DNA from: Polytrichum commune
Taxonomy: Eukaryota > Streptophyta > Polytrichopsida > Polytrichales > Polytrichaceae
Length of the DNA stretch: 64,000 nucleotides
Direction of reading: 5' to 3'
Assembly (NCBI GenBank): GCA_950295325.1
Contig: OX485805.1
Span: forward strand, 16,539,501 to 16,603,500
Part shown: positions 1-64,000 of the stretch, in pieces
Numbering within the stretch: the first letter of the stretch is position 1
Layout of the letters: the number at the start of each line of letters is the position of its first letter
Notes under the pieces: generated by a model
Seen by the model: the letters and a program-made list of their open reading frames with translations, nothing else
The model's database searches: none
What the model was told of the DNA's origin: nothing
Program-made: the position numbers and the translations under genes

Positions 1-2
1 CA

Positions 3-3000
3 TCAATTGCAGAGCTCTGTGCTGAGAGATTCAAAACTGTACATGTACATGACCTACCATCCACGTCCTGCCATAGACAAGGAGGCAAGAACCTGGATGA
101 TCCTGGCTGTGTCGATGCGTCCACCTCAGGGGCTGGTGCTGGAGATCAACGCAAGAAAATGCCCTCTAGTAATGTTCCAACTCAGTGTCAAACATGGTAC
201 AATAGTCTTGTTGAAGACATACCTACGTCGACTGAGGTAGAATCCTTAGGAAGGAAGATCAAGCCCTTCGCATCCAGCCTCCCAAAGATTTTGGATACTT
301 CGAATCTGACTACGAAGGAGCAATTGACTCAACCAGTCGATGGATCATGCAGTGGAGATTTTTCTCATGGTCGTATACAGACCAATGAACCTCCGAGTAA
401 TATTCCAGACGGTTCTCCAAACATCATAACTCCCCATGGGTGTAATAGTTCTCTTCTTGGAGTCCAAGGTGCCAAGAGCAGTGGCAATCTGCGTTCACAT
501 TATTGCACCGATGTCAAATCCATAATCGATGATTCCAGGTTCTTAGAGAGCTTGGTAACTGCTCCCAAAAGTGATGTAGCATATGCAGCTTGTGGGGGTG
601 ATGCTAGTGCACAAGCAACAGAGGGTGGTCATCAATCAAGCATTTCTGAAGCATGGCAAGATTCCAATGTAAAAAGGATCAATCCTTGTGCCTCTAGAGA
701 AAACATCATGAACACCATCAGCAGGTCCGCGGGTAACGTACGAGTGAACGGTGAGGATATGAGTAGAGAGGAAGTAGTACCATCTGTACATGAGAACTAC
801 TCTAGAGCAACTCCCAATCATGGAAACAATCTGAGTATTAGTAGAGCCGACTACATTGAAGACATAGGTGAAAATGAGCACTCGGCCTCCATGATAGCAG
901 ATCATCACGAACCTGCAGTCGATAGTTCAGGAACAGATAAGAAGGTCAACCTCCTAGAGAAAGATGGATGCATTACAGGCGACGTGAATGTTACAAATGA
1001 GGGTTTGCAGGGATCAAGTCATCAATCTCTCTCTCATAGATCGACAAGCTATTGTAAAGTGACTGAAAAGCTTCATGAACGTCAATGTTCAGGAGCTGAC
1101 ACAATGTTTGAGCGTCCATGCCGGAGGACCAGCAATTCAGTCTCTATGAAAGAAAGACCCGAGGAAGATTCTGGCAACACAACTAGTACCGGTTGCTTTC
1201 AAATCATTAGGAGGCCTTGGACTGACACCACTGCCATGATCCGGGAAGTGAATAAGGAATCGAACACAATTCAGAAAGCATCAACCTGCAGTGCTGAAGA
1301 TGATGTCATATTGGACTCTCTACAGCTTGACGAATCAAATGTAAATTCTCATCGTGAGGATTGTATTCCAAGTGGCTGTGGTCAAGTGAAGCATGGGATT
1401 GCGATCGTTGGAGAAGACGAAGAAGATGATCGGTCCAAGCAGATTGAAAAGAAACAATCATCTATTGGAGACCATGTCGCATACACCTTTCGCAATAGTT
1501 TCAGGTTTGTGTTTACTATGCATTCAACAACAACAGTATTCACGGAATTCTTCTGTTGAATGAGTTCACTTTCCACCTTCTTCTCCATTCTCTCATCCCT
1601 TCCATCAAGCAAATTGAAGGTCTGGCCAAATAGTTCATGAATGTACCCTCAATTGGAAACAATCTAAGTTTTCCACTTTGATGTTGGCCATGATAGTGGT
1701 TCCAAATGAACCCCCCGCCCAGTGACGTTGTGTTTTCTACAAGCTGTTGTACATTTCTACAGATTAGAGAAAATTGATATCAAATTACTATGGGGATTAG
1801 TCAGGCCATTGTGGTGAGCTCCAATTCTTTCCTTGACGCTACTGGTTAATTAATTTTAGGCTTCGTAATTGAGTGCTGGTTGCAGGCTGAGAGCAGATTA
1901 CATAGGTCAAGCTCAATGGAAGGAATGGCTACAGGAAGCCAAAACTGAAGAAAAGGAGGAGTGCTGGAAGGAATCTCAGGAATCTGCAGCAACACGTAAT
2001 GAATTGAGCAATAAAGAGTTTAATGCAGCAAGAAACGAAGTAGAGCTTGAGCAGTTCGGTCCAGCAGAAATTAGGGCAAGTATAGCAGAAAGGAAGAGCA
2101 ATGAGGTGGATACAAACATTCCAGGTACGAAATCCAGTGGAGGAATTTTTGAGATTTGCGATCTGACATTGTCAGGGTGCAAAAAGGAAGTCTTTCACTC
2201 TGATCATTGTGGTGCAGGACTTAATTCCCCTCCCTTTCCAGAAAAGGCTGACAAAACAGAGCAAATCCTGGAAGGCAATTCAAACCCTAAAACAAGACGC
2301 AAGCTTAGGGATACCACAAGATCAGAGGAGAAGATTAAGAGGCAGACCGAATTGGAGTTGCTAAGAATGCCAGTGAAAGAAGTAAAAAAGGAAGCAATTG
2401 AGGAAATCAGCAGAATTCGTAGACATGGCACAATTGCTGAGCAGATGGCCTTGATCAACTCGGAGGATGAGAAAAAGAGAACTCGTGAAACAAAAGCTAA
2501 GGATGATTCAAATGACCACCATGAATCTCATGGAACCAAAGATTTCTCAAGGAAGATCCCTGCTCTTGGAGACGTCAGTAAACGCAAACGCAAGCGCACT
2601 GATGATGTTCCAAATCATCAGGTGGCCAAAAGACAGTACTCCTCCGGTGACATTGAGACCCATGTGCCAGATGCTGACCATTATGAGTTTGACAAAGATC
2701 GAACAGAGAGTCATGTGAAAATAAATCAGGTGTGTTATTTTCTTGCAACATCGGCTTAGAAATTCAGTTGAATTAGTAATGGATCAATGCCATAAAATAA
2801 TTTGTTACAATACTGACTCCCAAAGAGAAATTATGCAGGTCTGGGCATTGTATGATGATATTGATGGTATGCCACGGAATTGGGCGCACATCCAGAGGGT
2901 TGTTCATTTCCCTCAATTCAAAGCTTGGGTGTCGTGGCTAAAACCTCACAACCCTTCTCTCCAAACTGTACGGTGGAAAGAGGTATAATGATATTCTTTT

Positions 3001-4599
3001 CGGTGTAAATGCATGTCTATGTTTCCTCAAAAGTCTTTGTAAATCCCCCGCCCAGTCCTCCTTGGTGATCCGGTGTCCTTGTTGGAATTCTGTTTCTTGG
3101 TGAAGTAAAATCTTCTTGCCCTTAGAAGGAAAAAAAAAATTGTTTCCAAATCAGGGTTTATTATTGGACAGTTAGAGACATCCATGGAAACTGGTTTGAC
3201 ATCAATACGGAGGATCGATTAGCATTTCATGAGTGTGGAATCCATCTTTGTGACAAGACCTATTGTGTATTCAATATCGAAATCCAGAAGCTCAATCTGT
3301 GCAGGTTTCGCCAAATGTCTTTGCAATTCTCCGGCCCAGTCTTCCTCGGTGATCTGGGGTTCTGGTTGTAATTGTGTTTCTTGATGCAATGTGCATCTAA
3401 TTGTCTTCAGGAAAAAGAAAAGTCTTTGCAAATCAGGGTTGTCATTGTACAGTTAGGGTCATGCATGGACAGCTCGGTTCAACATCAATATGAAATAGAT
3501 TAATTGTTTTCTGATTCCAGAATCCATCTGTATGACAAGATCTATGGTGTACTCAAACCCAGAACCAGAAGCTCAACATCTCTTATTATTTCAGTATCCA
3601 AAGCAGCTTCTATATGGAGCGTCATTTCCTGTAGCCAGATGAACACTTGAAACAAGCAGTGTGGTGCTGGGTAGCTGGTAACAGTGTTGGACTGGAATCC
3701 CCTTTTTTTCAACCCACTTGGGTGCATAGAATGAGGATTTTAAATTTTTGTTGATACAACCAGTAGGGTATGGGCATTTGAAGATGATTTTGTTCTTCAT
3801 ACCATTCACGTCTATTTAACCATCCAAGAGCCTTCTTACCTAGGTAAGAACTACGCTAGTATCAATGGGGTATGAGGATGGTATTGACCCAAATAATGAC
3901 TTGGGTTTACAAACATTCTCTCATCTTGTGATACATCATACCCACCAAGTATCAATATCTGACTGATATTACAATTCTGATAGTACTGGTAAGGTAGTAG
4001 GCTCTTTGATGCCATTTTTCATATTGTATATGGATACTGTGCATACGGGTCCAACATTGGTAGGTACTTAACATTGTCCAATGTGTCACTGCCTGATGCA
4101 GTCTACAGGATACACTGTACCATGCGGGCACTTCAAGGCTGGCAAGCCAGACATTCTGACTGGAATTAATTGCTTTTCTCATCTTATGGTGGTGGATTGG
4201 GAGGCCAATGATGTGGTGCACATATATCCTAGAAAAGGTGAAATTTGGGCTCTGTTCAAAAAAGGAGCAATGCAGCACAACAGTGAGGGTGTATGTGACA
4301 AGAAAGTCTTGAAGCCTGAGGGTCGCCCCAAGCCAATTGCAACTCCCAAGTTTCGGCTAGTTGAAGTTCTTGCCAACATTGATGGAGGAAGCCCTGTGGA
4401 AGTTCAAGTGCTCGGGAAAGTTCCTGGGTTCCGAACCATATGGGGGCCCTTCTATGCCAAAGGTGCACTTCCAAGCAACAGTATGCGTCTATTTTCCCAC
4501 AGGGTACCTGCTTACCGGTTACGTGGTGGCGAGAATCCCAAAATCCCAGAGAGTTGCTGGGATATCGATCCAGCCGGCCTTCCCCCTGAAGATAATTAA
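3..4599 (+). CDS. DUF3444 protein, 3' four exons (start outside window)
   Basis: Partial protein of about 995 residues in four exons: 3-1504, 1886-2729, 2839-2982 and 4102-4599 (TAA). The joins fit: AG|G across the first GT-AG intron, then two phase-0 introns. The frame is open to the window edge, so the start is missing. The first 500 residues are hydrophilic and Ser/Asp-rich with no domain I recognise. Exon 2 is charged and probably coiled-coil, with Lys/Glu-rich helices and a basic KRKRKR stretch that could be a nuclear signal. DUF3444 begins at FDKDRTESHVKINQ and runs through VWALYDDIDGMPRNWAH, FSHLM, YPRKGEIWALFK and FSHRVPAYR to DIDPAGLP near the stop. In plants this domain sits C-terminal in DnaJ-type proteins, often after a zinc ribbon. 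Any J-domain here would lie upstream of the window. The biochemical role of DUF3444 is not established. No internal stop interrupts the joined frame, so it looks intact. Confidence 0.9.
1505..1885 (+). other. intron of the DUF3444 gene
   Basis: Donor TTTCAG|GTTTGT and acceptor GGTTGCAG|GCTGAG. Removing it joins AG to G to give an Arg codon and keeps the frame open into exon 2. Both neighbouring frames run into stops inside the intron. Confidence 0.85.
2730..2838 (+). other. short intron splitting DUF3444
   Basis: Donor ATCAG|GTGTGT and acceptor TTATGCAG|GTCTGG, phase 0. The join makes KINQ-VWALYDD, which is the continuous DUF3444 consensus (GQ-x-WALYDD). The protein family itself therefore supports this splice. 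Confidence 0.9.
2983..4101 (+). other. 1.1-kb intron splitting DUF3444, with internal duplication
   Basis: Donor AAAGAG|GTATAA and acceptor CCTGATGCAG|TCTACAG, phase 0. It joins WLKP...RWKE to STGYTVPCGHFKAG, as DUF3444 expects. The front half contains a 280-bp tandem duplication. The rest shows no coding signal. Confidence 0.85.
3020..3575. repeat. tandem duplication (two units of about 284 bp) inside an intron
   Basis: Unit 1 starts near 3020 (GTTTCCTCAAAAGTCTTTG) and unit 2 near 3304 (GTTTCGCCAAATGTCTTTG). Both carry CCCAGTC, a shared AAATCAGGGTT block, a GACATCAAT or AACATCAAT block and the end CAGAAGCTCAA (about 3290 and 3573). The units have diverged visibly, so the duplication is old. 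It lies wholly within the intron. Confidence 0.85.
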
Positions 4600-4913
4600 A
4601 CCATCACCTCGTGAACCTGGTGAGTTCCAAACAAATTATGTATTGGGAGCCAATGATTTTGTCATTTCATACACTCAGGCACGTTGTTCAATTTGTCAAG
4701 TGTTTCGTACCTTAACCGGTTTCTGGCTATGTCTCGACGTCGTGGCAGTTTTGGTTGGTTGAGAGCAGGGGGGTTGTATCCCATAACCAGGGAGTCCCCC
4801 GCCAAAGTCTCCAACCCTAATGCTGAACCTGTTCACCTAGTTCGTAGAAACCAGCCGCACCAGTTCAACCTACTGAACCATCACTGAGGGTGAGGGGTCT
4901 TAGATGCTTACCT
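4600..4913 (+). other. 3' flank of the DUF3444 gene
   Basis: The 3' untranslated region presumably lies here. I see no canonical AATAAA. Small overlapping frames (for example 4684-4887) continue past the stop but match nothing and lie in shifted frames, so I do not call them genes. The R-type repeat begins just downstream and may mark the end of the transcription unit. Confidence 0.4.
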
Positions 4914-5265
4914 TTTCCAACTAGCCCACTTCTCCTAGAATAGCAAACATGCGATTAGTACAAGATGGTTAGCAAATTCAGATCGAGGTCGTAGCCACTT
5001 TCCTCATCATTTCTGGAGCTCGCATGAATATCTTACTCATTATCAAAGTGAAGATTCTTGTGTTCAGTGCATGGTCAAATAGGCTCCCCCAATTAGGTTA
5101 ACTATTGAGCTTAGAATGGTTATTGTATTTTGAGCATGTAGTCCAATCTCTTTTTAACCACATGTCTTTTTGGTATCTGTTCTTGGAGCCAAATCTAACC
5201 ACATACGACTAGAATATAGCATGTCCGAAATAAGATTAGTAACTGAATTAGGCATGTCTATCTTA
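4914..5265 (+). repeat. dispersed repeat R1, forward copy
   Basis: Reference order of R1 blocks, all present here: CCCACTTCTCCTAG, GATGGTTAGCAAAT, GGAGCTCGCATGAATAT, TTATCAAAGTGAAGATTCT, TTGAGCTTAGAATGGTTA, TTTTGAGCATGTAGTCCAA, CACATGTCTTTTTGG and a TCTAACCACATACGACT end. The R1 copies listed below are called by this block order. Non-coding. A reverse R3 copy follows about 75 bp later. Confidence 0.8.
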
Positions 5266-5339
5266 GTGGTTCAATAGTAGTGTCGATCCTGCGGCAAATG
5301 GCCTGCGGATGTGGTTACATTAATTTTCCTGATCCAACG

Positions 5340-5690
5340 CCTATATTTGATCGGTGTGATTAGGTGAGGATCAATGAACAAACATCATATGAAAGCATGC
5401 TTAAGAAAGATTAGACTACGTCTTCAAATTTGTATGAACTACTCCACACTCAATAGTGAGCATCGCAATTGGGAGGACCTATATTGTATTCAGTGGAGGT
5501 ATCAACAAGCATGCACTTCTGAGAACCACAACTAAATCAAGGGAGGTCCAATTTTCAATCCAATTATTGCTGATGATTCATTGTAGATTTGCTAAATGCA
5601 ACACAAGTTTTGTTGTGTAAATTTAACCGGTGGAAGTGGGATAGCATGATAAAGAAACCAAATCGCTACTACCTGCCTTAGATCCGATTC
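5340..5690 (-). repeat. dispersed repeat R3, reverse copy
   Basis: R3 shares the AGATTAGACTACGTCTTCAAA and CACACTCAATAGTGAG core with R1 read in reverse. It differs at the other end, with TTCATTGTAGATTTGCTAA and ACACAAGTTTTGTTGTGTAAA. The same blocks recur at 12.7 kb, 42.6 kb and 46.5 kb. Confidence 0.75.
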
Positions 5691-7324
5691 GCCCCAAGCA
5701 TCAATGGTTCGTTATCCCCATAACTAGCACTGGGTAAGTATGTTGGCTATGGCCAATAGCCTCCGGGTCGAACCTACCCAGGCCACCACGACTACCAGCC
5801 ATAACCGGAACCCCAAAAAGGGTTATCCAAATCATAGAAACTTGATTTTACAAAAAAAAAACTCTTGTCCTCACCACCATTGCACATCTCAAAATGTTAC
5901 TTGGGCCAGGACAAGTGATCCTCCTACTTTCATCTTCCAAGGTTGCATTTTGAGAGGGATTGAAATCAGTTCTGGAGCTGTCTAAGGAAATGTAAAGGGT
6001 TAGGCTGAAATGAAAATCAATAGTTATTCTGTCATTCTGCTTGCACCACCAATGAAAGCCCAACTTCACATTCCAGAAAGTTGCGATATTTTATAATTGT
6101 GGTTAATGTAATGTGAAATTTCTCTGAAGGTTGCACTAAGACCACTTGAAAGCATTCTGTAGATTGACAAGTTTGAGACTTGTAGCAATCGAGATCTTGA
6201 TGAATGAATGATGTGAGCTCACTGGTGTGCAATACCTGTTTCTTCAAAAACCCATCTTTGCTGTCCATTTGCTTCTTTCTATTAGATCAAAGAAGGTATT
6301 CTGATTTAGAGGCTATTTTTATGAGTTACAGTAACAACATGATAGCTGATCTTGATCCCATCCACAAAGCCTTCCACAACATTGCTGGAGTTTTTCTGGA
6401 TATGCCAATTGGACTCTATAATGGACCCCATATGAATGATTTTGCGCATGGCATTATGGGGGCATTATGAGTTTTGTTCTTTTGTTGTTAGCATTAACTT
6501 TGTCTCGGTTTTTGTGAAGAATCTGAAAAATGCACTTCAATGTAAATGTCACAGGAGAAACTCCCGGTGTTTGCTGCCCATATGGTGGAGCATGAACAAA
6601 GCCTATTTCTTCAAGCCAAGGTGTAGCACTTCATGGGCTCTTGAAACAGAAATTCACCCAAGACTCCTGCCTCTGCTTCTTTTCGGACTTCCGGCAGTTT
6701 TGTTTTATGTTTTATTCTATCACAATGCAGTGCTTCTTGATGTACAAATTTAGACATAACACACACTGTTTCTTGTCTTGAATGCCCTAGACTATTCGGT
6801 GCACAAAAGACCACATCAAACAATTGTTTTTATTTCAATCTGAAGATGGCAGGTCTAAGGATTTGAGATTATGTTGTGAAACTGATGCTGTCATAGCCTG
6901 AACCTGACGAAACAGTAATCTGACTTGATGGAACTTTGCGATATTTAGATCCAACTGCGAGCTAACACCAATTCTATGCACACCTGAAGTCATAATTTTT
7001 CAAGTCAGTTGAGGCCTCAAAACCTTGTGAGTTCTATGGTAATGTGCAACCTGTGAAGGAGGTATGCTCAGAAAACTAATTAACTCAAGTTTACACTGAA
7101 CTTTGAAGACATCAAAATCTCCAGAATATTACAAACACAGATTAACTAAATTTCATTGAGTTTCAGCATAGTTTTGGGAGGAAGTAATCTCTAATTATTG
7201 ATTAGGTAGCAACAATACATTGAATTCAACTTCCAAGCACTAAAAAAATAATTGGTCTGTGCCACTTGCATCAATATTGTGTCAATTCACTGCTAAGGTA
7301 GGTGGGCCTAAAATGGACACATTT
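5691..7324. other. unassigned stretch beyond the DUF3444 gene
   Basis: No gene is supported. Short open frames (6204-6470 and 6436-6753, + strand) overlap each other, lack recognisable domains and have no convincing splice partners. Base composition resembles the 3' flank of the DUF3444 gene. This could be displaced flanking or old gene-derived DNA, but nothing proves it. Confidence 0.4.
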
Positions 7325-7600
7325 AGGTCTGCACCCACTTCTTCTAGGATATTAAAAACGTGATTAGTGTACAAAATGATCAAATCGTATGAATATCTAA
7401 ATCATTATGGAAGTGAAGATCAAAGAGGTCCCCCAATCACCGTATGATGATGTGAACTTTTAAACCCAGAATACTAACAGATTTTGAACACAAATCCGTT
7501 CTTAGATTCACATGACTTAACCACGCACCACTCAGACATAGGTTTTTGATTAAGATAAGTAACCAAATTAGGCTTGCTTAATTTTAAGTTAGACCATCCA
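7325..7600 (+). repeat. dispersed repeat R1, degenerate forward copy
   Basis: It opens with TGCACCCACTTCTTCTAGGA and keeps GTGAAGATC, GGTCCCCCAATCA, AGAATACTAACAG and the TCCGTTCTTAGATTCACA end. The middle is shortened, with the block after AAATCGT deleted. Confidence 0.7.
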
Positions 7601-7722
7601 TAGTGGAATTACTCAGCATGCTGTTTCACATGGAGTCATAGGTTGACAGTGCCGAGTGCAAGACATGATAGAGTACTTTCATTTTTGCACCTAAAAGTCA
7701 TGGGTGTCACACACATTGAGTC

Positions 7723-7750
7723 TTGAGTCTTGAATTGGTTCAAGACTCAA
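7723..7750. repeat. perfect 12-bp stem hairpin
   Basis: Arms TTGAGTCTTGAA and TTCAAGACTCAA with a 4-base TTGG loop. There is no adjacent gene, so a transcription role is not supported. Confidence 0.7.
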
Positions 7751-9577
7751 TGGATTGACTTGAATCGAAAATGAATCGAATAATTTAACACATTGAATCG
7801 GTTCTTTGTATAGAGTATGCATAGAGTTGTGACAGGCCTTGCAAGCTACCAGCTTGAGCATTCATACGTTTAAGTTATTGACGGTCAATTCTGACAATGT
7901 TTCAAGTCTAGTATGACAAGAGGATCATAAGTCTTTGAGTTTCAGGGCCAGGAGAACTTGATTGATTAAGCATTGTAGCAAGTCATTGCAGATTCATGCA
8001 CCCATAGAGAATATGAAACTATTCTACTACAAATCTCGGATCTTGATTACCATATTATGTATATCATTTTCATAGTAAGGGAGGAGTGACTGATTCAAAC
8101 TCATTGTTCATATAAATATGTCTAATAGGTATGAGCTTGTTAGTGGTTCAAACTTTATCAATCTTGGTCCAACTAGACTATGATATCAGGGATGTTATTT
8201 TGGATTTAATTTGCCCTTTGGAAATGGAAAAATGATAATAATCCTCAATGTATTTTCAACTTCCAGGCTGATAGTAGTTGTTGCGTATTTTTGCCTAAGT
8301 GACATGGACTCTACAACCCATGATCACAGAGAATTTTTGCATAAAGAGTATCTCAGACTCAAAACACTATGAACCATCTAAGTAATAAAATTTTCATTTA
8401 CAACCAATCTGACACCATAATCAATTTGCAATTACCCACGTCAAGGACGTGAGAGTATTGCACTTTCTTATATGTGTAATCAAAGCTTGTCTCCAAGGGT
8501 CTTTTGAGAATCGTCACAAAAGAGAAGTTGTGAGGTATCATCAAAGGATGATGGATCATATCCGTATACTTAAAATAAGTTTTTTTTCATACTGCACTTA
8601 GGAATAATACCCAAACTGGAAAACACCATACCCTCATGGTTCCTTCCATGCTCGTGCTATCTCCTTTGATGTAGGACTTGTCCAACTTAACTTGTGGCAT
8701 GATGTCCTATGCATATTAGGAGAACCATCATTGGTTAAATCCACATTCACACCCAGCCCAAACTTAAAAGTGAACTTCTATGAATTCAACATATTGCAAT
8801 GAGAGATTCCCCATGATGCCATAACAACCCGAAATTTGATAAACATGCCATCCTTGACCCGCTACTATCGAGCAACAATCTCAACAAAGGTGGGAAGTCC
8901 TCACTCCATTATGATTATTGATGGCATTTGTGGCATCATTTGCAAACCAACCACATAATACCTCCTTGGCCTCAAAATTCCTCCAAAGTACATAAACTCA
9001 TGGAATCCTTCTCACAAATTACTATTAAGTACCTAACTTCTATCATTATTTAATAAAGGGAGAAAATAACAAACAAACACCAGTCCCACCTGATTAGTCA
9101 CTTATACTTTGCTCATTGGTAAATCATTGGATCCACCTATGCAAATTAAGCTACCCTTGCTCCCCCCATGCCCACACAGACATGGATAGGGAGGTGGTGA
9201 ATGGACATAGCCCATCAGTGTAAAACATTGAAGTTTCATTCTTCTTGTTACTCTCTTAGAAGTTTTTACTTCAAAAGTTCATCATAACACAACTCTCATC
9301 GTTCTACTAAGAAACTTGAAATGATTGGCTAGAACCATAATTACCACACAATGATGGGAAGAGGCAAACATTATGTGTTCTTGAAAATGTGGCAAAACCA
9401 TCAAAATGTCTTGTGAGATGTGAACACTTCATGAGGCATGAGAATCACCATTGCTAATTGAGAGGTTGGTAATCTAGGTCGTAAGACATGACATGAATTT
9501 CACATGTATAAATCAGGTACATTCAAGGAGCACATGACGGGATGTACATTTCAGAGTGCACATCGTCTCCCGGGACC

Positions 9578-9700
9578 TAGGAGGTGCACCCTTCATTAAG
9601 AGTATACGTCACGTGTGTGCATCACCTTCAATATGATACACCTATATACAGGTTATGGGTGGACAAAAGTTTTATAATCAAAAAAAATTTATAGCTAGAA
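9578..9700 (-). mobile_element. fragment related to the hAT-like MITE
   Basis: GGAGGTGCACCCTTCATT, a GTCACGTGTGTG block and CCTATATACAGGTTATGGGT follow in the same order as the left end of the element at 60008. No second end is found nearby, so this is probably a truncated copy. Confidence 0.45.
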
Positions 9701-12365
9701 AATAGCAAGAAATATATATATTCCACACAAAAATCAAAATTAAAGGTGTAATACCATATCATATGTATACCAAAAAAAAACAAAGTAAACAAACAAACAA
9801 AACTTGCTAGAAATAGACCTCCAATATTTGTAAGAAGAAAAAATTAATAGTTCTTGACAAAGTTATAGTAGACTCCTTCAACCGTTGGATATAACTCATG
9901 TAGTTGAGTTCTTGCCATGAATGTCATTGTAGTTAACACAATTACCATTTCAAAGTACCGGCAAACACTCATCCTCGGTAAGCTTACTTAGCAAGGGAAG
10001 GCCAGTTGTAAGAATTTGGTGTGGATCTTATTCACTTGAGTCTTTCAGAGGCAAAGCTTCATCCTTGTTTTTGCAATGCATTTCATGTGCAGTCATTTAA
10101 AAAAACCAATGCACGTGTTATAAAAATGGCCAATTAGATGTGCTTTTGATTCTTGAATATTGACCTTTCTTGTTTGCGTGATGGGTTTTGGAGAATTACT
10201 CTACTTGCTTCATATTCATTTTGCTATTGAGGAATCTTGGTGGATTGTAAATGGGTGTTTCTTTGGTGTGGGTCTTTCACTTGGATACTCTCCTAAGCTT
10301 GGGTTGGGGTAATCGAGGAGTTTTTTTGTATTAGATAATGGGTGGAGCCACGGAGCAGCAAGTTGGTTATTGGACATAACCCTCTCTACCAAATTAGATC
10401 AAGGTCTTTACAATGTGGAGATTTATGGCTCTCTTAAAGAGTTAGTGTATGGAGAGGGATATTAACCATCCTCAAAATTTTCAATGATCTTGCGTCATAT
10501 GGCAATGAAAGTGACAAGATAGGGTTATGAAGTGAATAATATCTTTATCAATAACAAACACCATTTTGAAAGGAAAAAAAGGTATGAATACTCTTGTTTT
10601 GATCATCTCATGATTATATGTGGAAAGAAATGACCATAAATACACATACAAGGTTTATGAGCTTCAAATTTGCACAAAATATGTGAGGGTTACTACACCA
10701 GTTTACATTACGTGGATTGTTAAATTTTCATTCCTTCATTTTTATTTTTATTTTTGCATGATGATGTGCTCTGCTTGAGGGGTTACGTTTGCCCTCCAAA
10801 TGGGTTTGGTGCCTTAGCTCTTGACCTTAATATATGAAGAGACCACATTGTGGTTGTGACATCATTGTTCCAACCCCTTTAGCACCGGTTTAAAACTTTT
10901 TTAGGAAAGTTAGCATATTTAAGGGGTATTGTTTGGAGTATCTTTCAAGATGATTTTTTAAATGATGGATTTAGGGTTACTTTGTTTATTTTGCTTCTTC
11001 TTTGAGCTCATAGCCAACCTCCGCATCGATGAATGAAATTATCCAATAGAATCACTATACCCAAACATGATCATTATATTCATAGATATCAACGATTTTA
11101 AATCTTTAAATGGTGTTTCTTGTCAAAGAAGAGTTGTTGGGAACATTTTTCCCCATTCATGACAAGTAATTAATAGGAAACAGAAAACAGAAATAAAAAA
11201 TCATCTTTCAAATGGTTAAACTTAAATAATTCATATATTTAGAATTTGAGTATATTTGGATTTATGCATGAATTATGGACAATTCCAACTGCCAATATGA
11301 TGTGCACTAGATCACAAAACTACACAAATACGGTGGTTGGTGAACATGGATCACAAACATTTGAAGTTGTGGTTGTTGTGTTGTTGTGTTGTTGCATTTT
11401 GTTGTTGTTGTTTGATGTTTTTGTCCTCATGAGTGCACATCCCTTATCATTTTTGGACAAGTGGTTTGTCCAAATATATGTAATGTCAATTATAAGGAGT
11501 GTTAATTGTATTGCTTTTGTTCCAAATTTGATATGTGAATCACTAAGATGATAATGTACGCATGACTAGAATCATTTTTTAATTAACAAATTGGCAAGTT
11601 TTTAGTTCCACTAACAAAATTGTTCACACTCTATAATAGGAATCATAGTCTTTTATGCAATTGTTTCATAAGTCTTCATAAGATGATTATATGCACAAAA
11701 TTTCAAGACATTGAAAGTTTATACAAATTTTGTTAATAGTATAGCTTGGATGAAATGGCTCATACATTATTATATCTAAAAGAGGGTAGGTGAAAAATAT
11801 AGGAAGTATTTTATTTTTATTAATATAGTAGGGTCTGTTATATTTGGAGGAACGAAGAATTTATGTGAAACACGAAGAATGTCTTTGAATTGGATGGAAA
11901 AGTTGCCTTAGTTGACTAAAAGTTATTGAATTTAAATGTTGGCAAGCTTGAGGTGGTCAGTGAGGGTTTCAAGATAATGTTGCGACCGAATACCATTTAA
12001 TTTTTATTTGCATGTACCACTCATGTATTGTTGTTGCTATATTATGAATTAATATCAATTCAAGTCAAAATTCCATTAATTTGATAGATAGTATAGTTTA
12101 ATTTGATAGATTGATAATTTGTAGGGTTTACTCACACTAACTCTTGCAATTAATGTCATAGGGTATTCTAACGACATTTCTTATGAACAAGTGTACAAAT
12201 ATTGTCATCCTAACTTACGTTTAGTTCACCCACTGCCCAAATGACATAAACAATAGCTTGATATATTCATCATCCTAACATTAATATTGTAATGAAATGT
12301 TGTCATGAACGATTGAAATTTGGATGGAAATCACTTAATAAGTGACAGTAATTACAACATTGTAA

Positions 12366-12458
12366 AATTTTAAGTGTTGGTGACACTACACGAATGATTT
12401 ACAATTAGTATTGAGCAAGATAAATTAAAATTGGTGACACTAAATGTAGTGTCCCTGG
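12366..12458. repeat. small inverted fragment with GTGACACTA ends
   Basis: GTTGGTGACACTACACGAA at the left and ATTGGTGACACTAAATGTAG at the right share the terminal motif of the GTGACACTAAAT MITE family at 28.1, 52.8 and 63.0 kb. It is too degraded to set ends. Confidence 0.35.
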
Positions 12459-12624
12459 GGGGGTGGACTTTGTTTTAAAAGTTTGAAACAATGTATGATG
12501 GAAAGGTGATTGCAAGGGCTACTAGTGATTACCTATGTTCACATTCTTAGCCAAAGGCCATGAAATTGATGAACGTTGATGGCACCAACACACATGCCTC
12601 ACACATGCATAAGATATGCAGGTG

Positions 12625-12664
12625 TTTTTCTTTTCTTTTCTTTTCTTCTTTTCTTTTTCTTTCT
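12625..12664. repeat. TTTTC simple repeat
   Basis: A run of TTTTC/TTTC units that gives a spurious Phe/Leu-rich frame at 12576-12764. Confidence 0.85.
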
Positions 12665-12689
12665 TAAATGGACACCTGTATTTCATTTG

Positions 12690-12950
12690 TGTGCGGTTCA
12701 ATGGGGATCAAAGAACAAACATCTTAGAGATACATGTGTAAAAGAGATTAGACTACGCCTTTAAATTTTATTGAGTATTCCACACTCAATAATGAGATTG
12801 TCTTTTGAATTTGATTTTTTGGTCATATTTCATTGTAGATTTGCTAATGCAATACATGTTTCGTTGTGTAAATATGATCAGCCAAAGTTGGAGACCATGA
12901 AAAACGAGTTGAATAACACCCACATACCTTAACACATGCATACCCAATTA
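12690..12950 (-). repeat. dispersed repeat R3, reverse copy
   Basis: GATTAGACTACGCCTTTAAA, CCACACTCAATAATGAG, TTTCATTGTAGATTTGCTAA and CATGTTTCGTTGTGTAAAT occur in the R3 order seen at 5.3 kb, ending in CCCACATACCTTA. Confidence 0.75.
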
Positions 12951-13049
12951 ATTAAGTTCCAAATTTTCTTACTATTTCCAACAATTTTTTGAAACTTAAC
13001 TAGAAATCTGAAATCTTCAAAAGACCTTGTCCGAAATCTTGACTATTGT

Positions 13050-13051
13050 AC

Positions 13052-13082
<31 letters not shown>

Positions 13083-13220
13083 TTTTTGAGACAAAAGGCA
13101 GAAAGCCAACGTCAAAGCATTAAAAACCAAAGCAGATGTACTATCTTTCAAATATGCACGATAAAGGGTTGAGGGCTAAGTGCGTGGAGGTTGAGCTTTT
13201 CTCGAAGGTGTAACATATAG
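13050..13220 (-). mobile_element. 3' end of an older LINE (minus strand) with TTA tail
   Basis: On the minus strand this reads GGCTTTCTGCCTTTTGTCTC, then A-rich sequence and (AAT)n at 13052-13081. It resembles the LINE 3' end at 53.64 kb (GGTTTTCCGCCTTATGTCTC). The younger LINE at 13234 inserted into it, and host sequence resumes at 16705. Confidence 0.55.
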
Positions 13221-13233
13221 TGCAATATAGAGG
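13221..13233. repeat. left target-site duplication of the LINE
   Basis: TGCAATATAGAGG, repeated exactly at 16692-16704 after the LINE 3' tail. Confidence 0.85.
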
Positions 13234-13349
13234 GCTAGAATGGCTGCCAAGGAGGATAACCATACCATAACCATCCTAATAGTTAATTATAAAGATTGGA
13301 CCTCACAATAACTACCTATCACAGGGCAAGCATACATACACACAATAGC

Positions 13350-14950
13350 AACCATTCCGCCGCATACAATACGACCCCACACCGGAATGGCCAAAATACT
13401 ACCAATACACAGAACCCGCACTCACATCAATAATATACATACATAACCAAATACACCCCACAATAAACCTACAAACCCCGCAAGAATTACAAAATGCCCT
13501 AACAAGAACATTAAAGACGCACATAGACACCTACCCCATCACTCCCACAACAACACACGACAAGGTTAAATTCTCCAAAGCATGGATAAACGCCCCTAAA
13601 ACAAACCCTCCCCCTAAGAACTCCAAGACAACACCCCTTCCCCCAAAATACCACCACATTCATCCACTTAAATTCCACCCACGACATTGCATATACACAA
13701 ATGGTTCATTCATCCCACCAACCGTAAACTCGGAAGGACAAATAGAAGGCAACACCGCAGGATCTGGAATCTACAGCCCCAACAACAACATCCAAATGTC
13801 TGAAAGACTACCAGGGTACCAAAACATCCTTAGAGCAGAGCTCAATGCAATACTCACTGCTATCAAAACCATCCGTACCACCCAGATAGACACTCACATA
13901 TTCACAAACAACCTTAACAGTATATTCCTAATCAACAACCACATTCGACACCCAACATCACAACACCACCATTCCGACAAACTACTCATAGCAGCCATAG
14001 CACACCATATTTATTGGACCCCATACACAATTCATATACATAAAGAATGTGCACACTCGGGCATTATTGGTAACGAAATCGCCGACACATTGGCCAACGA
14101 AGGGACTCTTAAAGATAAACCAGATACCACACCACACATACATATAGCTCATCCCACACCCTACTAGCTAGCAAGTTGTCCAATTGCCACACACGATGGG
14201 GCCATCCGTAGCCTCCGCACAACTATAACCAAAGAACATGGAACTCGCGAAGCAGCAATAGCCAGAAACAAATTCCCATACGTTGACAAATGGCTATCAA
14301 ATGACCAAATAAACCACAAACTCTCCAATCAATTTTGGAAAAACGAAAAAACAACAAATGCACAAATATCTCAAACCTTAAAATTCGGATATGCCCAATA
14401 CATGGGTAACCATAGAAAAAACATCTTTTGGCCACACACACACCAAAACCCCAATTGATTATTGTGTCATAAAAACAATAGAGATACATGGCCACACGTC
14501 CTCTCATTGTGTGAAAACCCCTACCTCGAGGGCCTAAGAATTTCCAAACACGACAAGGCGATGCATCTCATCACACAAACACTACAAGCTAACAAGAATA
14601 CCCGCTTCTTTACACTAACCAACGCTGGTAAAATCAACAACAAATCCCCTGATCAAACAATCCCAAAATGGTTACTCAAATGTACATGCCCACAAACCCC
14701 TTGCCAATGCCATGCCAAACTCATACCAGACATCGTCTGCATAATCGGAGCCCCAAATCATATACAAACACCTATGGCACCATCCCCCACAACTATAGTC
14801 CAACTCATAGAATTCACATACTACCATGACAGATTCCCAGAACAAGCCATCACACAAAAACATATCAAATATGACGCACTAATTAATGCTATACAAAAGA
14901 ATGGGTGGAAAACCAACCCCCTCATAACCATCACAGCAGGTGTAAGAGGG
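13350..14950 (+). pseudogene. LINE ORF2 C-terminal fragment with RNase H, inactivated
   Basis: A single frame from about 13350 is broken by TAG at 14165 and TGA at 14457, then continues to 14950 and resumes at 16362. RNase H motifs occur in order: IYTNGSFIPP (13691), RAELNAI (about 13833), HIFTNNLNSIFLI (about 13895) and GNEIADTLANEG (about 14072). In active enzymes the first and third motifs carry catalytic Asp (YTDGS, FTDS). Here both are Asn, so the domain is dead even apart from the stops. Glu of RAELN and Asp of EIADT are retained. After the RNase H comes a Cys/His segment (CHKNNRDTWPHVLSLCENP) and then CTCPQTPCQC. The work of this protein in an intact element would be RNA removal during target-primed reverse transcription. 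Confidence 0.85.
14945..14950. repeat. left copy of 6-bp target duplication in the LINE
   Basis: AGAGGG (codons Arg-Gly of the LINE frame), repeated at 16362-16367. Dropping one copy plus the insertion restores AGA GGG GCC ATA CAT in frame. Confidence 0.8.
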
Positions 14951-16361
14951 TATGAGCCCAAAATGAGTGCTCATATTTGTTTTATGTTTAGAATTTATTT
15001 AGAATTGCATTTGGAGTGTTATTGAAACAATCAAAAGTATAAAAAGAGTGAGGCTTGGTGTGGTTTATGTTTTAGGCTTTAAGCCTATTTTGTGTGGTTA
15101 ATTAGAAGCTTAGTGATATTAGGGAGTGTGGTGGTCAAGTGAGTAGTGTTTGATGAAGCAAGAGGAAGGTCCTTGGATTTAAATGTTTGAATTAGAACAT
15201 GCTCTTGTTGGTTTAGAGGGTGAGGATTTAGTGGATAGGATAAGGTCCTACTAAGTAGGAGAAGGTTAAGGGGCTTGTGGTCTTGGGTGCCCTCTCCTCC
15301 TCCTCCTCTCCTCTCTTCACTTCTCTCTTCTCTTCTTCCACTCCTCTCTCTCTCCTCTCTAGGATTTGGAGTTTTTAGAGTTAGAAAAAAATGTGTGAAT
15401 TAGTAAGAGGGTATTAGGGAATTTAGTGCGATTAGGTAGGAATATTAGTAGGAGGGTCTTGTAGAGATTAGTAAGGGCAAGTAGAGAATTATTGTGGTTA
15501 ATTAGGATTTGACTACTAAGCTGGACAGTGGAGCAGCTGCCGAGGCAGTTAGCTAGGAGGACTGGAAATACTAAGCTGGACCGTGGACAGCTGCCGAGGC
15601 AGTAGCTAGGAGGGACTGGAAATACTAAGCTGGACAGTGGGCAGCTGCCGAGGCAGTTAACTAGGAGGACTGGAAATACTAAGTTGGGTAGCGAGCAGCT
15701 ACCGAAGCAGTAGCTAGGAGGGACTGGAAATACTAAGATGGACAGTGGAGCAGCTGCTGAGGCAGTTAGCTAGGAAGACTGGAAATACTAAGTTGGACCG
15801 TGGACAGTTGCCGAGGCAGTAGCTAGGAGGGACTGGAAATACTAAGTTGGACAGTGGGCAGTTGCCGAGGCAGTTAACTAGGAGGACTGGAAATACTAAG
15901 TTGGACAGTGGGCAGCTGCCGAGGCAGTTAGCTAGGAGGACTGGAAATACTAAGTTGGATAATGAGGCAGCGGCCGAGGACGGTTTTAGGAGACCAAGGT
16001 GATGTGAAGGAAGGTGCCGTGGTGTCACATTAGACTAATTAGTAGGTAGTTAATTAGGCTGTCACCTAATCTTAGTTTACATAATTAGTCGTTAGTAGCT
16101 AGGAGAACACAAAGTATTGGATGGTGGGATTAGCGATTGAACATAGGGTGTGAGTGATATTGAGTAGCAATGGGGGGTGTTATGATTGGGATAATGTAGA
16201 AGAGCGTTTTTCAACGCTTGTAATATTATCGTGGAATGGATTGGTGTGCAATGATTGATGGGTTCTCATGAGTTTGGTCAATTGAAGTTGTGGAAACATG
16301 AATGTGATATCCATTCCCTCACCCGGACTAGGACGCTTAAGGGTGGGTGGTTTGGCCTCAC
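14951..16361. mobile_element. 1.41-kb LTR-like insertion (possible solo LTR) in the LINE
   Basis: The 5-6 bp duplication AGAGGG and exact frame restoration show that this is an insertion. It has no coding capacity. A TATA-like AGTATAAAAAGAG near 15037 followed by transcribed-region-like sequence would suit an LTR. The ends are unusual: TATGAGCCCAAA at the left and TTTGGCCTCACA at the right, i.e. TGAG(C/G)CCAAA as imperfect 10-bp inverted ends rather than plain TG...CA. A solo LTR is my first reading and a non-autonomous TIR element the alternative. Its centre carries a 55-bp minisatellite. Confidence 0.65.
15509..15985. repeat. minisatellite, about 8.7 units of 53-56 bp
   Basis: ACTGGAAATACTAAG recurs at 15561, 15615, 15669, 15722, 15778, 15832, 15887 and 15942. 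Each is followed by TGGAC-GTGG-CAGCTGCCGAGGCAGT and TAGCTAGGAGG. The units contain the short palindrome CAGCTG. A repetitive minus-strand frame at 15714-16028 is only a translation of this array. Confidence 0.95.
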
Positions 16362-16500
16362 AGAGGGGCCATACATGAACATTCTATCGAGAAAATGACC
16401 AAACTAAAAATTCCTAAAACCAATATCAAAACCCTCATGAAAAGCCTACACCACAATGTCATTAAATACCTCACTTACCTTATCCTAAACAAATGAAAAC
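16362..16500 (+). pseudogene. end of the split LINE ORF2
   Basis: Starting at the second AGAGGG, the frame reads RGAIHEHSIEKMTKLKIP and on to KYLTYLILNK, then stops at TGA (16495-16497). It is the direct continuation of the frame cut at 14950. About 190 bp of 3' untranslated sequence and the C/T-rich tail follow. Confidence 0.8.
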
Positions 16501-16691
16501 TAGACAACAAACAAACACCGGTCCCCCACCATAATGAAATTGGATAAATATTACACCTCCCAAGAGCCCGCCTCCTAATGGAGGCATAAATCTCCTGCTG
16601 CATCACGGGATACCGTGATCAGCATAAAACCAATGGGCTCAATTTTACGCCGGTATTTAGATACGGGCGTAATTTTTCTTTCTTTTCTTTC

Positions 16692-16704
16692 TGCAATATA
16701 GAGG
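16692..16704. repeat. right target-site duplication of the LINE
   Basis: TGCAATATAGAGG, identical to 13221-13233. Confidence 0.85.
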
Positions 16705-17065
16705 TCTAATTTGAAGTTGGCTGTCAAAAGAATGTTCTGGAGGATGAGTTTTAGACCAAATCCCTAATTGGAACAATGAGAAATATTATTGATTGCCATC
16801 AACCCATTTAAGGTCCTTTTGAATCTTTCAAAAATCAGGGAACTCTATAATAACTTCAATAAGGATTTTTTTTTAAACTCAAATTTTGGTTTTATTCGCA
16901 AAAACCATAAGCTACATAATGTGTACATGACAATGTTAAAATTGGGGAGAGGGGGATACTTCTCGACAACCTTATCAATTATCATATACAATCAAATTTG
17001 TTACAACGATAAGGATGAAGTGAGGTTCTCAAATAATTTTAAACATGTTATAGGAGGAAGAAATT
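16705..17065. other. unassigned stretch between LINE and MITE
   Basis: Probably the continuation of the older minus-strand LINE split by the younger one. The + frame 16789-17124 has no recognisable domain and runs into the following MITE, so it is not called. Confidence 0.35.
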
Positions 17066-17291
17066 CACTACACTTGTTATTCCAATTAGTGCATGCTATT
17101 ATTTGGAGTTATGGAGTGCTATAACTATTTAATGAGAATGTAAAATTTTACAAAGCAAAGTCATTTATGTTCTAAAATATCCAAATAATCTATTGAACTT
17201 TCATCAGTACATGTTCAACTCCTATGCAAGACGTTATTGCACTACATAACCTAAATATTAACACACAATAATTGGGATGATCATTGTAGTG
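17066..17291. mobile_element. MITE, about 226 bp, CACTACA/TGTAGTG ends
   Basis: The left end CACTACACTTGTTATTCCAA and right end GGGATGATCATTGTAGTG are imperfect inverted repeats that continue inward (AATTAGTGCATGCTATTATTTGG against TATTAACACACAATAATTG). The interior block ACTATTTAATGAGAATGTAA recurs in the element at 45.64 kb. I could not set a TSD. Confidence 0.7.
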
Positions 17292-17429
17292 AAAAGCCTC
17301 TTAAAAACCCATGGTCTCTCAATCCTTTAGGGGTATGAGATGCAATTAGAAGTGAGCAAATGGGAGGCCCATTAAGGGTATGAAGTTGGAGGTTAGTAAG
17401 GTTGGGTTCAAGACACGGTGCCTAGCTCT

Positions 17430-18285
17430 CTAGTGGGTTAGATAAGCAGACCTAATTTGGTAACATGCTCATATTGGACACCTATATATGAGAGGTGTGT
17501 GATTAGGTGTGGATCTAAGAACACACCATGAGGACATGTGTTTGAAAGAGATTGAACTATGTGCTCAAAATTTATCAATTGTTCTAGGTTCAATAATCAA
17601 CATGATTCTATAGAAAATTAATATTTTGAGACAAGATGCAACAACCAAACACCAAGAGTGAAATAAGGACCAAGCAGACACATTCACTTGGAGGGGAGAC
17701 GGAACCTCTCAAGCATGCCGCACCCCCATGTAAGAGCATGTCGTAACCAAGAAATTCCACAACAAAATGGTCCAATTCCCCAAGCCAACATGGTCCACGT
17801 CCAAAATGGTCCACTCCCCAAAGTGGCTTGGACCACTCCTGCAGGCACCTAGACAACTCTCCAACCTCGTAGCATGTGACATGAAGAGGAAGAGAGAAAT
17901 GTAGCACAAGGAGGGGATATATGTAAATGAGCGTTACATAACGAAGAAGGGTTCCATGTTCCTATTGCTATAAAATCCAACCCAAATGTTGGGGCACGGA
18001 TGTTGCACCTCCTCCACCAAAAATGATAGGTGGAGGTGTCAATTTGATCACTTCATGTTGGATGGTGATGTCATGTTGCCAAGTTAGTGCTTCTCTGCTG
18101 ATAATATAAGACATAGACATGAGGAGACCTATGTGATCATGAAAGAGAAAAAGAATTTTCACTTCAATAATGAGTAACATATTCATATGAACTCTTGAAA
18201 ATTTGTCTACAACACCAATTTGGATTTGCTAATCATCTCGAACTAATCACAAACTTAACATCCTAGAAGTCGTGGGTGCATAGCA
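17430..18285 (-). repeat. dispersed repeat R1, reverse copy split by an insertion
   Basis: The first part (17430-17605) has GATTAGGTGTGGATCTAAGA, GTGCTCAAAAT and TTCTAGGTTCAATAATCAAC. The second part (about 18118-18285) resumes with GAGGAGACCTATGTGATCAT, TTTGGATTTGCTAATCATCT and ATCCTAGAAGTCGTGGGTGCA. The 0.5 kb between is foreign to the repeat. Confidence 0.75.
17606..18117 (-). mobile_element. LINE-type 3' fragment and unknown DNA inside an R1 copy
   Basis: On the minus strand the sequence ends with CATCTTGTCTCAAAATATTA. This resembles the LINE 3' ends at 13.09 and 53.65 kb (CTTTTGTCTC, CTTATGTCTC, then A-rich). A GTCTCCCCTCCAAGTGAATG block upstream also resembles 57.75 kb. Two overlapping minus frames (17608-17907 and 17709-17909) have no domain. 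About 200 bp to the right (17915-18117) is unassigned. Confidence 0.5.
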
Positions 18286-20300
18286 AAGAGAGTTCATTTC
18301 TAGGCCGACTTTTCTTAAACAAACCAAGGCCTTGGGCCTTTGCAATTTCTCAAATTCCAAGGCAGCTTGGTAATCTCATTTTTGTCATATTAAAGGGATG
18401 ATTATGCATAAATTAATGTCATCCATGCTATGGTTCACCGAAAACACATCCATTTCTGCTTGGGAACTACTTGGGAACTTTGCTTATTCTTGGGAACCAT
18501 GAGAATTAGGGTTAGGATGGTGATGAGATGCCAATTGAGAATTACGTTCGGATCGAAGGAGAAGAGATTGTTGAGGTAGAATTGGGTTTTGATGAGTTGG
18601 TGGATGCAGCTTTGGATAGCGGTTCCACATAAAACTTTGTTTTGAATGTAGACCTCACCGATTCAATACATGTACACAATGTTGCTCCATCTTCTATGAA
18701 GTTCGGTGATGCTAAAAACCATGCATCATTCTTTGTCTAATTTTCTATAGGACAACTTCTGCATATTTTGGTCTCAATGAAATTATTAGTCTCCAACACT
18801 ATTAGTATGAACTTGAGATAAGATGACAATTGCTAGCTTAGAGTAGGCAACACCAACAATCTTTGGACTCTTATTTCAAGAGTTTCTTGACGATATTTGT
18901 GTTTGTTTGGAGTTACCAGTTATTTTCCCATATCATTAACATCACTTCACCTAATTGTATGAATTCTTTAAGCTTCAAATTGGCTCATAAATGTGTATTC
19001 CCTCGACAATACATACGACAGCTGCATACCATTCGTCTTGTCATATCGACGACGATAATACGACACTTTTTGTGGCTTCCCAAACGTGTCATATTAAAGA
19101 GGGAGAACAGTAGGCGGAAGAAATCTCTACAGGTATAGGGATCTGGGGAAGCCCAGAGAGGAGGAATAATCTGAATGCGCTTTCTGCCTTGAATGCAGTT
19201 TCTATATTGATACGCCCTTTCCTGCTGACGGCTTGGCTTCTGTCACCAGCGATCCCTCTTATAGATATTCCTCTTTGGTTTTGGAGCTCTTTCCCTTTTG
19301 ATTTGTGTAAGCTGTGTTGGTACATCGCTGGAAGAACCGGCCACCGTGCTCCTCGCAAGTTGCCCTATTATTGAAGGAGGAGTCGACGTTTATCTTCCCT
19401 CTACAAAGTACATTCACATCATACGGGAGAAACCACACGAGGCATATCTAAAGGCTACGGATTCGTGGTGTCTATGTTAACTCATCGATCGCAAAGGCAA
19501 ACATGCAATGAATTGTATTGTAGGATGTAAATCACCATTTTAAGTCGATTCGACTTCGAATATTGATGCAAAGACCCTAAATAAGTTTAGTGGAGTCGAA
19601 TTGGAAAGAATAAGCCCTTCACCTTGTGGAATTATTTATTTGTTTACTTACTTGTTGAAGCCCCATCATCCACGATGGATGAGTTTACGTAGACGCCACG
19701 AATTTCAAGCCGTATTTCAACAACCGATCTGTTACCAAATACATAGTGTTTTGGGTCCCATATCGAAATCTTGGTTCTTAGCACTAGTACCCCTCTCTCA
19801 GTCCACAAAGATATAGCAAAAGGAAACCTCAAAACAAGGGATCCATGCCCATGCCAAAAGTGAAAGATGCCCCAAAGTCATAGCTGAAGTGTACACTTGT
19901 GAGTGCACTAGTGTAAAAGAGAAGTCCTCGGTTTAAGAAGGTTGTTCTTTTTCTTCTTCTTATACAACGATTTTCATTATTCCAAGTATTTAAGTGTTGT
20001 GGTGACTAAATCACTTGGGAGTCGATTTCCTAATCTTTGTGGGCAACTATTTACATGTTGGTTCAAGTTCACCTACAAATAATGCTTCCGCCTGATCGTT
20101 CAAATGATTGATTGCTAACTACATAACTCAATTCATTTCCTATGTTTGGTCTCCTATGTTTCCACCATATTTATATAATACTATGTCCTAGTTTACACCA
20201 ATTTCATGATGTACATTCGATTGACGATTCCTTGACCCTTTGACGCTATAATGCTTCAACATGGATCCACGCATACATTTTAAGGGTCCAAGCAGTCAAG
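18286..20300. other. unassigned stretch, possible relic coding at 18540-18720 and 19100-19480
   Basis: 18522-18720 reads as a broken + frame (PIENYVRIEGEEIVEVELGF, then stops) and 19100-19480 has higher GC than its surroundings. Neither shows a known domain, start context or splice partner. I record them as possible relics only. Confidence 0.3.
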
Positions 20301-20760
20301 GGGTTAAAGGGAACCGATAGCCACACATCTATGTGGCCTTGTGTGATCAATTTGCGGATACCTATGTTTGAGTGGAATATGGCAAGGCTCTTAGTGAAGA
20401 ATGAGCACCTAAAAAAACATGTGTGTACGATGAGATGGGACCATGTGTTGAAAAATAATAGACATCATTCAAGGTTCAACAATGAACGCAATTGGGAGGG
20501 CCTATTTGAATCCCGATCACTTAACGAGAAAGAGAATCTTCACTTTGACCTCCTTGCGACCTACTCTAACTTCTGCATCTCAACATCGCTTTTGAAACTT
20601 GAGATGACGGTTTGTGTGATGTTTGATTTGCAATCGTCAACATGATGAGATGATTCCCAATTCGATCCAATGCTCAAACTCATTGTATACACACATAGTG
20701 CGAAGTGCCCACAATAGTGCCACATGCCATAGTTTAGAATTGACTTCCTCTCCACTTCTA
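20300..20760 (-). repeat. dispersed repeat R2, reverse copy
   Basis: R2 shares with R1 the TTTGAGTGG, GAGATGGGACCATGTG, GGTTCAACAATGAACGCAA and GAGAATCTTCACTTTGA blocks. It then has its own end: ACTTCTGCATCTCAACATC, GAAACTTGAGATGACG and GAAGTGCCCACAATAGTG. Confidence 0.75.
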
Positions 20761-20863
20761 CCACACCACTTCATCTAATTAGTGTGGGTTACCATTTGGA
20801 GGTACGCATTGCTACAACGTTTTAACGAGAAAACCGATCTTCACCCAAATAACATACATACAT

Positions 20864-21155
20864 ACACTAAAATCAAATATTCAGCGTTTGATTACATTCA
20901 ATGTTGTTACCACCCTACCCTGCTCAACACTGATTTTCAATTTTTTTGACCATCAGTGTTAGAAGATATGTTGGAATTCTCCTTGAATCATGGTTATTGG
21001 CTTTTTTCATAACCTTACTAACACTAAATCCAAACATGTAACTTCCACATATTACCATAGTTGATATGTAGTGTTTGAGTTTACATTCGATGTCACCTAC
21101 TTCCATAAGGTTATTGACATTTAGTGTATCAAGCACTAAACATCCTATTTAGTGA
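20864..21155. mobile_element. possible MITE with CACTAAA ends
   Basis: The left CACTAAAATCAAATATTCAG and the reverse complement of the right end (CACTAAATAGGATGTTTAG) align imperfectly and continue inward (TTGATTACATTCAATG against TTGATACACTAAATG). Internal copies of GTGTTAG/CTAACAC occur. It is weakly supported because no second copy or TSD was found. Confidence 0.4.
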
Positions 21156-21958
21156 AGTGAGTATGCACCCCGAAAAACATGATCTAACTTAGTTGGTAAA
21201 AAAAACGATAACGTTGGTGGTAAATAGTTATAACAACACGTAACTCCGAACGTAGTAATTTAGTACTGCCCCCGATTTAAGACGACTTCATCTCACATTG
21301 AGACCCCGACCACATTAGAACCATGGGACCCAGTATTTGCATGAAGGAATAACTACTGATCCCAACATTGATGCAGGCACGGGGCAGAGTAAATTGGCTG
21401 GCTTGTCTGTAGCTTATACGCGGTGATGAGAGGATGGGGAGTGGAATGCTTTAAATGTGTTGGGGAAACCGAGTAATTACTGTGGGTATATAGCTTAGGC
21501 ACAATTTACAAGGGCCAAAAGCTTCAGATGATCATGCAGCAAATAAGCTTCTCACCGGCCTTTACATACTCACAAAACTTCGAGAACTACACTAAACATT
21601 TCGGCGTAGTTTAATTAGCGTCACCGATCCCTATTCGTCTTGCTCGATACTAAATTGTAAACCGCATGTGTAAGCGCCACCAACACTAAATGGTACATCA
21701 CACTACATGGTGTCAAACGAATTGCGCATTATATCATAGAGCTAAACAACACTGCAAATGTCGTCACTTACTGAGTCCGTGACACTATTTCGTTACAGAG
21801 CTGTGAGGACTCTGCACCCACTTTTGTTGAAATAGTTGGAATCAATCGGATGAACTCAAAGTTAAGCTGGAATGGTAGAACTTGTGAAACTCATACACAC
21901 AACGTGTAGCTAGAAAAAGTTACTGCAGTGACATAAACACACCATACGACACTAACCA
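21156..21958. other. unassigned stretch
   Basis: It holds scattered CACTAAA and GTGACACTA fragments (21590-21800) suggestive of decayed MITEs. No open frame is worth calling. Confidence 0.4.
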
Positions 21959-22322
21959 CAACATTTCGTGTAGAGCTTCGGAATCGGCATGTGTTTATGC
22001 GTTCTCAAAAACATGGTGGTGTCAAAATTATGGATATATATATATATACGAGCTACAATATTTCGTGTAGAGCTTCGGAATCAGCATGTGTTTATGTGTT
22101 CTCAAAAAATGGTGGTGTCAAAATTATGGATATATACATACGAGCTACAATATTCCATGTAGAGCTTTGGAATCGACATGTGTTTACGTGTTCTCAAAAA
22201 TATGGTGGTGTTAAATTATGGGTGTATACATATCTACGAACTACAATATTCCGTGTAGAGCTTTGGAATCGACATGTGTTTATGCGTTCTCAAAGACACG
22301 GTGGTGTTGAATTATGAATATA
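21959..22322. repeat. tandem array, about four units of 85-95 bp, cut by a MITE
   Basis: Units start near 21959, 22057, 22148 and 22242 with CAA(C/T)ATT-CGTGTAGAGCTT. They then have GGAATCG-CATGTGTTTA, TTCTCAAAAA and GGTGGTGTCAAAATTATGG, ending in a TATA-rich spacer and ACGAGCTA. Part of a further unit seems to resume after the MITE (GTGAGCTCGATACTATTCTAC at 22834). The frame 21991-22317 is a product of this periodicity. Confidence 0.9.
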
Positions 22323-22323
22323 A

Positions 22324-22826
22324 GGGCCACTTCACACACGAGACTAAGAGCCCATGACCATTGCATTGCAAGCACTCTCATTGGTGGGAAAGGCAGAGCC
22401 GGTCCAAGTTCGCTTCACACCACGCTTGAGGGACCAACGGAGTATGTGACTGTAAGATGGATGTAAAGTCTACATGGAATCCTACATGGCATCAAATGGA
22501 TCATGTTTCATGGTCACTTGGACTACTTTTAAAAACCATCTCTTGGAGAGTGGCCTAACACAAAACCGGGAGACCGTGGCACTCCGACCGCTCACAACCG
22601 TTGATTTATTCTATTTTACCATGTTCGAGGACCTACATGAATAAACATCCATCGAAATAGCATTTTGTTGAGGGCCCGGTCACATATGACTTTACACTAC
22701 ACTTGAGAGTCCGTGACCGCACTACATAAGTTTGGAGGTGTGTTGGGACGGCCTTTGGACACTTACTTTCTTTTGGGCTCTCACAATTTCATGGTCACGG
22801 CTCTTGGCTCGTGTGTGAAGTGGCCT
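22324..22826. mobile_element. PIF/Harbinger-like (Tourist-type) MITE, copy 1, 503 bp
   Basis: Left end GGGCCACTTCACACACGAG, and the right end read in reverse is AGGCCACTTCACACACGAG. TAA lies on both sides (22321-22323 and 22827-22829). GGG-starting inverted ends with a TAA duplication fit PIF/Harbinger. There is no transposase, so movement would depend on a partner elsewhere. It interrupts the fourth unit of the 85-95 bp array. A near full-length relative lies at 58413. Confidence 0.9.
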
Positions 22827-23358
22827 TAAATATGTGAGCTCGATACTATTCTACGGCCTGCTGCTGTAGGGTAGCTTGGGAGGGGGGGGGGGGGGGCGGG
22901 CAGAGGCGGAGCGAGTTTTGGTCGGCAGATGAGACCATGCCTGTCCGAAAAATGGGGGCTGGGCCTCATAAACTAAGAGCATGGTGCAGCATTAGTAGGT
23001 AGCCTGGTGCACTTAATTACCAACATATATTGATTAGCAGAAGGGAGTAAGTTAAACCTGGGTTCATTCTTGGGGCGCGTAACACACTCCATGCACGCAC
23101 GTAAGTTAGCTAGGCAGGCAGCAGAGGCAGCAGCAGCAGGGGCGTGATTATGTTAACTTAGCTTAGCGAGGGCCATGAGCATGCAGGTGGGTTTTGGCAC
23201 GGAGCAACTGACTAGGTCGCCACCGGGAGGGGGCGGGCACCAAAGACACCGTCGCACTCTACCCCATTTTATTAACCCCACCCCCACCCATATTCTATGC
23301 CTATAGCGTGCCCTTCTCTTGTCACTTGTGTTAAGGTAGACATGTGGTGTTCCGATGC
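22827..23358. other. unassigned stretch with a G run
   Basis: It holds a poly-G run at about 22882-22896, GCAG-rich sequence (23115-23140) and no supportable gene. Confidence 0.5.
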
Positions 23359-23700
23359 TTCCCCCTTATCTGCACCCACTTCTTGGAGGATATGAAGCAC
23401 GTAATTAGTGCGCCATGATTTAGCAAATCCAATCGCGCCCGTACGCATTCGCCTCATAGTTTTTGGAGCTGATACGCGTATCTTGTTCCTTGACCGTGGT
23501 GGAGACTATCATGGCTCGTCAAGTGGTCGTGTGGATCTCCCGAATCATGTTGACAATTGAGCCTAGAATGGTTAGCATATTTTTGAGCATGCAGTCTAAT
23601 CTCTTCTGAACATTTTTTATTTTTATTTTTGATGTTCATTCTCAGACTTATACCTTACCACATATAGCACGTAAATATAGGTGTATGCATTATTGTCATG
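23359..23700 (+). repeat. dispersed repeat R1, forward copy
   Basis: It runs from TGCACCCACTTCTTGGAGGA through GTTTTTGGAGCTGATACG, GTCAAGTGGTCGTGTGGATC and TGAGCCTAGAATGGTTAGCA to ATATAGGTGTATGCATTATTG. A T-rich insertion replaces the CACATGTCTTTTTGG block. Confidence 0.8.
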
Positions 23701-24269
23701 TTTGATTTAGGCACGTGTACCTCATGTGAGAGAATTATGGCATACAAGCGTGTCCTTTAAGACGAATTAGCCACAAACATGTAGGGGTTCAAGTGATCGA
23801 TGTAGTGCTAATGTACGAGCTATATACACACAATTTCTATGAGCCCCACTGAGTCATATAATCATATTATATGTGATGTTGTATTTCAAGCTTTGACTAG
23901 TACAGGGGGAAAAAAATATACACTCAAATGTGACATTGATGAGCATTAATAATGCTGAGTATGTCTTTGCATGGGATTTGCATCCAAGAGTATACATATT
24001 GTTAATAATCATAAAGTATTCAACATATATGAAAATTTGCACTTGAAAAATGAGTTGATTTTAGATTGGGTTGTTTTGCCACAAGCAATTCAAAATGGAT
24101 TATGTAGCTCAAAAGCATATTTTTGTGCATTGAGAGGCCCACATTGGACCCCTCAAACGCTTAGGTGTTAACCTACATAAAATTCAGGAAATGCTCCAAG
24201 AGTTGGGGAAGAGCTACAATTGGTTGACATGGTATTGAACAATGCCCACACTCTAACACGACTTCTTTC

Positions 24270-24409
24270 ACTAAGGTATGCAGCCCCATTGTGGACACTT
24301 CTAGCTCCACACACATTTTTTATTGTTGGATTGGCTCATCCAATAAGCAAAGATTGTAAGTCACAAAGATTGTCATTTCAAGTTGCATAATTGGAGTAGA
24401 GATTTGAAT

Positions 24410-24474
<65 letters not shown>

Positions 24475-24660
24475 GTGTTCACTATTAAACCTATGATGGT
24501 TAAGTAATTTTTTTTGTCACAAAATTTGTTCTTGTAACACATGTCTTCTCTATGTCCATTTTTCACTACAAGCCTTATGATATACCACTCAAGTTTAGGT
24601 GTATGATTAAGAAGAGTGAACACATAAGCCCACATATCTTAATAAAGTATCCATTTATAC
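24270..24660 (+). repeat. dispersed repeat R2, forward copy with a CT tract
   Basis: CCCATTGTGGACACTTCTAG and TTGTCATTTCAAGTTGCATA match the R2 end in forward sense. After the CT tract come TTGTAACACATGTCT, CACTACAAGCC, ATATACCACTCAAG and GGTGTATGATTAAGAAGAGT. The tract sits where other R2 copies have the GATCAAAGTGAAGATTC region. Confidence 0.7.
24411..24469. repeat. (CT)n microsatellite, about 29 units
   Basis: An uninterrupted CT run of nearly 60 bp. It produces the Arg-Glu repeat frame on the minus strand at 24378-24635, which is not a gene. Confidence 0.95.
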
Positions 24661-24703
24661 ACCCACATGCTACAGTACGGGGCTAGATTGAGTGCCCGGG
24701 GCC

Positions 24704-24721
24704 CCTCCCCCCCCCCCCCCC
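24704..24721. repeat. poly-C run
   Basis: Eighteen or so consecutive C. Length may be unreliable in assembly. Confidence 0.8.
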
Positions 24722-24879
24722 AAGGTCTTTTACTATACACTTGTATACAAGGATCTCAAAGGGCCCTTATGCTAGGGTTTGGAATGAAGCGTCTAGAAGA
24801 TGATGCCCCCCTATCTCCATCACCTATCTCCAAACCCTAACATTGGTCAAGACAAAACATCTCATAACATTCGTGAGAG

Positions 24880-25190
24880 AGCCTTATGTGGCTGCTCTTT
24901 GAAATCGGACACCTACATTTGGGTGCTAAAAAAAATTACACGTGTTACAAAGACATCATTCCAAGTGTCATTAGTGGACACAATTGGGAGGGACTATGTA
25001 GTATTTACTTCGCAAACAAAAAGGAAGATCTTTCCTTTGAACTCGTATAACTTTTGCACGTCCACTCCGATTTCGAAACTCGAAATGACAATCTTTGTGT
25101 GATTCACAATCACTAACCGGATGCGACCACTTCCCCCTCGGATCCAAAGGCTTGTGCGATCAAGTTGGAAGTACCCCACGATAGGACCAC
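24880..25190 (-). repeat. dispersed repeat R2, reverse copy
   Basis: GACACCTACATTTGGGTG, ACACGTGTTACAAAGACATC, CAATTGGGAGGGACTATGT, ACTTTTGCACGTCCACTC, CGAAACTCGAAATGACAATC and AGTTGGAAGTACCCCACGAT are in the R2 reverse order. Confidence 0.75.
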
Positions 25191-25995
25191 ATACTCACGA
25201 CTAACCTTACATCACATAGTAGAAGCAGCTGTAGAAGCCGGAGCTGAAGCTCCCCACCTGAACAGGCCACTTCACATGCAGCAAGGATTTGATCTACAAA
25301 TCCACAGGTCACATTTATGCAAAAGCTTCAAATCCAATTCAAAATCTTGTCGAAAGTGCGGAAAGTAACTTCCAACCAGGCACCGCGGTCATATCGGCAT
25401 GCGTTAATTGCCCGAGTCACCATCGGTCGATTATAAATATGATATTAAATATGGTTAGGACACCCTCAGGGCTGATGAATGTGCCAGTGTTGAAAGTTGC
25501 TTCGTCACTTCATCACCACAAAGAAATTTTTTGTACCCGGCCTGGTGAGACAAAATCGTGGCAGTGGTACTGATCAACAATACTTTCGGTGATTAGCTTC
25601 CAGTTCCTAACAGCTAAGCCTGAGGGCGCCGTACCTTGAATTAGGCGGAATGGGCCTCTAAGTTTCACTCAGTAAAATGGATGCCTGAGCGAGCAGACAG
25701 AAACCATTACTTGCAGGGAACACGATTATGGAAAATTACTTACGTGTGGAAGCTCAGAGGGCGCTCATCAGGTGCGTGGGTTAAGTACTGTAGTTTAGTG
25801 TCAGGTCCGTACTTAAAAAACCAGGCCTCACTTATCGTAATAATTAGGGCCCAGTCTCATCTCTCTCCGCCCCGGCCCCTGCATGATTCTATCATATCAA
25901 CACTATGTGTGCCACGATGGACGACTAGGTAGGCATGTGTTACTCGGATACTTTCTCCTCCTTCTCGGAGGCCATGAAATGAAGCTCGCGATGAG
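25191..25995. other. unassigned stretch
   Basis: Mixed composition, somewhat GC-richer around 25580-25920. Short frames (25165-25573 and 25681-25932) overlap in different frames with no domain or splice evidence. I see no repeat family I can name. Confidence 0.35.
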
Positions 25996-26028
25996 CACAA
26001 GATGATTAGATTAGATTAGATTAGATTA
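25996..26028. repeat. GATTA simple repeat
   Basis: About five GATTA units at the outer edge of the left fold-back arm, replacing the usual GATTAGCAAAT block of R1. Confidence 0.85.
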
Positions 26029-26310
26029 GTGAATCCAAATCGTGCCCATAGCCATTTGCCTCATGATTTTCGGAGCTCGTATGAATGTCTTGTTCGTTAT
26101 CAAAGTGAACGTTCTCGTGTTCGTTAAGTGGTCGTGTAGGTCCCCCAACCAAGTTGATTGTTGAGTTTACTAGAATGGTTAACATATTTTGAGCACGTAG
26201 TCCAACCTCTTCTAAACACATGTTGTTGTAGCGTCCGTTCTTAGATCCACACCTAACCACATACCACTCAAATATAAGTGTTCACATTATTGATATGTTG
26301 GAGTCAAGCG

Positions 26311-26998
26311 CGCAGTGGTGATTTTTCACAAGGTCCCTAACATGTCCAGGGACATGTTCATAAAAAAAAAACATTTCCAGTGGACGGGTTCTTAGAAAAT
26401 GTACCGGTTTTTGGACGTGTCAAATTCGCTTTGGACGGGTTCTAAGAATAACAATTTTTTGATCATTTTTTCCTAAAAAATAAATGGTACAAATACTAGT
26501 TATATTCACATGTCATATATGACATGTGAATATAAGCATAATGCAATCAAACCACTAATACCTAATTAAACTATCAATCTTGAAGTGCTTGATTCACCTG
26601 CATACATTAATTCATCAACCACAAAATTTAGAACGGGATGTACATGAAAGATGAGAATTGACAACAAAAGATAGATAACTGACGAACATTGAAGGCATAA
26701 TTTGTCAAGATCCTATTGTTTCCAAGTGCAACCAGTCACATGTCGACATCTTTCGGTTTTTTTTGTTTTTTGTTTTTTTTATAATTTTTTTACCAACATT
26801 GTAAGAGACTTATTTATACCTCTTGCGGGACGGGTATTTTCATTTTCACACTGGTTTTGGGACGGGTTGTTTTTTCTTTAACCTTTTCATGGACGGGTTG
26901 GTTTAGAAATTACCGGTTTTGGGACGGGTTGCAATTTTTTTTCCCTTTCAATTCAAGGTTTTTGGACGTGGACGGGCAAAAACTTTGTGAAAAATCAG
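26311..26998. mobile_element. 0.69-kb element with TGATTTTTCACAA ends and GGACGGGTT motifs
   Basis: The left end CAGTGGTGATTTTTCACAA and the right end read in reverse, TAGGGCTGATTTTTCACAA, are near-identical inverted termini of the kind hAT elements use (YAG-start). GGACGGGTT-type motifs cluster only near the two ends (26375-26447 and 26826-26977, about eight copies, same orientation). This resembles subterminal transposase sites. There is no coding capacity. A TSD cannot be judged because the flanks are themselves inverted. Confidence 0.6.
26500..26535. repeat. perfect 36-bp palindrome
   Basis: The half-site TTATATTCACATGTCATA is followed directly by its exact complement with no loop. It lies within the GGACGGGTT element. 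Confidence 0.9.
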
Positions 26999-27002
26999 CC
27001 CT

Positions 27003-27075
27003 AGGCACGCTTATTCCAAAAAAACACAACACATCAATGACAAATGTTGTGTTTTTCTTGGATGGGTGTGCCTAA
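27003..27075. repeat. hairpin at the inner end of the right fold-back arm
   Basis: GGCACGC...AAAAACACAACA pairs with TGTTGTGTTTTT...GGGTGTGCC. The stem has small mismatches and a loop of about 13 bases. It is absent from the left arm. Confidence 0.65.
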
Positions 27076-27410
27076 CTCCAACACATCAAGAATATGAACA
27101 CCTGTATTTGAGTGGTATGCGGTTAGGTGTGGATCTAAGAACGGACGCCACAACGACACGTGTTTAGAAGAAGTTGGACTACGTGCTCAAAATATGTTAA
27201 CCATTCTAGGCTCGACAATCAACTTGATTGGAAGACCTACACGACCAACTAACGAACACGAGAACGTCCACTTTGGTAACGAATAAGATAATCGTATGAG
27301 CTCCGAAAACCATGAGGCAAACGGCTATGGGCACGATTTGGATTTGTTAATCATCTCACACTCGCTTACTGTGTGTTTCATAATATCCTACGAGAAGAAA
27401 GGGAAAGGGA

Positions 27411-27428
27411 GGGGGGGGGGGGGGGGGG
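27411..27428. repeat. poly-G run
   Basis: Eighteen consecutive G, just outside the right fold-back arm. Confidence 0.85.
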
Positions 27429-27815
27429 CAGAGATAAGTATCCAAATAAACCCACGACTACCTTACTCTGCCAGTACTAAATTTTGGCCTCTGCCTCACA
27501 ACATGGGCAGGGCGGGCACCTCTGAGCATAAATTTTTGCAGGGTCCCGTATCCTTCCCACTAAACTTCTTACACCATGAACGGGCTTCCCTGTCAGAAAA
27601 TTTTGAATTAGTCCTAACACACGAGAGGACCAAGTGCTAATCTACTAGCTAATTCGCGGAGTTTAACTCTGCGAGAGTCAGGAATAAGTAGCGAGTGACT
27701 CTTCCCTATGTTTGCACCTCGCCTGTCGTGGATAAAGGGGCTCTAGTAAAAATAAGTTCCCTAATCTAAATGGGTCTTAAACGGTCACTCTTTTCAAATA
27801 GCGTGTTTCTCTTAA
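27429..27815. other. unassigned stretch
   Basis: The + frame 27296-27640 crosses the R1 arm and the poly-G run, so it is not a gene. Nothing else is recognisable. Confidence 0.4.
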
Positions 27816-28040
27816 TAGGGAACATGTGATTGGTGCAAGATGGTTGGCAAATCCAAACTGAGGTTGTAGCAATCTTCCTCATAGTTTTCGGAGCTACCGT
27901 AAATGTCTTTAATCCGTTATAAAAGCGAATCGGTTTTTTAACATAGAGTTCGATCGTTTTTCAGCACATGTCTTTATGGTGTCCGTTCGTGGAGTCACAC
28001 CAAACCACATATAACTCAATTAGAGGTGTTATAATAAGAG
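27816..28040 (+). repeat. dispersed repeat R1, shortened forward copy
   Basis: ACATGTGATTGGTGCAAGAT, GTTTTCGGAGCTACCGTAAA, TCGATCGTTTTTCAGCACATG and CACCAAACCACATATAACTC keep the order. The AGAATGGTTAGCAT block is missing. Confidence 0.65.
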
Positions 28041-28093
28041 GGGTGACCGAAGGAGGGATTTCTTCCTTATATGCTGAGGGTTGTATGATTGTA

Positions 28094-28306
28094 ATTGCTA
28101 CATCATTTATGGTATTTAGTGTCACTTATTGTTTAATGTTGTAACTCCTTACTATAGATTCCTCTTTTACCAACAAAGATTGAAGAGGTTTTTTGGACAT
28201 TATACAACATAAACAGTTACAAAAACTTGGTGAAAAGTTACGTTCCTAGAAAAAAAACTACGCAGCTCCAAATAGCAAGTGACACTAAATACCATAAATG
28301 GTGCAA
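28094..28306. mobile_element. MITE of the GTGACACTAAAT family, about 213 bp
   Basis: Left end TTGCTACATCATTTATGG then TATTTAGTGTCACTT, and right end AAGTGACACTAAATACCATA then AATGGTGCAA. The inverted ends are about 37 bp and each contains its own small palindrome around TAAATACCATTTA. Non-coding interior. Confidence 0.8.
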
Positions 28307-28499
28307 CCTACTTCAAGGTTTATGTTGGCGTTCTTGGAGTCAAATGGTTTAAAATAAACTTTTTGTTGGATAGAGAAAAGTTCATTGTGTGTGCACCTCC
28401 CTAACGGACGAGTTGCATAGACACCACAATCCTTTGACATGCTAAGTTTATACAATATGGTGGCATGGAGTTACTAAGCGTATACATGTACACCTTTCC

Positions 28500-29665
28500 A
28501 AACACATACAATGTATTGAGCTAGAGCTTAGGGTTACTACAAAGGCATGTGATCCTATTGTGGGCACTACATCAAACTCTACAAACATTCTTATGGTCAT
28601 TGGATTGGCTTGGGAGTTAGCAAGTCACATTTGGTTAGCAATCGTGATTGCAAATATTTTCATTTCACATTTTAGACCAAGGTTACGATAGAACAATTAT
28701 AAGGAGCCAAAAGAATAATCCTCCTCATTAAATGGTCACATAGACTACCTCAGTTGTGTTGATGGTATTGGACCTAAAATGATGCCTATGCTTCCTAGGG
28801 GATTGGACTCTTCATACCATGTTCAAACTAATGTGAGTGTAAGAAGGGGTATTGTTTGAGGCATTAGCATATATATATAGTATACATAAGGGAGAGGTAT
28901 TCTTTTTCTCCAATGTGTACATTTAAAATAAAAAAAGGCTATTAAGAATTTTGAAGTAAAGTTAGATGTACAAAAGGGGGTCCTAAGATGTAGAGAAAAT
29001 TGACAATAGATGTGTTAGTTTCACACAAGTCACGTTTAGATGGGATTTAGATCCTTTGTTGTCATATGGTAATGGTCCTCAATGACCACTTTGTTCATTC
29101 TTGTTATGGATTGCGTTTGGGTTCTAGGTTTTTGCAAACTAGAGGCTCTGGGAGCACTCATGGATTCATAAGCTTGAGTTTCGCTCTCAATAATATTGTG
29201 CTCTTGTCTTTGTTTATTTGATGCAATTGTTGCGTTTCATACTATGGATGATTTAACATTCATTGACTTTTCTCATTGGAAAGTGAAAGTGGTTTTTATT
29301 TTCAATAAAGGCCTATTCAATTCATGGTTTATATTTTGTATATGCAGTGGAGGCATTGATGGCATTAAATTGAAATGCTTAGTATAAGTACATGAGTTCA
29401 TTTTCTAGCTTACTATTAGTAAGTCTTCATTAGTTTTCCCTATAAACTCCTTGTATATAGAGGGGTTTAATTTCTTAGTGACCCACGCACATCATTTAGG
29501 TTTCCAATGAAGAGTGTACCCGCTGGGCTACACTTTGAGCACATGGTCCAATCTCATCACAACTCAAGTTTTTTGGGATGCATGTTCTCCACTACAAACC
29601 TAACCATATGCCACTCAAATATAGGTCCAATCAAGAAGAGTGGCTACATAGTGCCAAGTGCACAT
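28500..29665 (+). repeat. dispersed repeat R2, forward copy split by the hAT-like MITE
   Basis: The left part (28545-28793) has CCTATTGTGGGCACTACATC, ATTGGATTGGCTTGGGAGTT and TGGTCACATAGACTACCTCA. After the MITE it resumes at TTGAGCACATGGTCCAATCT, CACTACAAACCTAACCATAT and CACTCAAATATAGGTCCAAT. Confidence 0.75.
28794..29527 (+). mobile_element. hAT-like MITE, copy 1, 734 bp
   Basis: It starts CCTAGGGGATTGGACTCTTC and ends AATGAAGAGTGTACCC then GCTGGG. The flanks CTATGCTT (28786-28793) and CTACACTT (29528-29535) agree at 6 of 8 bases. This is consistent with an aged 8-bp TSD of the hAT type. It aligns end to end with the copy at 60008 in opposite orientation. Shared blocks include AAGGGGTATTGTTTGAGGC, GCGTTTGGGTTCTAGGTTT and CATTGGAAAGTGAAAGTG. 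No coding. Confidence 0.85.
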
Positions 29666-29741
29666 AGGTACCCTAATTCCTTGCCAATTACAGATACCAA
29701 TTAGCTTTCATTCAAATTTTGGTTGTATGTAAGGGATCCAT

Positions 29742-29785
29742 GAAACTGATATACCTACATTCTTATATGTAGGTATATCGGTTTC
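29742..29785. repeat. 19-bp stem hairpin
   Basis: GAAACTGATATACCTACAT pairs with ATGTAGGTATATCGGTTTC (18 of 19 Watson-Crick, one G-T) around a 6-base loop. Confidence 0.85.
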
Positions 29786-29844
29786 CTTGTATACCTTCTA
29801 TAAGTTAGTTGAAGAGTTGGAGAAGTTGGGGAGAGAAAGAGAAA

Positions 29845-30068
29845 ATTATTACATATGAGCATACCTCTCATCCATCCAACATCTTCTTTTGACTCCCTAT
29901 AGAAACTTTGTGAATGATTCATCCCAATTACGCTGGACTGACCTACCTCATGATCTTTAAAACCAATTCCGGTGTCAAATCAACCAAAAATATTACCCTC
30001 CGTGTCACATGTACTATTTGAGGATGTTCACGTTGGATGGATGAGAGGTAGGCTCATATACAATAAAT
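29845..30068. mobile_element. MITE with CATATGAGC-TACCTCTCAT ends, copy 1, about 224 bp
   Basis: Left end ATTATTACATATGAGCATAC then CTCTCATCCATCCAAC. The right end read in reverse is TTATTGTATATGAGCCTACC then TCTCATCCATCCAACG. The inverted ends are about 35 bp. A relative lies at 46762. Interior ATCAACCAAAAATATTA is shared. Confidence 0.8.
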
Positions 30069-31035
30069 CCCTCTCCAAGGAGTTGGGTGCCTCAAACGGT
30101 TAGTGAAATGAAGTAAAATACTGGGCGGCTCCATCATGGATGTGGCTCGGATATATACTATCTATCTATCTATCTATCTAGCTACTTACTTCACCGAATG
30201 ACGTCAAGTGCAAATTATATTTCATGAGGAATAATGCTATTACCAACACTGAGGAGGGATTAGGTATAATGAATCTGAATGATGAAGGCCGCTCATTGAT
30301 GGTATTAGTGATAGGTAAGATATTGAAAGATAGGCTTTGTCTACCGTAATAAAACCATTAATAAACTAGTATGGATGAGGATTGGAGAATATCATAACAA
30401 TAACTAGGACTTGACCCATGTGATTGAAGATATCACTTTAAATCTGAGCTAACTATACACTTGGATCGCGAATTAACTTGGCTGTTGTCTCATGTGACAT
30501 GCGTAGTCCTAAAACGGGTCGGGTTCGCCATGTGTCTTATGACCCCATGTGACTATGCGTTAATCTAATTAGTGTCCACTCTCCGATGCGCAAGCAAGGA
30601 AGCACACACCCTTCTCCACCGAGTTTTTTTTACCCTTGTGTGTTTCTGCAAGTTGGGGTACCTTGCGTGGTGGAAGGCAACTGGGACATGTTGAAGATCC
30701 AATCATCTCAAAACTAACTACAACAATTTTTGATCAATGCTAACTAAATATAGGGTTTTAGTTTCAATTACTTTGTTGAACTACATTTAATAGCTGGAAG
30801 TCTACCTAAACGGTTGAACTATGAGCTAAATCAATGTTGAATGAATCATAAGCTAAATGTTGAGCTAGCACTAAACAGACATTAAAGCGTGAAAGGGCAT
30901 GTACCCACAATGACCGGAACATTTGATGTTAACCACTTGCCTTTTGTGATGTGTTATCTTGTGGTTGCAAGCTTTTTGACGGCAATGCAAGGAAGGTACA
31001 TGGACCTCACGTGGTCACTCTAAGACTTGTTCATC
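30069..31035. other. unassigned stretch with a TATC repeat
   Basis: (TATC)n at about 30158-30180. No frame, domain or named repeat beyond that. Confidence 0.5.
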
Positions 31036-31330
31036 TCATGTGAATGGTGTATGGCAACTTAGGTTTTTGTAACTAAGCATGGATATCAAAAAGACATCAT
31101 GTGTGACCATGAGATCGGACTATGTGCTCATAAAACACATGAACCATCTAAGTTTCAATTGTTAGCATAGTTGGGACCAAGAGCGTATGAAATAGTTATA
31201 GGGAAGAGAATCCTCGTTTTGGTCTCCTATATCCTTTGCATCTCAACTTTAGATCTTTGATCCTAAAAACTTGGAATTTACAATTTACAAATTACAGGTA
31301 ACTTGGAATTGGAATTAAATGTCTCTTATA
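31036..31330 (-). repeat. dispersed repeat R2, reverse copy
   Basis: CATGGATATCAAAAAGACAT, GAGATCGGACTATGTGCTCA, AACCATCTAAG, GAGAATCCTCGTTTTGGTCT and CTTTGCATCTCAACTTTAGA keep the R2 reverse order. Confidence 0.65.
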
Positions 31331-31344
31331 ATTGCTAACCTAGT

Positions 31345-31545
31345 ATATATGAGTGGTATAGCAAGGTTTTCCAATTAAGAATGGGCCCCCAAAAAAGACA
31401 TGTGATACAAGGAGATCGAACTGTGTGCTCATAATAGAGTTACGCGGGTTTGATCCTTCTTGGAGGAAACTTTCTATTAAGTGCTCATTAGCTCGTCGTG
31501 TATCATAGCCTATTTTAAAAGTTGAGTGAATTTTTTGGGACCTCT
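31345..31545 (-). repeat. short R-type fragment
   Basis: GAGTGGTATAGCAAGGTTTT, AGAATGGGCCCCCAAAAAAG, ACATGTGATACAAGGAGATC and GAACTGTGTGCTCATAATA form the first half of an R2 reverse copy. The second half is replaced by unrelated sequence. Confidence 0.6.
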
Positions 31546-31829
31546 CTCCACCCCTCAAACTTTGAGAGACTTTTAGAATCTAAAATAGGGTGTGCACATG
31601 GGGCCCACGGTCCTAAAACCCTAGATCGGCCTATGCAAGGCTAGCTTGGCCCATCCATCCTAATAGAACAAGCTAAAAAACGGGGTTTTAATAGCTAACA
31701 CCACTTTTGTGTTTGGTAAAATAAGCATTGACAATACTTGGGTGACTTTGGTGTAATTCTCATAAACTCATACTTTGGGACTAAACCCATGGTTTCATCT
31801 GCTTTACTTTACAAATAACTCTAATAACT

Positions 31830-32110
31830 CAACAATGACAAGTTCAATTGGTAACATAATCAGGACCAAATGCCATACACACTAGAGTCTATTTCAAACA
31901 AAAGGGAATCCCCGCTTTGATCTCCTATAACTTTTGCATCTCAACTCGGATCCTAAAACTTGGAAATTACAAACGGGGCGGGTTGCGATTGCTAAGTGGG
32001 TGAGACAACTCCCAACCCAACCCAACGGTGGCGATCATCCATGGAGTTGGAAGTGCGCACAATAGTCCAATCTCATTGTAACACATGTCTCTTTGAGGGT
32101 CAAGGAAGTG
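31830..32110 (-). repeat. R2 end fused to a forward R2 fragment
   Basis: GAATCCCCGCTTTGATCTCC, CTTTTGCATCTCAACTCGGA, AAACTTGGAAATTACAAACG and GAGTTGGAAGTGCGCACAAT are the R2 reverse end. At about 32070 the sequence turns to the forward block AGTCCAATCTCATTGTAACA, CATGTCT. This is a head-to-head junction. Confidence 0.65.
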
Positions 32111-34034
32111 TCCCCATTTGGTAAAGACCCGGACACGATGATCAAAATATCACACACTTAATACTTGTCCAAGTCAGCTGCTCGAAGTTCTTCACATCAG
32201 TCAGCAGTCTTTTTTCCATACTTGGTATTTGGAGCACCACAAGCATGGCATCTGGCCTAGTGTGTCATTAATACTTACTGTCTTGTAGTAGTAGCATGCA
32301 AGACTCACTCTGAAATTCAAATTGCCCACTTTTGGCAAAACCACACAAAACACACAGATTCATCAAGTTTCAACCACATTCACAAATCTGCTTCCACACA
32401 TAACTGTGGCCTAGCTACTAACTTCTAAGCAGCTAGTATCTTTTCCGTTCAGATCTGGACTGTCCGGAGAGAATGAATGAATGGATGGATAGCAAGTTGG
32501 TGCGATGCCATTTCAAGCTTGGCGTCTGCAGCCTGCAGGAATGGGAGAGGCTGGACGACCAGATCATGGACCCAATTATGGAAGAGTTCATAGAATACCT
32601 AACCTATACATATAATGCACATCGATCAAATTGCAGTGATCTCTTGTTTGATCGATTCTTGGACTCTTTGTCGGAAGGCGTTGGCCACAGATTGACTTAC
32701 CTTTATAACCTATGCGCTGCAAATTAGCAAACTCCTGCACCCGTGCATTCAAACTTATTAGGTATCTATCTATCTTGTCTTGTCGCTCTCTGCCGTCAGC
32801 AGCTACCAGTCTTAGCTTTAATCTCTACTAGCGTGCAAGCTGGAGGCTGGATAAAGCTTAGGCTCCGGAGTGGCTCGCCTTTTGATCGTGGAAACGTTTC
32901 ATTCGGAGCTCATGTAGCTAGATTCAACCTAGGATCTTGCAGTTTTAGGGTAGTGACTCCTACGAGGTCTATTCTTCCTGCACCGCCTTCTAACGGTACT
33001 GATGCGGTTAGGCCAAGTGGACCTTGGAAGCTACGATCCTTCCAACTGAAATTCTTCCCAATCATTTTGGGCCGCCTTTGTGGAATGTTTTCGCTTTTGG
33101 ATTTCACCGTGAGCTCAAGGGTGCCAGTGGGAGGATGGAATTCAGATCTGTGATAGGGATAGAAATGGAAGTCATTAAGTTGCATTCACGGACGGCAGAA
33201 CTCAAAACTCAATTCGATGCAGGCTCCGCTCGGTAGGTTCTCCAGATTCTCAGCTTTTGGAAGAGTCTGTGGAAGAGTCTGGAAGAGTGCTGTGAGCTTT
33301 TGCAGATCAGCTAAAGACAACAGAATAGATCGTTAGGTTAATATGATGAGATCAAAAGGGTTGCGCTTCGAAATGCATCGAAACTTGCTTTGCATTGAAT
33401 TGTTTGAAAATTAGAATGTCGAAGCAAGAATTCAGGTGTGCAAAGTGCTGCCTGTACAAGACCGCATCATCAAGTAGACATGAAGAAGCTAGCTGATGAT
33501 ATCTTTAACCCAATCTGCACAGGAAATCGGATGCATGAAATCCCTCTAGAACTAACCTCCGAACTACCGCATCTACACTCGAGTTGCCTACAACCATACC
33601 GTAAAAGTGAGAGTCGATCAAAAGTTTTGGATGAGTCATTGAAGCTGAAAAATTTAACCTAATTACACTACCACTGCTCTATATCACAGATGTTGGAAAC
33701 CTATTTGATGTATAATACATGTCACGATGAATCTCATCGCGACTATTTCCTTTGCCACAGCTTAAAATCCTACACTCAAGTGTACACTGATTTCCGATGA
33801 TCAGAGCTGCGAAGACATCGATGACGATATATGAGAGCTCTTAATTAAGTTCGTGGCATGAACGAAGTGAGAACACATTGCTCTTGATGATGAAGAAGTA
33901 CAAGAAGACACGGCTAGCTGATCCGTGTGTAATTCTTCGAACGATATTATAACATGGTCGATCGGCTCACTGCCGGTCCAATGATCAAGTTGTTGATGAT
34001 GATGTTATTCCAGCTTGTCAAGATTAATCTTCTT
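32111..34034. other. 3' side of the ERF gene; unassigned small frames
   Basis: Frames on + at 32473-32727 (84 codons), 32743-33153 and 33024-33236, and on - at 32910-33185, overlap one another. None has a known domain. 32473-32727 is the best single candidate for a small peptide, but it has no codon or homology evidence I can judge. GC is a little higher at 32840-33190 than in the neighbouring repeats. The ERF transcript probably ends within 33.7-34.03 kb. I see no canonical AATAAA on the minus strand there. Confidence 0.35.
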
Positions 34035-36534
34035 CTATGCATAGATGAGTGGCTCCAGCTGCTGATCCATCATCAGGTGGTCAGGGAACAGACGCACGTC
34101 GCCGAATAACATCGGCTGCTGCTGCTGCTGCATCATCATCATCCCGGAAGAATCAGGAGGAGGGTAATTAGCAAGATCGCTCGGCAAATATATGAGGTCG
34201 CTGCCAAAAAAGTCTCCTCCAGTGCTCATGTTGTCCGAAAGGCAAGAAACGGAGGAATGATCATCACAGTGGCCGCCGAATTGCCAGCTGTGATCATCGG
34301 TGCTTAGAAAGCAGTGTCCACCATCATCCTCTTCTGAATTACTTTGAAACTCTTGATGAGGATGATGAGAATGATGAGGATGCCACGTCATGTTGGCAGC
34401 ACTAGGGTTAACCTCACCACCACTGCTTCCGGAGGTGAACAGATCAGGAGTGATAGCGTCACGTGTATAACTGAAGTCTGCATTCAATGCAACATTCGGT
34501 TGCTCCAAGAATGGGTCGGCGTTACTGAGCTGGAATTGCCAAGCGGGTGGAATGTCACTCAGATTGTTCCAAGTTTCCGGGAGTTGAGGGGTACAGCTAT
34601 TGTTGTTGTTGTTGTTGTTGTTCCACAGCCACTCTCCTGCACGCTGTTCATGTTGTTGATGAAGTTGCTGTTGTTGCAGGTGATCGGAAAACTGCATCAT
34701 CCCAGAATTGGGTAACGAGGAGCTGGAGTTGGACATACACGACGACGGCAGTATGCTCTGCAGATTGTCAGGGTTAGCAGTCATATTGGGAGGAGAGAAG
34801 ATGAGTTGTCGAGCTGGGAGAGAGAAGTGTTGTGATGGAGATGAAGATCCATGATGAGGCCTGCTGGCAGAGTATTCAGGTGAGGAGGCTGTGTCAGTGG
34901 CGGAAGGAGAGACGGGGGAATTAGTGAGAGAGGAATCGTCAGAGTAGGGAACTTGTGTGGATAGTAAACATGGGTTGGGTGGTGAAGATATTGCACGGTT
35001 AGTTAATACACTCATGCTATCCAATCCCACTCCCACATACTTGGACACCACTTGAGCAAGGGTTCCCTGCACCGCATGATCCTCTCCTCGTCCGGAGGTG
35101 GAGAAATCATTCCCAGCAGCTACTGTTCCTCCTCGAACAGCCGGAGGAATTAAGCATCGTGCAGAAGTGGTACTGTACGCGTTTTGATTATCCTGGCTGC
35201 TCGCAGGGGTTATTGGCGAGCCATTGCTGGTGTAGGTCAAAGTGGACTCCTCCGCTGACACCGAACCCTTGGGGATGTCATCACCATTGTTGCAACAAGA
35301 GGTAGACTTAGTAGCAGCGGCCTGCAAACCAACACCACCACCGTTAAGAACACATCAATAAACTAATCCTCACATTAACTTTAACCCACCCGAGAATAAC
35401 ACTTTCTAACCCCTGACATCCAGCAACATTCAATCCAAACCTTCGGACACACCGAGGTCACAAGAAACCATCATTTTCTTGAACATTCATAAATCTTTGT
35501 AAGAAAGGGGGAAAAATAAAATAAAAACCAGTCACCTGAATTGATGGTGGTGGTGGTGCAAGAACTCCTCCTCCTCCGCTGCCGCATGAAGCTCTTGCTG
35601 GAGATAATGGTATGTGATGTGGCCGAGTCAATGGTGAAGATTGTGCTGCAACAGCAACTGCAGCATCATTCCTGTCTGAATTATGTGCACCAGTAGATTT
35701 TTGGTGCACATTGTGTTCGTACTGCAGCCACTGCTGCTTCTTTCTCACACCACCACATCCACCACCTGCTGTAAATGTCTCGGTGAAATTCGAAACCTGA
35801 GCAGCAGCTGGTGATGATTCGTGCAGCTGTCTGGGACGGTCACTGATGGCATTGGCCAACCTCTCCACGGATTCATACGCATGCATGTACGGGTCCCGAG
35901 ACCGTGGGGAGTTCGTAACTCCGTCGACCTTCCCTGAAAGCTTCGCAACCTTCGCAGCTGGCTGCTGCACACCGAGGGTTAATGCGGTGTGCCAATCGTT
36001 TACTGGGGGCTTGCTGATGCTGAGGATGGGGTGATCAGCAAGCTGAGATGATCGAGAGTCCTCGAGCTGCTGCTGCTGATGATGAATTTGTTGAGACGAC
36101 GCTTTGGAAGCTGCTGTTGCTGCGTGCAGAGCAGCGGACAAGAGGCAGGTCTGGTGTGTGGGGTAGACGAAATTGGTTCGAGCTTTCACTCCGCGCATGG
36201 AGCGAGCTGCTAGGTCGTAAGCCAGTGCTGCGTCCTCAGCTGTATCGAATGTCCCTAGCCATCGCCGTTCCCGTGTGTTGGGGTCGCGGATCTCGGCTGC
36301 GTACCGTCCCCATGGGCGACGTCGCACACCCCTGTACCGCCCGCTCTCCTGCTGGGGAACTCCGTTCTTCCGAGTTGATGATGGTGATGATGATGGTGCT
36401 TTCTTCTTAGTTGACCCAGTTCCCCCCGCCACCGTTACTGCTAGCTTGTTGTTGCTGCTGTTGTTGTTGCGATGGTGGTGAGGCGGAGGATGAATGATCT
36501 CCATCGTCGTCGTCGTCGTCCCCCGCGGACCCAT
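34035..36534 (-). CDS. AP2/ERF transcription factor, group VIII-b (ESR/LEP-like), two exons
   Basis: Exon 1 is 36534-35536, the intron 35535-35322 and exon 2 35321-34035, giving 761 codons. The start is the first ATG (GAAACCATGGGT context). The upstream frame opens only at a TTG and an in-frame TGA lies just before it. One AP2 domain (residues about 66-125) reads [19 protein letters not shown], then [16 protein letters not shown] and [19 protein letters not shown] marks the ERF rather than DREB branch, and ARTNFVYP resembles ESR1/ESR2 and LEP. Such factors bind GCC-box DNA in the nucleus and act in meristem and organ development. The rest is low-complexity: His/Pro and Asn near the N-terminus, then Gln-rich, an Asn run of eight and an acidic Ser/Asp C-terminus ([15 protein letters not shown]), possibly activating. 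It is about twice the usual length of this group, and the intron is uncommon for ERFs. I do not claim an ortholog name. Confidence 0.93.
35322..35535 (-). other. intron of the ERF gene
   Basis: Read on the minus strand, donor TTCAG|GTGACTGG and acceptor TTGGTTTGCAG|GCCGCT, phase 0, 214 bp. Reading through exon 1 instead gives an unlikely hydrophobic tail ([15 protein letters not shown]) before a stop. Confidence 0.88.
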
Positions 36535-36544
36535 GGTTTCCGCC

Positions 36545-37450
36545 AATCCACGAAACGCAAAATGTTGCAGCAAACTCACAAGTCGCAACCTCGTTCTTCC
36601 TTTGAAGCCTTGTGAAATCAATCACTTGGTACGCTTTTCCAAATGTTCGCCAATCCAACAAAAACTTGCAGCAAACCCAAACCTCGCGACGTTCTTCACC
36701 CTCCACCTCCCTTCTTTCAGCTTTGTCCCCGAATCAATCACTTGCAAGCGAAGCTCGAGTTCTCAGTGCTTGTCAATCTAACAAAACCTCGCAGAAAACC
36801 AGAAACTCGCGAGTCCAACCTCCTATTCTTCGTCCCGAAATCAATCTTTTGGGATGCTTGCTCTTCTTAATGTCATCGATCCACAAAAACCTTTGTTCCG
36901 CACCCAAAGCTTACAACGCTCTTCACCCCAATCCCCTTCCTTGGTTCCTTGGTTCCTTCTTCCGGAATCGATCACTTGGGGATGCTCTTCCTCCCAATGT
37001 TTGTCAATCTACCAAAACCAAAAACTCACACCGAACCCAAAGCTCGCAACTTTCTTCACCCCCAACTTCCCTTCCTCCCTTCTTGCGAGTCAATCACTTA
37101 GGATGATGTACTTTTCAATGTTCGCAAGGCAATCCACTAAAACACTTTTCACCGAACTAAAAACTCCCACTTCCTTCACCTCAACCTCCTTCCTCCCTTC
37201 TCAAATCACTTACTTGCGACGTTGCTCTTCCCAATGTTCGTCAATCCACCAACGCCTTACACAGAAAGGGAAAAAAGAAGAAGCAAATCTTTCTTCACCC
37301 AACCTCCTTCCTTCCGTCTTTTCTTGCTTCGTCCCGACTCAATTACTTGCGACGATGCTCTTCCCCAAAACCTTTGCACCGTACCCAAACGTCACCACTT
37401 CCTCCACCCCAACCTCCTCCTTCCCTTCCCCCTGCCTTGGAATCACTTGA
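36545..37450 (-). repeat. minisatellite in the ERF 5' region, about eight 100-130 bp units
   Basis: Units recur near 36540, 36650, 36774, 36876, 37004, 37130, 37241 and 37350. On the + strand each has AATCAATCACTT, a GATGCTCTTCC-type block, AATGTTCGTCAATCCACCAA, AACC and CTCGCAAC, and TTCTTCACCCCAACCTCC. The gene-sense strand is purine-rich. The unit nearest the gene (36540-36600) is the most diverged and lies just before the start codon. It overlaps the presumed 5' leader and promoter. Several short + frames here are only translations of the array. Confidence 0.88.
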
Positions 37451-37547
37451 GAGCTCTCTTTGCCCTCCGACAAAGTGCACTTGCTCTCACACCAGAAGCT
37501 CCGGAAACAGCACCCGTGTAAGAAGTTGAGCCCAGTGGCGACACGCC

Positions 37548-37562
37548 GCACTTATAACTTAT
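37548..37562 (-). promoter_or_regulatory. possible TATA box for the ERF gene
   Basis: The minus strand reads AAGTTATAAGTGCGG just upstream of the minisatellite. If used, the leader would be about 1 kb and contain the repeat array. Another TTATAAG-type site lies near 37780. Neither is proven. Confidence 0.3.
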
Positions 37563-39230
37563 GCATAGCCATCCATCCTGCCATCGGAAGCACCCATTGA
37601 CCCCGAGCCCGAGGGATTTGAAACTTGCGTTGCAAAATACTCACACCAGCAGGCCCCAACGCACAAGGCAAGGCAATTTAAGGGCAGGCACCAAACCGAG
37701 GCCACCCCCCACCGACCGACGCTGGTGACGACCGGTTCCAAGCTGCGGCAGTACCACAGCTACTATACGCTTTCTTATAACTTAATACTTCCTGGGTCGC
37801 AACTGCTGCACTGGATTCCCAGCGTGCTCGGCTGTCGGAATGGTCTGCGTTGCAATAACTGAAGCTACTGGGATGCAGCGGCAATGAGGCCGTCTCTCTG
37901 CGCAAGTTGCGATCGCAAACACAGCAACTGAATTGGCAGCCCCCTCCAACACAAGCATCTGCAGGAGCAAGGCACGCCTTATACCATCCACGTGCATGCA
38001 GGAAGGAATGATGAGCGCAGCAGTGTTGTTGCCTACTAGAGCATTCTGCTGCATTTTGTTGTAGTATTTTTTATTTTTTTATTTTTTTATTTTTCTGATT
38101 TACGACATATGCTCCAACCCTCCCTAATATCATGCCCACGGCGACCAAAGTGCACGGGATATGGAGGAGATGTCTGTAGTGTTAACATGGATGCGTGGTA
38201 ATAGAGAATTAGTGTAGCGTATGACACTAGGGAATCTCACAAAGTCAATATTGGCAATTATGACAATATTGGCAATTATGACAACGCAGATGCATGCAAG
38301 TATGTGGATGATTCTAATGTCAAAACCTATGATATATCAGAGGGAAATGTGATAACAAGGAGGGAGATTTAGACTAAGCACATCTGTTCCCTAAGGTTTT
38401 TGGATATAAGAAAGCGAGTAACACTGTGGAGGTTAGGGTGTATATGAAATGAAATGAAATGGTATCATGCACATCATATGTAGCAGTATTGTGCATATAT
38501 ATAATGTGTAATGGAGTTACACTACAGGCATTAGGCCATGGCTCCATAACATAATTCAACAGTGTAAGGGTCCTCCTACATCATCAGGCTTGACACTGTA
38601 GCGAGGAGTGCAAATATTTGCAAGATGTTGTGATTATACTCTTAGGATTATGTCGCCCATCCAACTGAAGGTATGTGTTGACCAACAAATGTTGTGTCTT
38701 AAATGACATGGCACTCCGTGGACTATATGGCCCACAGCCTTTGGGAGGTCACTAGCCGTTAGTGTAAACCTAAAATCATGCTTCACATTCCACTAGGCCT
38801 ACCTTCAAGAGTTAAATTGAAAAATTACCCTACGATTCCGGCCAACATGATCCGTACTTACCATGTGGGATTTCATGTAGATTTTCCATCCATTGAAATG
38901 TTAAAGGTTGTAGTCCACAACTACCCTCATGTTAACCTAAAATGGGGGCCCGTGACACTCTCAACTAATGAATCTAAAATTTTCTCAAGAGCCATGGGCT
39001 TAAGGGCTTTCGTGTAAGCATGCCCTACTATGCATACGGGGGCAGTGGCAAACTAGGTAGCAAACTAGATGGCATGCTACCCAAGTGATGAACCTATGAC
39101 TACTATGATTTTTTTGTTGTTTTGTCTTAGTGTCTCAAAAAAAATCTAGCAATTGACTTGTCATTAAATGGTCATATTGCCCTGTGAACTATCATAAGAG
39201 AAGTGGGAGGGGGGGGGGGGGTTGTATGAC
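37563..39230. other. ERF upstream flank and unassigned stretch
   Basis: 37563-38060 is complex and GC-balanced, as expected of promoter DNA. From about 38065 it turns into low-complexity T-rich sequence and repeat-like DNA. A short direct duplication (AATATTGGCAATTATGACA) lies at 38249-38284. The frame 38778-39017 has no recognisable domain. Confidence 0.4.
39209..39222. repeat. poly-G run
   Basis: About 13 consecutive G at the left edge of a reverse R1 copy. Confidence 0.8.
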
Positions 39231-39234
39231 CATT

Positions 39235-39435
39235 TAATGAACACAAGACTTGTCACTTTTGATAATGAACATGATAATATTCATACAAGCTTCAAAGATT
39301 ATGAGGAAGTGGTTACAAAAACGATTTGGATTCGCTAACCATCTTGTACTAATCGTGTGTGTTTCATATCAAAAGGAGAAGTGGGCTAGTGAAAAAAGTA
39401 ACCATCTAAGACATCCCATTTACCTTAATACTTTG
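39235..39435 (-). repeat. dispersed repeat R1, reverse partial copy
   Basis: TTTTGATAATGAACATGATA, AAAACGATTTGGATTCGCTA, ACCATCTTGTACTAATCGTG and TGTTTCATATCAAAAGGAGA match the R1 left half in reverse. A forward copy begins 90 bp later, making a second head-to-head pair. Confidence 0.7.
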
Positions 39436-39524
39436 TTTCCTTCATCTTCTAGTGTGGCTTAGAGGACTCATAGAAGACAAACCAACTTGTTTGAGATAAG
39501 GTACATGTGTGTTCTTGGATAATT

Positions 39525-40015
39525 TTTCTCTCTACACCCATTTCTTGTAGCCTATGAAACATGCAATTAGTGCGAGATGATGAGCAAATCTAAACCGTGC
39601 CAATTATAACATTACATTGTTGATCAATAGTGTTCAATTGCCCTAATTTCAAATACAATTCGAAGCATTGGGACTTTGGCATCCGGAGGCTTTATTCTAG
39701 AATCTACTTTGGGGCCAATGAAACACAACTCATGAGTTGAATAATGTTATGGTATCCATTTGCAGATTTGTATCATCTTTGTGGAGCTCGTATGAATATA
39801 TAGCTTATGCAGTATCAAAGTGAAGATTCTCATGCTCATTAAGTGGATATATAGTTCCTTACAATCATGTTCACGTTTCACTCTAGAATGGTTAGCATAT
39901 TTTGAGCATATGGTTCAATCTATGTTGAACACATGTCTGTTTTGGTGTCCGTTCTTAGATTCACACCTAGCCACATAACACTCACATCTAGGTGTCCAAA
40001 TTAGTGTTATGCTCA
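39525..40015 (+). repeat. dispersed repeat R1, forward copy with a 170-bp insertion
   Basis: CACCCATTTCTTGTAGCCTA and GTGCGAGATGATGAGCAAAT are followed by about 170 bp of foreign sequence (39600-39768). The copy then resumes at TTTGTGGAGCTCGTATGAAT, AATGGTTAGCATATTTTGAG and TCCGTTCTTAGATTCACACC. Confidence 0.75.
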
Positions 40016-40734
40016 ATTGAGGCACATATACATTGAGGCTTGTGGCCCTGTTGGTCTTTACAACTCTCACACTTTGATTGTTGGAGCATATCATGAATTC
40101 TTTCATCGCCTTAAGAATGTGATAGTCATTTTGGTCCTCCATAACATGGCAACAAGTTGGTCACTTGGTTCTCTTTGTTGGATCCCTAAATTTGATTCAT
40201 TAGTATTGTTACCCCTCTCCCATGCCAAAAAGGTTTACTTAAAGGAAAATAAAACAAGGGAACCACATCATGATTAAAATGGAGTTGTATTTCCTTAGCC
40301 ACACGACCAACTGCCAACTTGTGATTGTACTATTGCGAAAGACAAACTCTTTTAATGAAGGTTACTCTCATCTTTATATGTTTGCACACATTCGTCTTTA
40401 ATTTCTCAAGCATCTTAAATTCTACATGTAGAAGCAAAATCTATCCAAAATGTCCTAAAAAACATTTCTACCCAATTAAACAACTTACTACAAAAAATGT
40501 GTACCTCTAATGATGGATAGACCATACAAATGACATTGTTCACAAAAGAAATTAATCATCCATATGTCCCATACTAGATAATAATAATGTAATCGTGTAC
40601 GTTGGTATGATCCAACAGAGGTGATTGCCCCGAGCACAAACACCATTTTTGACCTTTAAAGCTTAATGTTGTGAATCGACGGTTCCTACTCACTTGAGAC
40701 AACTGTCCACTTGTTAATCAAGTTCACTTTCTCC

Positions 40735-40965
40735 ACACCGTTCAGTTATGCCATGCCCACATTTTCTGGTGGGCATAGCCAGTGGACGATCCCCACCAAA
40801 ATGTGGGTGGATAATTCCTTCACTTTTAGCTAGCAAACACTCAAAACTTCAATACAATACATCCAATCGTTGGCTGAAGGCGACGCAAAACCACGCGTAT
40901 TGCTAGGAGCCGTCCACTGGCTATGTCCACTAGTAAATCCGGACACGGCTATAGTTAAATGATAC
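40735..40965. mobile_element. small inverted-repeat element (fold-back type)
   Basis: GGGCATAGCCAGTGGACG (about 40772) and CGTCCACTGGCTATGTCC (about 40908) are inverted. The outer flanks also pair loosely (TATGCCATGCCCACATTTTC against CTATAGCCGTGTCCGGATTT). Inside the left arm CCCACATTTT and AAAATGTGGG form another hairpin. The ends are not exactly set. Confidence 0.5.
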
Positions 40966-41287
40966 GCTGACCACTCAACCATTGTTTGTTGTTCCACTTG
41001 AACGGGCCCAATTATTACATGCCCCCATTCTGCATAATTGTATACATATACAACCATCTCATGTTGGGATAGTTTATTTGGTGTGGCTTTCCTTTTTCTT
41101 TCCGTGCCTCTTCTTTCGAGTCCAAACTTGAAGGAATACTAGAAGGCCAAAAAAGGTTAGTCAATGCAGCGGAGAGATTGAGGACCCGGCCGTCCAGTGG
41201 GTCCAGGCTCCCTCCCAGCAGTCGGCGACAGGCCTCTGCAAAAAGCAGGCAGACTACTCTACCGGTGGACTCCTCATGACTACGAAG

Positions 41288-41288
<1 letters not shown>

Positions 41289-41326
<38 letters not shown>
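41289..41326. repeat. (CT)n microsatellite
   Basis: Nineteen or so CT units. It yields Arg-Glu repeats in minus-strand frames. Confidence 0.95.
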
Positions 41327-41329
<3 letters not shown>

Positions 41330-42569
41330 TTCTTCTGCTGCTGCCAATTGTGTTGATGAACTTGTAGCTGTGTAGGCAGATTCTCGCCTACACAGTTACT
41401 ATATTTGTCTTGTGTATTTATTCCCTCATTCCTCATTCTCCCTGCTGCAGCATTCTCAAACCTCCCGAGCTCCTTCCATTTAAGAAGTTATGCAAATCTC
41501 AAGGGAATGGAATGTACGCACAAAAGTTAAAGAGAGGGAACAGGGACAGCGCACATGAAGACGAGTTAAGCTTACCACACTGGCTCATGGGCCACAGGAC
41601 GAACGCAAAGCTGCTGCAACCACATGACCCCGGAGCCGGACTGATCGCTCGCTCCCACCATTGAACTTTGAAATCTAGGGCCGGGTTTGACAAAGTTCCT
41701 CCTCACTAGCCTAGCTACTCCTCCCTCACAGTCTACTCTCAAACCGCCTCTGCAATCTACACCCTACCCTCATCACCTCTGCAATGTCACTCCCTCCCCT
41801 CTCTCTCTCTCTCTCTCATGTATCCCGAAACCCTAGGGAAGCAGATGCACTTGGTTTCAATCAATCTCCCTCCTCCTTCTTTGTCACACTTCCTTCTCAT
41901 GCATCACAGGTCTTGACATCAAAATAACCCACCAAAGAATTCAAGCCACTCGCTCGCACACATCAAGTTGTTGTCGTCATTATCATCATCGTTATTGGTA
42001 TTGTTGCGAAGTTGGTTTTGTGCTATTCCATGAAGTCACATGTTAGGCTGATTCTCTATTATCACACATCTATGTTAACACTGGAGACCTCCTTACTATC
42101 ACATGCACTTTGGTTACCCCATGCATGATTTTAGGGAGGTTAGAGTGTATATACGCCCTATAATGTATACTGGGGTTTGGAGCTGCCACTCAAGTGCGAA
42201 CTCGGGGTTCGCTCTTGCAGAGTTATGTGGTAGTAGGTCGCTAGAGGGTCGCTAGAGGGTTGAATGAGGTGGTGTGCAACAGTGTCGAGGAAGGTTTTTG
42301 GGTATAATTGGGTCAAAAGCCTAGTGTTTCCAAGTCTGACCAGTTGTTTGTTGTGATCTTTCGGTTTTTCTTTACTAGGTGTATCGATCGTTTGAGGTGT
42401 ATTCCATAGGTTCCTCTAAAACGATCAGTAATTTTCCTGACATCTTGGAACCTCAACCGGTTATTTCTCAAAACCCAACCACTTCATCTGTAACTAGCGG
42501 TTGGTCCTCCCGTTCATTGGCGGGCAAGCGGCAACACACCTTTTCATTATGAGTATCATGTGACACTAA

Positions 42570-42995
42570 AGGTATGTGGGTGTTATCCGGTTCATTTTTC
42601 AAGTTCTTTAACTTCTACAAAATAAAATTTACACACTGACAGTTGTGTTGCATTAGCAAATCTACACTGAAGCATCACCAAAAAATTGGAATGAAAATCG
42701 GACTCCCCTTTATTTAGTTATAAATGGATATCATAAGTGCATGTTTGTTGACTGAATGTATGTAGGTCTTCTTAACTGTGTTCACTATCGAGTGTAGTGT
42801 GGAGTAACTACTAAAATTTGAAGACGTAGTCCAGATCTCTTTTGAACATGTATCTTTATGGTGGTTGTTATTCAATCTTTCACCACACACCGACCAAATA
42901 TAGGTTCCAATTAAGAAACGTCACCAAATGACACCCACATAACTTAGTAGAAAAGTGGTAATCAAATAACATGTTCTAAAATCTTGACATGCGAA
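42570..42995 (+). repeat. dispersed repeat R3, forward copy
   Basis: TGTGTTGCATTAGCAAATCT, ATCGAGTGTAGTGTGGAGTA, AAATTTGAAGACGTAGTCCA, TCTTTTGAACATGTATCTTT and ATATAGGTTCCAATTAAGAA are the R3 blocks in forward order. Confidence 0.7.
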
Positions 42996-44509
42996 ACCTT
43001 GGCCCCTCATAATCTATCGCAAGCATCATATTGTCTAGGAGTCGTTGTTTGGCTACCACTTTTCTATGAGGGGTGAAGATGTGGGCCGTGGCAAGTCATG
43101 TTTGCAAGCCTGCTATTTGGAACTTTTTGTTTGTGCCACTAATCTACTAATGTGCAGCAACCACCATCAACCTAAGTTTGTCAATATGGATGATGATGTT
43201 GTGTGCATGTCATGGAGGTTTTTGCACCATGGAAGTATTCATTAACAATAATGAAATTTTCCGTCAAGAGTTGGTACAATGTATATTTCCAATGGTTGTT
43301 TTGCATATGGTAGGGTTGATTGGTAGAAAATGAAGTAGGAGTGGGTATATGGCTGCCATACAAAAACAATTGCCACACATTGCATAACTAAAATCATGTC
43401 CACAAACCCAACTTTGTACATTAATAAACGTAGGAACGCAACAACAAACCCACACACAACATTGTACCAACATGGATCATGAAACGTACATGCAACACCC
43501 CCTAAGTGCACATGCCTAGAATGATTCAAACCCAATATCACATGCATAATAGGAGCACAAGCTAAGAATACAAACCGAGTCTTCCCACCCACATGAAACA
43601 AAATTTGAAAGTATAATAAAAGCTACAATTTGCCATGATGGGTATTGAGACATACCCATTGACACCCCCCCCCCCTCAAACACACACACACACCAAAAAT
43701 TTAAATATAATACTTGCAATTATAAATAAGGGATAGAATATCAACTCCCTCATGGTGAGCAAAGTCAAGGTAAGAGGGACCAAGCACACGATATCAATAA
43801 ATTAACTTCAAAAAATACACATATCACCATCTTGAAGTAATCAAGTATTAAAAAAATCAAAACTCCATGAAATACCTAATACACCTAATCCTAAACAAAA
43901 CAAACATTGATAACAACCAAAGCCCAATCAATTCCTCTAGAAGTAAAAATTATTAGATGTTGGACCCACTTATCACAAGCCCACCCCCCAAAACGGAAGG
44001 TTGTTCATAAATGAGTACAATGGATTGTACTTTAGAGGGCCAACATGCTCACATTCACGATAATGATACAACACCAACGTTCATGTTTCTTTTGTTTTAT
44101 TTGGTTGCTTCTCCAATCATGTAGCATAGCATTATTTAATGCCTTTGACTCTCTTTGGTGTACAAAAGAGTTGATTGATTAGAATAATGTTTTAGTTCTT
44201 TATTGGAAAGATTTGAGTCCGGCTTTGGGGACTAGTAATTCACATCTCTTAAGGGTTTCAGTTTGGAGGTTCTCCTCTATGTGGTTGTATTTTGCAATTA
44301 ATTTCATTCAAATTGTACCAATATATTATACGTAACCAAAAAAATGTAACCTCCTATTGGATATGCATTCGTTAAACCATGTGAAAAATGAGGAGGAAGT
44401 TCCACTCCAATGTGAATTGAACCGAGATCCCATAACTAGTTGGCAAAATTACATATGTCCTCTTTTTCTCTCTTTCCTTTTGCTATATCATTTTGGCATA
44501 AAAACGGGT
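42996..44509. other. unassigned stretch
   Basis: Minus frames at 43242-43601 and 43264-43473 overlap in different frames and are Cys/Phe-rich by base composition. Poly-C then (CA)n at 43667-43694. No gene is supported. A possible low-identity R2 start lies near 44345. Confidence 0.4.
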
Positions 44510-44720
44510 GCTAAGGTGTGTGTCGCTATTGTGGGCACTTCCAACTTTGTAGCCCTAATATACCATTGGATTCGCGGATGAATGGTGTCAATAGGTTAGC
44601 AAATGCAAATTCAGAAGAATGCCACATAAAATTTTACGATTGGTTTTCACTGGCCATAGCTACAAATAATCAAAAGTTGAGATTCTCTTATCCATTGAAT
44701 GGCTTTGTAGGGTGGGGGGT
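44510..44720 (+). repeat. dispersed repeat R2, forward end
   Basis: TATTGTGGGCACTTCCAACT, ATACCATTGGATTCGCGGAT and AGTTGAGATTCTCTTATCC match the R2 end seen at 24.3 and 28.6 kb. Confidence 0.55.
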
Positions 44721-44914
44721 TGTTTGGTTTCTACTACAGCTCTCTCAAGATAATCATCGATGTCTATTCAAACATCCAATTGCATCTAAAACAACACACT
44801 ACCCTCTCACAAGTGCCAACCATTTTACCTAGTGAACTTTATTACTGAGATTTTTGTATTAAATAAACACGTGTCCTTAAAAATGTTATAAAACCATCTC
44901 ATTGTTGGTCTAAG

Positions 44915-45245
44915 GCATATGAAACTTATGTGATCACTCTTCTTAATTGAACAACTAGTATATATTTGAATGGCATATGACAAGCTTTTAGTCAAGAATG
45001 GACACCAAAATGATATGTCTAATTATGAAGTTGAACTACATGCTTAGAATACAATAATGAGACATCATCCATTCTAGGTTCAAACTTGGAAGGGACCATG
45101 TGATCTCCTAGAGAGAAAGCCTTGATTTTTACCATCTTTCCAACCCCTTGCATCCTCCCCTTATGCTAAATCACAGCACCTTTGTGGTGATTTACAATTT
45201 ACCCACCAAGATTGTGGTTATTGGGTAATCAATTCTATGTATTGA
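44915..45245 (-). repeat. dispersed repeat R2, reverse copy
   Basis: CACTCTTCTTAATTGAACAA, TTTGAATGGCATATGACAAG, AGAATGGACACCAAAATGAT, CCATTCTAGGTTCAAACTTG and CAACCCCTTGCATCCTCCCC keep the R2 reverse order, followed by GATTGTGGTTATTGGG. Confidence 0.7.
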
Positions 45246-45636
45246 GAACAAAATTCAACGTTGCATGTCTAAGTGAATGTGAGTGATATTGTTGAAATTG
45301 ATATGTTGTGAGCTTAAAAGGGTTTAGTGGCCACTTGAAACCAAAAGGGTAGCGCACCACATAAGAGAAGCCACACACAAACATTAGTGCTAATGACTCA
45401 AGTTTTGATAAGTTCCCAACAATACAAATTTAAAAGCATAACCACGTAACCACATTACCTAGAAGTTTAGTTGACAATCCATGTTAACAAATAAAATGCA
45501 AAGCCGTGCAACTGCATCCTTGCATGAGTGTTTCAGGGGTACCTAGGACTAGTAGAATTGTGGTAGTTTCATTACACAACACTCTAACTCGAAGTGACTA
45601 GAATGACATGGGTTGTCATGAAACTATAACATTTCT

Positions 45637-45862
45637 ACTACACTGAGCATCCCAGTTAATGTGTGTTACTACTCAAAGTTACGCAATGCCATAACTATTC
45701 AATGAGAATGTAATATTTTACCAAGCAAAGTCATTCATGTTGTATAATATCCAAACAACTTATTGAACTTTCATTAGTAAAAATTGAACTCATGAGTAGA
45801 ACGTCATTGCCCTGCATAACTTTGAATAGTAGCATGCACTAATTGAGATAATCAGTGTAGTG
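45637..45862. mobile_element. MITE with ACTACACTGA/TCAGTGTAGT ends, about 226 bp
   Basis: Left end ACTACACTGAGCATCCCAGT and right end GAGATAATCAGTGTAGT. The interior shares ACTATTCAATGAGAATGTAA and TATTGAACTTTCATTAG with the element at 17066, and the length is almost equal. About 50 bp before it (GTGACTAGAATGACATGGGT) also resembles the left flank of the element at 52685. Confidence 0.7.
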
Positions 45863-46379
45863 TAGCTATGACATGTAGCTTCAGTGCAATAAATATCAGT
45901 GTTGTGGATGTGCTCAAATATTAGTTTTAACAAAGACAAATTGCCGGTGCATTGCTCTTCCTCATAGCAGCCACATATTGGTGGGAATGGAAGTGTAGGC
46001 AACTTACACAAAGATTTGTATGGGGTTATTGTTTCTAACTTGCACAAACTATGGTCCAAGATGACCCTAAACTATTGGGTGATAGCAGAGAGGTACATGT
46101 TTTCGAATGGAGTGGTTGGCGGTGCGATACCTGTTGTGGAATTTTCTTTATTTGACGGGAAAAACTAAGTAGGTAGATAAGAAGCCAAGAGCCCATCCAC
46201 CGCAAGGTAGGCAGTAAACCCCACCTTGCACCAAGAGGATTCTTGAGCAGGGTAGGGCCAACATGCTCAAATTCACGTCGGATTGCCCAACGTTGGTTAT
46301 TTATTTATTTATGTACAAACTACATATCCTCTATTATGTCTCCTCTCCTTAGCATAACTCAACTTATCCAGGTGTGCTT

Positions 46380-46760
46380 CCAATAAGGTATGCGGTTGGT
46401 ATTCTCATTTATTTTTCTTAATTGAACACCTATTTTTGATAGGTGTGTGGTCCATTGAAATTTAATGAACAATATCACAAAGACACATGTCGAAAAGAGA
46501 TTGGATCACGTCTTCAAATTTCATTAACTACCTCACACTCAAAGGTGAATACAATTGGGAGAAGCTGTGTATTTGGCTAAGGAATCAACAAACATGCACT
46601 TATGATTACCATGATTAAATCATAGTTGGTCCATTTTTTGTTGATGCTTCATTGTAGATTTGCTAGTGTAACACAACTTTTGCCATGTGAATGTAGTTGG
46701 TAGAAGTTGGGGTATATGAAAAAATGATTTGCATAAGATCCACATACCTTAGTGTGCAAA
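46380..46760 (-). repeat. dispersed repeat R3, reverse copy
   Basis: TTTTTGATAGGTGTGTGGTC, GAGATTGGATCACGTCTTCA, CTCACACTCAAAGGTGAA, TTCATTGTAGATTTGCTAGT and CACAACTTTTGCCATGTGAA, ending in CCACATACCTTAGTG. Confidence 0.75.
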
Positions 46761-46761
46761 A

Positions 46762-46986
46762 GGGAATTGTTACATATGAGCATACCTCTTATACATCCAA
46801 CAAAACAACTTGACTCGCCATAGATTTGTCATGAATCGATCTCAAATGACTTGGACTAGACTAGTTAAAGGTTTTTAAAGTCGATTTTGGTTTCAAATCA
46901 ACTAAAAAATTAACCTTTGAGCTACATAGTACTCTAGGGCTTTTATGTTGGACAAATGAGAGGTAAACTCATATGCAATAATTCCC
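46762..46986. mobile_element. MITE with CATATGAGC-TACCTCT ends, copy 2, 225 bp
   Basis: Left end GGGAATTGTTACATATGAGC, and the right end read in reverse is GGGAATTATTGCATATGAGT. It then continues with ATACCTCTTATACATCCAAC against TTACCTCTCATTTGTCCAAC. Length matches the copy at 29845 within one base, and TTTCAAATCAACTAAAAAATT is shared inside. It sits directly against the R3 copy. Confidence 0.8.
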
Positions 46987-48637
46987 CCACTCCCCAATAG
47001 TGGACCCTTGTTATGTTTCATACGTACTAGTGCTCCTTGTTACTACACCTAACTAGTGAAAATAATGTCCTAATGATGATTTTATTATTATTAGATAATA
47101 CATGAATATGCAAATTTCATATTTGACAATAGAGTATTTGAGATCATGTTGGTTCATGCCTCGGGGGGTTCACTGGCAAAAAATCATAGAACAATGTGCG
47201 ATAAAAAATAGGGTCTAATATATTCATTGTAGATAAATTTTGTAAAAAACTTACATATAATATAGGGGGTTTTAAAAATAGTGAAAAAGGATTACATGTA
47301 AAATACCATCACATATAAAATACCATCACACCTTTATTTTGAAAAATACCATACCTTATAATCTTTTCTGCAAAGTAAATAGCCCCCCAATAAATAGGTC
47401 CCGAACGCACATGTATGCAAAATATAAGAGGGAGTGAACCCCTCGAGGTTCATGCATGATTCTCATATTGATTTTCTTGTGATATGACGTAAAAGTGGCT
47501 ACAATAGATGCTTTGAGCATTTAGTCCCTTATATGCATGGAAAATTACACCGGGAGGGGGGGAGGGGGAGACTCCTTGGGGAGGGTTGTATATCACATGT
47601 GACTAAGGGGTATTATTGTAGGGGGTATTTGGTAGCCTGGGCTAATTAAATGAACCAATCAATTACCTAATTATCTAATTTGTGGTGTTGTAAGGGTTCA
47701 TATAAGTATTTACAAATTATGCAGGGGGTGTTCTTTTAGCCCCATTATTTACTATAATAAATTGAGGTAAATTAGAAAAATGAAATCTAAAGACTAAAGA
47801 CAAAGATATTTCTAACAATTTGAGCGTCAAAACAAAGACCAAGTTATCAAGGAATGACACCATGAAACATTGAATTGTAAATGACATTGTTTTTGTATCA
47901 ATGACCAAAAATACTAAACTTCAATATCTTAGGTTCCATAATTGTTTCTATTATGCACTCAATGGCACAAACAACACACAATTGCTCCATCATGAACATG
48001 AAGATGATTTATCCTATACGGTATATTTTATCAAAAAAATCAAATTGGATATGTTATATATATAGAGGACATTATTTTAGTTATATTCCAACATGGGTGT
48101 TCATGAACACGTTAATTTAAGTGAAATTGTTTAAGCTAATCACCCAACTTGCACTAACCCACTACCGGTACCCACCTGACATAATAGATTTCAAACCCTA
48201 CGTACAATTAGATTTCCAACCTAGAAACAAATGTCAATTGAAGTTGCAATCACTTAAATCACACAATAGGGAGTCATATTATAAGGATTCATACCAACTT
48301 GTTTAGATGTAAATTTTACGTACAGTGGTGGAGTCTTTATTCACACATGATGAATTTCAACAAGACTAAAAGGATCGTATGTGGGGGTGCTAACTAATTA
48401 TGCGATGGACCTTGTTGTCTTACAAATGGACGAGAAATAAGTGTTGGAATTGGGTCACTACAAGAATTGGTCATTTCTACCTTACATACCTTCTTGGCCT
48501 CCTCATTTTTTTTTCATTGTCTAAATTTTTAGTGTATATATATATATACACACACACACGAGCACGTGGACAAATTATATTCATACAAATTTAAGTGTTT
48601 CCTTAGCCTTTGGAATCATTGTTAGCATCATCCACCT
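46987..48637. other. AT-rich unassigned stretch
   Basis: No gene supported. It has a G-rich patch (47553-47590), repeated ACATATAAAATACCATCACA at about 47293-47330 and (TA)n(CA)n at 48534-48559. Confidence 0.5.
48534..48559. repeat. (TA)n(CA)n microsatellite
   Basis: Compound dinucleotide run just left of the 1268-bp element. Confidence 0.9.
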
Positions 48638-48646
48638 GAATAGTCG
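48638..48646. repeat. left target duplication of the 1268-bp element
   Basis: GAATAGTCG, present again at 49914-49922. It is 8 bp if the final G of CCCGTG is counted as element. Confidence 0.8.
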
Positions 48647-48737
48647 CACGGGTAGATCACTTAGTGTATTTTAAAAACGACGTGCGGCATAATATAGAGA
48701 GGATTAAAATCATTTGAAATAAAAATTATAAAGGAAT

Positions 48738-49504
48738 GGGGCCATTCACGGTTAGGGTACTACTTTTGGCCGTCTAACGGAAAACGGACTTTTTTGGATA
48801 ACTTCACATGCTTGGTATGCTTAGATTTGTATTGTGAAGCATATTTTGGATCATACCTACATTTCATACTCCATATCGAGTACACTGACAAAGTTAATTT
48901 AGAAGAAATAGGGTCATCTAAGATATCCTTTTGATTCCTTAAAGGACATTCAGGAGTGTTGTCTTAATTGTTCACCTTAGGATCAAGGAATGAAAAGGAC
49001 AACAAGAATCAATCAAAACGATCCCAAATTTTTTCCTCACACTCATCGTTCAAGTGTGTACCAATAGAACCAAATATGTGTTGAATAGCAATTGCCCAAC
49101 TTTACATGTGGCACCAAACATGTCCAAACATACATATACTCACGGCCACACGTAAGAGGAACGTCTAGTATTAGAATTGGACAAAAAAATTTATATGAAT
49201 GGACACATGACACTTTTACCAAGGTACCAAGGTACCAAGATACATAACAGGAAATAATTGACCACCAATGCACACCTAATAGCAAAAAAATGCCACTGAT
49301 GTGGCCTAGGGTTTAGGGTTTAGGGTTTAGGGTGATTATTAAATAATAATAAAAATCGTTCTTGATAAAGCTTATGAACTATCTACTTATTTATGTAAAA
49401 TTTATTGATCAAATAATAGTAAATCATGATAAAAACCAAGATCAATGCGACAAAGTCCTTAAGTCCTTTGTCCCAAAAGTAGTACCCTGATCGTGAATGG
49501 CCCC
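48738..49504. repeat. inner inverted repeat pair of the 1268-bp element
   Basis: GGGGCCATTCACGGTTAGGG and TACTACTTTTGG at the left pair with CCAAAAGTAGTA and CCCTGATCGTGAATGGCCCC at the right (about 32 bp, two mismatches). This could be an older nested element or part of the long arm. Confidence 0.75.
49307..49332. repeat. short interstitial telomere-type array
   Basis: Three to four perfect TTTAGGG units, the common plant telomere unit, far from any chromosome end as far as the window shows. Confidence 0.9.
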
Positions 49505-49922
49505 GAATTCCAAATAATGAAGGGGCCATTAAATGTAGACAATCCCATTATAAGTAAGTTAGATGGACATAAAACGTGCGCCATTATTTTTTTGTAAAAT
49601 TAATATAGGGGCTGAACATAAGGATCCTAGAAGGTATGTTTAGTATGGTATATAAATGGGTTTAGGACTCACGGGGATGGATGATAATTGGGATTTCTGT
49701 CTGTCCAAAATTACTTAAAAGGAATATAGAGTACAAAAAATTGCAGTGACTTGGACAATATAAGTAATGGAAGGGTGCAAACAATTGGGCCATTTTTGAA
49801 ATTTAAGTAATTATAGGGAGGCTTTAATTCAACCCTTGAAGGTAAATAGCCCCAAAACAAAAAAACCCCAGCCGCACGTGGTGCACAAAAATACCTTAGA
49901 GTGATCTACCCGTGAATAGTCG

Positions 49923-50829
49923 TGACCTTTCACAAACCATCGCAACCCGTTGAGATTTAGTCATTTTATTTTGAACATAAACGAAGCAACACTTCAATGT
50001 ATAGACATTAAACATAGCAATTATAAAGCTGCAAAAGGGATCATGATCCGCACACTAATTAATTTAGGAAACCCCAGTTTTCACGAATATTTAGAGAGAA
50101 AATTCCATGAAGGCCCCTCATCACTTGAGAAATAACTACCTATACTCAAACAAACACACATAAAATCTATCTTCCCTCTCACTCCTCCTTCCTCCCTCTC
50201 AACCATCCTTCCATTGTCTCAAGCCTCTCTATCCCTCCCTTCCTACCTTACGCATTTGACCTCGTTGAGTTCTTTAAAGTTCTAGCATGGTCGAAGATTA
50301 TGATCACATGTTCCAATGAAACAACTCAAGAAATAAAAGATTTGTAACAACCACTTAACACATTAAATTATCACATTGTTGGCCTAGAGTATTTTAATTC
50401 ATCTTAAGTTTGATTTCGATAGTCATGATCATCCAAAAAGTCGCATATTGACCTAAAAGGTTGCTACCCAATTGTCTTCTAACATCATCCCTAGCTTCAC
50501 ACCCCCTTGTTCTCATTAATGCTATTGAATTCGTAAAGATAGGCGGGGCTCCTCAAACAATGGGACATCTTATCCTTTTAAGTCCGCATTGCAAGTGACA
50601 TGTAAAACTTGGTCCTAAGTAGCCTCCTATGTATCTTGTCATTTGCAAGGTGCCGTCTAGTCCTTCCTATTCTATTTCTTGCAGAATTACGTGAATTATT
50701 GTATATCTATCCGGACATCCAAACACCATAAGTTGTACTAATTGAGGTATTTAGTGTGGACCATTCTAAGTTCATGGAAGAGGATTTAGTGTGGGGAAGA
50801 CTACATGTGTGCTTTAAGGTAGACATGCC
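49923..50829. other. unassigned stretch
   Basis: The + frame 49950-50135 begins in this gap and has no domain. C/T-rich at 50170-50260. Nothing else is recognisable. Confidence 0.45.
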
Positions 50830-51180
50830 TAATTCGTTTATTGATTTTAATCATGTGTCATCATGTGAGTGGTATGAGGTCATTTGCAACTCCACTAATG
50901 GATACCAAAAGGCACGTGTTTAAAAGAGGTGGAACTACGTGTTCAAAATACAATAACCATCACGGGCTCAACATTCAGCATAATTTGAGAGGACCTTTAC
51001 AACTATCGAATGAGCACGAGAATCTTCACTTTGATAATGGATAATCACGACATATGTATGATTCCAAAATTTACGAGGGAAGTAATTACAACATTGATTT
51101 AGGTTTGCTAAGCATCTTGTACCAATCTCCTTCTAAGAGAAGAGGGCTAGTGGAAAAAAAGATACCATTTAGGATCCATC
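50830..51180 (-). repeat. dispersed repeat R1, reverse copy (first of two in tandem)
   Basis: GTGAGTGGTATGAGGTCATT, GAACTACGTGTTCAAAATAC, ATCACGGGCTCAACATTCAG, GAGAATCTTCACTTTGATAA and TTAGGTTTGCTAAGCATCTT, then AGAGAAGAGGGCTAGTGGAA. Confidence 0.75.
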
Positions 51181-51219
51181 TACCTTATACAACTGCTTAT
51201 ACAATTGCCTTCTACAATT

Positions 51220-51565
51220 GATCTTCATCAAGCGCCATGATTTGAGTGGTATGAAATCAAGTGTGACTCTAAAAATGGATACCAAAAGACACGTGTTTAA
51301 AACAAGTTGAACTACGAGCTCAAAATACAATAACCATCACGGGTTCAACATTCAACATGATTTTAAGAAGACCTATTCGACCATCGAATGAGAACGAGAA
51401 TCTTCACATTCATAAGGAATTACGAAGACCTATGTATGAATTTCAAAATTTATGAGGGGAAGTACAACATCCGTCGATTTGGATTCGCAAAGCATCTTGT
51501 ACTAACTTAATAGCGCGTTACGTATTCTAGCGCGAGAAGAAGCAAGCTACCGTAGTCGGAAAAGA
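51220..51565 (-). repeat. dispersed repeat R1, reverse copy (second of two in tandem)
   Basis: TTTGAGTGGTATGAAATCAA, GAACTACGAGCTCAAAATAC, ATCACGGGTTCAACATTCAA, GAGAATCTTCACATTCATAA and TTGGATTCGCAAAGCATCTT. This is closer to the copy at 50830 than to others, with the same ATACAATAACCATCACGGG-type wording, so the pair looks like a local duplication. Confidence 0.75.
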
Positions 51566-51625
51566 AAGACACCATTTAAGACCCATCTACCTCCTCATAC
51601 AAATTGCTTTTAAAAAAAAAAGGAA

Positions 51626-51658
51626 TGGCGGATCAATCGATTCTCGATTGATCTGCCA
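51626..51658. repeat. hairpin with 13-14 bp stem
   Basis: GGCGGATCAATCGA pairs with TCGATTGATCTGCC, one mismatch, 3-base loop. It overlaps the end of the minus-strand frame at 51633. Confidence 0.8.
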
Positions 51659-52210
51659 CTCTATATTCTCGATCATCAATTGATTCACCCCACAGTAGAA
51701 TTCTGCACAGTACACTTAAAATTCCTTCGTCATTCATTGTAAGCTCCTGCTGTGAGAGGCATCTGAAAGGTTCCAACGCCATCAAGATACTCCTCAGTAA
51801 CTTAACGTAAAGAAGGTTAGGTTGGTACTCATCAACTCTGTTAATTACAACCTCTTGTGTAGCCTGTACAGAAGAATTAAAAGCTCGAAACAGGTGTGGT
51901 GAGTGCTTGAATTTGGAGTGATCGGTTGCGAGGAGACAGAGAGACATCATCCTTAACTTACAACTAGGGCTCACAAGTAGCTTCATAAGTAGCCATTTAA
52001 CTGAGACGTGACATCATGATTCAATATGATTAGGAAGGAGGCTTCCTGCTGTCTCTCTGCATGCTCCCTGCAGATCTCCAATACTTTTTCGTGCGAAAGG
52101 ATCTTTGATGGCTCAAATAAACACCCTTTCGATCGATCGATCGATCTGGTCCCCTTGTAATTGGAATTGAAAGGTTCATAACTACATCCCAAGTCAATTG
52201 CATTCGTCAT
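51633..52210 (-). pseudogene. unrecognised gene-like fragment, two overlapping frames
   Basis: Minus frames 52210-51983 (75 codons) and 51986-51633 (117 codons) meet at an overlapping TGA/ATG (ATGA). Their amino-acid mix looks like ordinary soluble, helical protein (KVLEICREHAERQQEASFLI, then NLLYVKLLRSILMALEPF and ILSVLCRILLWGESIDD) rather than repeat DNA. I recognise no family. A frameshifted exon or a captured gene piece would explain the overlap. A small real gene is less likely without an obvious promoter or intron sites. Confidence 0.35.
52129..52146. repeat. GATC simple repeat
   Basis: About four and a half CGAT units within the gene-like fragment. Confidence 0.8.
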
Positions 52211-52684
52211 AGAATAACATGGTAGTCGTCATTGAAACGAGCCTGTTAGATTTGTTGGAGGAGGAACGATGAACCGGGAGATCGAACCGCTAGTTATAGA
52301 TGAACCGGTTGAGTTTGAGAAGTGACTGGTTTTAGTTCAAGGTTTCAGGAGAATTTACATGTTGGTTTAGAAGAATGTATAGAATATACCTCGGTTTAGT
52401 AAAGAAAGCCTGAAATTAAGGTTACAAGACAAGATGTAATCGGTTGGACTTGGAGACGCTAGGGTTTTGACCGATTATGCCCAAAAATCTACCCGGAGAT
52501 TGAAGACGAATAATAGTGTTATATCCCCGTTATGTCACTTGGAGGAGATGATCTAGGTTGGTAGCCAATCTCGATTACTAGAAATGTGGTTATTACATGA
52601 CATGACAATATGATGCAAAGTGACTAGAATGAACACGGGTTGGTTTCATTTTGATCACTTCATATTAGATTGTCATGTCATAAA
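52211..52684. other. unassigned stretch
   Basis: No frame of note. CGGTTGGACTTGGAGACGC at about 52440 and GATTTAGTTCAAGG-like words do not match other repeats in the window. The last 70 bp resemble the left flank of the MITE at 45637. Confidence 0.4.
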
Positions 52685-52930
52685 ACTACTGCATTTTTAT
52701 TACATAAATGTAGTATTTAGTGTCACTTATTATTTGGAGTTACATGATCCTATATCTTTTTACTATTCATGCATTTTTTTTATAATGAAATGTAAAGATG
52801 CTAATGTTCTATAACGAACAAAGAATCAATTTGAACTTTTTGGATTAAATGAATGACATGTACAATAAACAATTATAGCATTGCGTAATCCTAAATAGTA
52901 AGTGACACTAAATATGATATTTAGTGTAGT
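52685..52930. mobile_element. MITE of the GTGACACTAAAT family, about 246 bp
   Basis: GTAGTATTTAGTGTCACTTA at the left and AAGTGACACTAAATATGATA, then TTTAGTGTAGT, at the right. Both are followed inward by the ATTATTTGG/CCTAAATAGT type block seen at 62932. Confidence 0.75.
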
Positions 52931-53309
52931 GCTCTCAGCTCATCAAAGTGCAAGACCTTTTCATTCAAAATAGGGGTCAAGACATGGTTCATCAAGTTCT
53001 AGTTTATTTGTACCTCACTCTTCCAGTTCAGCTCCCTGCCAACTGATGGCTCGAGCACTTTTTGCCACTTTGAAGAGCTTCAGGTGAAATAATAACTTGG
53101 ACTCTTTTGGGCACAAACAAAGTACATAATTTTACCCAATTTCGCAATTTCTAATTTGCTGGAAAATTTTGCAGTCCAGGGTTAGGCCTTCAACTCCTCT
53201 ACCATAGAAGACACTTCCTAACCAACACACCACACAATTGTCACCACCATACACACCAGACACACATTTAAGTAAAGTTAACGTGTGTTATTTTGATACT
53301 TTCTCTATG

Positions 53310-53600
53310 CACCCACTTCTTGTTGGATACGAAACACACGATTAGAATGAGATAATTAGCAAATTCAAATCATGTTTGTAGCCATCTACTTCAAAAGTCT
53401 TGTTCATTATCAAAGTGAAGATTTTTGTGCTTACTCGTGGTCATATACTTCTCCCCAATTATGTTGATTATTGAGCTAAAATGGCTAATATATGTGCAAT
53501 CTAATCCAGACATATGTTTTTTTGGTGTTCTCTCTTTCACATTGAACCTCGTACCACTCAAATATAGGTGTATGTTGGATCTGGGCATGCTTACACAACC
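53310..53600 (+). repeat. dispersed repeat R1, forward copy
   Basis: GCACCCACTTCTTGTTGGAT, AGATAATTAGCAAATTCAAA, TTATCAAAGTGAAGATTTTT, GTCATATACTTCTCCCCAAT and GTACCACTCAAATATAGGTG. The TTTTGAGCATGTAG block is lost. Confidence 0.7.
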
Positions 53601-53627
53601 AAAACCATCCAGAAATCTTCCACAAAC

Positions 53628-55130
53628 CCTCCATTTTTTATCTTTTATTTTTTTGAGACATAAGGCGGAAAACCAATGCCAAGATAGAGAAAGGACAACA
53701 AGAAAGCATATTGTAGAAGAGGGTAGGTGGGACTCTTCAAGTGTGCCACATTGTTGTGTAAAGAAGAACCAAGTAATAATAACCGACTTATTCCAATCCC
53801 AATTCCAATTGATCTACAGGCCTCTCGTGGCCCATGTTTTGTAGAAATCTTTTAAGTAACACCTCAATAGAGAAAGGGCTAGTTCTAAAGTATTTGAGGG
53901 CCCTCGCCCATGCGATCCTGGCATACACAATGCATTCATTCCACTTGAGTTAGTTCATCTTGGACTCATGCTATTAATCTTTGGTTAACCACTCTATCAT
54001 TCCTCTCAATCCAAATTGTCCAAAGGGTAATGCCTCGAATGAGGTGCCAAATCTTAATCCATTTGGCAAATTTATTCCTAATGCTCTCCTCAAACAAAGG
54101 CATGTTTCTAGTGGAAGTTGTTGTAATTGCCGGTTTGGACCCTGCTAAGTTTGTGATTGATGAAGGTGGACCACCTCCAAGTGCGTTAGCTTGTATAGGA
54201 TCCCACACTTTGTGTTTGACTTATTCGCTAATAAATTAGGCAAACATAAAGCACATTATTTGGTGATAGAGGCGGGGACAATTTTAGCTCTCCAGTCATT
54301 GACAGTGATGGCTTTGTGCCAAATGGACCACGTGAATGCAACTTCTTTCCAAGAGCGGGGAGGATTCCAAACCATTCAAACATGTAACTGCAAGTAGGTA
54401 AAATTGCCAATTTTCCACAACCCAAGAGATATCATGGACTCTATTGAAGATGGAGTCCCTCCCAAAATTACAGGAGCAGTTCATGAAAGGGAATCTATTA
54501 ATCCATCTCACTTTTTGAAACTGGCAAATCTCTGTCCCATAGAAGAAGTAGATTTTATGTTTTTTGGACCATGAATGGTATCCACAACCCTAACCTTTTG
54601 AAAGTAGTTGACAACATCACCAACAAAGTTTTCGCAATCTACCAAGCTTATGGAGTGAGTGCAAACAATGAAGCATTGCATGAGGAGAGGGAAGAAGAAG
54701 CGCACATGTTTCACACATTGAGGACAAAAGTTCGAGGACAAAAGTTCAAGGAGCATTGTTAGCAGATGAAGTTACAATGATGCAAGGCATTATATCTATT
54801 CCTACAAGCCATCCCAAGTTCGCCTTGATCATTGCCCACTTTGCCACACTTTCCTTGCCATTCCACCTCCTCCTAACAAATTTTGACATTACTTTTCCCA
54901 CCTCTATACCGTCATTCATGTAAACTTGGGAAGGGACCGCAAAGCCGTAAACCAACATTGGTTTGGCATATTGGAGCCCATTCTCCGTCAAAAGTGCACA
55001 AGTGTCAGGTTACACGTGCCTTCAGTATCTGTCAAAGTTTACCTAGAACATATAATTAGATTGTGTGCCATTAGCTCGGGCTCCCATCCACATTTATTGG
55101 TGATGTTGTTGGGGTGGGCTAATGTAAAGC
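53628..55130 (-). mobile_element. degenerate L1-type LINE, 3' part, minus strand
   Basis: Read on the minus strand the 3' end is CCGCCTTATGTCTC, then A-rich (53628-53660). Upstream are several coding relics in shifting frames. At about 54746-54991 VRRRWNGKE-SVAKWAMIK resembles the reverse-transcriptase tail (F-WNGK...W..I..P...GGLGI). At 53966-54208 LIRGITLWTIWIERNDRVV is typical of the C-terminus of plant L1 ORF2 (IW-ERN motif). Frames 54228-54425, 54296-54511 and 54508-54756 cover the region between, with stops and frameshifts. It is dead and 5' truncated. The 5' edge near 55.1 kb is uncertain. Confidence 0.65.
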
Positions 55131-55172
55131 GGCCTTAGTGGCCAACCCGCCCACTCCATTGGCATTAGACTA

Positions 55173-55500
55173 CCGTAACACCATAGCAGGTTCATCACAT
55201 GGCAAACGAATATTTATTTATTTTCAAAAAATAAGGTTTGTTTGCTAAATTTTTATTTTTTTTGAAATTCGTTCTTCTATTTTGAGGAAAAAAAATAATT
55301 CGTCCTGGAACAGAGTAGATGTACCGGGATGACAACTTAAATTGATTTTTTCAACAGAGTCTGCTTCACCCAACTTTCTGGATTTTCGTTCTTTTCATAA
55401 TATAATTTTCCATAATTTCGTTCCTCATGGCCTGGAACTTCTGATTTTTTTCGTTTTTTTTTGGGAATTATTTAAGAACGAACCTGCTATGGTGTTACGG
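55173..55500. mobile_element. mariner-like MITE, 328 bp, perfect inverted ends
   Basis: CCGTAACACCATAGCAGG then TTC at the left matches the right end in reverse over 21 bases without error. TA flanks both sides (55171-55172 and 55501-55502). A TA duplication fits Tc1/mariner-type elements. The interior is T-rich and non-coding. Perfect ends suggest a fairly recent insertion. Confidence 0.88.
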
Positions 55501-56714
55501 TATGATATGTTGTGCTAGCATTGTTGAAGTTGATGGGATGCTCTCATATGGAAGTTCTCCATGTACTTCTTGATAATTTAGCTTGAAATGTCAAAAGTAA
55601 ACCTATGTAGAATTAGCTCATTTACCTTATGCACTACTCCAAATGAAGGATACATATATAAAACTAGTATGACCCATACCGTCTCGGCCCTTTGCCCCCA
55701 TGCATAGGACACATCACTTTAACATGATCCCCCCATCTTTTTGTAATGGTGGGGAACAAAGGAGCGACGGCCACACCACCGCCGCCATTCCTTGGTTGAT
55801 ACTAAGTTTCCTTATAGGAAGATTTCGGCTCGTGAGTATGACCTCGACTTGAATAAATATCATGTGATCATTATTGTCACACATGCCTTTAGTTTCACTT
55901 CATTTTTTAAATGATTTGTGCTAAACATGAATTTGATATCATGGACCGAATAAACTATTATTTCAATACTTGTTCATGGTTTGTACAAAATGTCATATAT
56001 CCCATCCTCGGTCCTTTAAGGGTTTAACTACTTTCCTATCTCATCAAATTTCAATATCATGAATGATACCCAACTATGATGTTTTTAGATTTTTATGTTC
56101 ACACACAAATTGAAGAAAAGTTATAGAATTATGATGATATACGCAAAGTACTCCTCATGAGATTCTCTTGACTTCACTTCATAATATCATTACATGCAAC
56201 ATTGTATATATAAATATATCAATTCAAGCAATTGATCCATCATGAACACTACAAAATGGTATTTTCTCATTGCACACGACACTCGAGAGTTTGAAATCAC
56301 TTTGTGGACTAACTTGAGCCATCCCTTAATTTGGCTTCTTTCCTTGCTCTCTTTGGTGTTCTAGCTACACATTCATTAGTAGGGAAACATGCCATGGGGT
56401 GGCAATTCTAGCACAATTTTTTATTTTAAATAATAATAAAAACTTTGCCGAAGTTGGAAAGAGAAAGAAAAGAATGACATAAACTTCTAATGTGATTCCT
56501 AACATTTTGTCACAAGGTGGGGGGGGAGCAACTGGGTCAACTTATGAGAGCTAGATTTGCCTTGGTGCTAAGTACGCAAGTTGAAATGTTGCATGAGTGG
56601 ATTTATTGAATTTTGATCATGAGATTTTAGAAAATGTAGATGAATATAAAATCTACAAGGTTAGGCAAGGCTTGGTTAATAAGAATATAATATTATGGAA
56701 ATTGAGTGTAAAAT

Positions 56715-56870
56715 ATAACAACCCCAAGTCCACAACAACTTTCTTAACCCATTGAGCCATTTGGATGGAGAGAAATAATGTAGCTACTAACCACTCGAAC
56801 AATGACACAATGACACAATGCATTCACGTAAAGTCAAGTACCACATTGGGGACAAATATATTGTCTATCC
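56715..56870 (+). mobile_element. LINE ORF2 C-terminal crumb
   Basis: A stop then AIWMERNNVATNHSNND in one frame (from about 56750) shows the IW-ERN motif of plant L1 ORF2. It is short and isolated. Confidence 0.4.
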
Positions 56871-57099
56871 CAAGATGGCATGGGAATATGGGATAGGGCG
56901 CCTAAGTAAAATAACCTTTTCTCGTGAGAGACTTTTCTTGATTGCTTTGATCAATAGTGGAGAGCATGTGGACAGTGACATGTACTTCATCGTGTGACGC
57001 ATGGGGGGTGAACTCAACATTACAAGTACGGTATTGTGTGGGTATATACAATAGTGTATGTAGTGAGAGGTTATTTACAAAGCATGTGTAAGAATGGGC

Positions 57100-57101
<2 letters not shown>

Positions 57102-57130
<29 letters not shown>
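57102..57130. repeat. (ATT)n microsatellite
   Basis: About ten ATT units. Confidence 0.9.
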
Positions 57131-57132
<2 letters not shown>

Positions 57133-57656
57133 ATCCAACAATATACAAATATATAATGTGGTATGAGTTTTGAAGGAGCAAGGCCTCTCCAAGGTATGTC
57201 ACATGAGGACTTTAGTTCATCCAAGTATACCTTGACTACCTCAAATAAAATCATACATATTAATCATTGAAACAATACTTGTCATCCCCCGGATCATACT
57301 TCAATGACTTTGTCAATAAGAAGTGATTTTAGAACACATATGCAAGGAAGGCCTATGTTTCTCCAATTATTTATATATTGCATACATAGTTAGTGCCAAT
57401 TTATTCTAGAAGTTCAAATTGCCTTATACATACAAAAAGGCTACTTTTCTAGTGTAGGATTGGATGTAATGTCTTCTTTTTGGTAACAAAAGTGTTGTTT
57501 CTAGGGGTTTTAAATAAAGGGTCATGCGTGAACATGGCTCCCACTCTTAATAGAGAGTTCACCCCCAAGTGTATGACAAACCTTCACACACTTGGAATTC
57601 GAAACTTACGCCAAGTTAGGGTCGCATGGGTGGGGTGTGGTTGGTTCATTTGTTCT

Positions 57657-57690
57657 ATTTTTCTTTTTCTTTTTCTTTTTCTTTTTCTTT
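57657..57690. repeat. (TTTTTC)n microsatellite
   Basis: Five or more TTTTTC units. It yields Phe-Leu repeats on + and Lys-Arg repeats on -. Confidence 0.9.
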
Positions 57691-58412
57691 GTTCATTGGT
57701 TACTTGGTTCTCCCATTCTTTACATGGTGATGTGGCGAGATTGAAGGTTTCTGCCTCCTCTCCAAGTGGATTCGTTTTCTTAGTTCTCACCTTTTGTAAC
57801 TTGACATCGTGACCATCTTCGTGATCCGCAACTGCAAACTTGACCAAGGGGAGGTCACACATGTCCAAAAATACCAAATTTTGAACAAAATTTGGTGGAC
57901 AAGGTAAAAATTCTTTCGGTTGTAACATGTGTCTAACCTTGAGGAGCTTGACTTCGAGGTTGGTCCATCTTTTTGCATTAGAAATGCCCATTTTCACCTC
58001 CAACTAAAAACTAAAGATGTAAACCTCACAAAAACGCCATCTTGGATCAAAGTTTGGTATGGATGAGTCTACCCAATAAAAGAAGGATCAAGCTCCCAAA
58101 GATTAAGAACATGTCAAGGCTGAAATTCTTCTACCATGACATACCAAACTCCATTTCGAATCAACACCTTCGAACGTGTATGCCCTCCTCCATAGAAGGC
58201 AATGGCCATTGCAGTCCAATACAACCCAACATCCCATATTGTTTGTAGAAATAAAAGTGCCCACATTAGGCCAAATATTTGTTCCATATCATAAGTGCAA
58301 AGTTGATCAGAGAGATTGTAGTATATTGCAGGTGTAATATTCCTCTTCGGTTTTGGTTTTGGGTTCGCAACTAAGGAAGGCACACGGGCGGCCGCTTATA
58401 AGGTCATACTAA

Positions 58413-58914
58413 GGGCCACTTCACACACGAGACTGAGAGCCCGTGACCATACACTTCAAGCACTCTCATTGGTGGAAAATTCGGAGCCAGTCCAAGTTCT
58501 CTTCACACAATGCTCGAGGGACCAACGGAGTACGTGAATGCAAGATGGATGTAAAGTCTACATGAATTCCTACATGGCATCCAATGGATCATCATGTTTC
58601 ATGGTCACCTGGACTATTTTCCATAACCACTTCTTGGAGGTAGGCCTAACCCCAAACCGGGAGACCATGGTACTCTGAACGCTCGCAACCGTTGGTTTAC
58701 TCTATTTTACCATGTGTGAGGACCCGTGTGAACCGAACTTCATTGAAATAGCATTTGGTTGAGGACCCGGTCACACATGGCTTCACACTACACTCGAGGG
58801 TCCGTGACCACACTACATGATTTTGGAGGTGTGTTGGGACGGCCTTGGGACACGGTTCTTTTGGGCTCTCACAATTACGTGGTCACGGCTCTTGGCTCAT
58901 GTGTGAAGTGGCCC
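58413..58914. mobile_element. PIF/Harbinger-like (Tourist-type) MITE, copy 2, 502 bp
   Basis: GGGCCACTTCACACACGAG at the left and CATGTGTGAAGTGGCCC at the right, with TAA on both sides (58410-58412 and 58915-58917). It aligns with 22324-22826 along its whole length and in the same orientation (shared GGGACCAACGGAGTA, AAACCGGGAGACC, GTGTTGGGACGGCCTT). Its terminal GGGCC/GGCCC pair is intact, whereas copy 1 has one changed end base. Confidence 0.92.
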
Positions 58915-58917
58915 TAA

Positions 58918-59184
58918 GGCTTGGCTTTGTTGGATGCTGCTGCTGCTGCTGCACAAATGATTGGAATTCAGGCGGACATGTACAATCATGACGGCATCAT
59001 ACCTTGGAAGTAAAGCTGATGAGTTGGAATTGAAACCCACGTCGAAGGATGGCCCGAAGACATTATAAGGACATCCCGTACTCCGAAGCAACCACAACAC
59101 TACTTCCATTATTATGTAGCACAAGTAGATACGAGCACGACTTGATGGACAACTAAATTGCCTTGTGCAAGTGACGTACTCCTC
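58918..59184. other. unassigned stretch
   Basis: Contains a CTGCTG run (58937-58952). The minus frame 58897-59124 crosses the MITE edge and is not called. Confidence 0.4.
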
Positions 59185-59828
59185 TCTTCCTTCCCTCCCT
59201 CCTTCCTTCCTTCCTTCGCCTCCTTGGATTCACCCACGCATCGACCCGCCGCCATTAACAAAGGGTTTCGAGCACACTATACCCACCTACCAACCAACCA
59301 ACCAACCAACCAACCGAGCTTCGTGCAAGCTTTGTTTGTACCTCCGAGTTTGATGTGTAATTGACATCGTTTGAGCCACGATAACCAAGGTGGATGGGTC
59401 TTAATTCATCACTTCTCTTTCCTTCCCCATCTTAGCCCACTCCTCCTAGGGTGTAAAACACGCGACTAGAACGAGATGGTTAGCAAGTCCGAATCGAGGC
59501 CATGGCCGTTCTCCTCTCCTCCTTCCCTCCCTCCTTCCTTCCTTCGCCTCCTTGGATTCACCCACACATCAACCCACCGCCATTAACAAAGGGTTTCGAG
59601 CACACTATACCCACCTACCAACCAACCGAGCTTCGTGCGTGCTTTGTTTGTACCTCCGAGTTTGATGTGTAATTGACATCGTTCGAGCCACGATAACCAA
59701 GGTGGATGGGTCTTCATTCGTCACTTCTCTTTCCTTCCCCATCTTAGCCCACTCCTCCTAGGGTGTAAAACACGCGACTAGAACGAGATGGTTAGCAAGT
59801 CCGAATCGAGGCCGTGGCCGTTCTTCTC
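59185..59828. repeat. direct tandem duplication, two units of about 310-335 bp
   Basis: Unit 1 begins at CTTCCCTCCCTCCTTCCTTC (59188) and unit 2 at the same words (59522). Both contain CCTCCTTGGATTCACCCAC, AACAAAGGGTTTCGAGCACA, a CCAA run, GAGTTTGATGTGTAATTGAC and the R1 start CCCACTCCTCCTAGGGTGTA, TTAGCAAGTCCGAATCGAGG. Unit 2 has shorter CCTT and CCAA runs. Very similar, so recent. Confidence 0.92.
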
Positions 59829-60850
59829 GTGATTTTTGGAGTTTATAAGAATATCTTATTCATTGTTGATGTGAAGTTTTTGATGATCGTTAAACGGTCA
59901 TACAACTCCCTTGATTATGTTGATTATCGAGTCTAGGGTGGTTGTCATATTATGAGGAGGAAGGCCAGTCTTTTTCTAATACATGTTGATTTGATATCCG
60001 TTCTTGGCCCCGGGGGTGCACTCTTCATTCGAGACATGAATGACGTGCGTGGGTCACTGTGAAAGTAAACCCAACCCCCTATACACAAGAGGTTTGTAGA
60101 GAAAAGAAAATGTATACATACTAACGTCATGCTTAAAAAATGTCCTCATATATTTATATAGTTCTTTACAGTTTAATGTGATAAATGCCTCCACTACATA
60201 TACAAACTATACATTATGAATCAAATAATCGATTATTACATATAGAATACACTTTCACTTTCCAATGAGAAAGTCATTGAATATTTTTCATCCATAGCAT
60301 GTAACTCAATGATTGTATCAAACAAACAAAGATAAGAGCACAATAACTTAGCCTCAATCTAGAGAGCACAACTAAAGGAAGCCCATGGGAGCTCCAAGAG
60401 CCTCTAGTTTGTAAAAACCTAGAACCCAAACGCAAACCCTAACAAGAAGACATATGATAGTCATTGAGGACTATGACCATATATAATAATGGATGAGAAT
60501 GTGAAGTGGATGAAACTAACATATCTATTGACATCTTTTTTTCTCTAAACCTTAGGGCCCTCTTTTGTACATCTACCTTTACTTCATAAATTTAATAGCC
60601 TTTTTAGATGTACACACTAGACAAAAAAAAAAAAAAAAAACCTCTCCCTTATGTATACTATGTACACTAATGCCTCAAATAATACCCCTTCTTACACTCA
60701 TGTGAGTTCATACGTGGTATGAAGAGTCCACCCTCTGGGGTTCTTGGAGCCACACCAGACCATATACCACTCAAATATAGGAATTCAATGAGGATAAGTA
60801 TTTGAATCACGTCTACCTTAACATTGACGACTACCCTACTTTTGGTTCCT
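59750..60850 (+). repeat. dispersed repeat R1, forward copy split by the hAT-like MITE
   Basis: It opens in unit 2 of the tandem duplication and continues with GTGATTTTTGGAGTTTATAA, TGATTATCGAGTCTAGGGTG and ACATGTTGATTTGATATCCG. It is cut at GTTCTTGG and resumes after the MITE with GTTCTTGGAGCCACACCAGA and ATATACCACTCAAATATAGG. This gives an exact empty-site sequence. Confidence 0.8.
60008..60739 (-). mobile_element. hAT-like MITE, copy 2, 732 bp
   Basis: Perfect 8-bp TSD GTTCTTGG at 60000-60007 and 60740-60747. Inverted ends are CCCCGGGGGTGCACTCTTCA and, read in reverse, CCCAGAGGGTGGACTCTTCA. It lies in opposite orientation to the copy at 28794 and is only 2 bp shorter. A run of about 18 A (60624-60641) is specific to this copy. 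Confidence 0.92.
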
Positions 60851-61240
60851 CGACACAAATTCCACATGGAACTCCAATATTGAAGATATGCAACCCTATA
60901 TTGCCTATTGAATTGGATTGGGAATTGCGAAATTTGGTTAACAACTAGGAATCACAAAGATTGACGTCTTAGGTTTTCTAAATGGAGTCGAGATGCAAAA
61001 GCCATTGGAAGACAAAGTGAAGAAATGTATCATTCTCTTTGAGCAATCATATAGGCTCTTCCGCTTGTGCTTACTGTTTATATTAGGTTGTTTTCTATAT
61101 GTAGATCACATAGTCCAATCTCATTGTAACATGTGTCTTTTAGTGTGCAAACTCAATTGCCATCCTTCTTGTATGTCGTTGAATATAGATGTTTGATTAA
61201 AAATAGTGGCCACAAAAGGCTCACGTACCTTATGTTTGGG
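60851..61240 (+). repeat. dispersed repeat R2, forward copy
   Basis: AACAACTAGGAATCACAAAG, AATGGAGTCGAGATGCAAAA, CACATAGTCCAATCTCATTG, TAACATGTGTCTTTTAGTG and TTGAATATAGATGTTTGATT, ending in CTCACGTACCTTA. Confidence 0.7.
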
Positions 61241-61244
61241 TTTT

Positions 61245-61440
61245 TCCAAGGAGTTGAGGAGGTTCAACAAGCTTTGACTTGGCATGTATGTAGTTTCATC
61301 CCCTTAATCATTTGGAGAGAAAGGGATGATTTTGTGTTCAGTATTGATCAATGGCATGTGCAAAAAGTTGATTAAACTATATTGAGTGCTATTTTTGATT
61401 ATGGCAATGTTAAGAGACCCCCCACAAGTTTTTTTGAGGA
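61245..61440 (+). mobile_element. LINE ORF2 C-terminal fragment
   Basis: The frame 61133-61375 ends with ALTWHVCSFIPLIIWRERDD, FVFSIDQWHVQKVD. This matches the plant L1 pattern (IIW-ERND-VF, then a K-VD and a following LDYGRV-like segment, here IFDYGNVKRPP after one stop). Confidence 0.55.
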
Positions 61441-62931
61441 GTAAGTTTGATGCTTGGATCGGGCACATGTCATGTAGCCTGCAACCCCAAGGCAACACAA
61501 CAAAATAGAAATTAGCCCAATTTGTTTTTTAAAAACAAAATGCCCAAACAAGCATTTCATGAGAATTATTATACCTTTCACTTTGTGATGATCCTTCTTG
61601 TTTACAAATTCCATATTGAGTACACCTCATCTTCAAGACCCAAAATCCAAAATCCATATATTTATGTCCACTTCCGCTCATAAAATAAGCAATTGACTAG
61701 AATTCCATCCTCAAATTGGAATTGTCAATAATGTATCTATAAATTGGAGGTAATTTCTACAAGTGTTCTAAAACAAATGACCCTCAAGTAATTTATGATA
61801 TGAACGTGAGTAGTGTCTAAAAAAATGTACTAGTTTTAGAATATCTATAATATTAATATTATTGTGATTATTACCTTTTGATTCAATGGCAACACTTGTA
61901 GAATATTTTTTAAAAACACTTATTGGAACACTTGTAGAAATGTACTTGTAAAGAAAAAGGTTATAATTAATGAAAATTTTATATTATAGATATTCTAAAA
62001 CAAATACAATAATTTAAACACTTATTCAAGTTTATATTCGACACTACTTGAGGTCTCTTCTTCTTTTTTCCCCTTAAAAAACACTTGTAGAAACTACCTC
62101 CAGTTTATAGATTCATTATTGATGGTTTCGTTTTGGGGAAGGAATCCCAATCAATTGCTTAATTTACGATAAAAAATAATCGTATGTTGGATTTTGTAAC
62201 TTGAAGGTGAGGTGCACTCAGTGTGGAAATCATGTCAAACAAGGTGCCTCGTCACAAAGTGAAGGGCAAAGAAATTCTCTTGAAATTCTCGTTTGAGCAA
62301 ATTTTTTTGGGCATAATTATTTGTTCTTAGTTGCCCATAGGTTGCAGGACCCATCCCTGGTTCAAACAACAAACATGTTCCTAAAGAAACTTGTAGGGGG
62401 CGCTTACTGTCTGTTGATTCAGGTAGGCCTATGGTAAGCTTGTTTGGCAAATTTTCTTTAGTAAAGATGCATATCCTAAGGCTCCCCCCAATAGAATATC
62501 ATAGTGTTCTAGATGAGTTGACCCATTTGGTTACATGAACAAATGTTTGCTCAAATGAGCAACATGGTGGTTAGTTGCCAGCATAAAAGGTCCAGGTACG
62601 GGTCTCATTTCTAAAACTTCCTCATAGTTCCTGGTTTTGGGGTTTCACCTCTTGTGGTTGTTCCAAAATTTCTTTCTTTCTATAATTGAAACTACTCCAA
62701 TTTCTAACGATTCTTTAAAATTTTTAAAACTAGGTTTCGGTTAACATATTCATATTTCATGTCCCAAAAGTTTATGATTGATGGATATGTGAGGCCAGAT
62801 GTCTTGTTCTTTGAGCTAAGCCCCACCAATGTTGTGGAGGTAAAGGTAAATTAGTTAAAACATATGTTCCCCATAGGTTTGTGATTAACATATCTCAATT
62901 GGGTGCCTTGAAACTACCTTGCAGTATTTGA
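61441..62931. other. AT-rich unassigned stretch
   Basis: An inverted pair, AACACTTGTAGAAATGTACT (61929) with loosely related ACTTGTAGAAACTACCTCCA (62082) and ACTTGAGG/CCTCAAGT (62050, 61783), suggests decayed fold-back DNA at 61740-62110. No gene. Confidence 0.4.
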
Positions 62932-63152
62932 TGCTACATTGAATATGATATTTAGTGTCACTTACTATTTGGATTTATTCAATGTTTTTAAACTATCGAT
63001 GTAATTTTTTACCAAGTAAAGTTATTAATGATCTACAATGTCCAAACTACCAATCTAAGAATTTTTGGTAAATATGAGATATACAATAAATAAATGTAGC
63101 ATTCCGTAATTCTAAATAGTAAGTGACACTAGTTATCATATTTTAGTGTAGT
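62932..63152. mobile_element. MITE of the GTGACACTAAAT family, about 221 bp
   Basis: GATATTTAGTGTCACTTACT at the left, CCGTAATTCTAAATAGTAAG then TGACACTAGTTATCATATTT at the right. ATAATAGCATTGCGTAATCC at 52880 matches ATGTAGCATTCCGTAATTC here. The flanks do not show a clear TSD. Confidence 0.78.
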
Positions 63153-63289
63153 TTCATAGTTGAACTAACTTCAAGTACTAAGATTATGTGCTATACTAAG
63201 TTTCCATCTTATATGAGATTTGGTGGGGCTAGCTCAAACCACAATACATCTAGCCTTGGCCTAGTTGAGATGTTGCTCAAGAAGTTGTC

Positions 63290-63625
63290 AGGTGTGTGGT
63301 CCTGATTTGGTCACCCTTCTTAATCAAACACATGTTTTCATTGGTATATCGCAAGGCTTGTAGTAAAGCACATTGGACACTAGAAGGCCATGTGTTAGCA
63401 TGACACAAAATGAGGAGGGCTATCTAATGTATTTGTGTAAAGAGAGATTAGTTAAGAGATTCTTCGTGTTGGACTCTTACATCTTTTGCATGCCAACTTC
63501 GATTCTTAGATTTGAAATAACAATCTTTGGGACTCATAGTTGCCAATCATAGGAGACAATCCCGAGCCGATCCAACCGTTAGAAATGTCTACAGAGTTGG
63601 AAGTGCCCACAATCGATGAACGTGG
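63290..63625 (-). repeat. dispersed repeat R2, reverse copy
   Basis: TCACCCTTCTTAATCAAACA, ATCGCAAGGCTTGTAGTAAA, CATCTTTTGCATGCCAACTT, AGATTTGAAATAACAATCTT and GAGTTGGAAGTGCCCACAAT give the complete R2 reverse order. Confidence 0.75.
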
Positions 63626-64000
63626 AGAACCGACCACTACACCATTTATGGTATTTAGTGGCACATGTGTAATAATGTGACTTACCCTATTTTGAGGCGT
63701 ATGCTAGGTTAGATGAATGATCAACAAACTTCAATATTAGTGTCACCTCATGACACTTGACGTTCAAGTGTGCTTACTAGTATTGGCATGAGTATGTTCT
63801 ATAGTGTTATGAGGTGTATGCCCATGTTACACAATGGGCTACAAGTTGACTAAAGTGTACACGAATGACACTTGGCATTAGTATGCTCAATAATTTTCCC
63901 CCTTGCATACTAAAACACAAACCTATCCCAATGTGCTACGCTAAATGTCATAATGTAAATATTCTTCACTTTAAAAAGTCACTTGTGTTGACTAATAGTA
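63626..64000. other. MITE-end fragment and decayed repeats at the window edge
   Basis: ACTACACCATTTATGGTATT, then TAGTGGCACATG at 63635-63668 is one end of a GTGACACTAAAT-family MITE. Its other end is not found. Inverted words TGACACTTGACG (63755) and ACACTTGGCATTAG (63869) lie downstream. Confidence 0.45.

What the first reader, a model, noticed from the sequence alone, without database searches (positions are those of the whole stretch)
36534..37450. An ERF gene whose leader/promoter is a minisatellite reaching the start codon
About eight units of 100-130 bp, strongly purine-rich on the gene-sense strand, run from about 37450 down to 36540, ending at the ATG at 36534. Between promoter and coding region a variable-number array could alter leader length, nucleosome placement or translation. 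A developmental regulator of this class behind a length-variable array is unusual. Unit count and decay gradient (oldest next to the gene) are seen directly. The regulatory effect is inference.
Basis: partly seen in the sequence, partly recalled or inferred. Interest (0 to 1): 0.7.

Follow-up and report, generated by a model that had tools for sequence, protein, structure and literature searches.

The report
Old repeat forms plant gene's leader
Just upstream of a plant regulatory gene lies an old, decayed eight-copy DNA repeat that probably forms most of the untranslated front end of the gene's message; it looks too worn to act as a length-changing switch, so it is a curiosity rather than a discovery.

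Summary
The array is real. Eight head-to-tail units of about 93-137 bp run from 37448 to the start codon at 36534, upstream of an AP2/ERF gene on the minus strand. A model of any seven units recovers the eighth (8 of 8); the best match elsewhere in the window has E 0.79. The gene-sense strand is 62% purine.

The 'mRNA leader' reading gains support. The sense strand holds 1 ATG in 914 nt, against 11.7 in dinucleotide shuffles and 9.7 to 17.4 in neutral simulations. That ATG has a weak context and opens an 11-codon frame. The ATG-poor stretch begins beside a TATAAG at 37556, and the array has no TATA. Against it: CAG is at least as depleted as ATG.

The decay gradient is not found. Length variation is untested and unlikely: units are 48-76% identical. 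The leader is no more structured than shuffles; G-quadruplex motifs and purine runs do not exceed them. No transcripts, relatives or genome could be consulted. Best reading: an ancient tandem duplication that lengthened a 5' leader, kept nearly free of upstream ATGs.

The parts
36535..37448 (-). array of eight degenerate tandem units, 93-137 nt each
37349..37448 (-). unit 1
   Evidence: held-out E 2.4e-6
37212..37348 (-). unit 2, with a pyrimidine tract not seen in the other units
   Evidence: held-out E 3.4e-8
37100..37211 (-). unit 3
   Evidence: held-out E 2.8e-10
36978..37099 (-). unit 4
   Evidence: held-out E 2.6e-17
36851..36977 (-). unit 5
   Evidence: held-out E 5.5e-10
36744..36850 (-). 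unit 6
   Evidence: held-out E 4.4e-7
36628..36743 (-). unit 7
   Evidence: held-out E 3.8e-17
36535..36627 (-). unit 8, runs up to the start codon
   Evidence: held-out E 0.0011, aligned to 36541
37551..37556 (-). TATAAG, nearest TATA-like site upstream of the array; implied start of transcription near 37527 (inference)
   Evidence: no TATA between 37556 and the start codon
36841..36876 (-). only upstream ATG in the array; 11-codon frame, T at -3 and A at +4
37256..37257 (-). candidate 3' splice site after a pyrimidine tract (about 37263-37283), inside unit 2
   Evidence: highest pyrimidine content of the AG sites in the presumed leader (0.88)
35536..36534 (-). ERF coding exon 1, with AP2 domain at residues 66-115
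34035..35321 (-). ERF coding exon 2; with exon 1 a 761-residue protein (intron 35322-35535, GT..AG, phase 0)
   Evidence: gene model by eye

Best explanation
A segment of about 115 bp next to an ERF gene was duplicated in tandem to eight copies long ago and has since decayed. Transcription most likely starts upstream of it, near 37527 behind the TATAAG at 37556, so the array makes up about nine tenths of a 5' leader of roughly 1 kb. Ribosomes scan through it to the well-placed ATG at 36534. Selection has removed nearly all upstream ATGs that mutation would have made. The array therefore acts mainly as a long, permissive, fixed-length spacer, not as a length-variable switch. Shown: the array, its high divergence, ATG scarcity, absence of extra predicted structure. 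Inferred: start of transcription, scanning, selection, lack of length variation.
For: Sense-strand ATG: 1 observed in 37480-36537 (944 nt), against 11.7 (sd 2.6) in 5000 dinucleotide shuffles, none as low; the 520 nt upstream (37481-38000) are not depleted, 8 against 10.0. The same for the array alone, 1 against 11.7. Neutral star simulation of the units from their majority sequence: mean 9.7, P(<=1) 0.0008; a second substitution scheme gave mean 10.2, P 0.00035. Simulation along the unit tree, started from each of seven observed units: means 13.8 to 17.4, 0 of 1500 runs as low in each. CAT (ATG on the other strand) is not depleted: 11 observed, simulated means 5.7 to 10.1. ATG-free 690 nt from 37566 to 36876. 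No TATA in the array; main ATG has A at -3 and G at +4, the upstream ATG has neither. Sense stops 18, 12 and 10 in the three frames, so the array is not coding. Fold of 37527-36535: z 0.73, 15 of 20 shuffles fold at least as well. In 478 eukaryotes AUG has the lowest 5' UTR to 3' UTR ratio of the 64 triplets, while AUU and UUG tend to be higher in 5' UTRs; median annotated 5' UTR length reaches 477 nt in Physcomitrella (PMC7889888, passages seen). Here ATT is also raised (25 against 15.8; TTG 44 against 37.1).
Against: ATG is not uniquely scarce. CAG is scarcer by dinucleotide shuffle (1 against 13.4, z -4.8); AAA and AAT are about as scarce by z (-4.2, -4.1; ATG -4.1). CAG is also the most depleted triplet of the star simulation, ATG second, and CAG and TAG are low in the tree simulation (P at most 0.013 and 0.010). 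A shared ancestor of the units can skew any triplet. The window's longest ATG-free stretch on that strand (15200-16030) covers another tandem array, so a repeat can lack ATG for other reasons. No transcript, relative or genome data were available.
Confidence: 0.6

Rival explanations
1. The array works as DNA: a cluster of repeated transcription-factor sites in an untranscribed proximal promoter, for example around the conserved AAGTGATTGATT at the start of each unit or the many GATT cores (a core recalled for type-B cytokinin response regulators).
For: AAGTGATTGATT is the best conserved 12-column stretch (0.93, permutation P 0.0036); GATT on both strands 18 against 8.3 in shuffles, 0 of 1000 as high. 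A 2026 paper states that moss PpESR genes, ERFs of the class this one may belong to, are regulated by cytokinin (PMC13386412, passages).
Against: Of three stretch lengths tried only 12 was notable (8: P 0.078; 20: P 0.32); conservation along the unit is not clumped overall (lag-1 autocorrelation 0.03, P 0.32); a repeat raises counts of any of its words; GATTCG is not enriched (1 against 0.4, P 0.33); other places in the window reach 21 GATT. It does not explain strand-specific ATG scarcity.
Confidence: 0.2
2. The leader is spliced: an intron ends at the AG at 37257-37256 inside unit 2, so unit 1 and most of unit 2 are intronic and about six units stay in the mRNA.
For: A pyrimidine tract followed by TGTAAG|G, the most pyrimidine-rich AG site of the presumed leader (0.88; next 0.71), and a GTGAG donor candidate upstream at 37490. 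CAG is nearly absent from the array, which would fit avoidance of other acceptors.
Against: No transcript evidence; the tract may be chance mutation of one unit; the intron would be G-rich, unlike most plant introns (recalled). The CAG reading was made after seeing the data.
Confidence: 0.15
3. Purine tracts or two-quartet RNA G-quadruplexes in the units control translation, as the R-motif or the SMXL5-JULGI system does in Arabidopsis.
For: Four two-quartet motifs and eight purine runs of 11 nt or more in the array. Precedents: PMC9998923 and PMC7466424 (passages).
Against: Neither count exceeds shuffles of the same dinucleotide content (4 against 2.2, P 0.16; 8 against 5.2, P 0.09); no three-quartet motif; the purine stretch is not the best conserved part of the unit at any of three stretch lengths.
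Confidence: 0.1
4. One reading: a length-variable minisatellite that tunes leader length or nucleosome placement between individuals.
For: It is a tandem array at the 5' end of a regulatory gene.
Against: Mean identity 62%, longest exact word repeated in the array 14 nt: little for slippage or unequal exchange to work on. No gradient. Copy number in other individuals was not tested.
Confidence: 0.05

Closest known systems
Minisatellite/VNTR in a gene's 5' region (search listing only)
   Same: Head-to-tail units of about 100 bp beside a gene.
   Different: Units only 48-76% identical, so probably frozen; variation not shown.
Plant 5' leaders depleted of upstream ATG (PMC7889888, passages)
   Same: ATG scarcity, raised ATT, good context only at the main ATG.
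   Different: Here the leader appears to have grown by tandem duplication; about 1 kb (inferred start) is long even against the 477-nt median of Physcomitrella.
R-motif / PABP purine leaders (PMC9998923, passages)
   Same: Purine-rich 5' leader.
   Different: Purine runs not above dinucleotide shuffles; no link to immunity, no functional test.
ERF-VIII genes ESR1/DRN, MpLAXR, PpESR (PMC13386412, passages)
   Same: AP2 domain gene; resemblance of the domain recalled from memory.
   Different: Subfamily not tested; no leader array mentioned in the passages seen.

Membership tests
AP2/ERF transcription factor | AP2 domain | tested here: met
   Pfam PF00847, 52.5 bits, cut-off 33.3; best solved relative ERF096, E 7.4e-24
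ERF-VIII / ESR-LAXR class | placement in a tree with named ERF-VIII proteins | not tested
   no set of named plant ERF proteins was at hand; label recalled
Minisatellite (tandem array, units over about 10 bp) | homologous head-to-tail units | tested here: met
   8 of 8 held-out units recovered
Variable-number tandem repeat | near-identical units that permit copy-number change | tested here: not met
   48-76% identity, longest repeated word 14 nt
Variable-number tandem repeat | copy-number differences between individuals | not testable with these tools
   no other accession held; own-genome search did not complete
5' untranslated leader | upstream ATG depletion on the sense strand | tested here: met
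   but CAG is depleted at least as much
5' untranslated leader | transcript covering it | not testable with these tools
   no transcript data
RNA G-quadruplex leader | G-tract motifs beyond composition | tested here: not met
   4 against 2.2 in shuffles, P 0.16

The most novel reading that the evidence does not exclude
A kilobase mRNA leader of a plant cell-fate regulator was built by tandem duplication and then policed over a long time (perhaps tens of millions of years, a guess from the divergence and a recalled rate) against upstream ATGs and acceptor-like CAG triplets, so that leader length itself is a selected, fixed brake or delay on making the protein.
Probability: 0.2. Interest if true: 0.5.

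Novelty: new member of a known kind. Interest (0 to 1): 0.3.

Why it matters
If the leader reading holds, this is a readable case of how a long 5' leader arises, by tandem duplication, and of selection against upstream start codons seen among copies within one gene, without needing other species. That would make the ATG-avoidance test usable on other repeat-built leaders. As a switch or variable locus it has no support here.

Tried and rejected
Tandem Repeats Finder on the window misses the array. Plain autocorrelation showed no lag between 60 and 259 with identity above 0.36, as unit lengths vary. Extension of the array into the coding region or above 37448: local alignment of seven units to each flank gave no convincing match (lowest P 0.077 and 0.147; a control flank gave 0.037), so rejected. 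Coding in sense: rejected, 18, 12 and 10 stops in three frames. Long open frames on the other strand (up to 222 codons): no unit of 1-7 has a length divisible by three, so units would be read in different frames, and purine skew explains few stops; not pursued further. Known RNA family: none at 33400-38400 above its curated score (two rows below it, E 0.21 and 0.45). The bacterial promoter scan has no bearing on a plant gene. Distant DNA match of the array among plasmid records: none. Pfam on ten further open frames of the window: 1 of 10 matched, an RNase H domain at 13349-14164. Exon 2 of the ERF gene matched no Pfam family. A moss STEMIN paper (PMC12316476, passages) gave nothing on a leader. 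Searches are search listings used to choose papers. Paper searches for a leader minisatellite in moss or plant genes: 20 of 132 listed; 12 of 116; 4 of 4; none held all terms; 12 of 19; among the papers listed I saw no title or opening of an abstract that describes one; none of those was opened for this question except PMC7889888.

Full report
What is there. On the minus strand, immediately upstream of an open frame that begins ATG at 36534, lie eight head-to-tail units that start at 37448, 37348, 37211, 37099, 36977, 36850, 36743 and 36627. Models built from any seven units recover the eighth, 8 of 8, with E from 2.6e-17 to 2.4e-6 for units 1-7 and 0.0011 for unit 8; the best hit elsewhere in the window over the eight searches had E 0.79. 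Pairwise identity is 48-76%, mean 62%, over 28 pairs. Tandem Repeats Finder at score 50 is silent there. No sign was found that the array enters the coding region or extends above 37448. In the profile built from all units, unit 8 aligns through the start codon; held out, it aligns to 36541. So the ATG sits at the edge of the last unit.

The gene. The frame carries an AP2 domain closest among solved structures to ERF096. A GT..AG intron of 214 nt at 35535-35322 keeps frame and gives a 761-residue protein with many runs of Q, N, H and S (model by eye). The domain reads like the ESR/LAXR class of ERF-VIII, but that is recall, not a test. A 2026 paper describes ESR1, MpLAXR and PpESR of that class as acting in stem-cell identity and regeneration (PMC13386412, passages seen). 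The organism is not known to me; a land plant, perhaps a moss, is a guess.

Is it leader? The sense strand of the array has one ATG. Dinucleotide shuffles expect 11.7, and the 520 nt just upstream are not depleted (8 against 10.0). Because repeats share ancestry, I simulated neutral decay of the units. A star model gave 9.7 expected, P 0.0008. A tree model started from seven observed units gave 13.8-17.4, with 0 of 1500 runs as low in each. The opposite-strand triplet CAT is not scarce. The single ATG, at 36876, has a poor context and an 11-codon frame; the main ATG has A at -3 and G at +4. The ATG-free stretch starts at 37566, ten bases above a TATAAG at 37556, and there is no TATA below it down to the start codon. 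Together these favour a transcript that begins near 37527 and contains the array. Against: CAG, AAA and AAT are as scarce as ATG by z in shuffles, CAG is the most depleted triplet of the star model with ATG second, CAG and TAG are low in the tree model too, and the longest ATG-free stretch on this strand of the window covers a different tandem array. The models assume a fixed alignment, and in the tree model gap columns of the starting unit are filled at random. CAG scarcity might reflect avoidance of splice acceptors, a thought formed after seeing the data.

What it does. The leader folds no better than shuffles, z 0.73. Two-quartet G motifs (4 against 2.2, P 0.16) and purine runs (8 against 5.2, P 0.09) are not beyond dinucleotide shuffles. 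The 12-mer AAGTGATTGATT is the best kept 12-column stretch (P 0.0036; stretches of 8 and 20 gave P 0.078 and 0.32), and GATT is doubled (18 against 8.3), but conservation is not clumped overall and GATTCG is not enriched. One unit holds a good-looking 3' splice site at 37256. I therefore favour a passive long leader kept nearly free of upstream ATGs, with DNA-level sites, a leader intron and purine-based translational control as weaker rivals.

What it is not. Order along the array does not predict divergence (Spearman 0.17, P 0.69), so no decay gradient was found.

Known work. Depletion of upstream AUG in 5' UTRs is general, and Physcomitrella has the longest median annotated 5' UTR, 477 nt, of the multicellular species in PMC7889888 (passages). 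Purine R-motifs (PMC9998923, passages) and RNA G-quadruplexes (PMC7466424, passages) are known features of plant mRNAs, not shown to work here. Searches for a described leader minisatellite of this sort showed none by title or opening of the abstract among the papers listed; the lists of 17, 34 and 48 were cut.

Noticed in passing
15514-15979: A 54-bp tandem array (8.6 copies, 87% matches) lies inside the longest ATG-free stretch of the minus strand (15200-16030); 914-nt windows over it starting at 15348-15405 are as purine-rich on the plus strand as the ERF array is on the minus strand.
   Followed up: partly
21954-22322: A 96-bp tandem array of 3.9 copies, 86% matches, better kept than the one by the ERF gene.
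   Followed up: no
13349-14164: Open frame with an RNase H domain (Pfam E 5.6e-9), probably from a retroelement.
   Followed up: no
36535-37448: CAG is nearly absent from the sense strand (1 against 13.4 in shuffles), as if splice acceptors were avoided.
   Followed up: partly
36606-37529, plus strand: Open frames of 122 to 222 codons antisense to the array, probably a by-product of purine skew.
   Followed up: partly
37779 and 37556, minus strand: The motif AAGTTATAAG occurs twice upstream of the array, giving two TATA-like candidates 223 bp apart.
   Followed up: no
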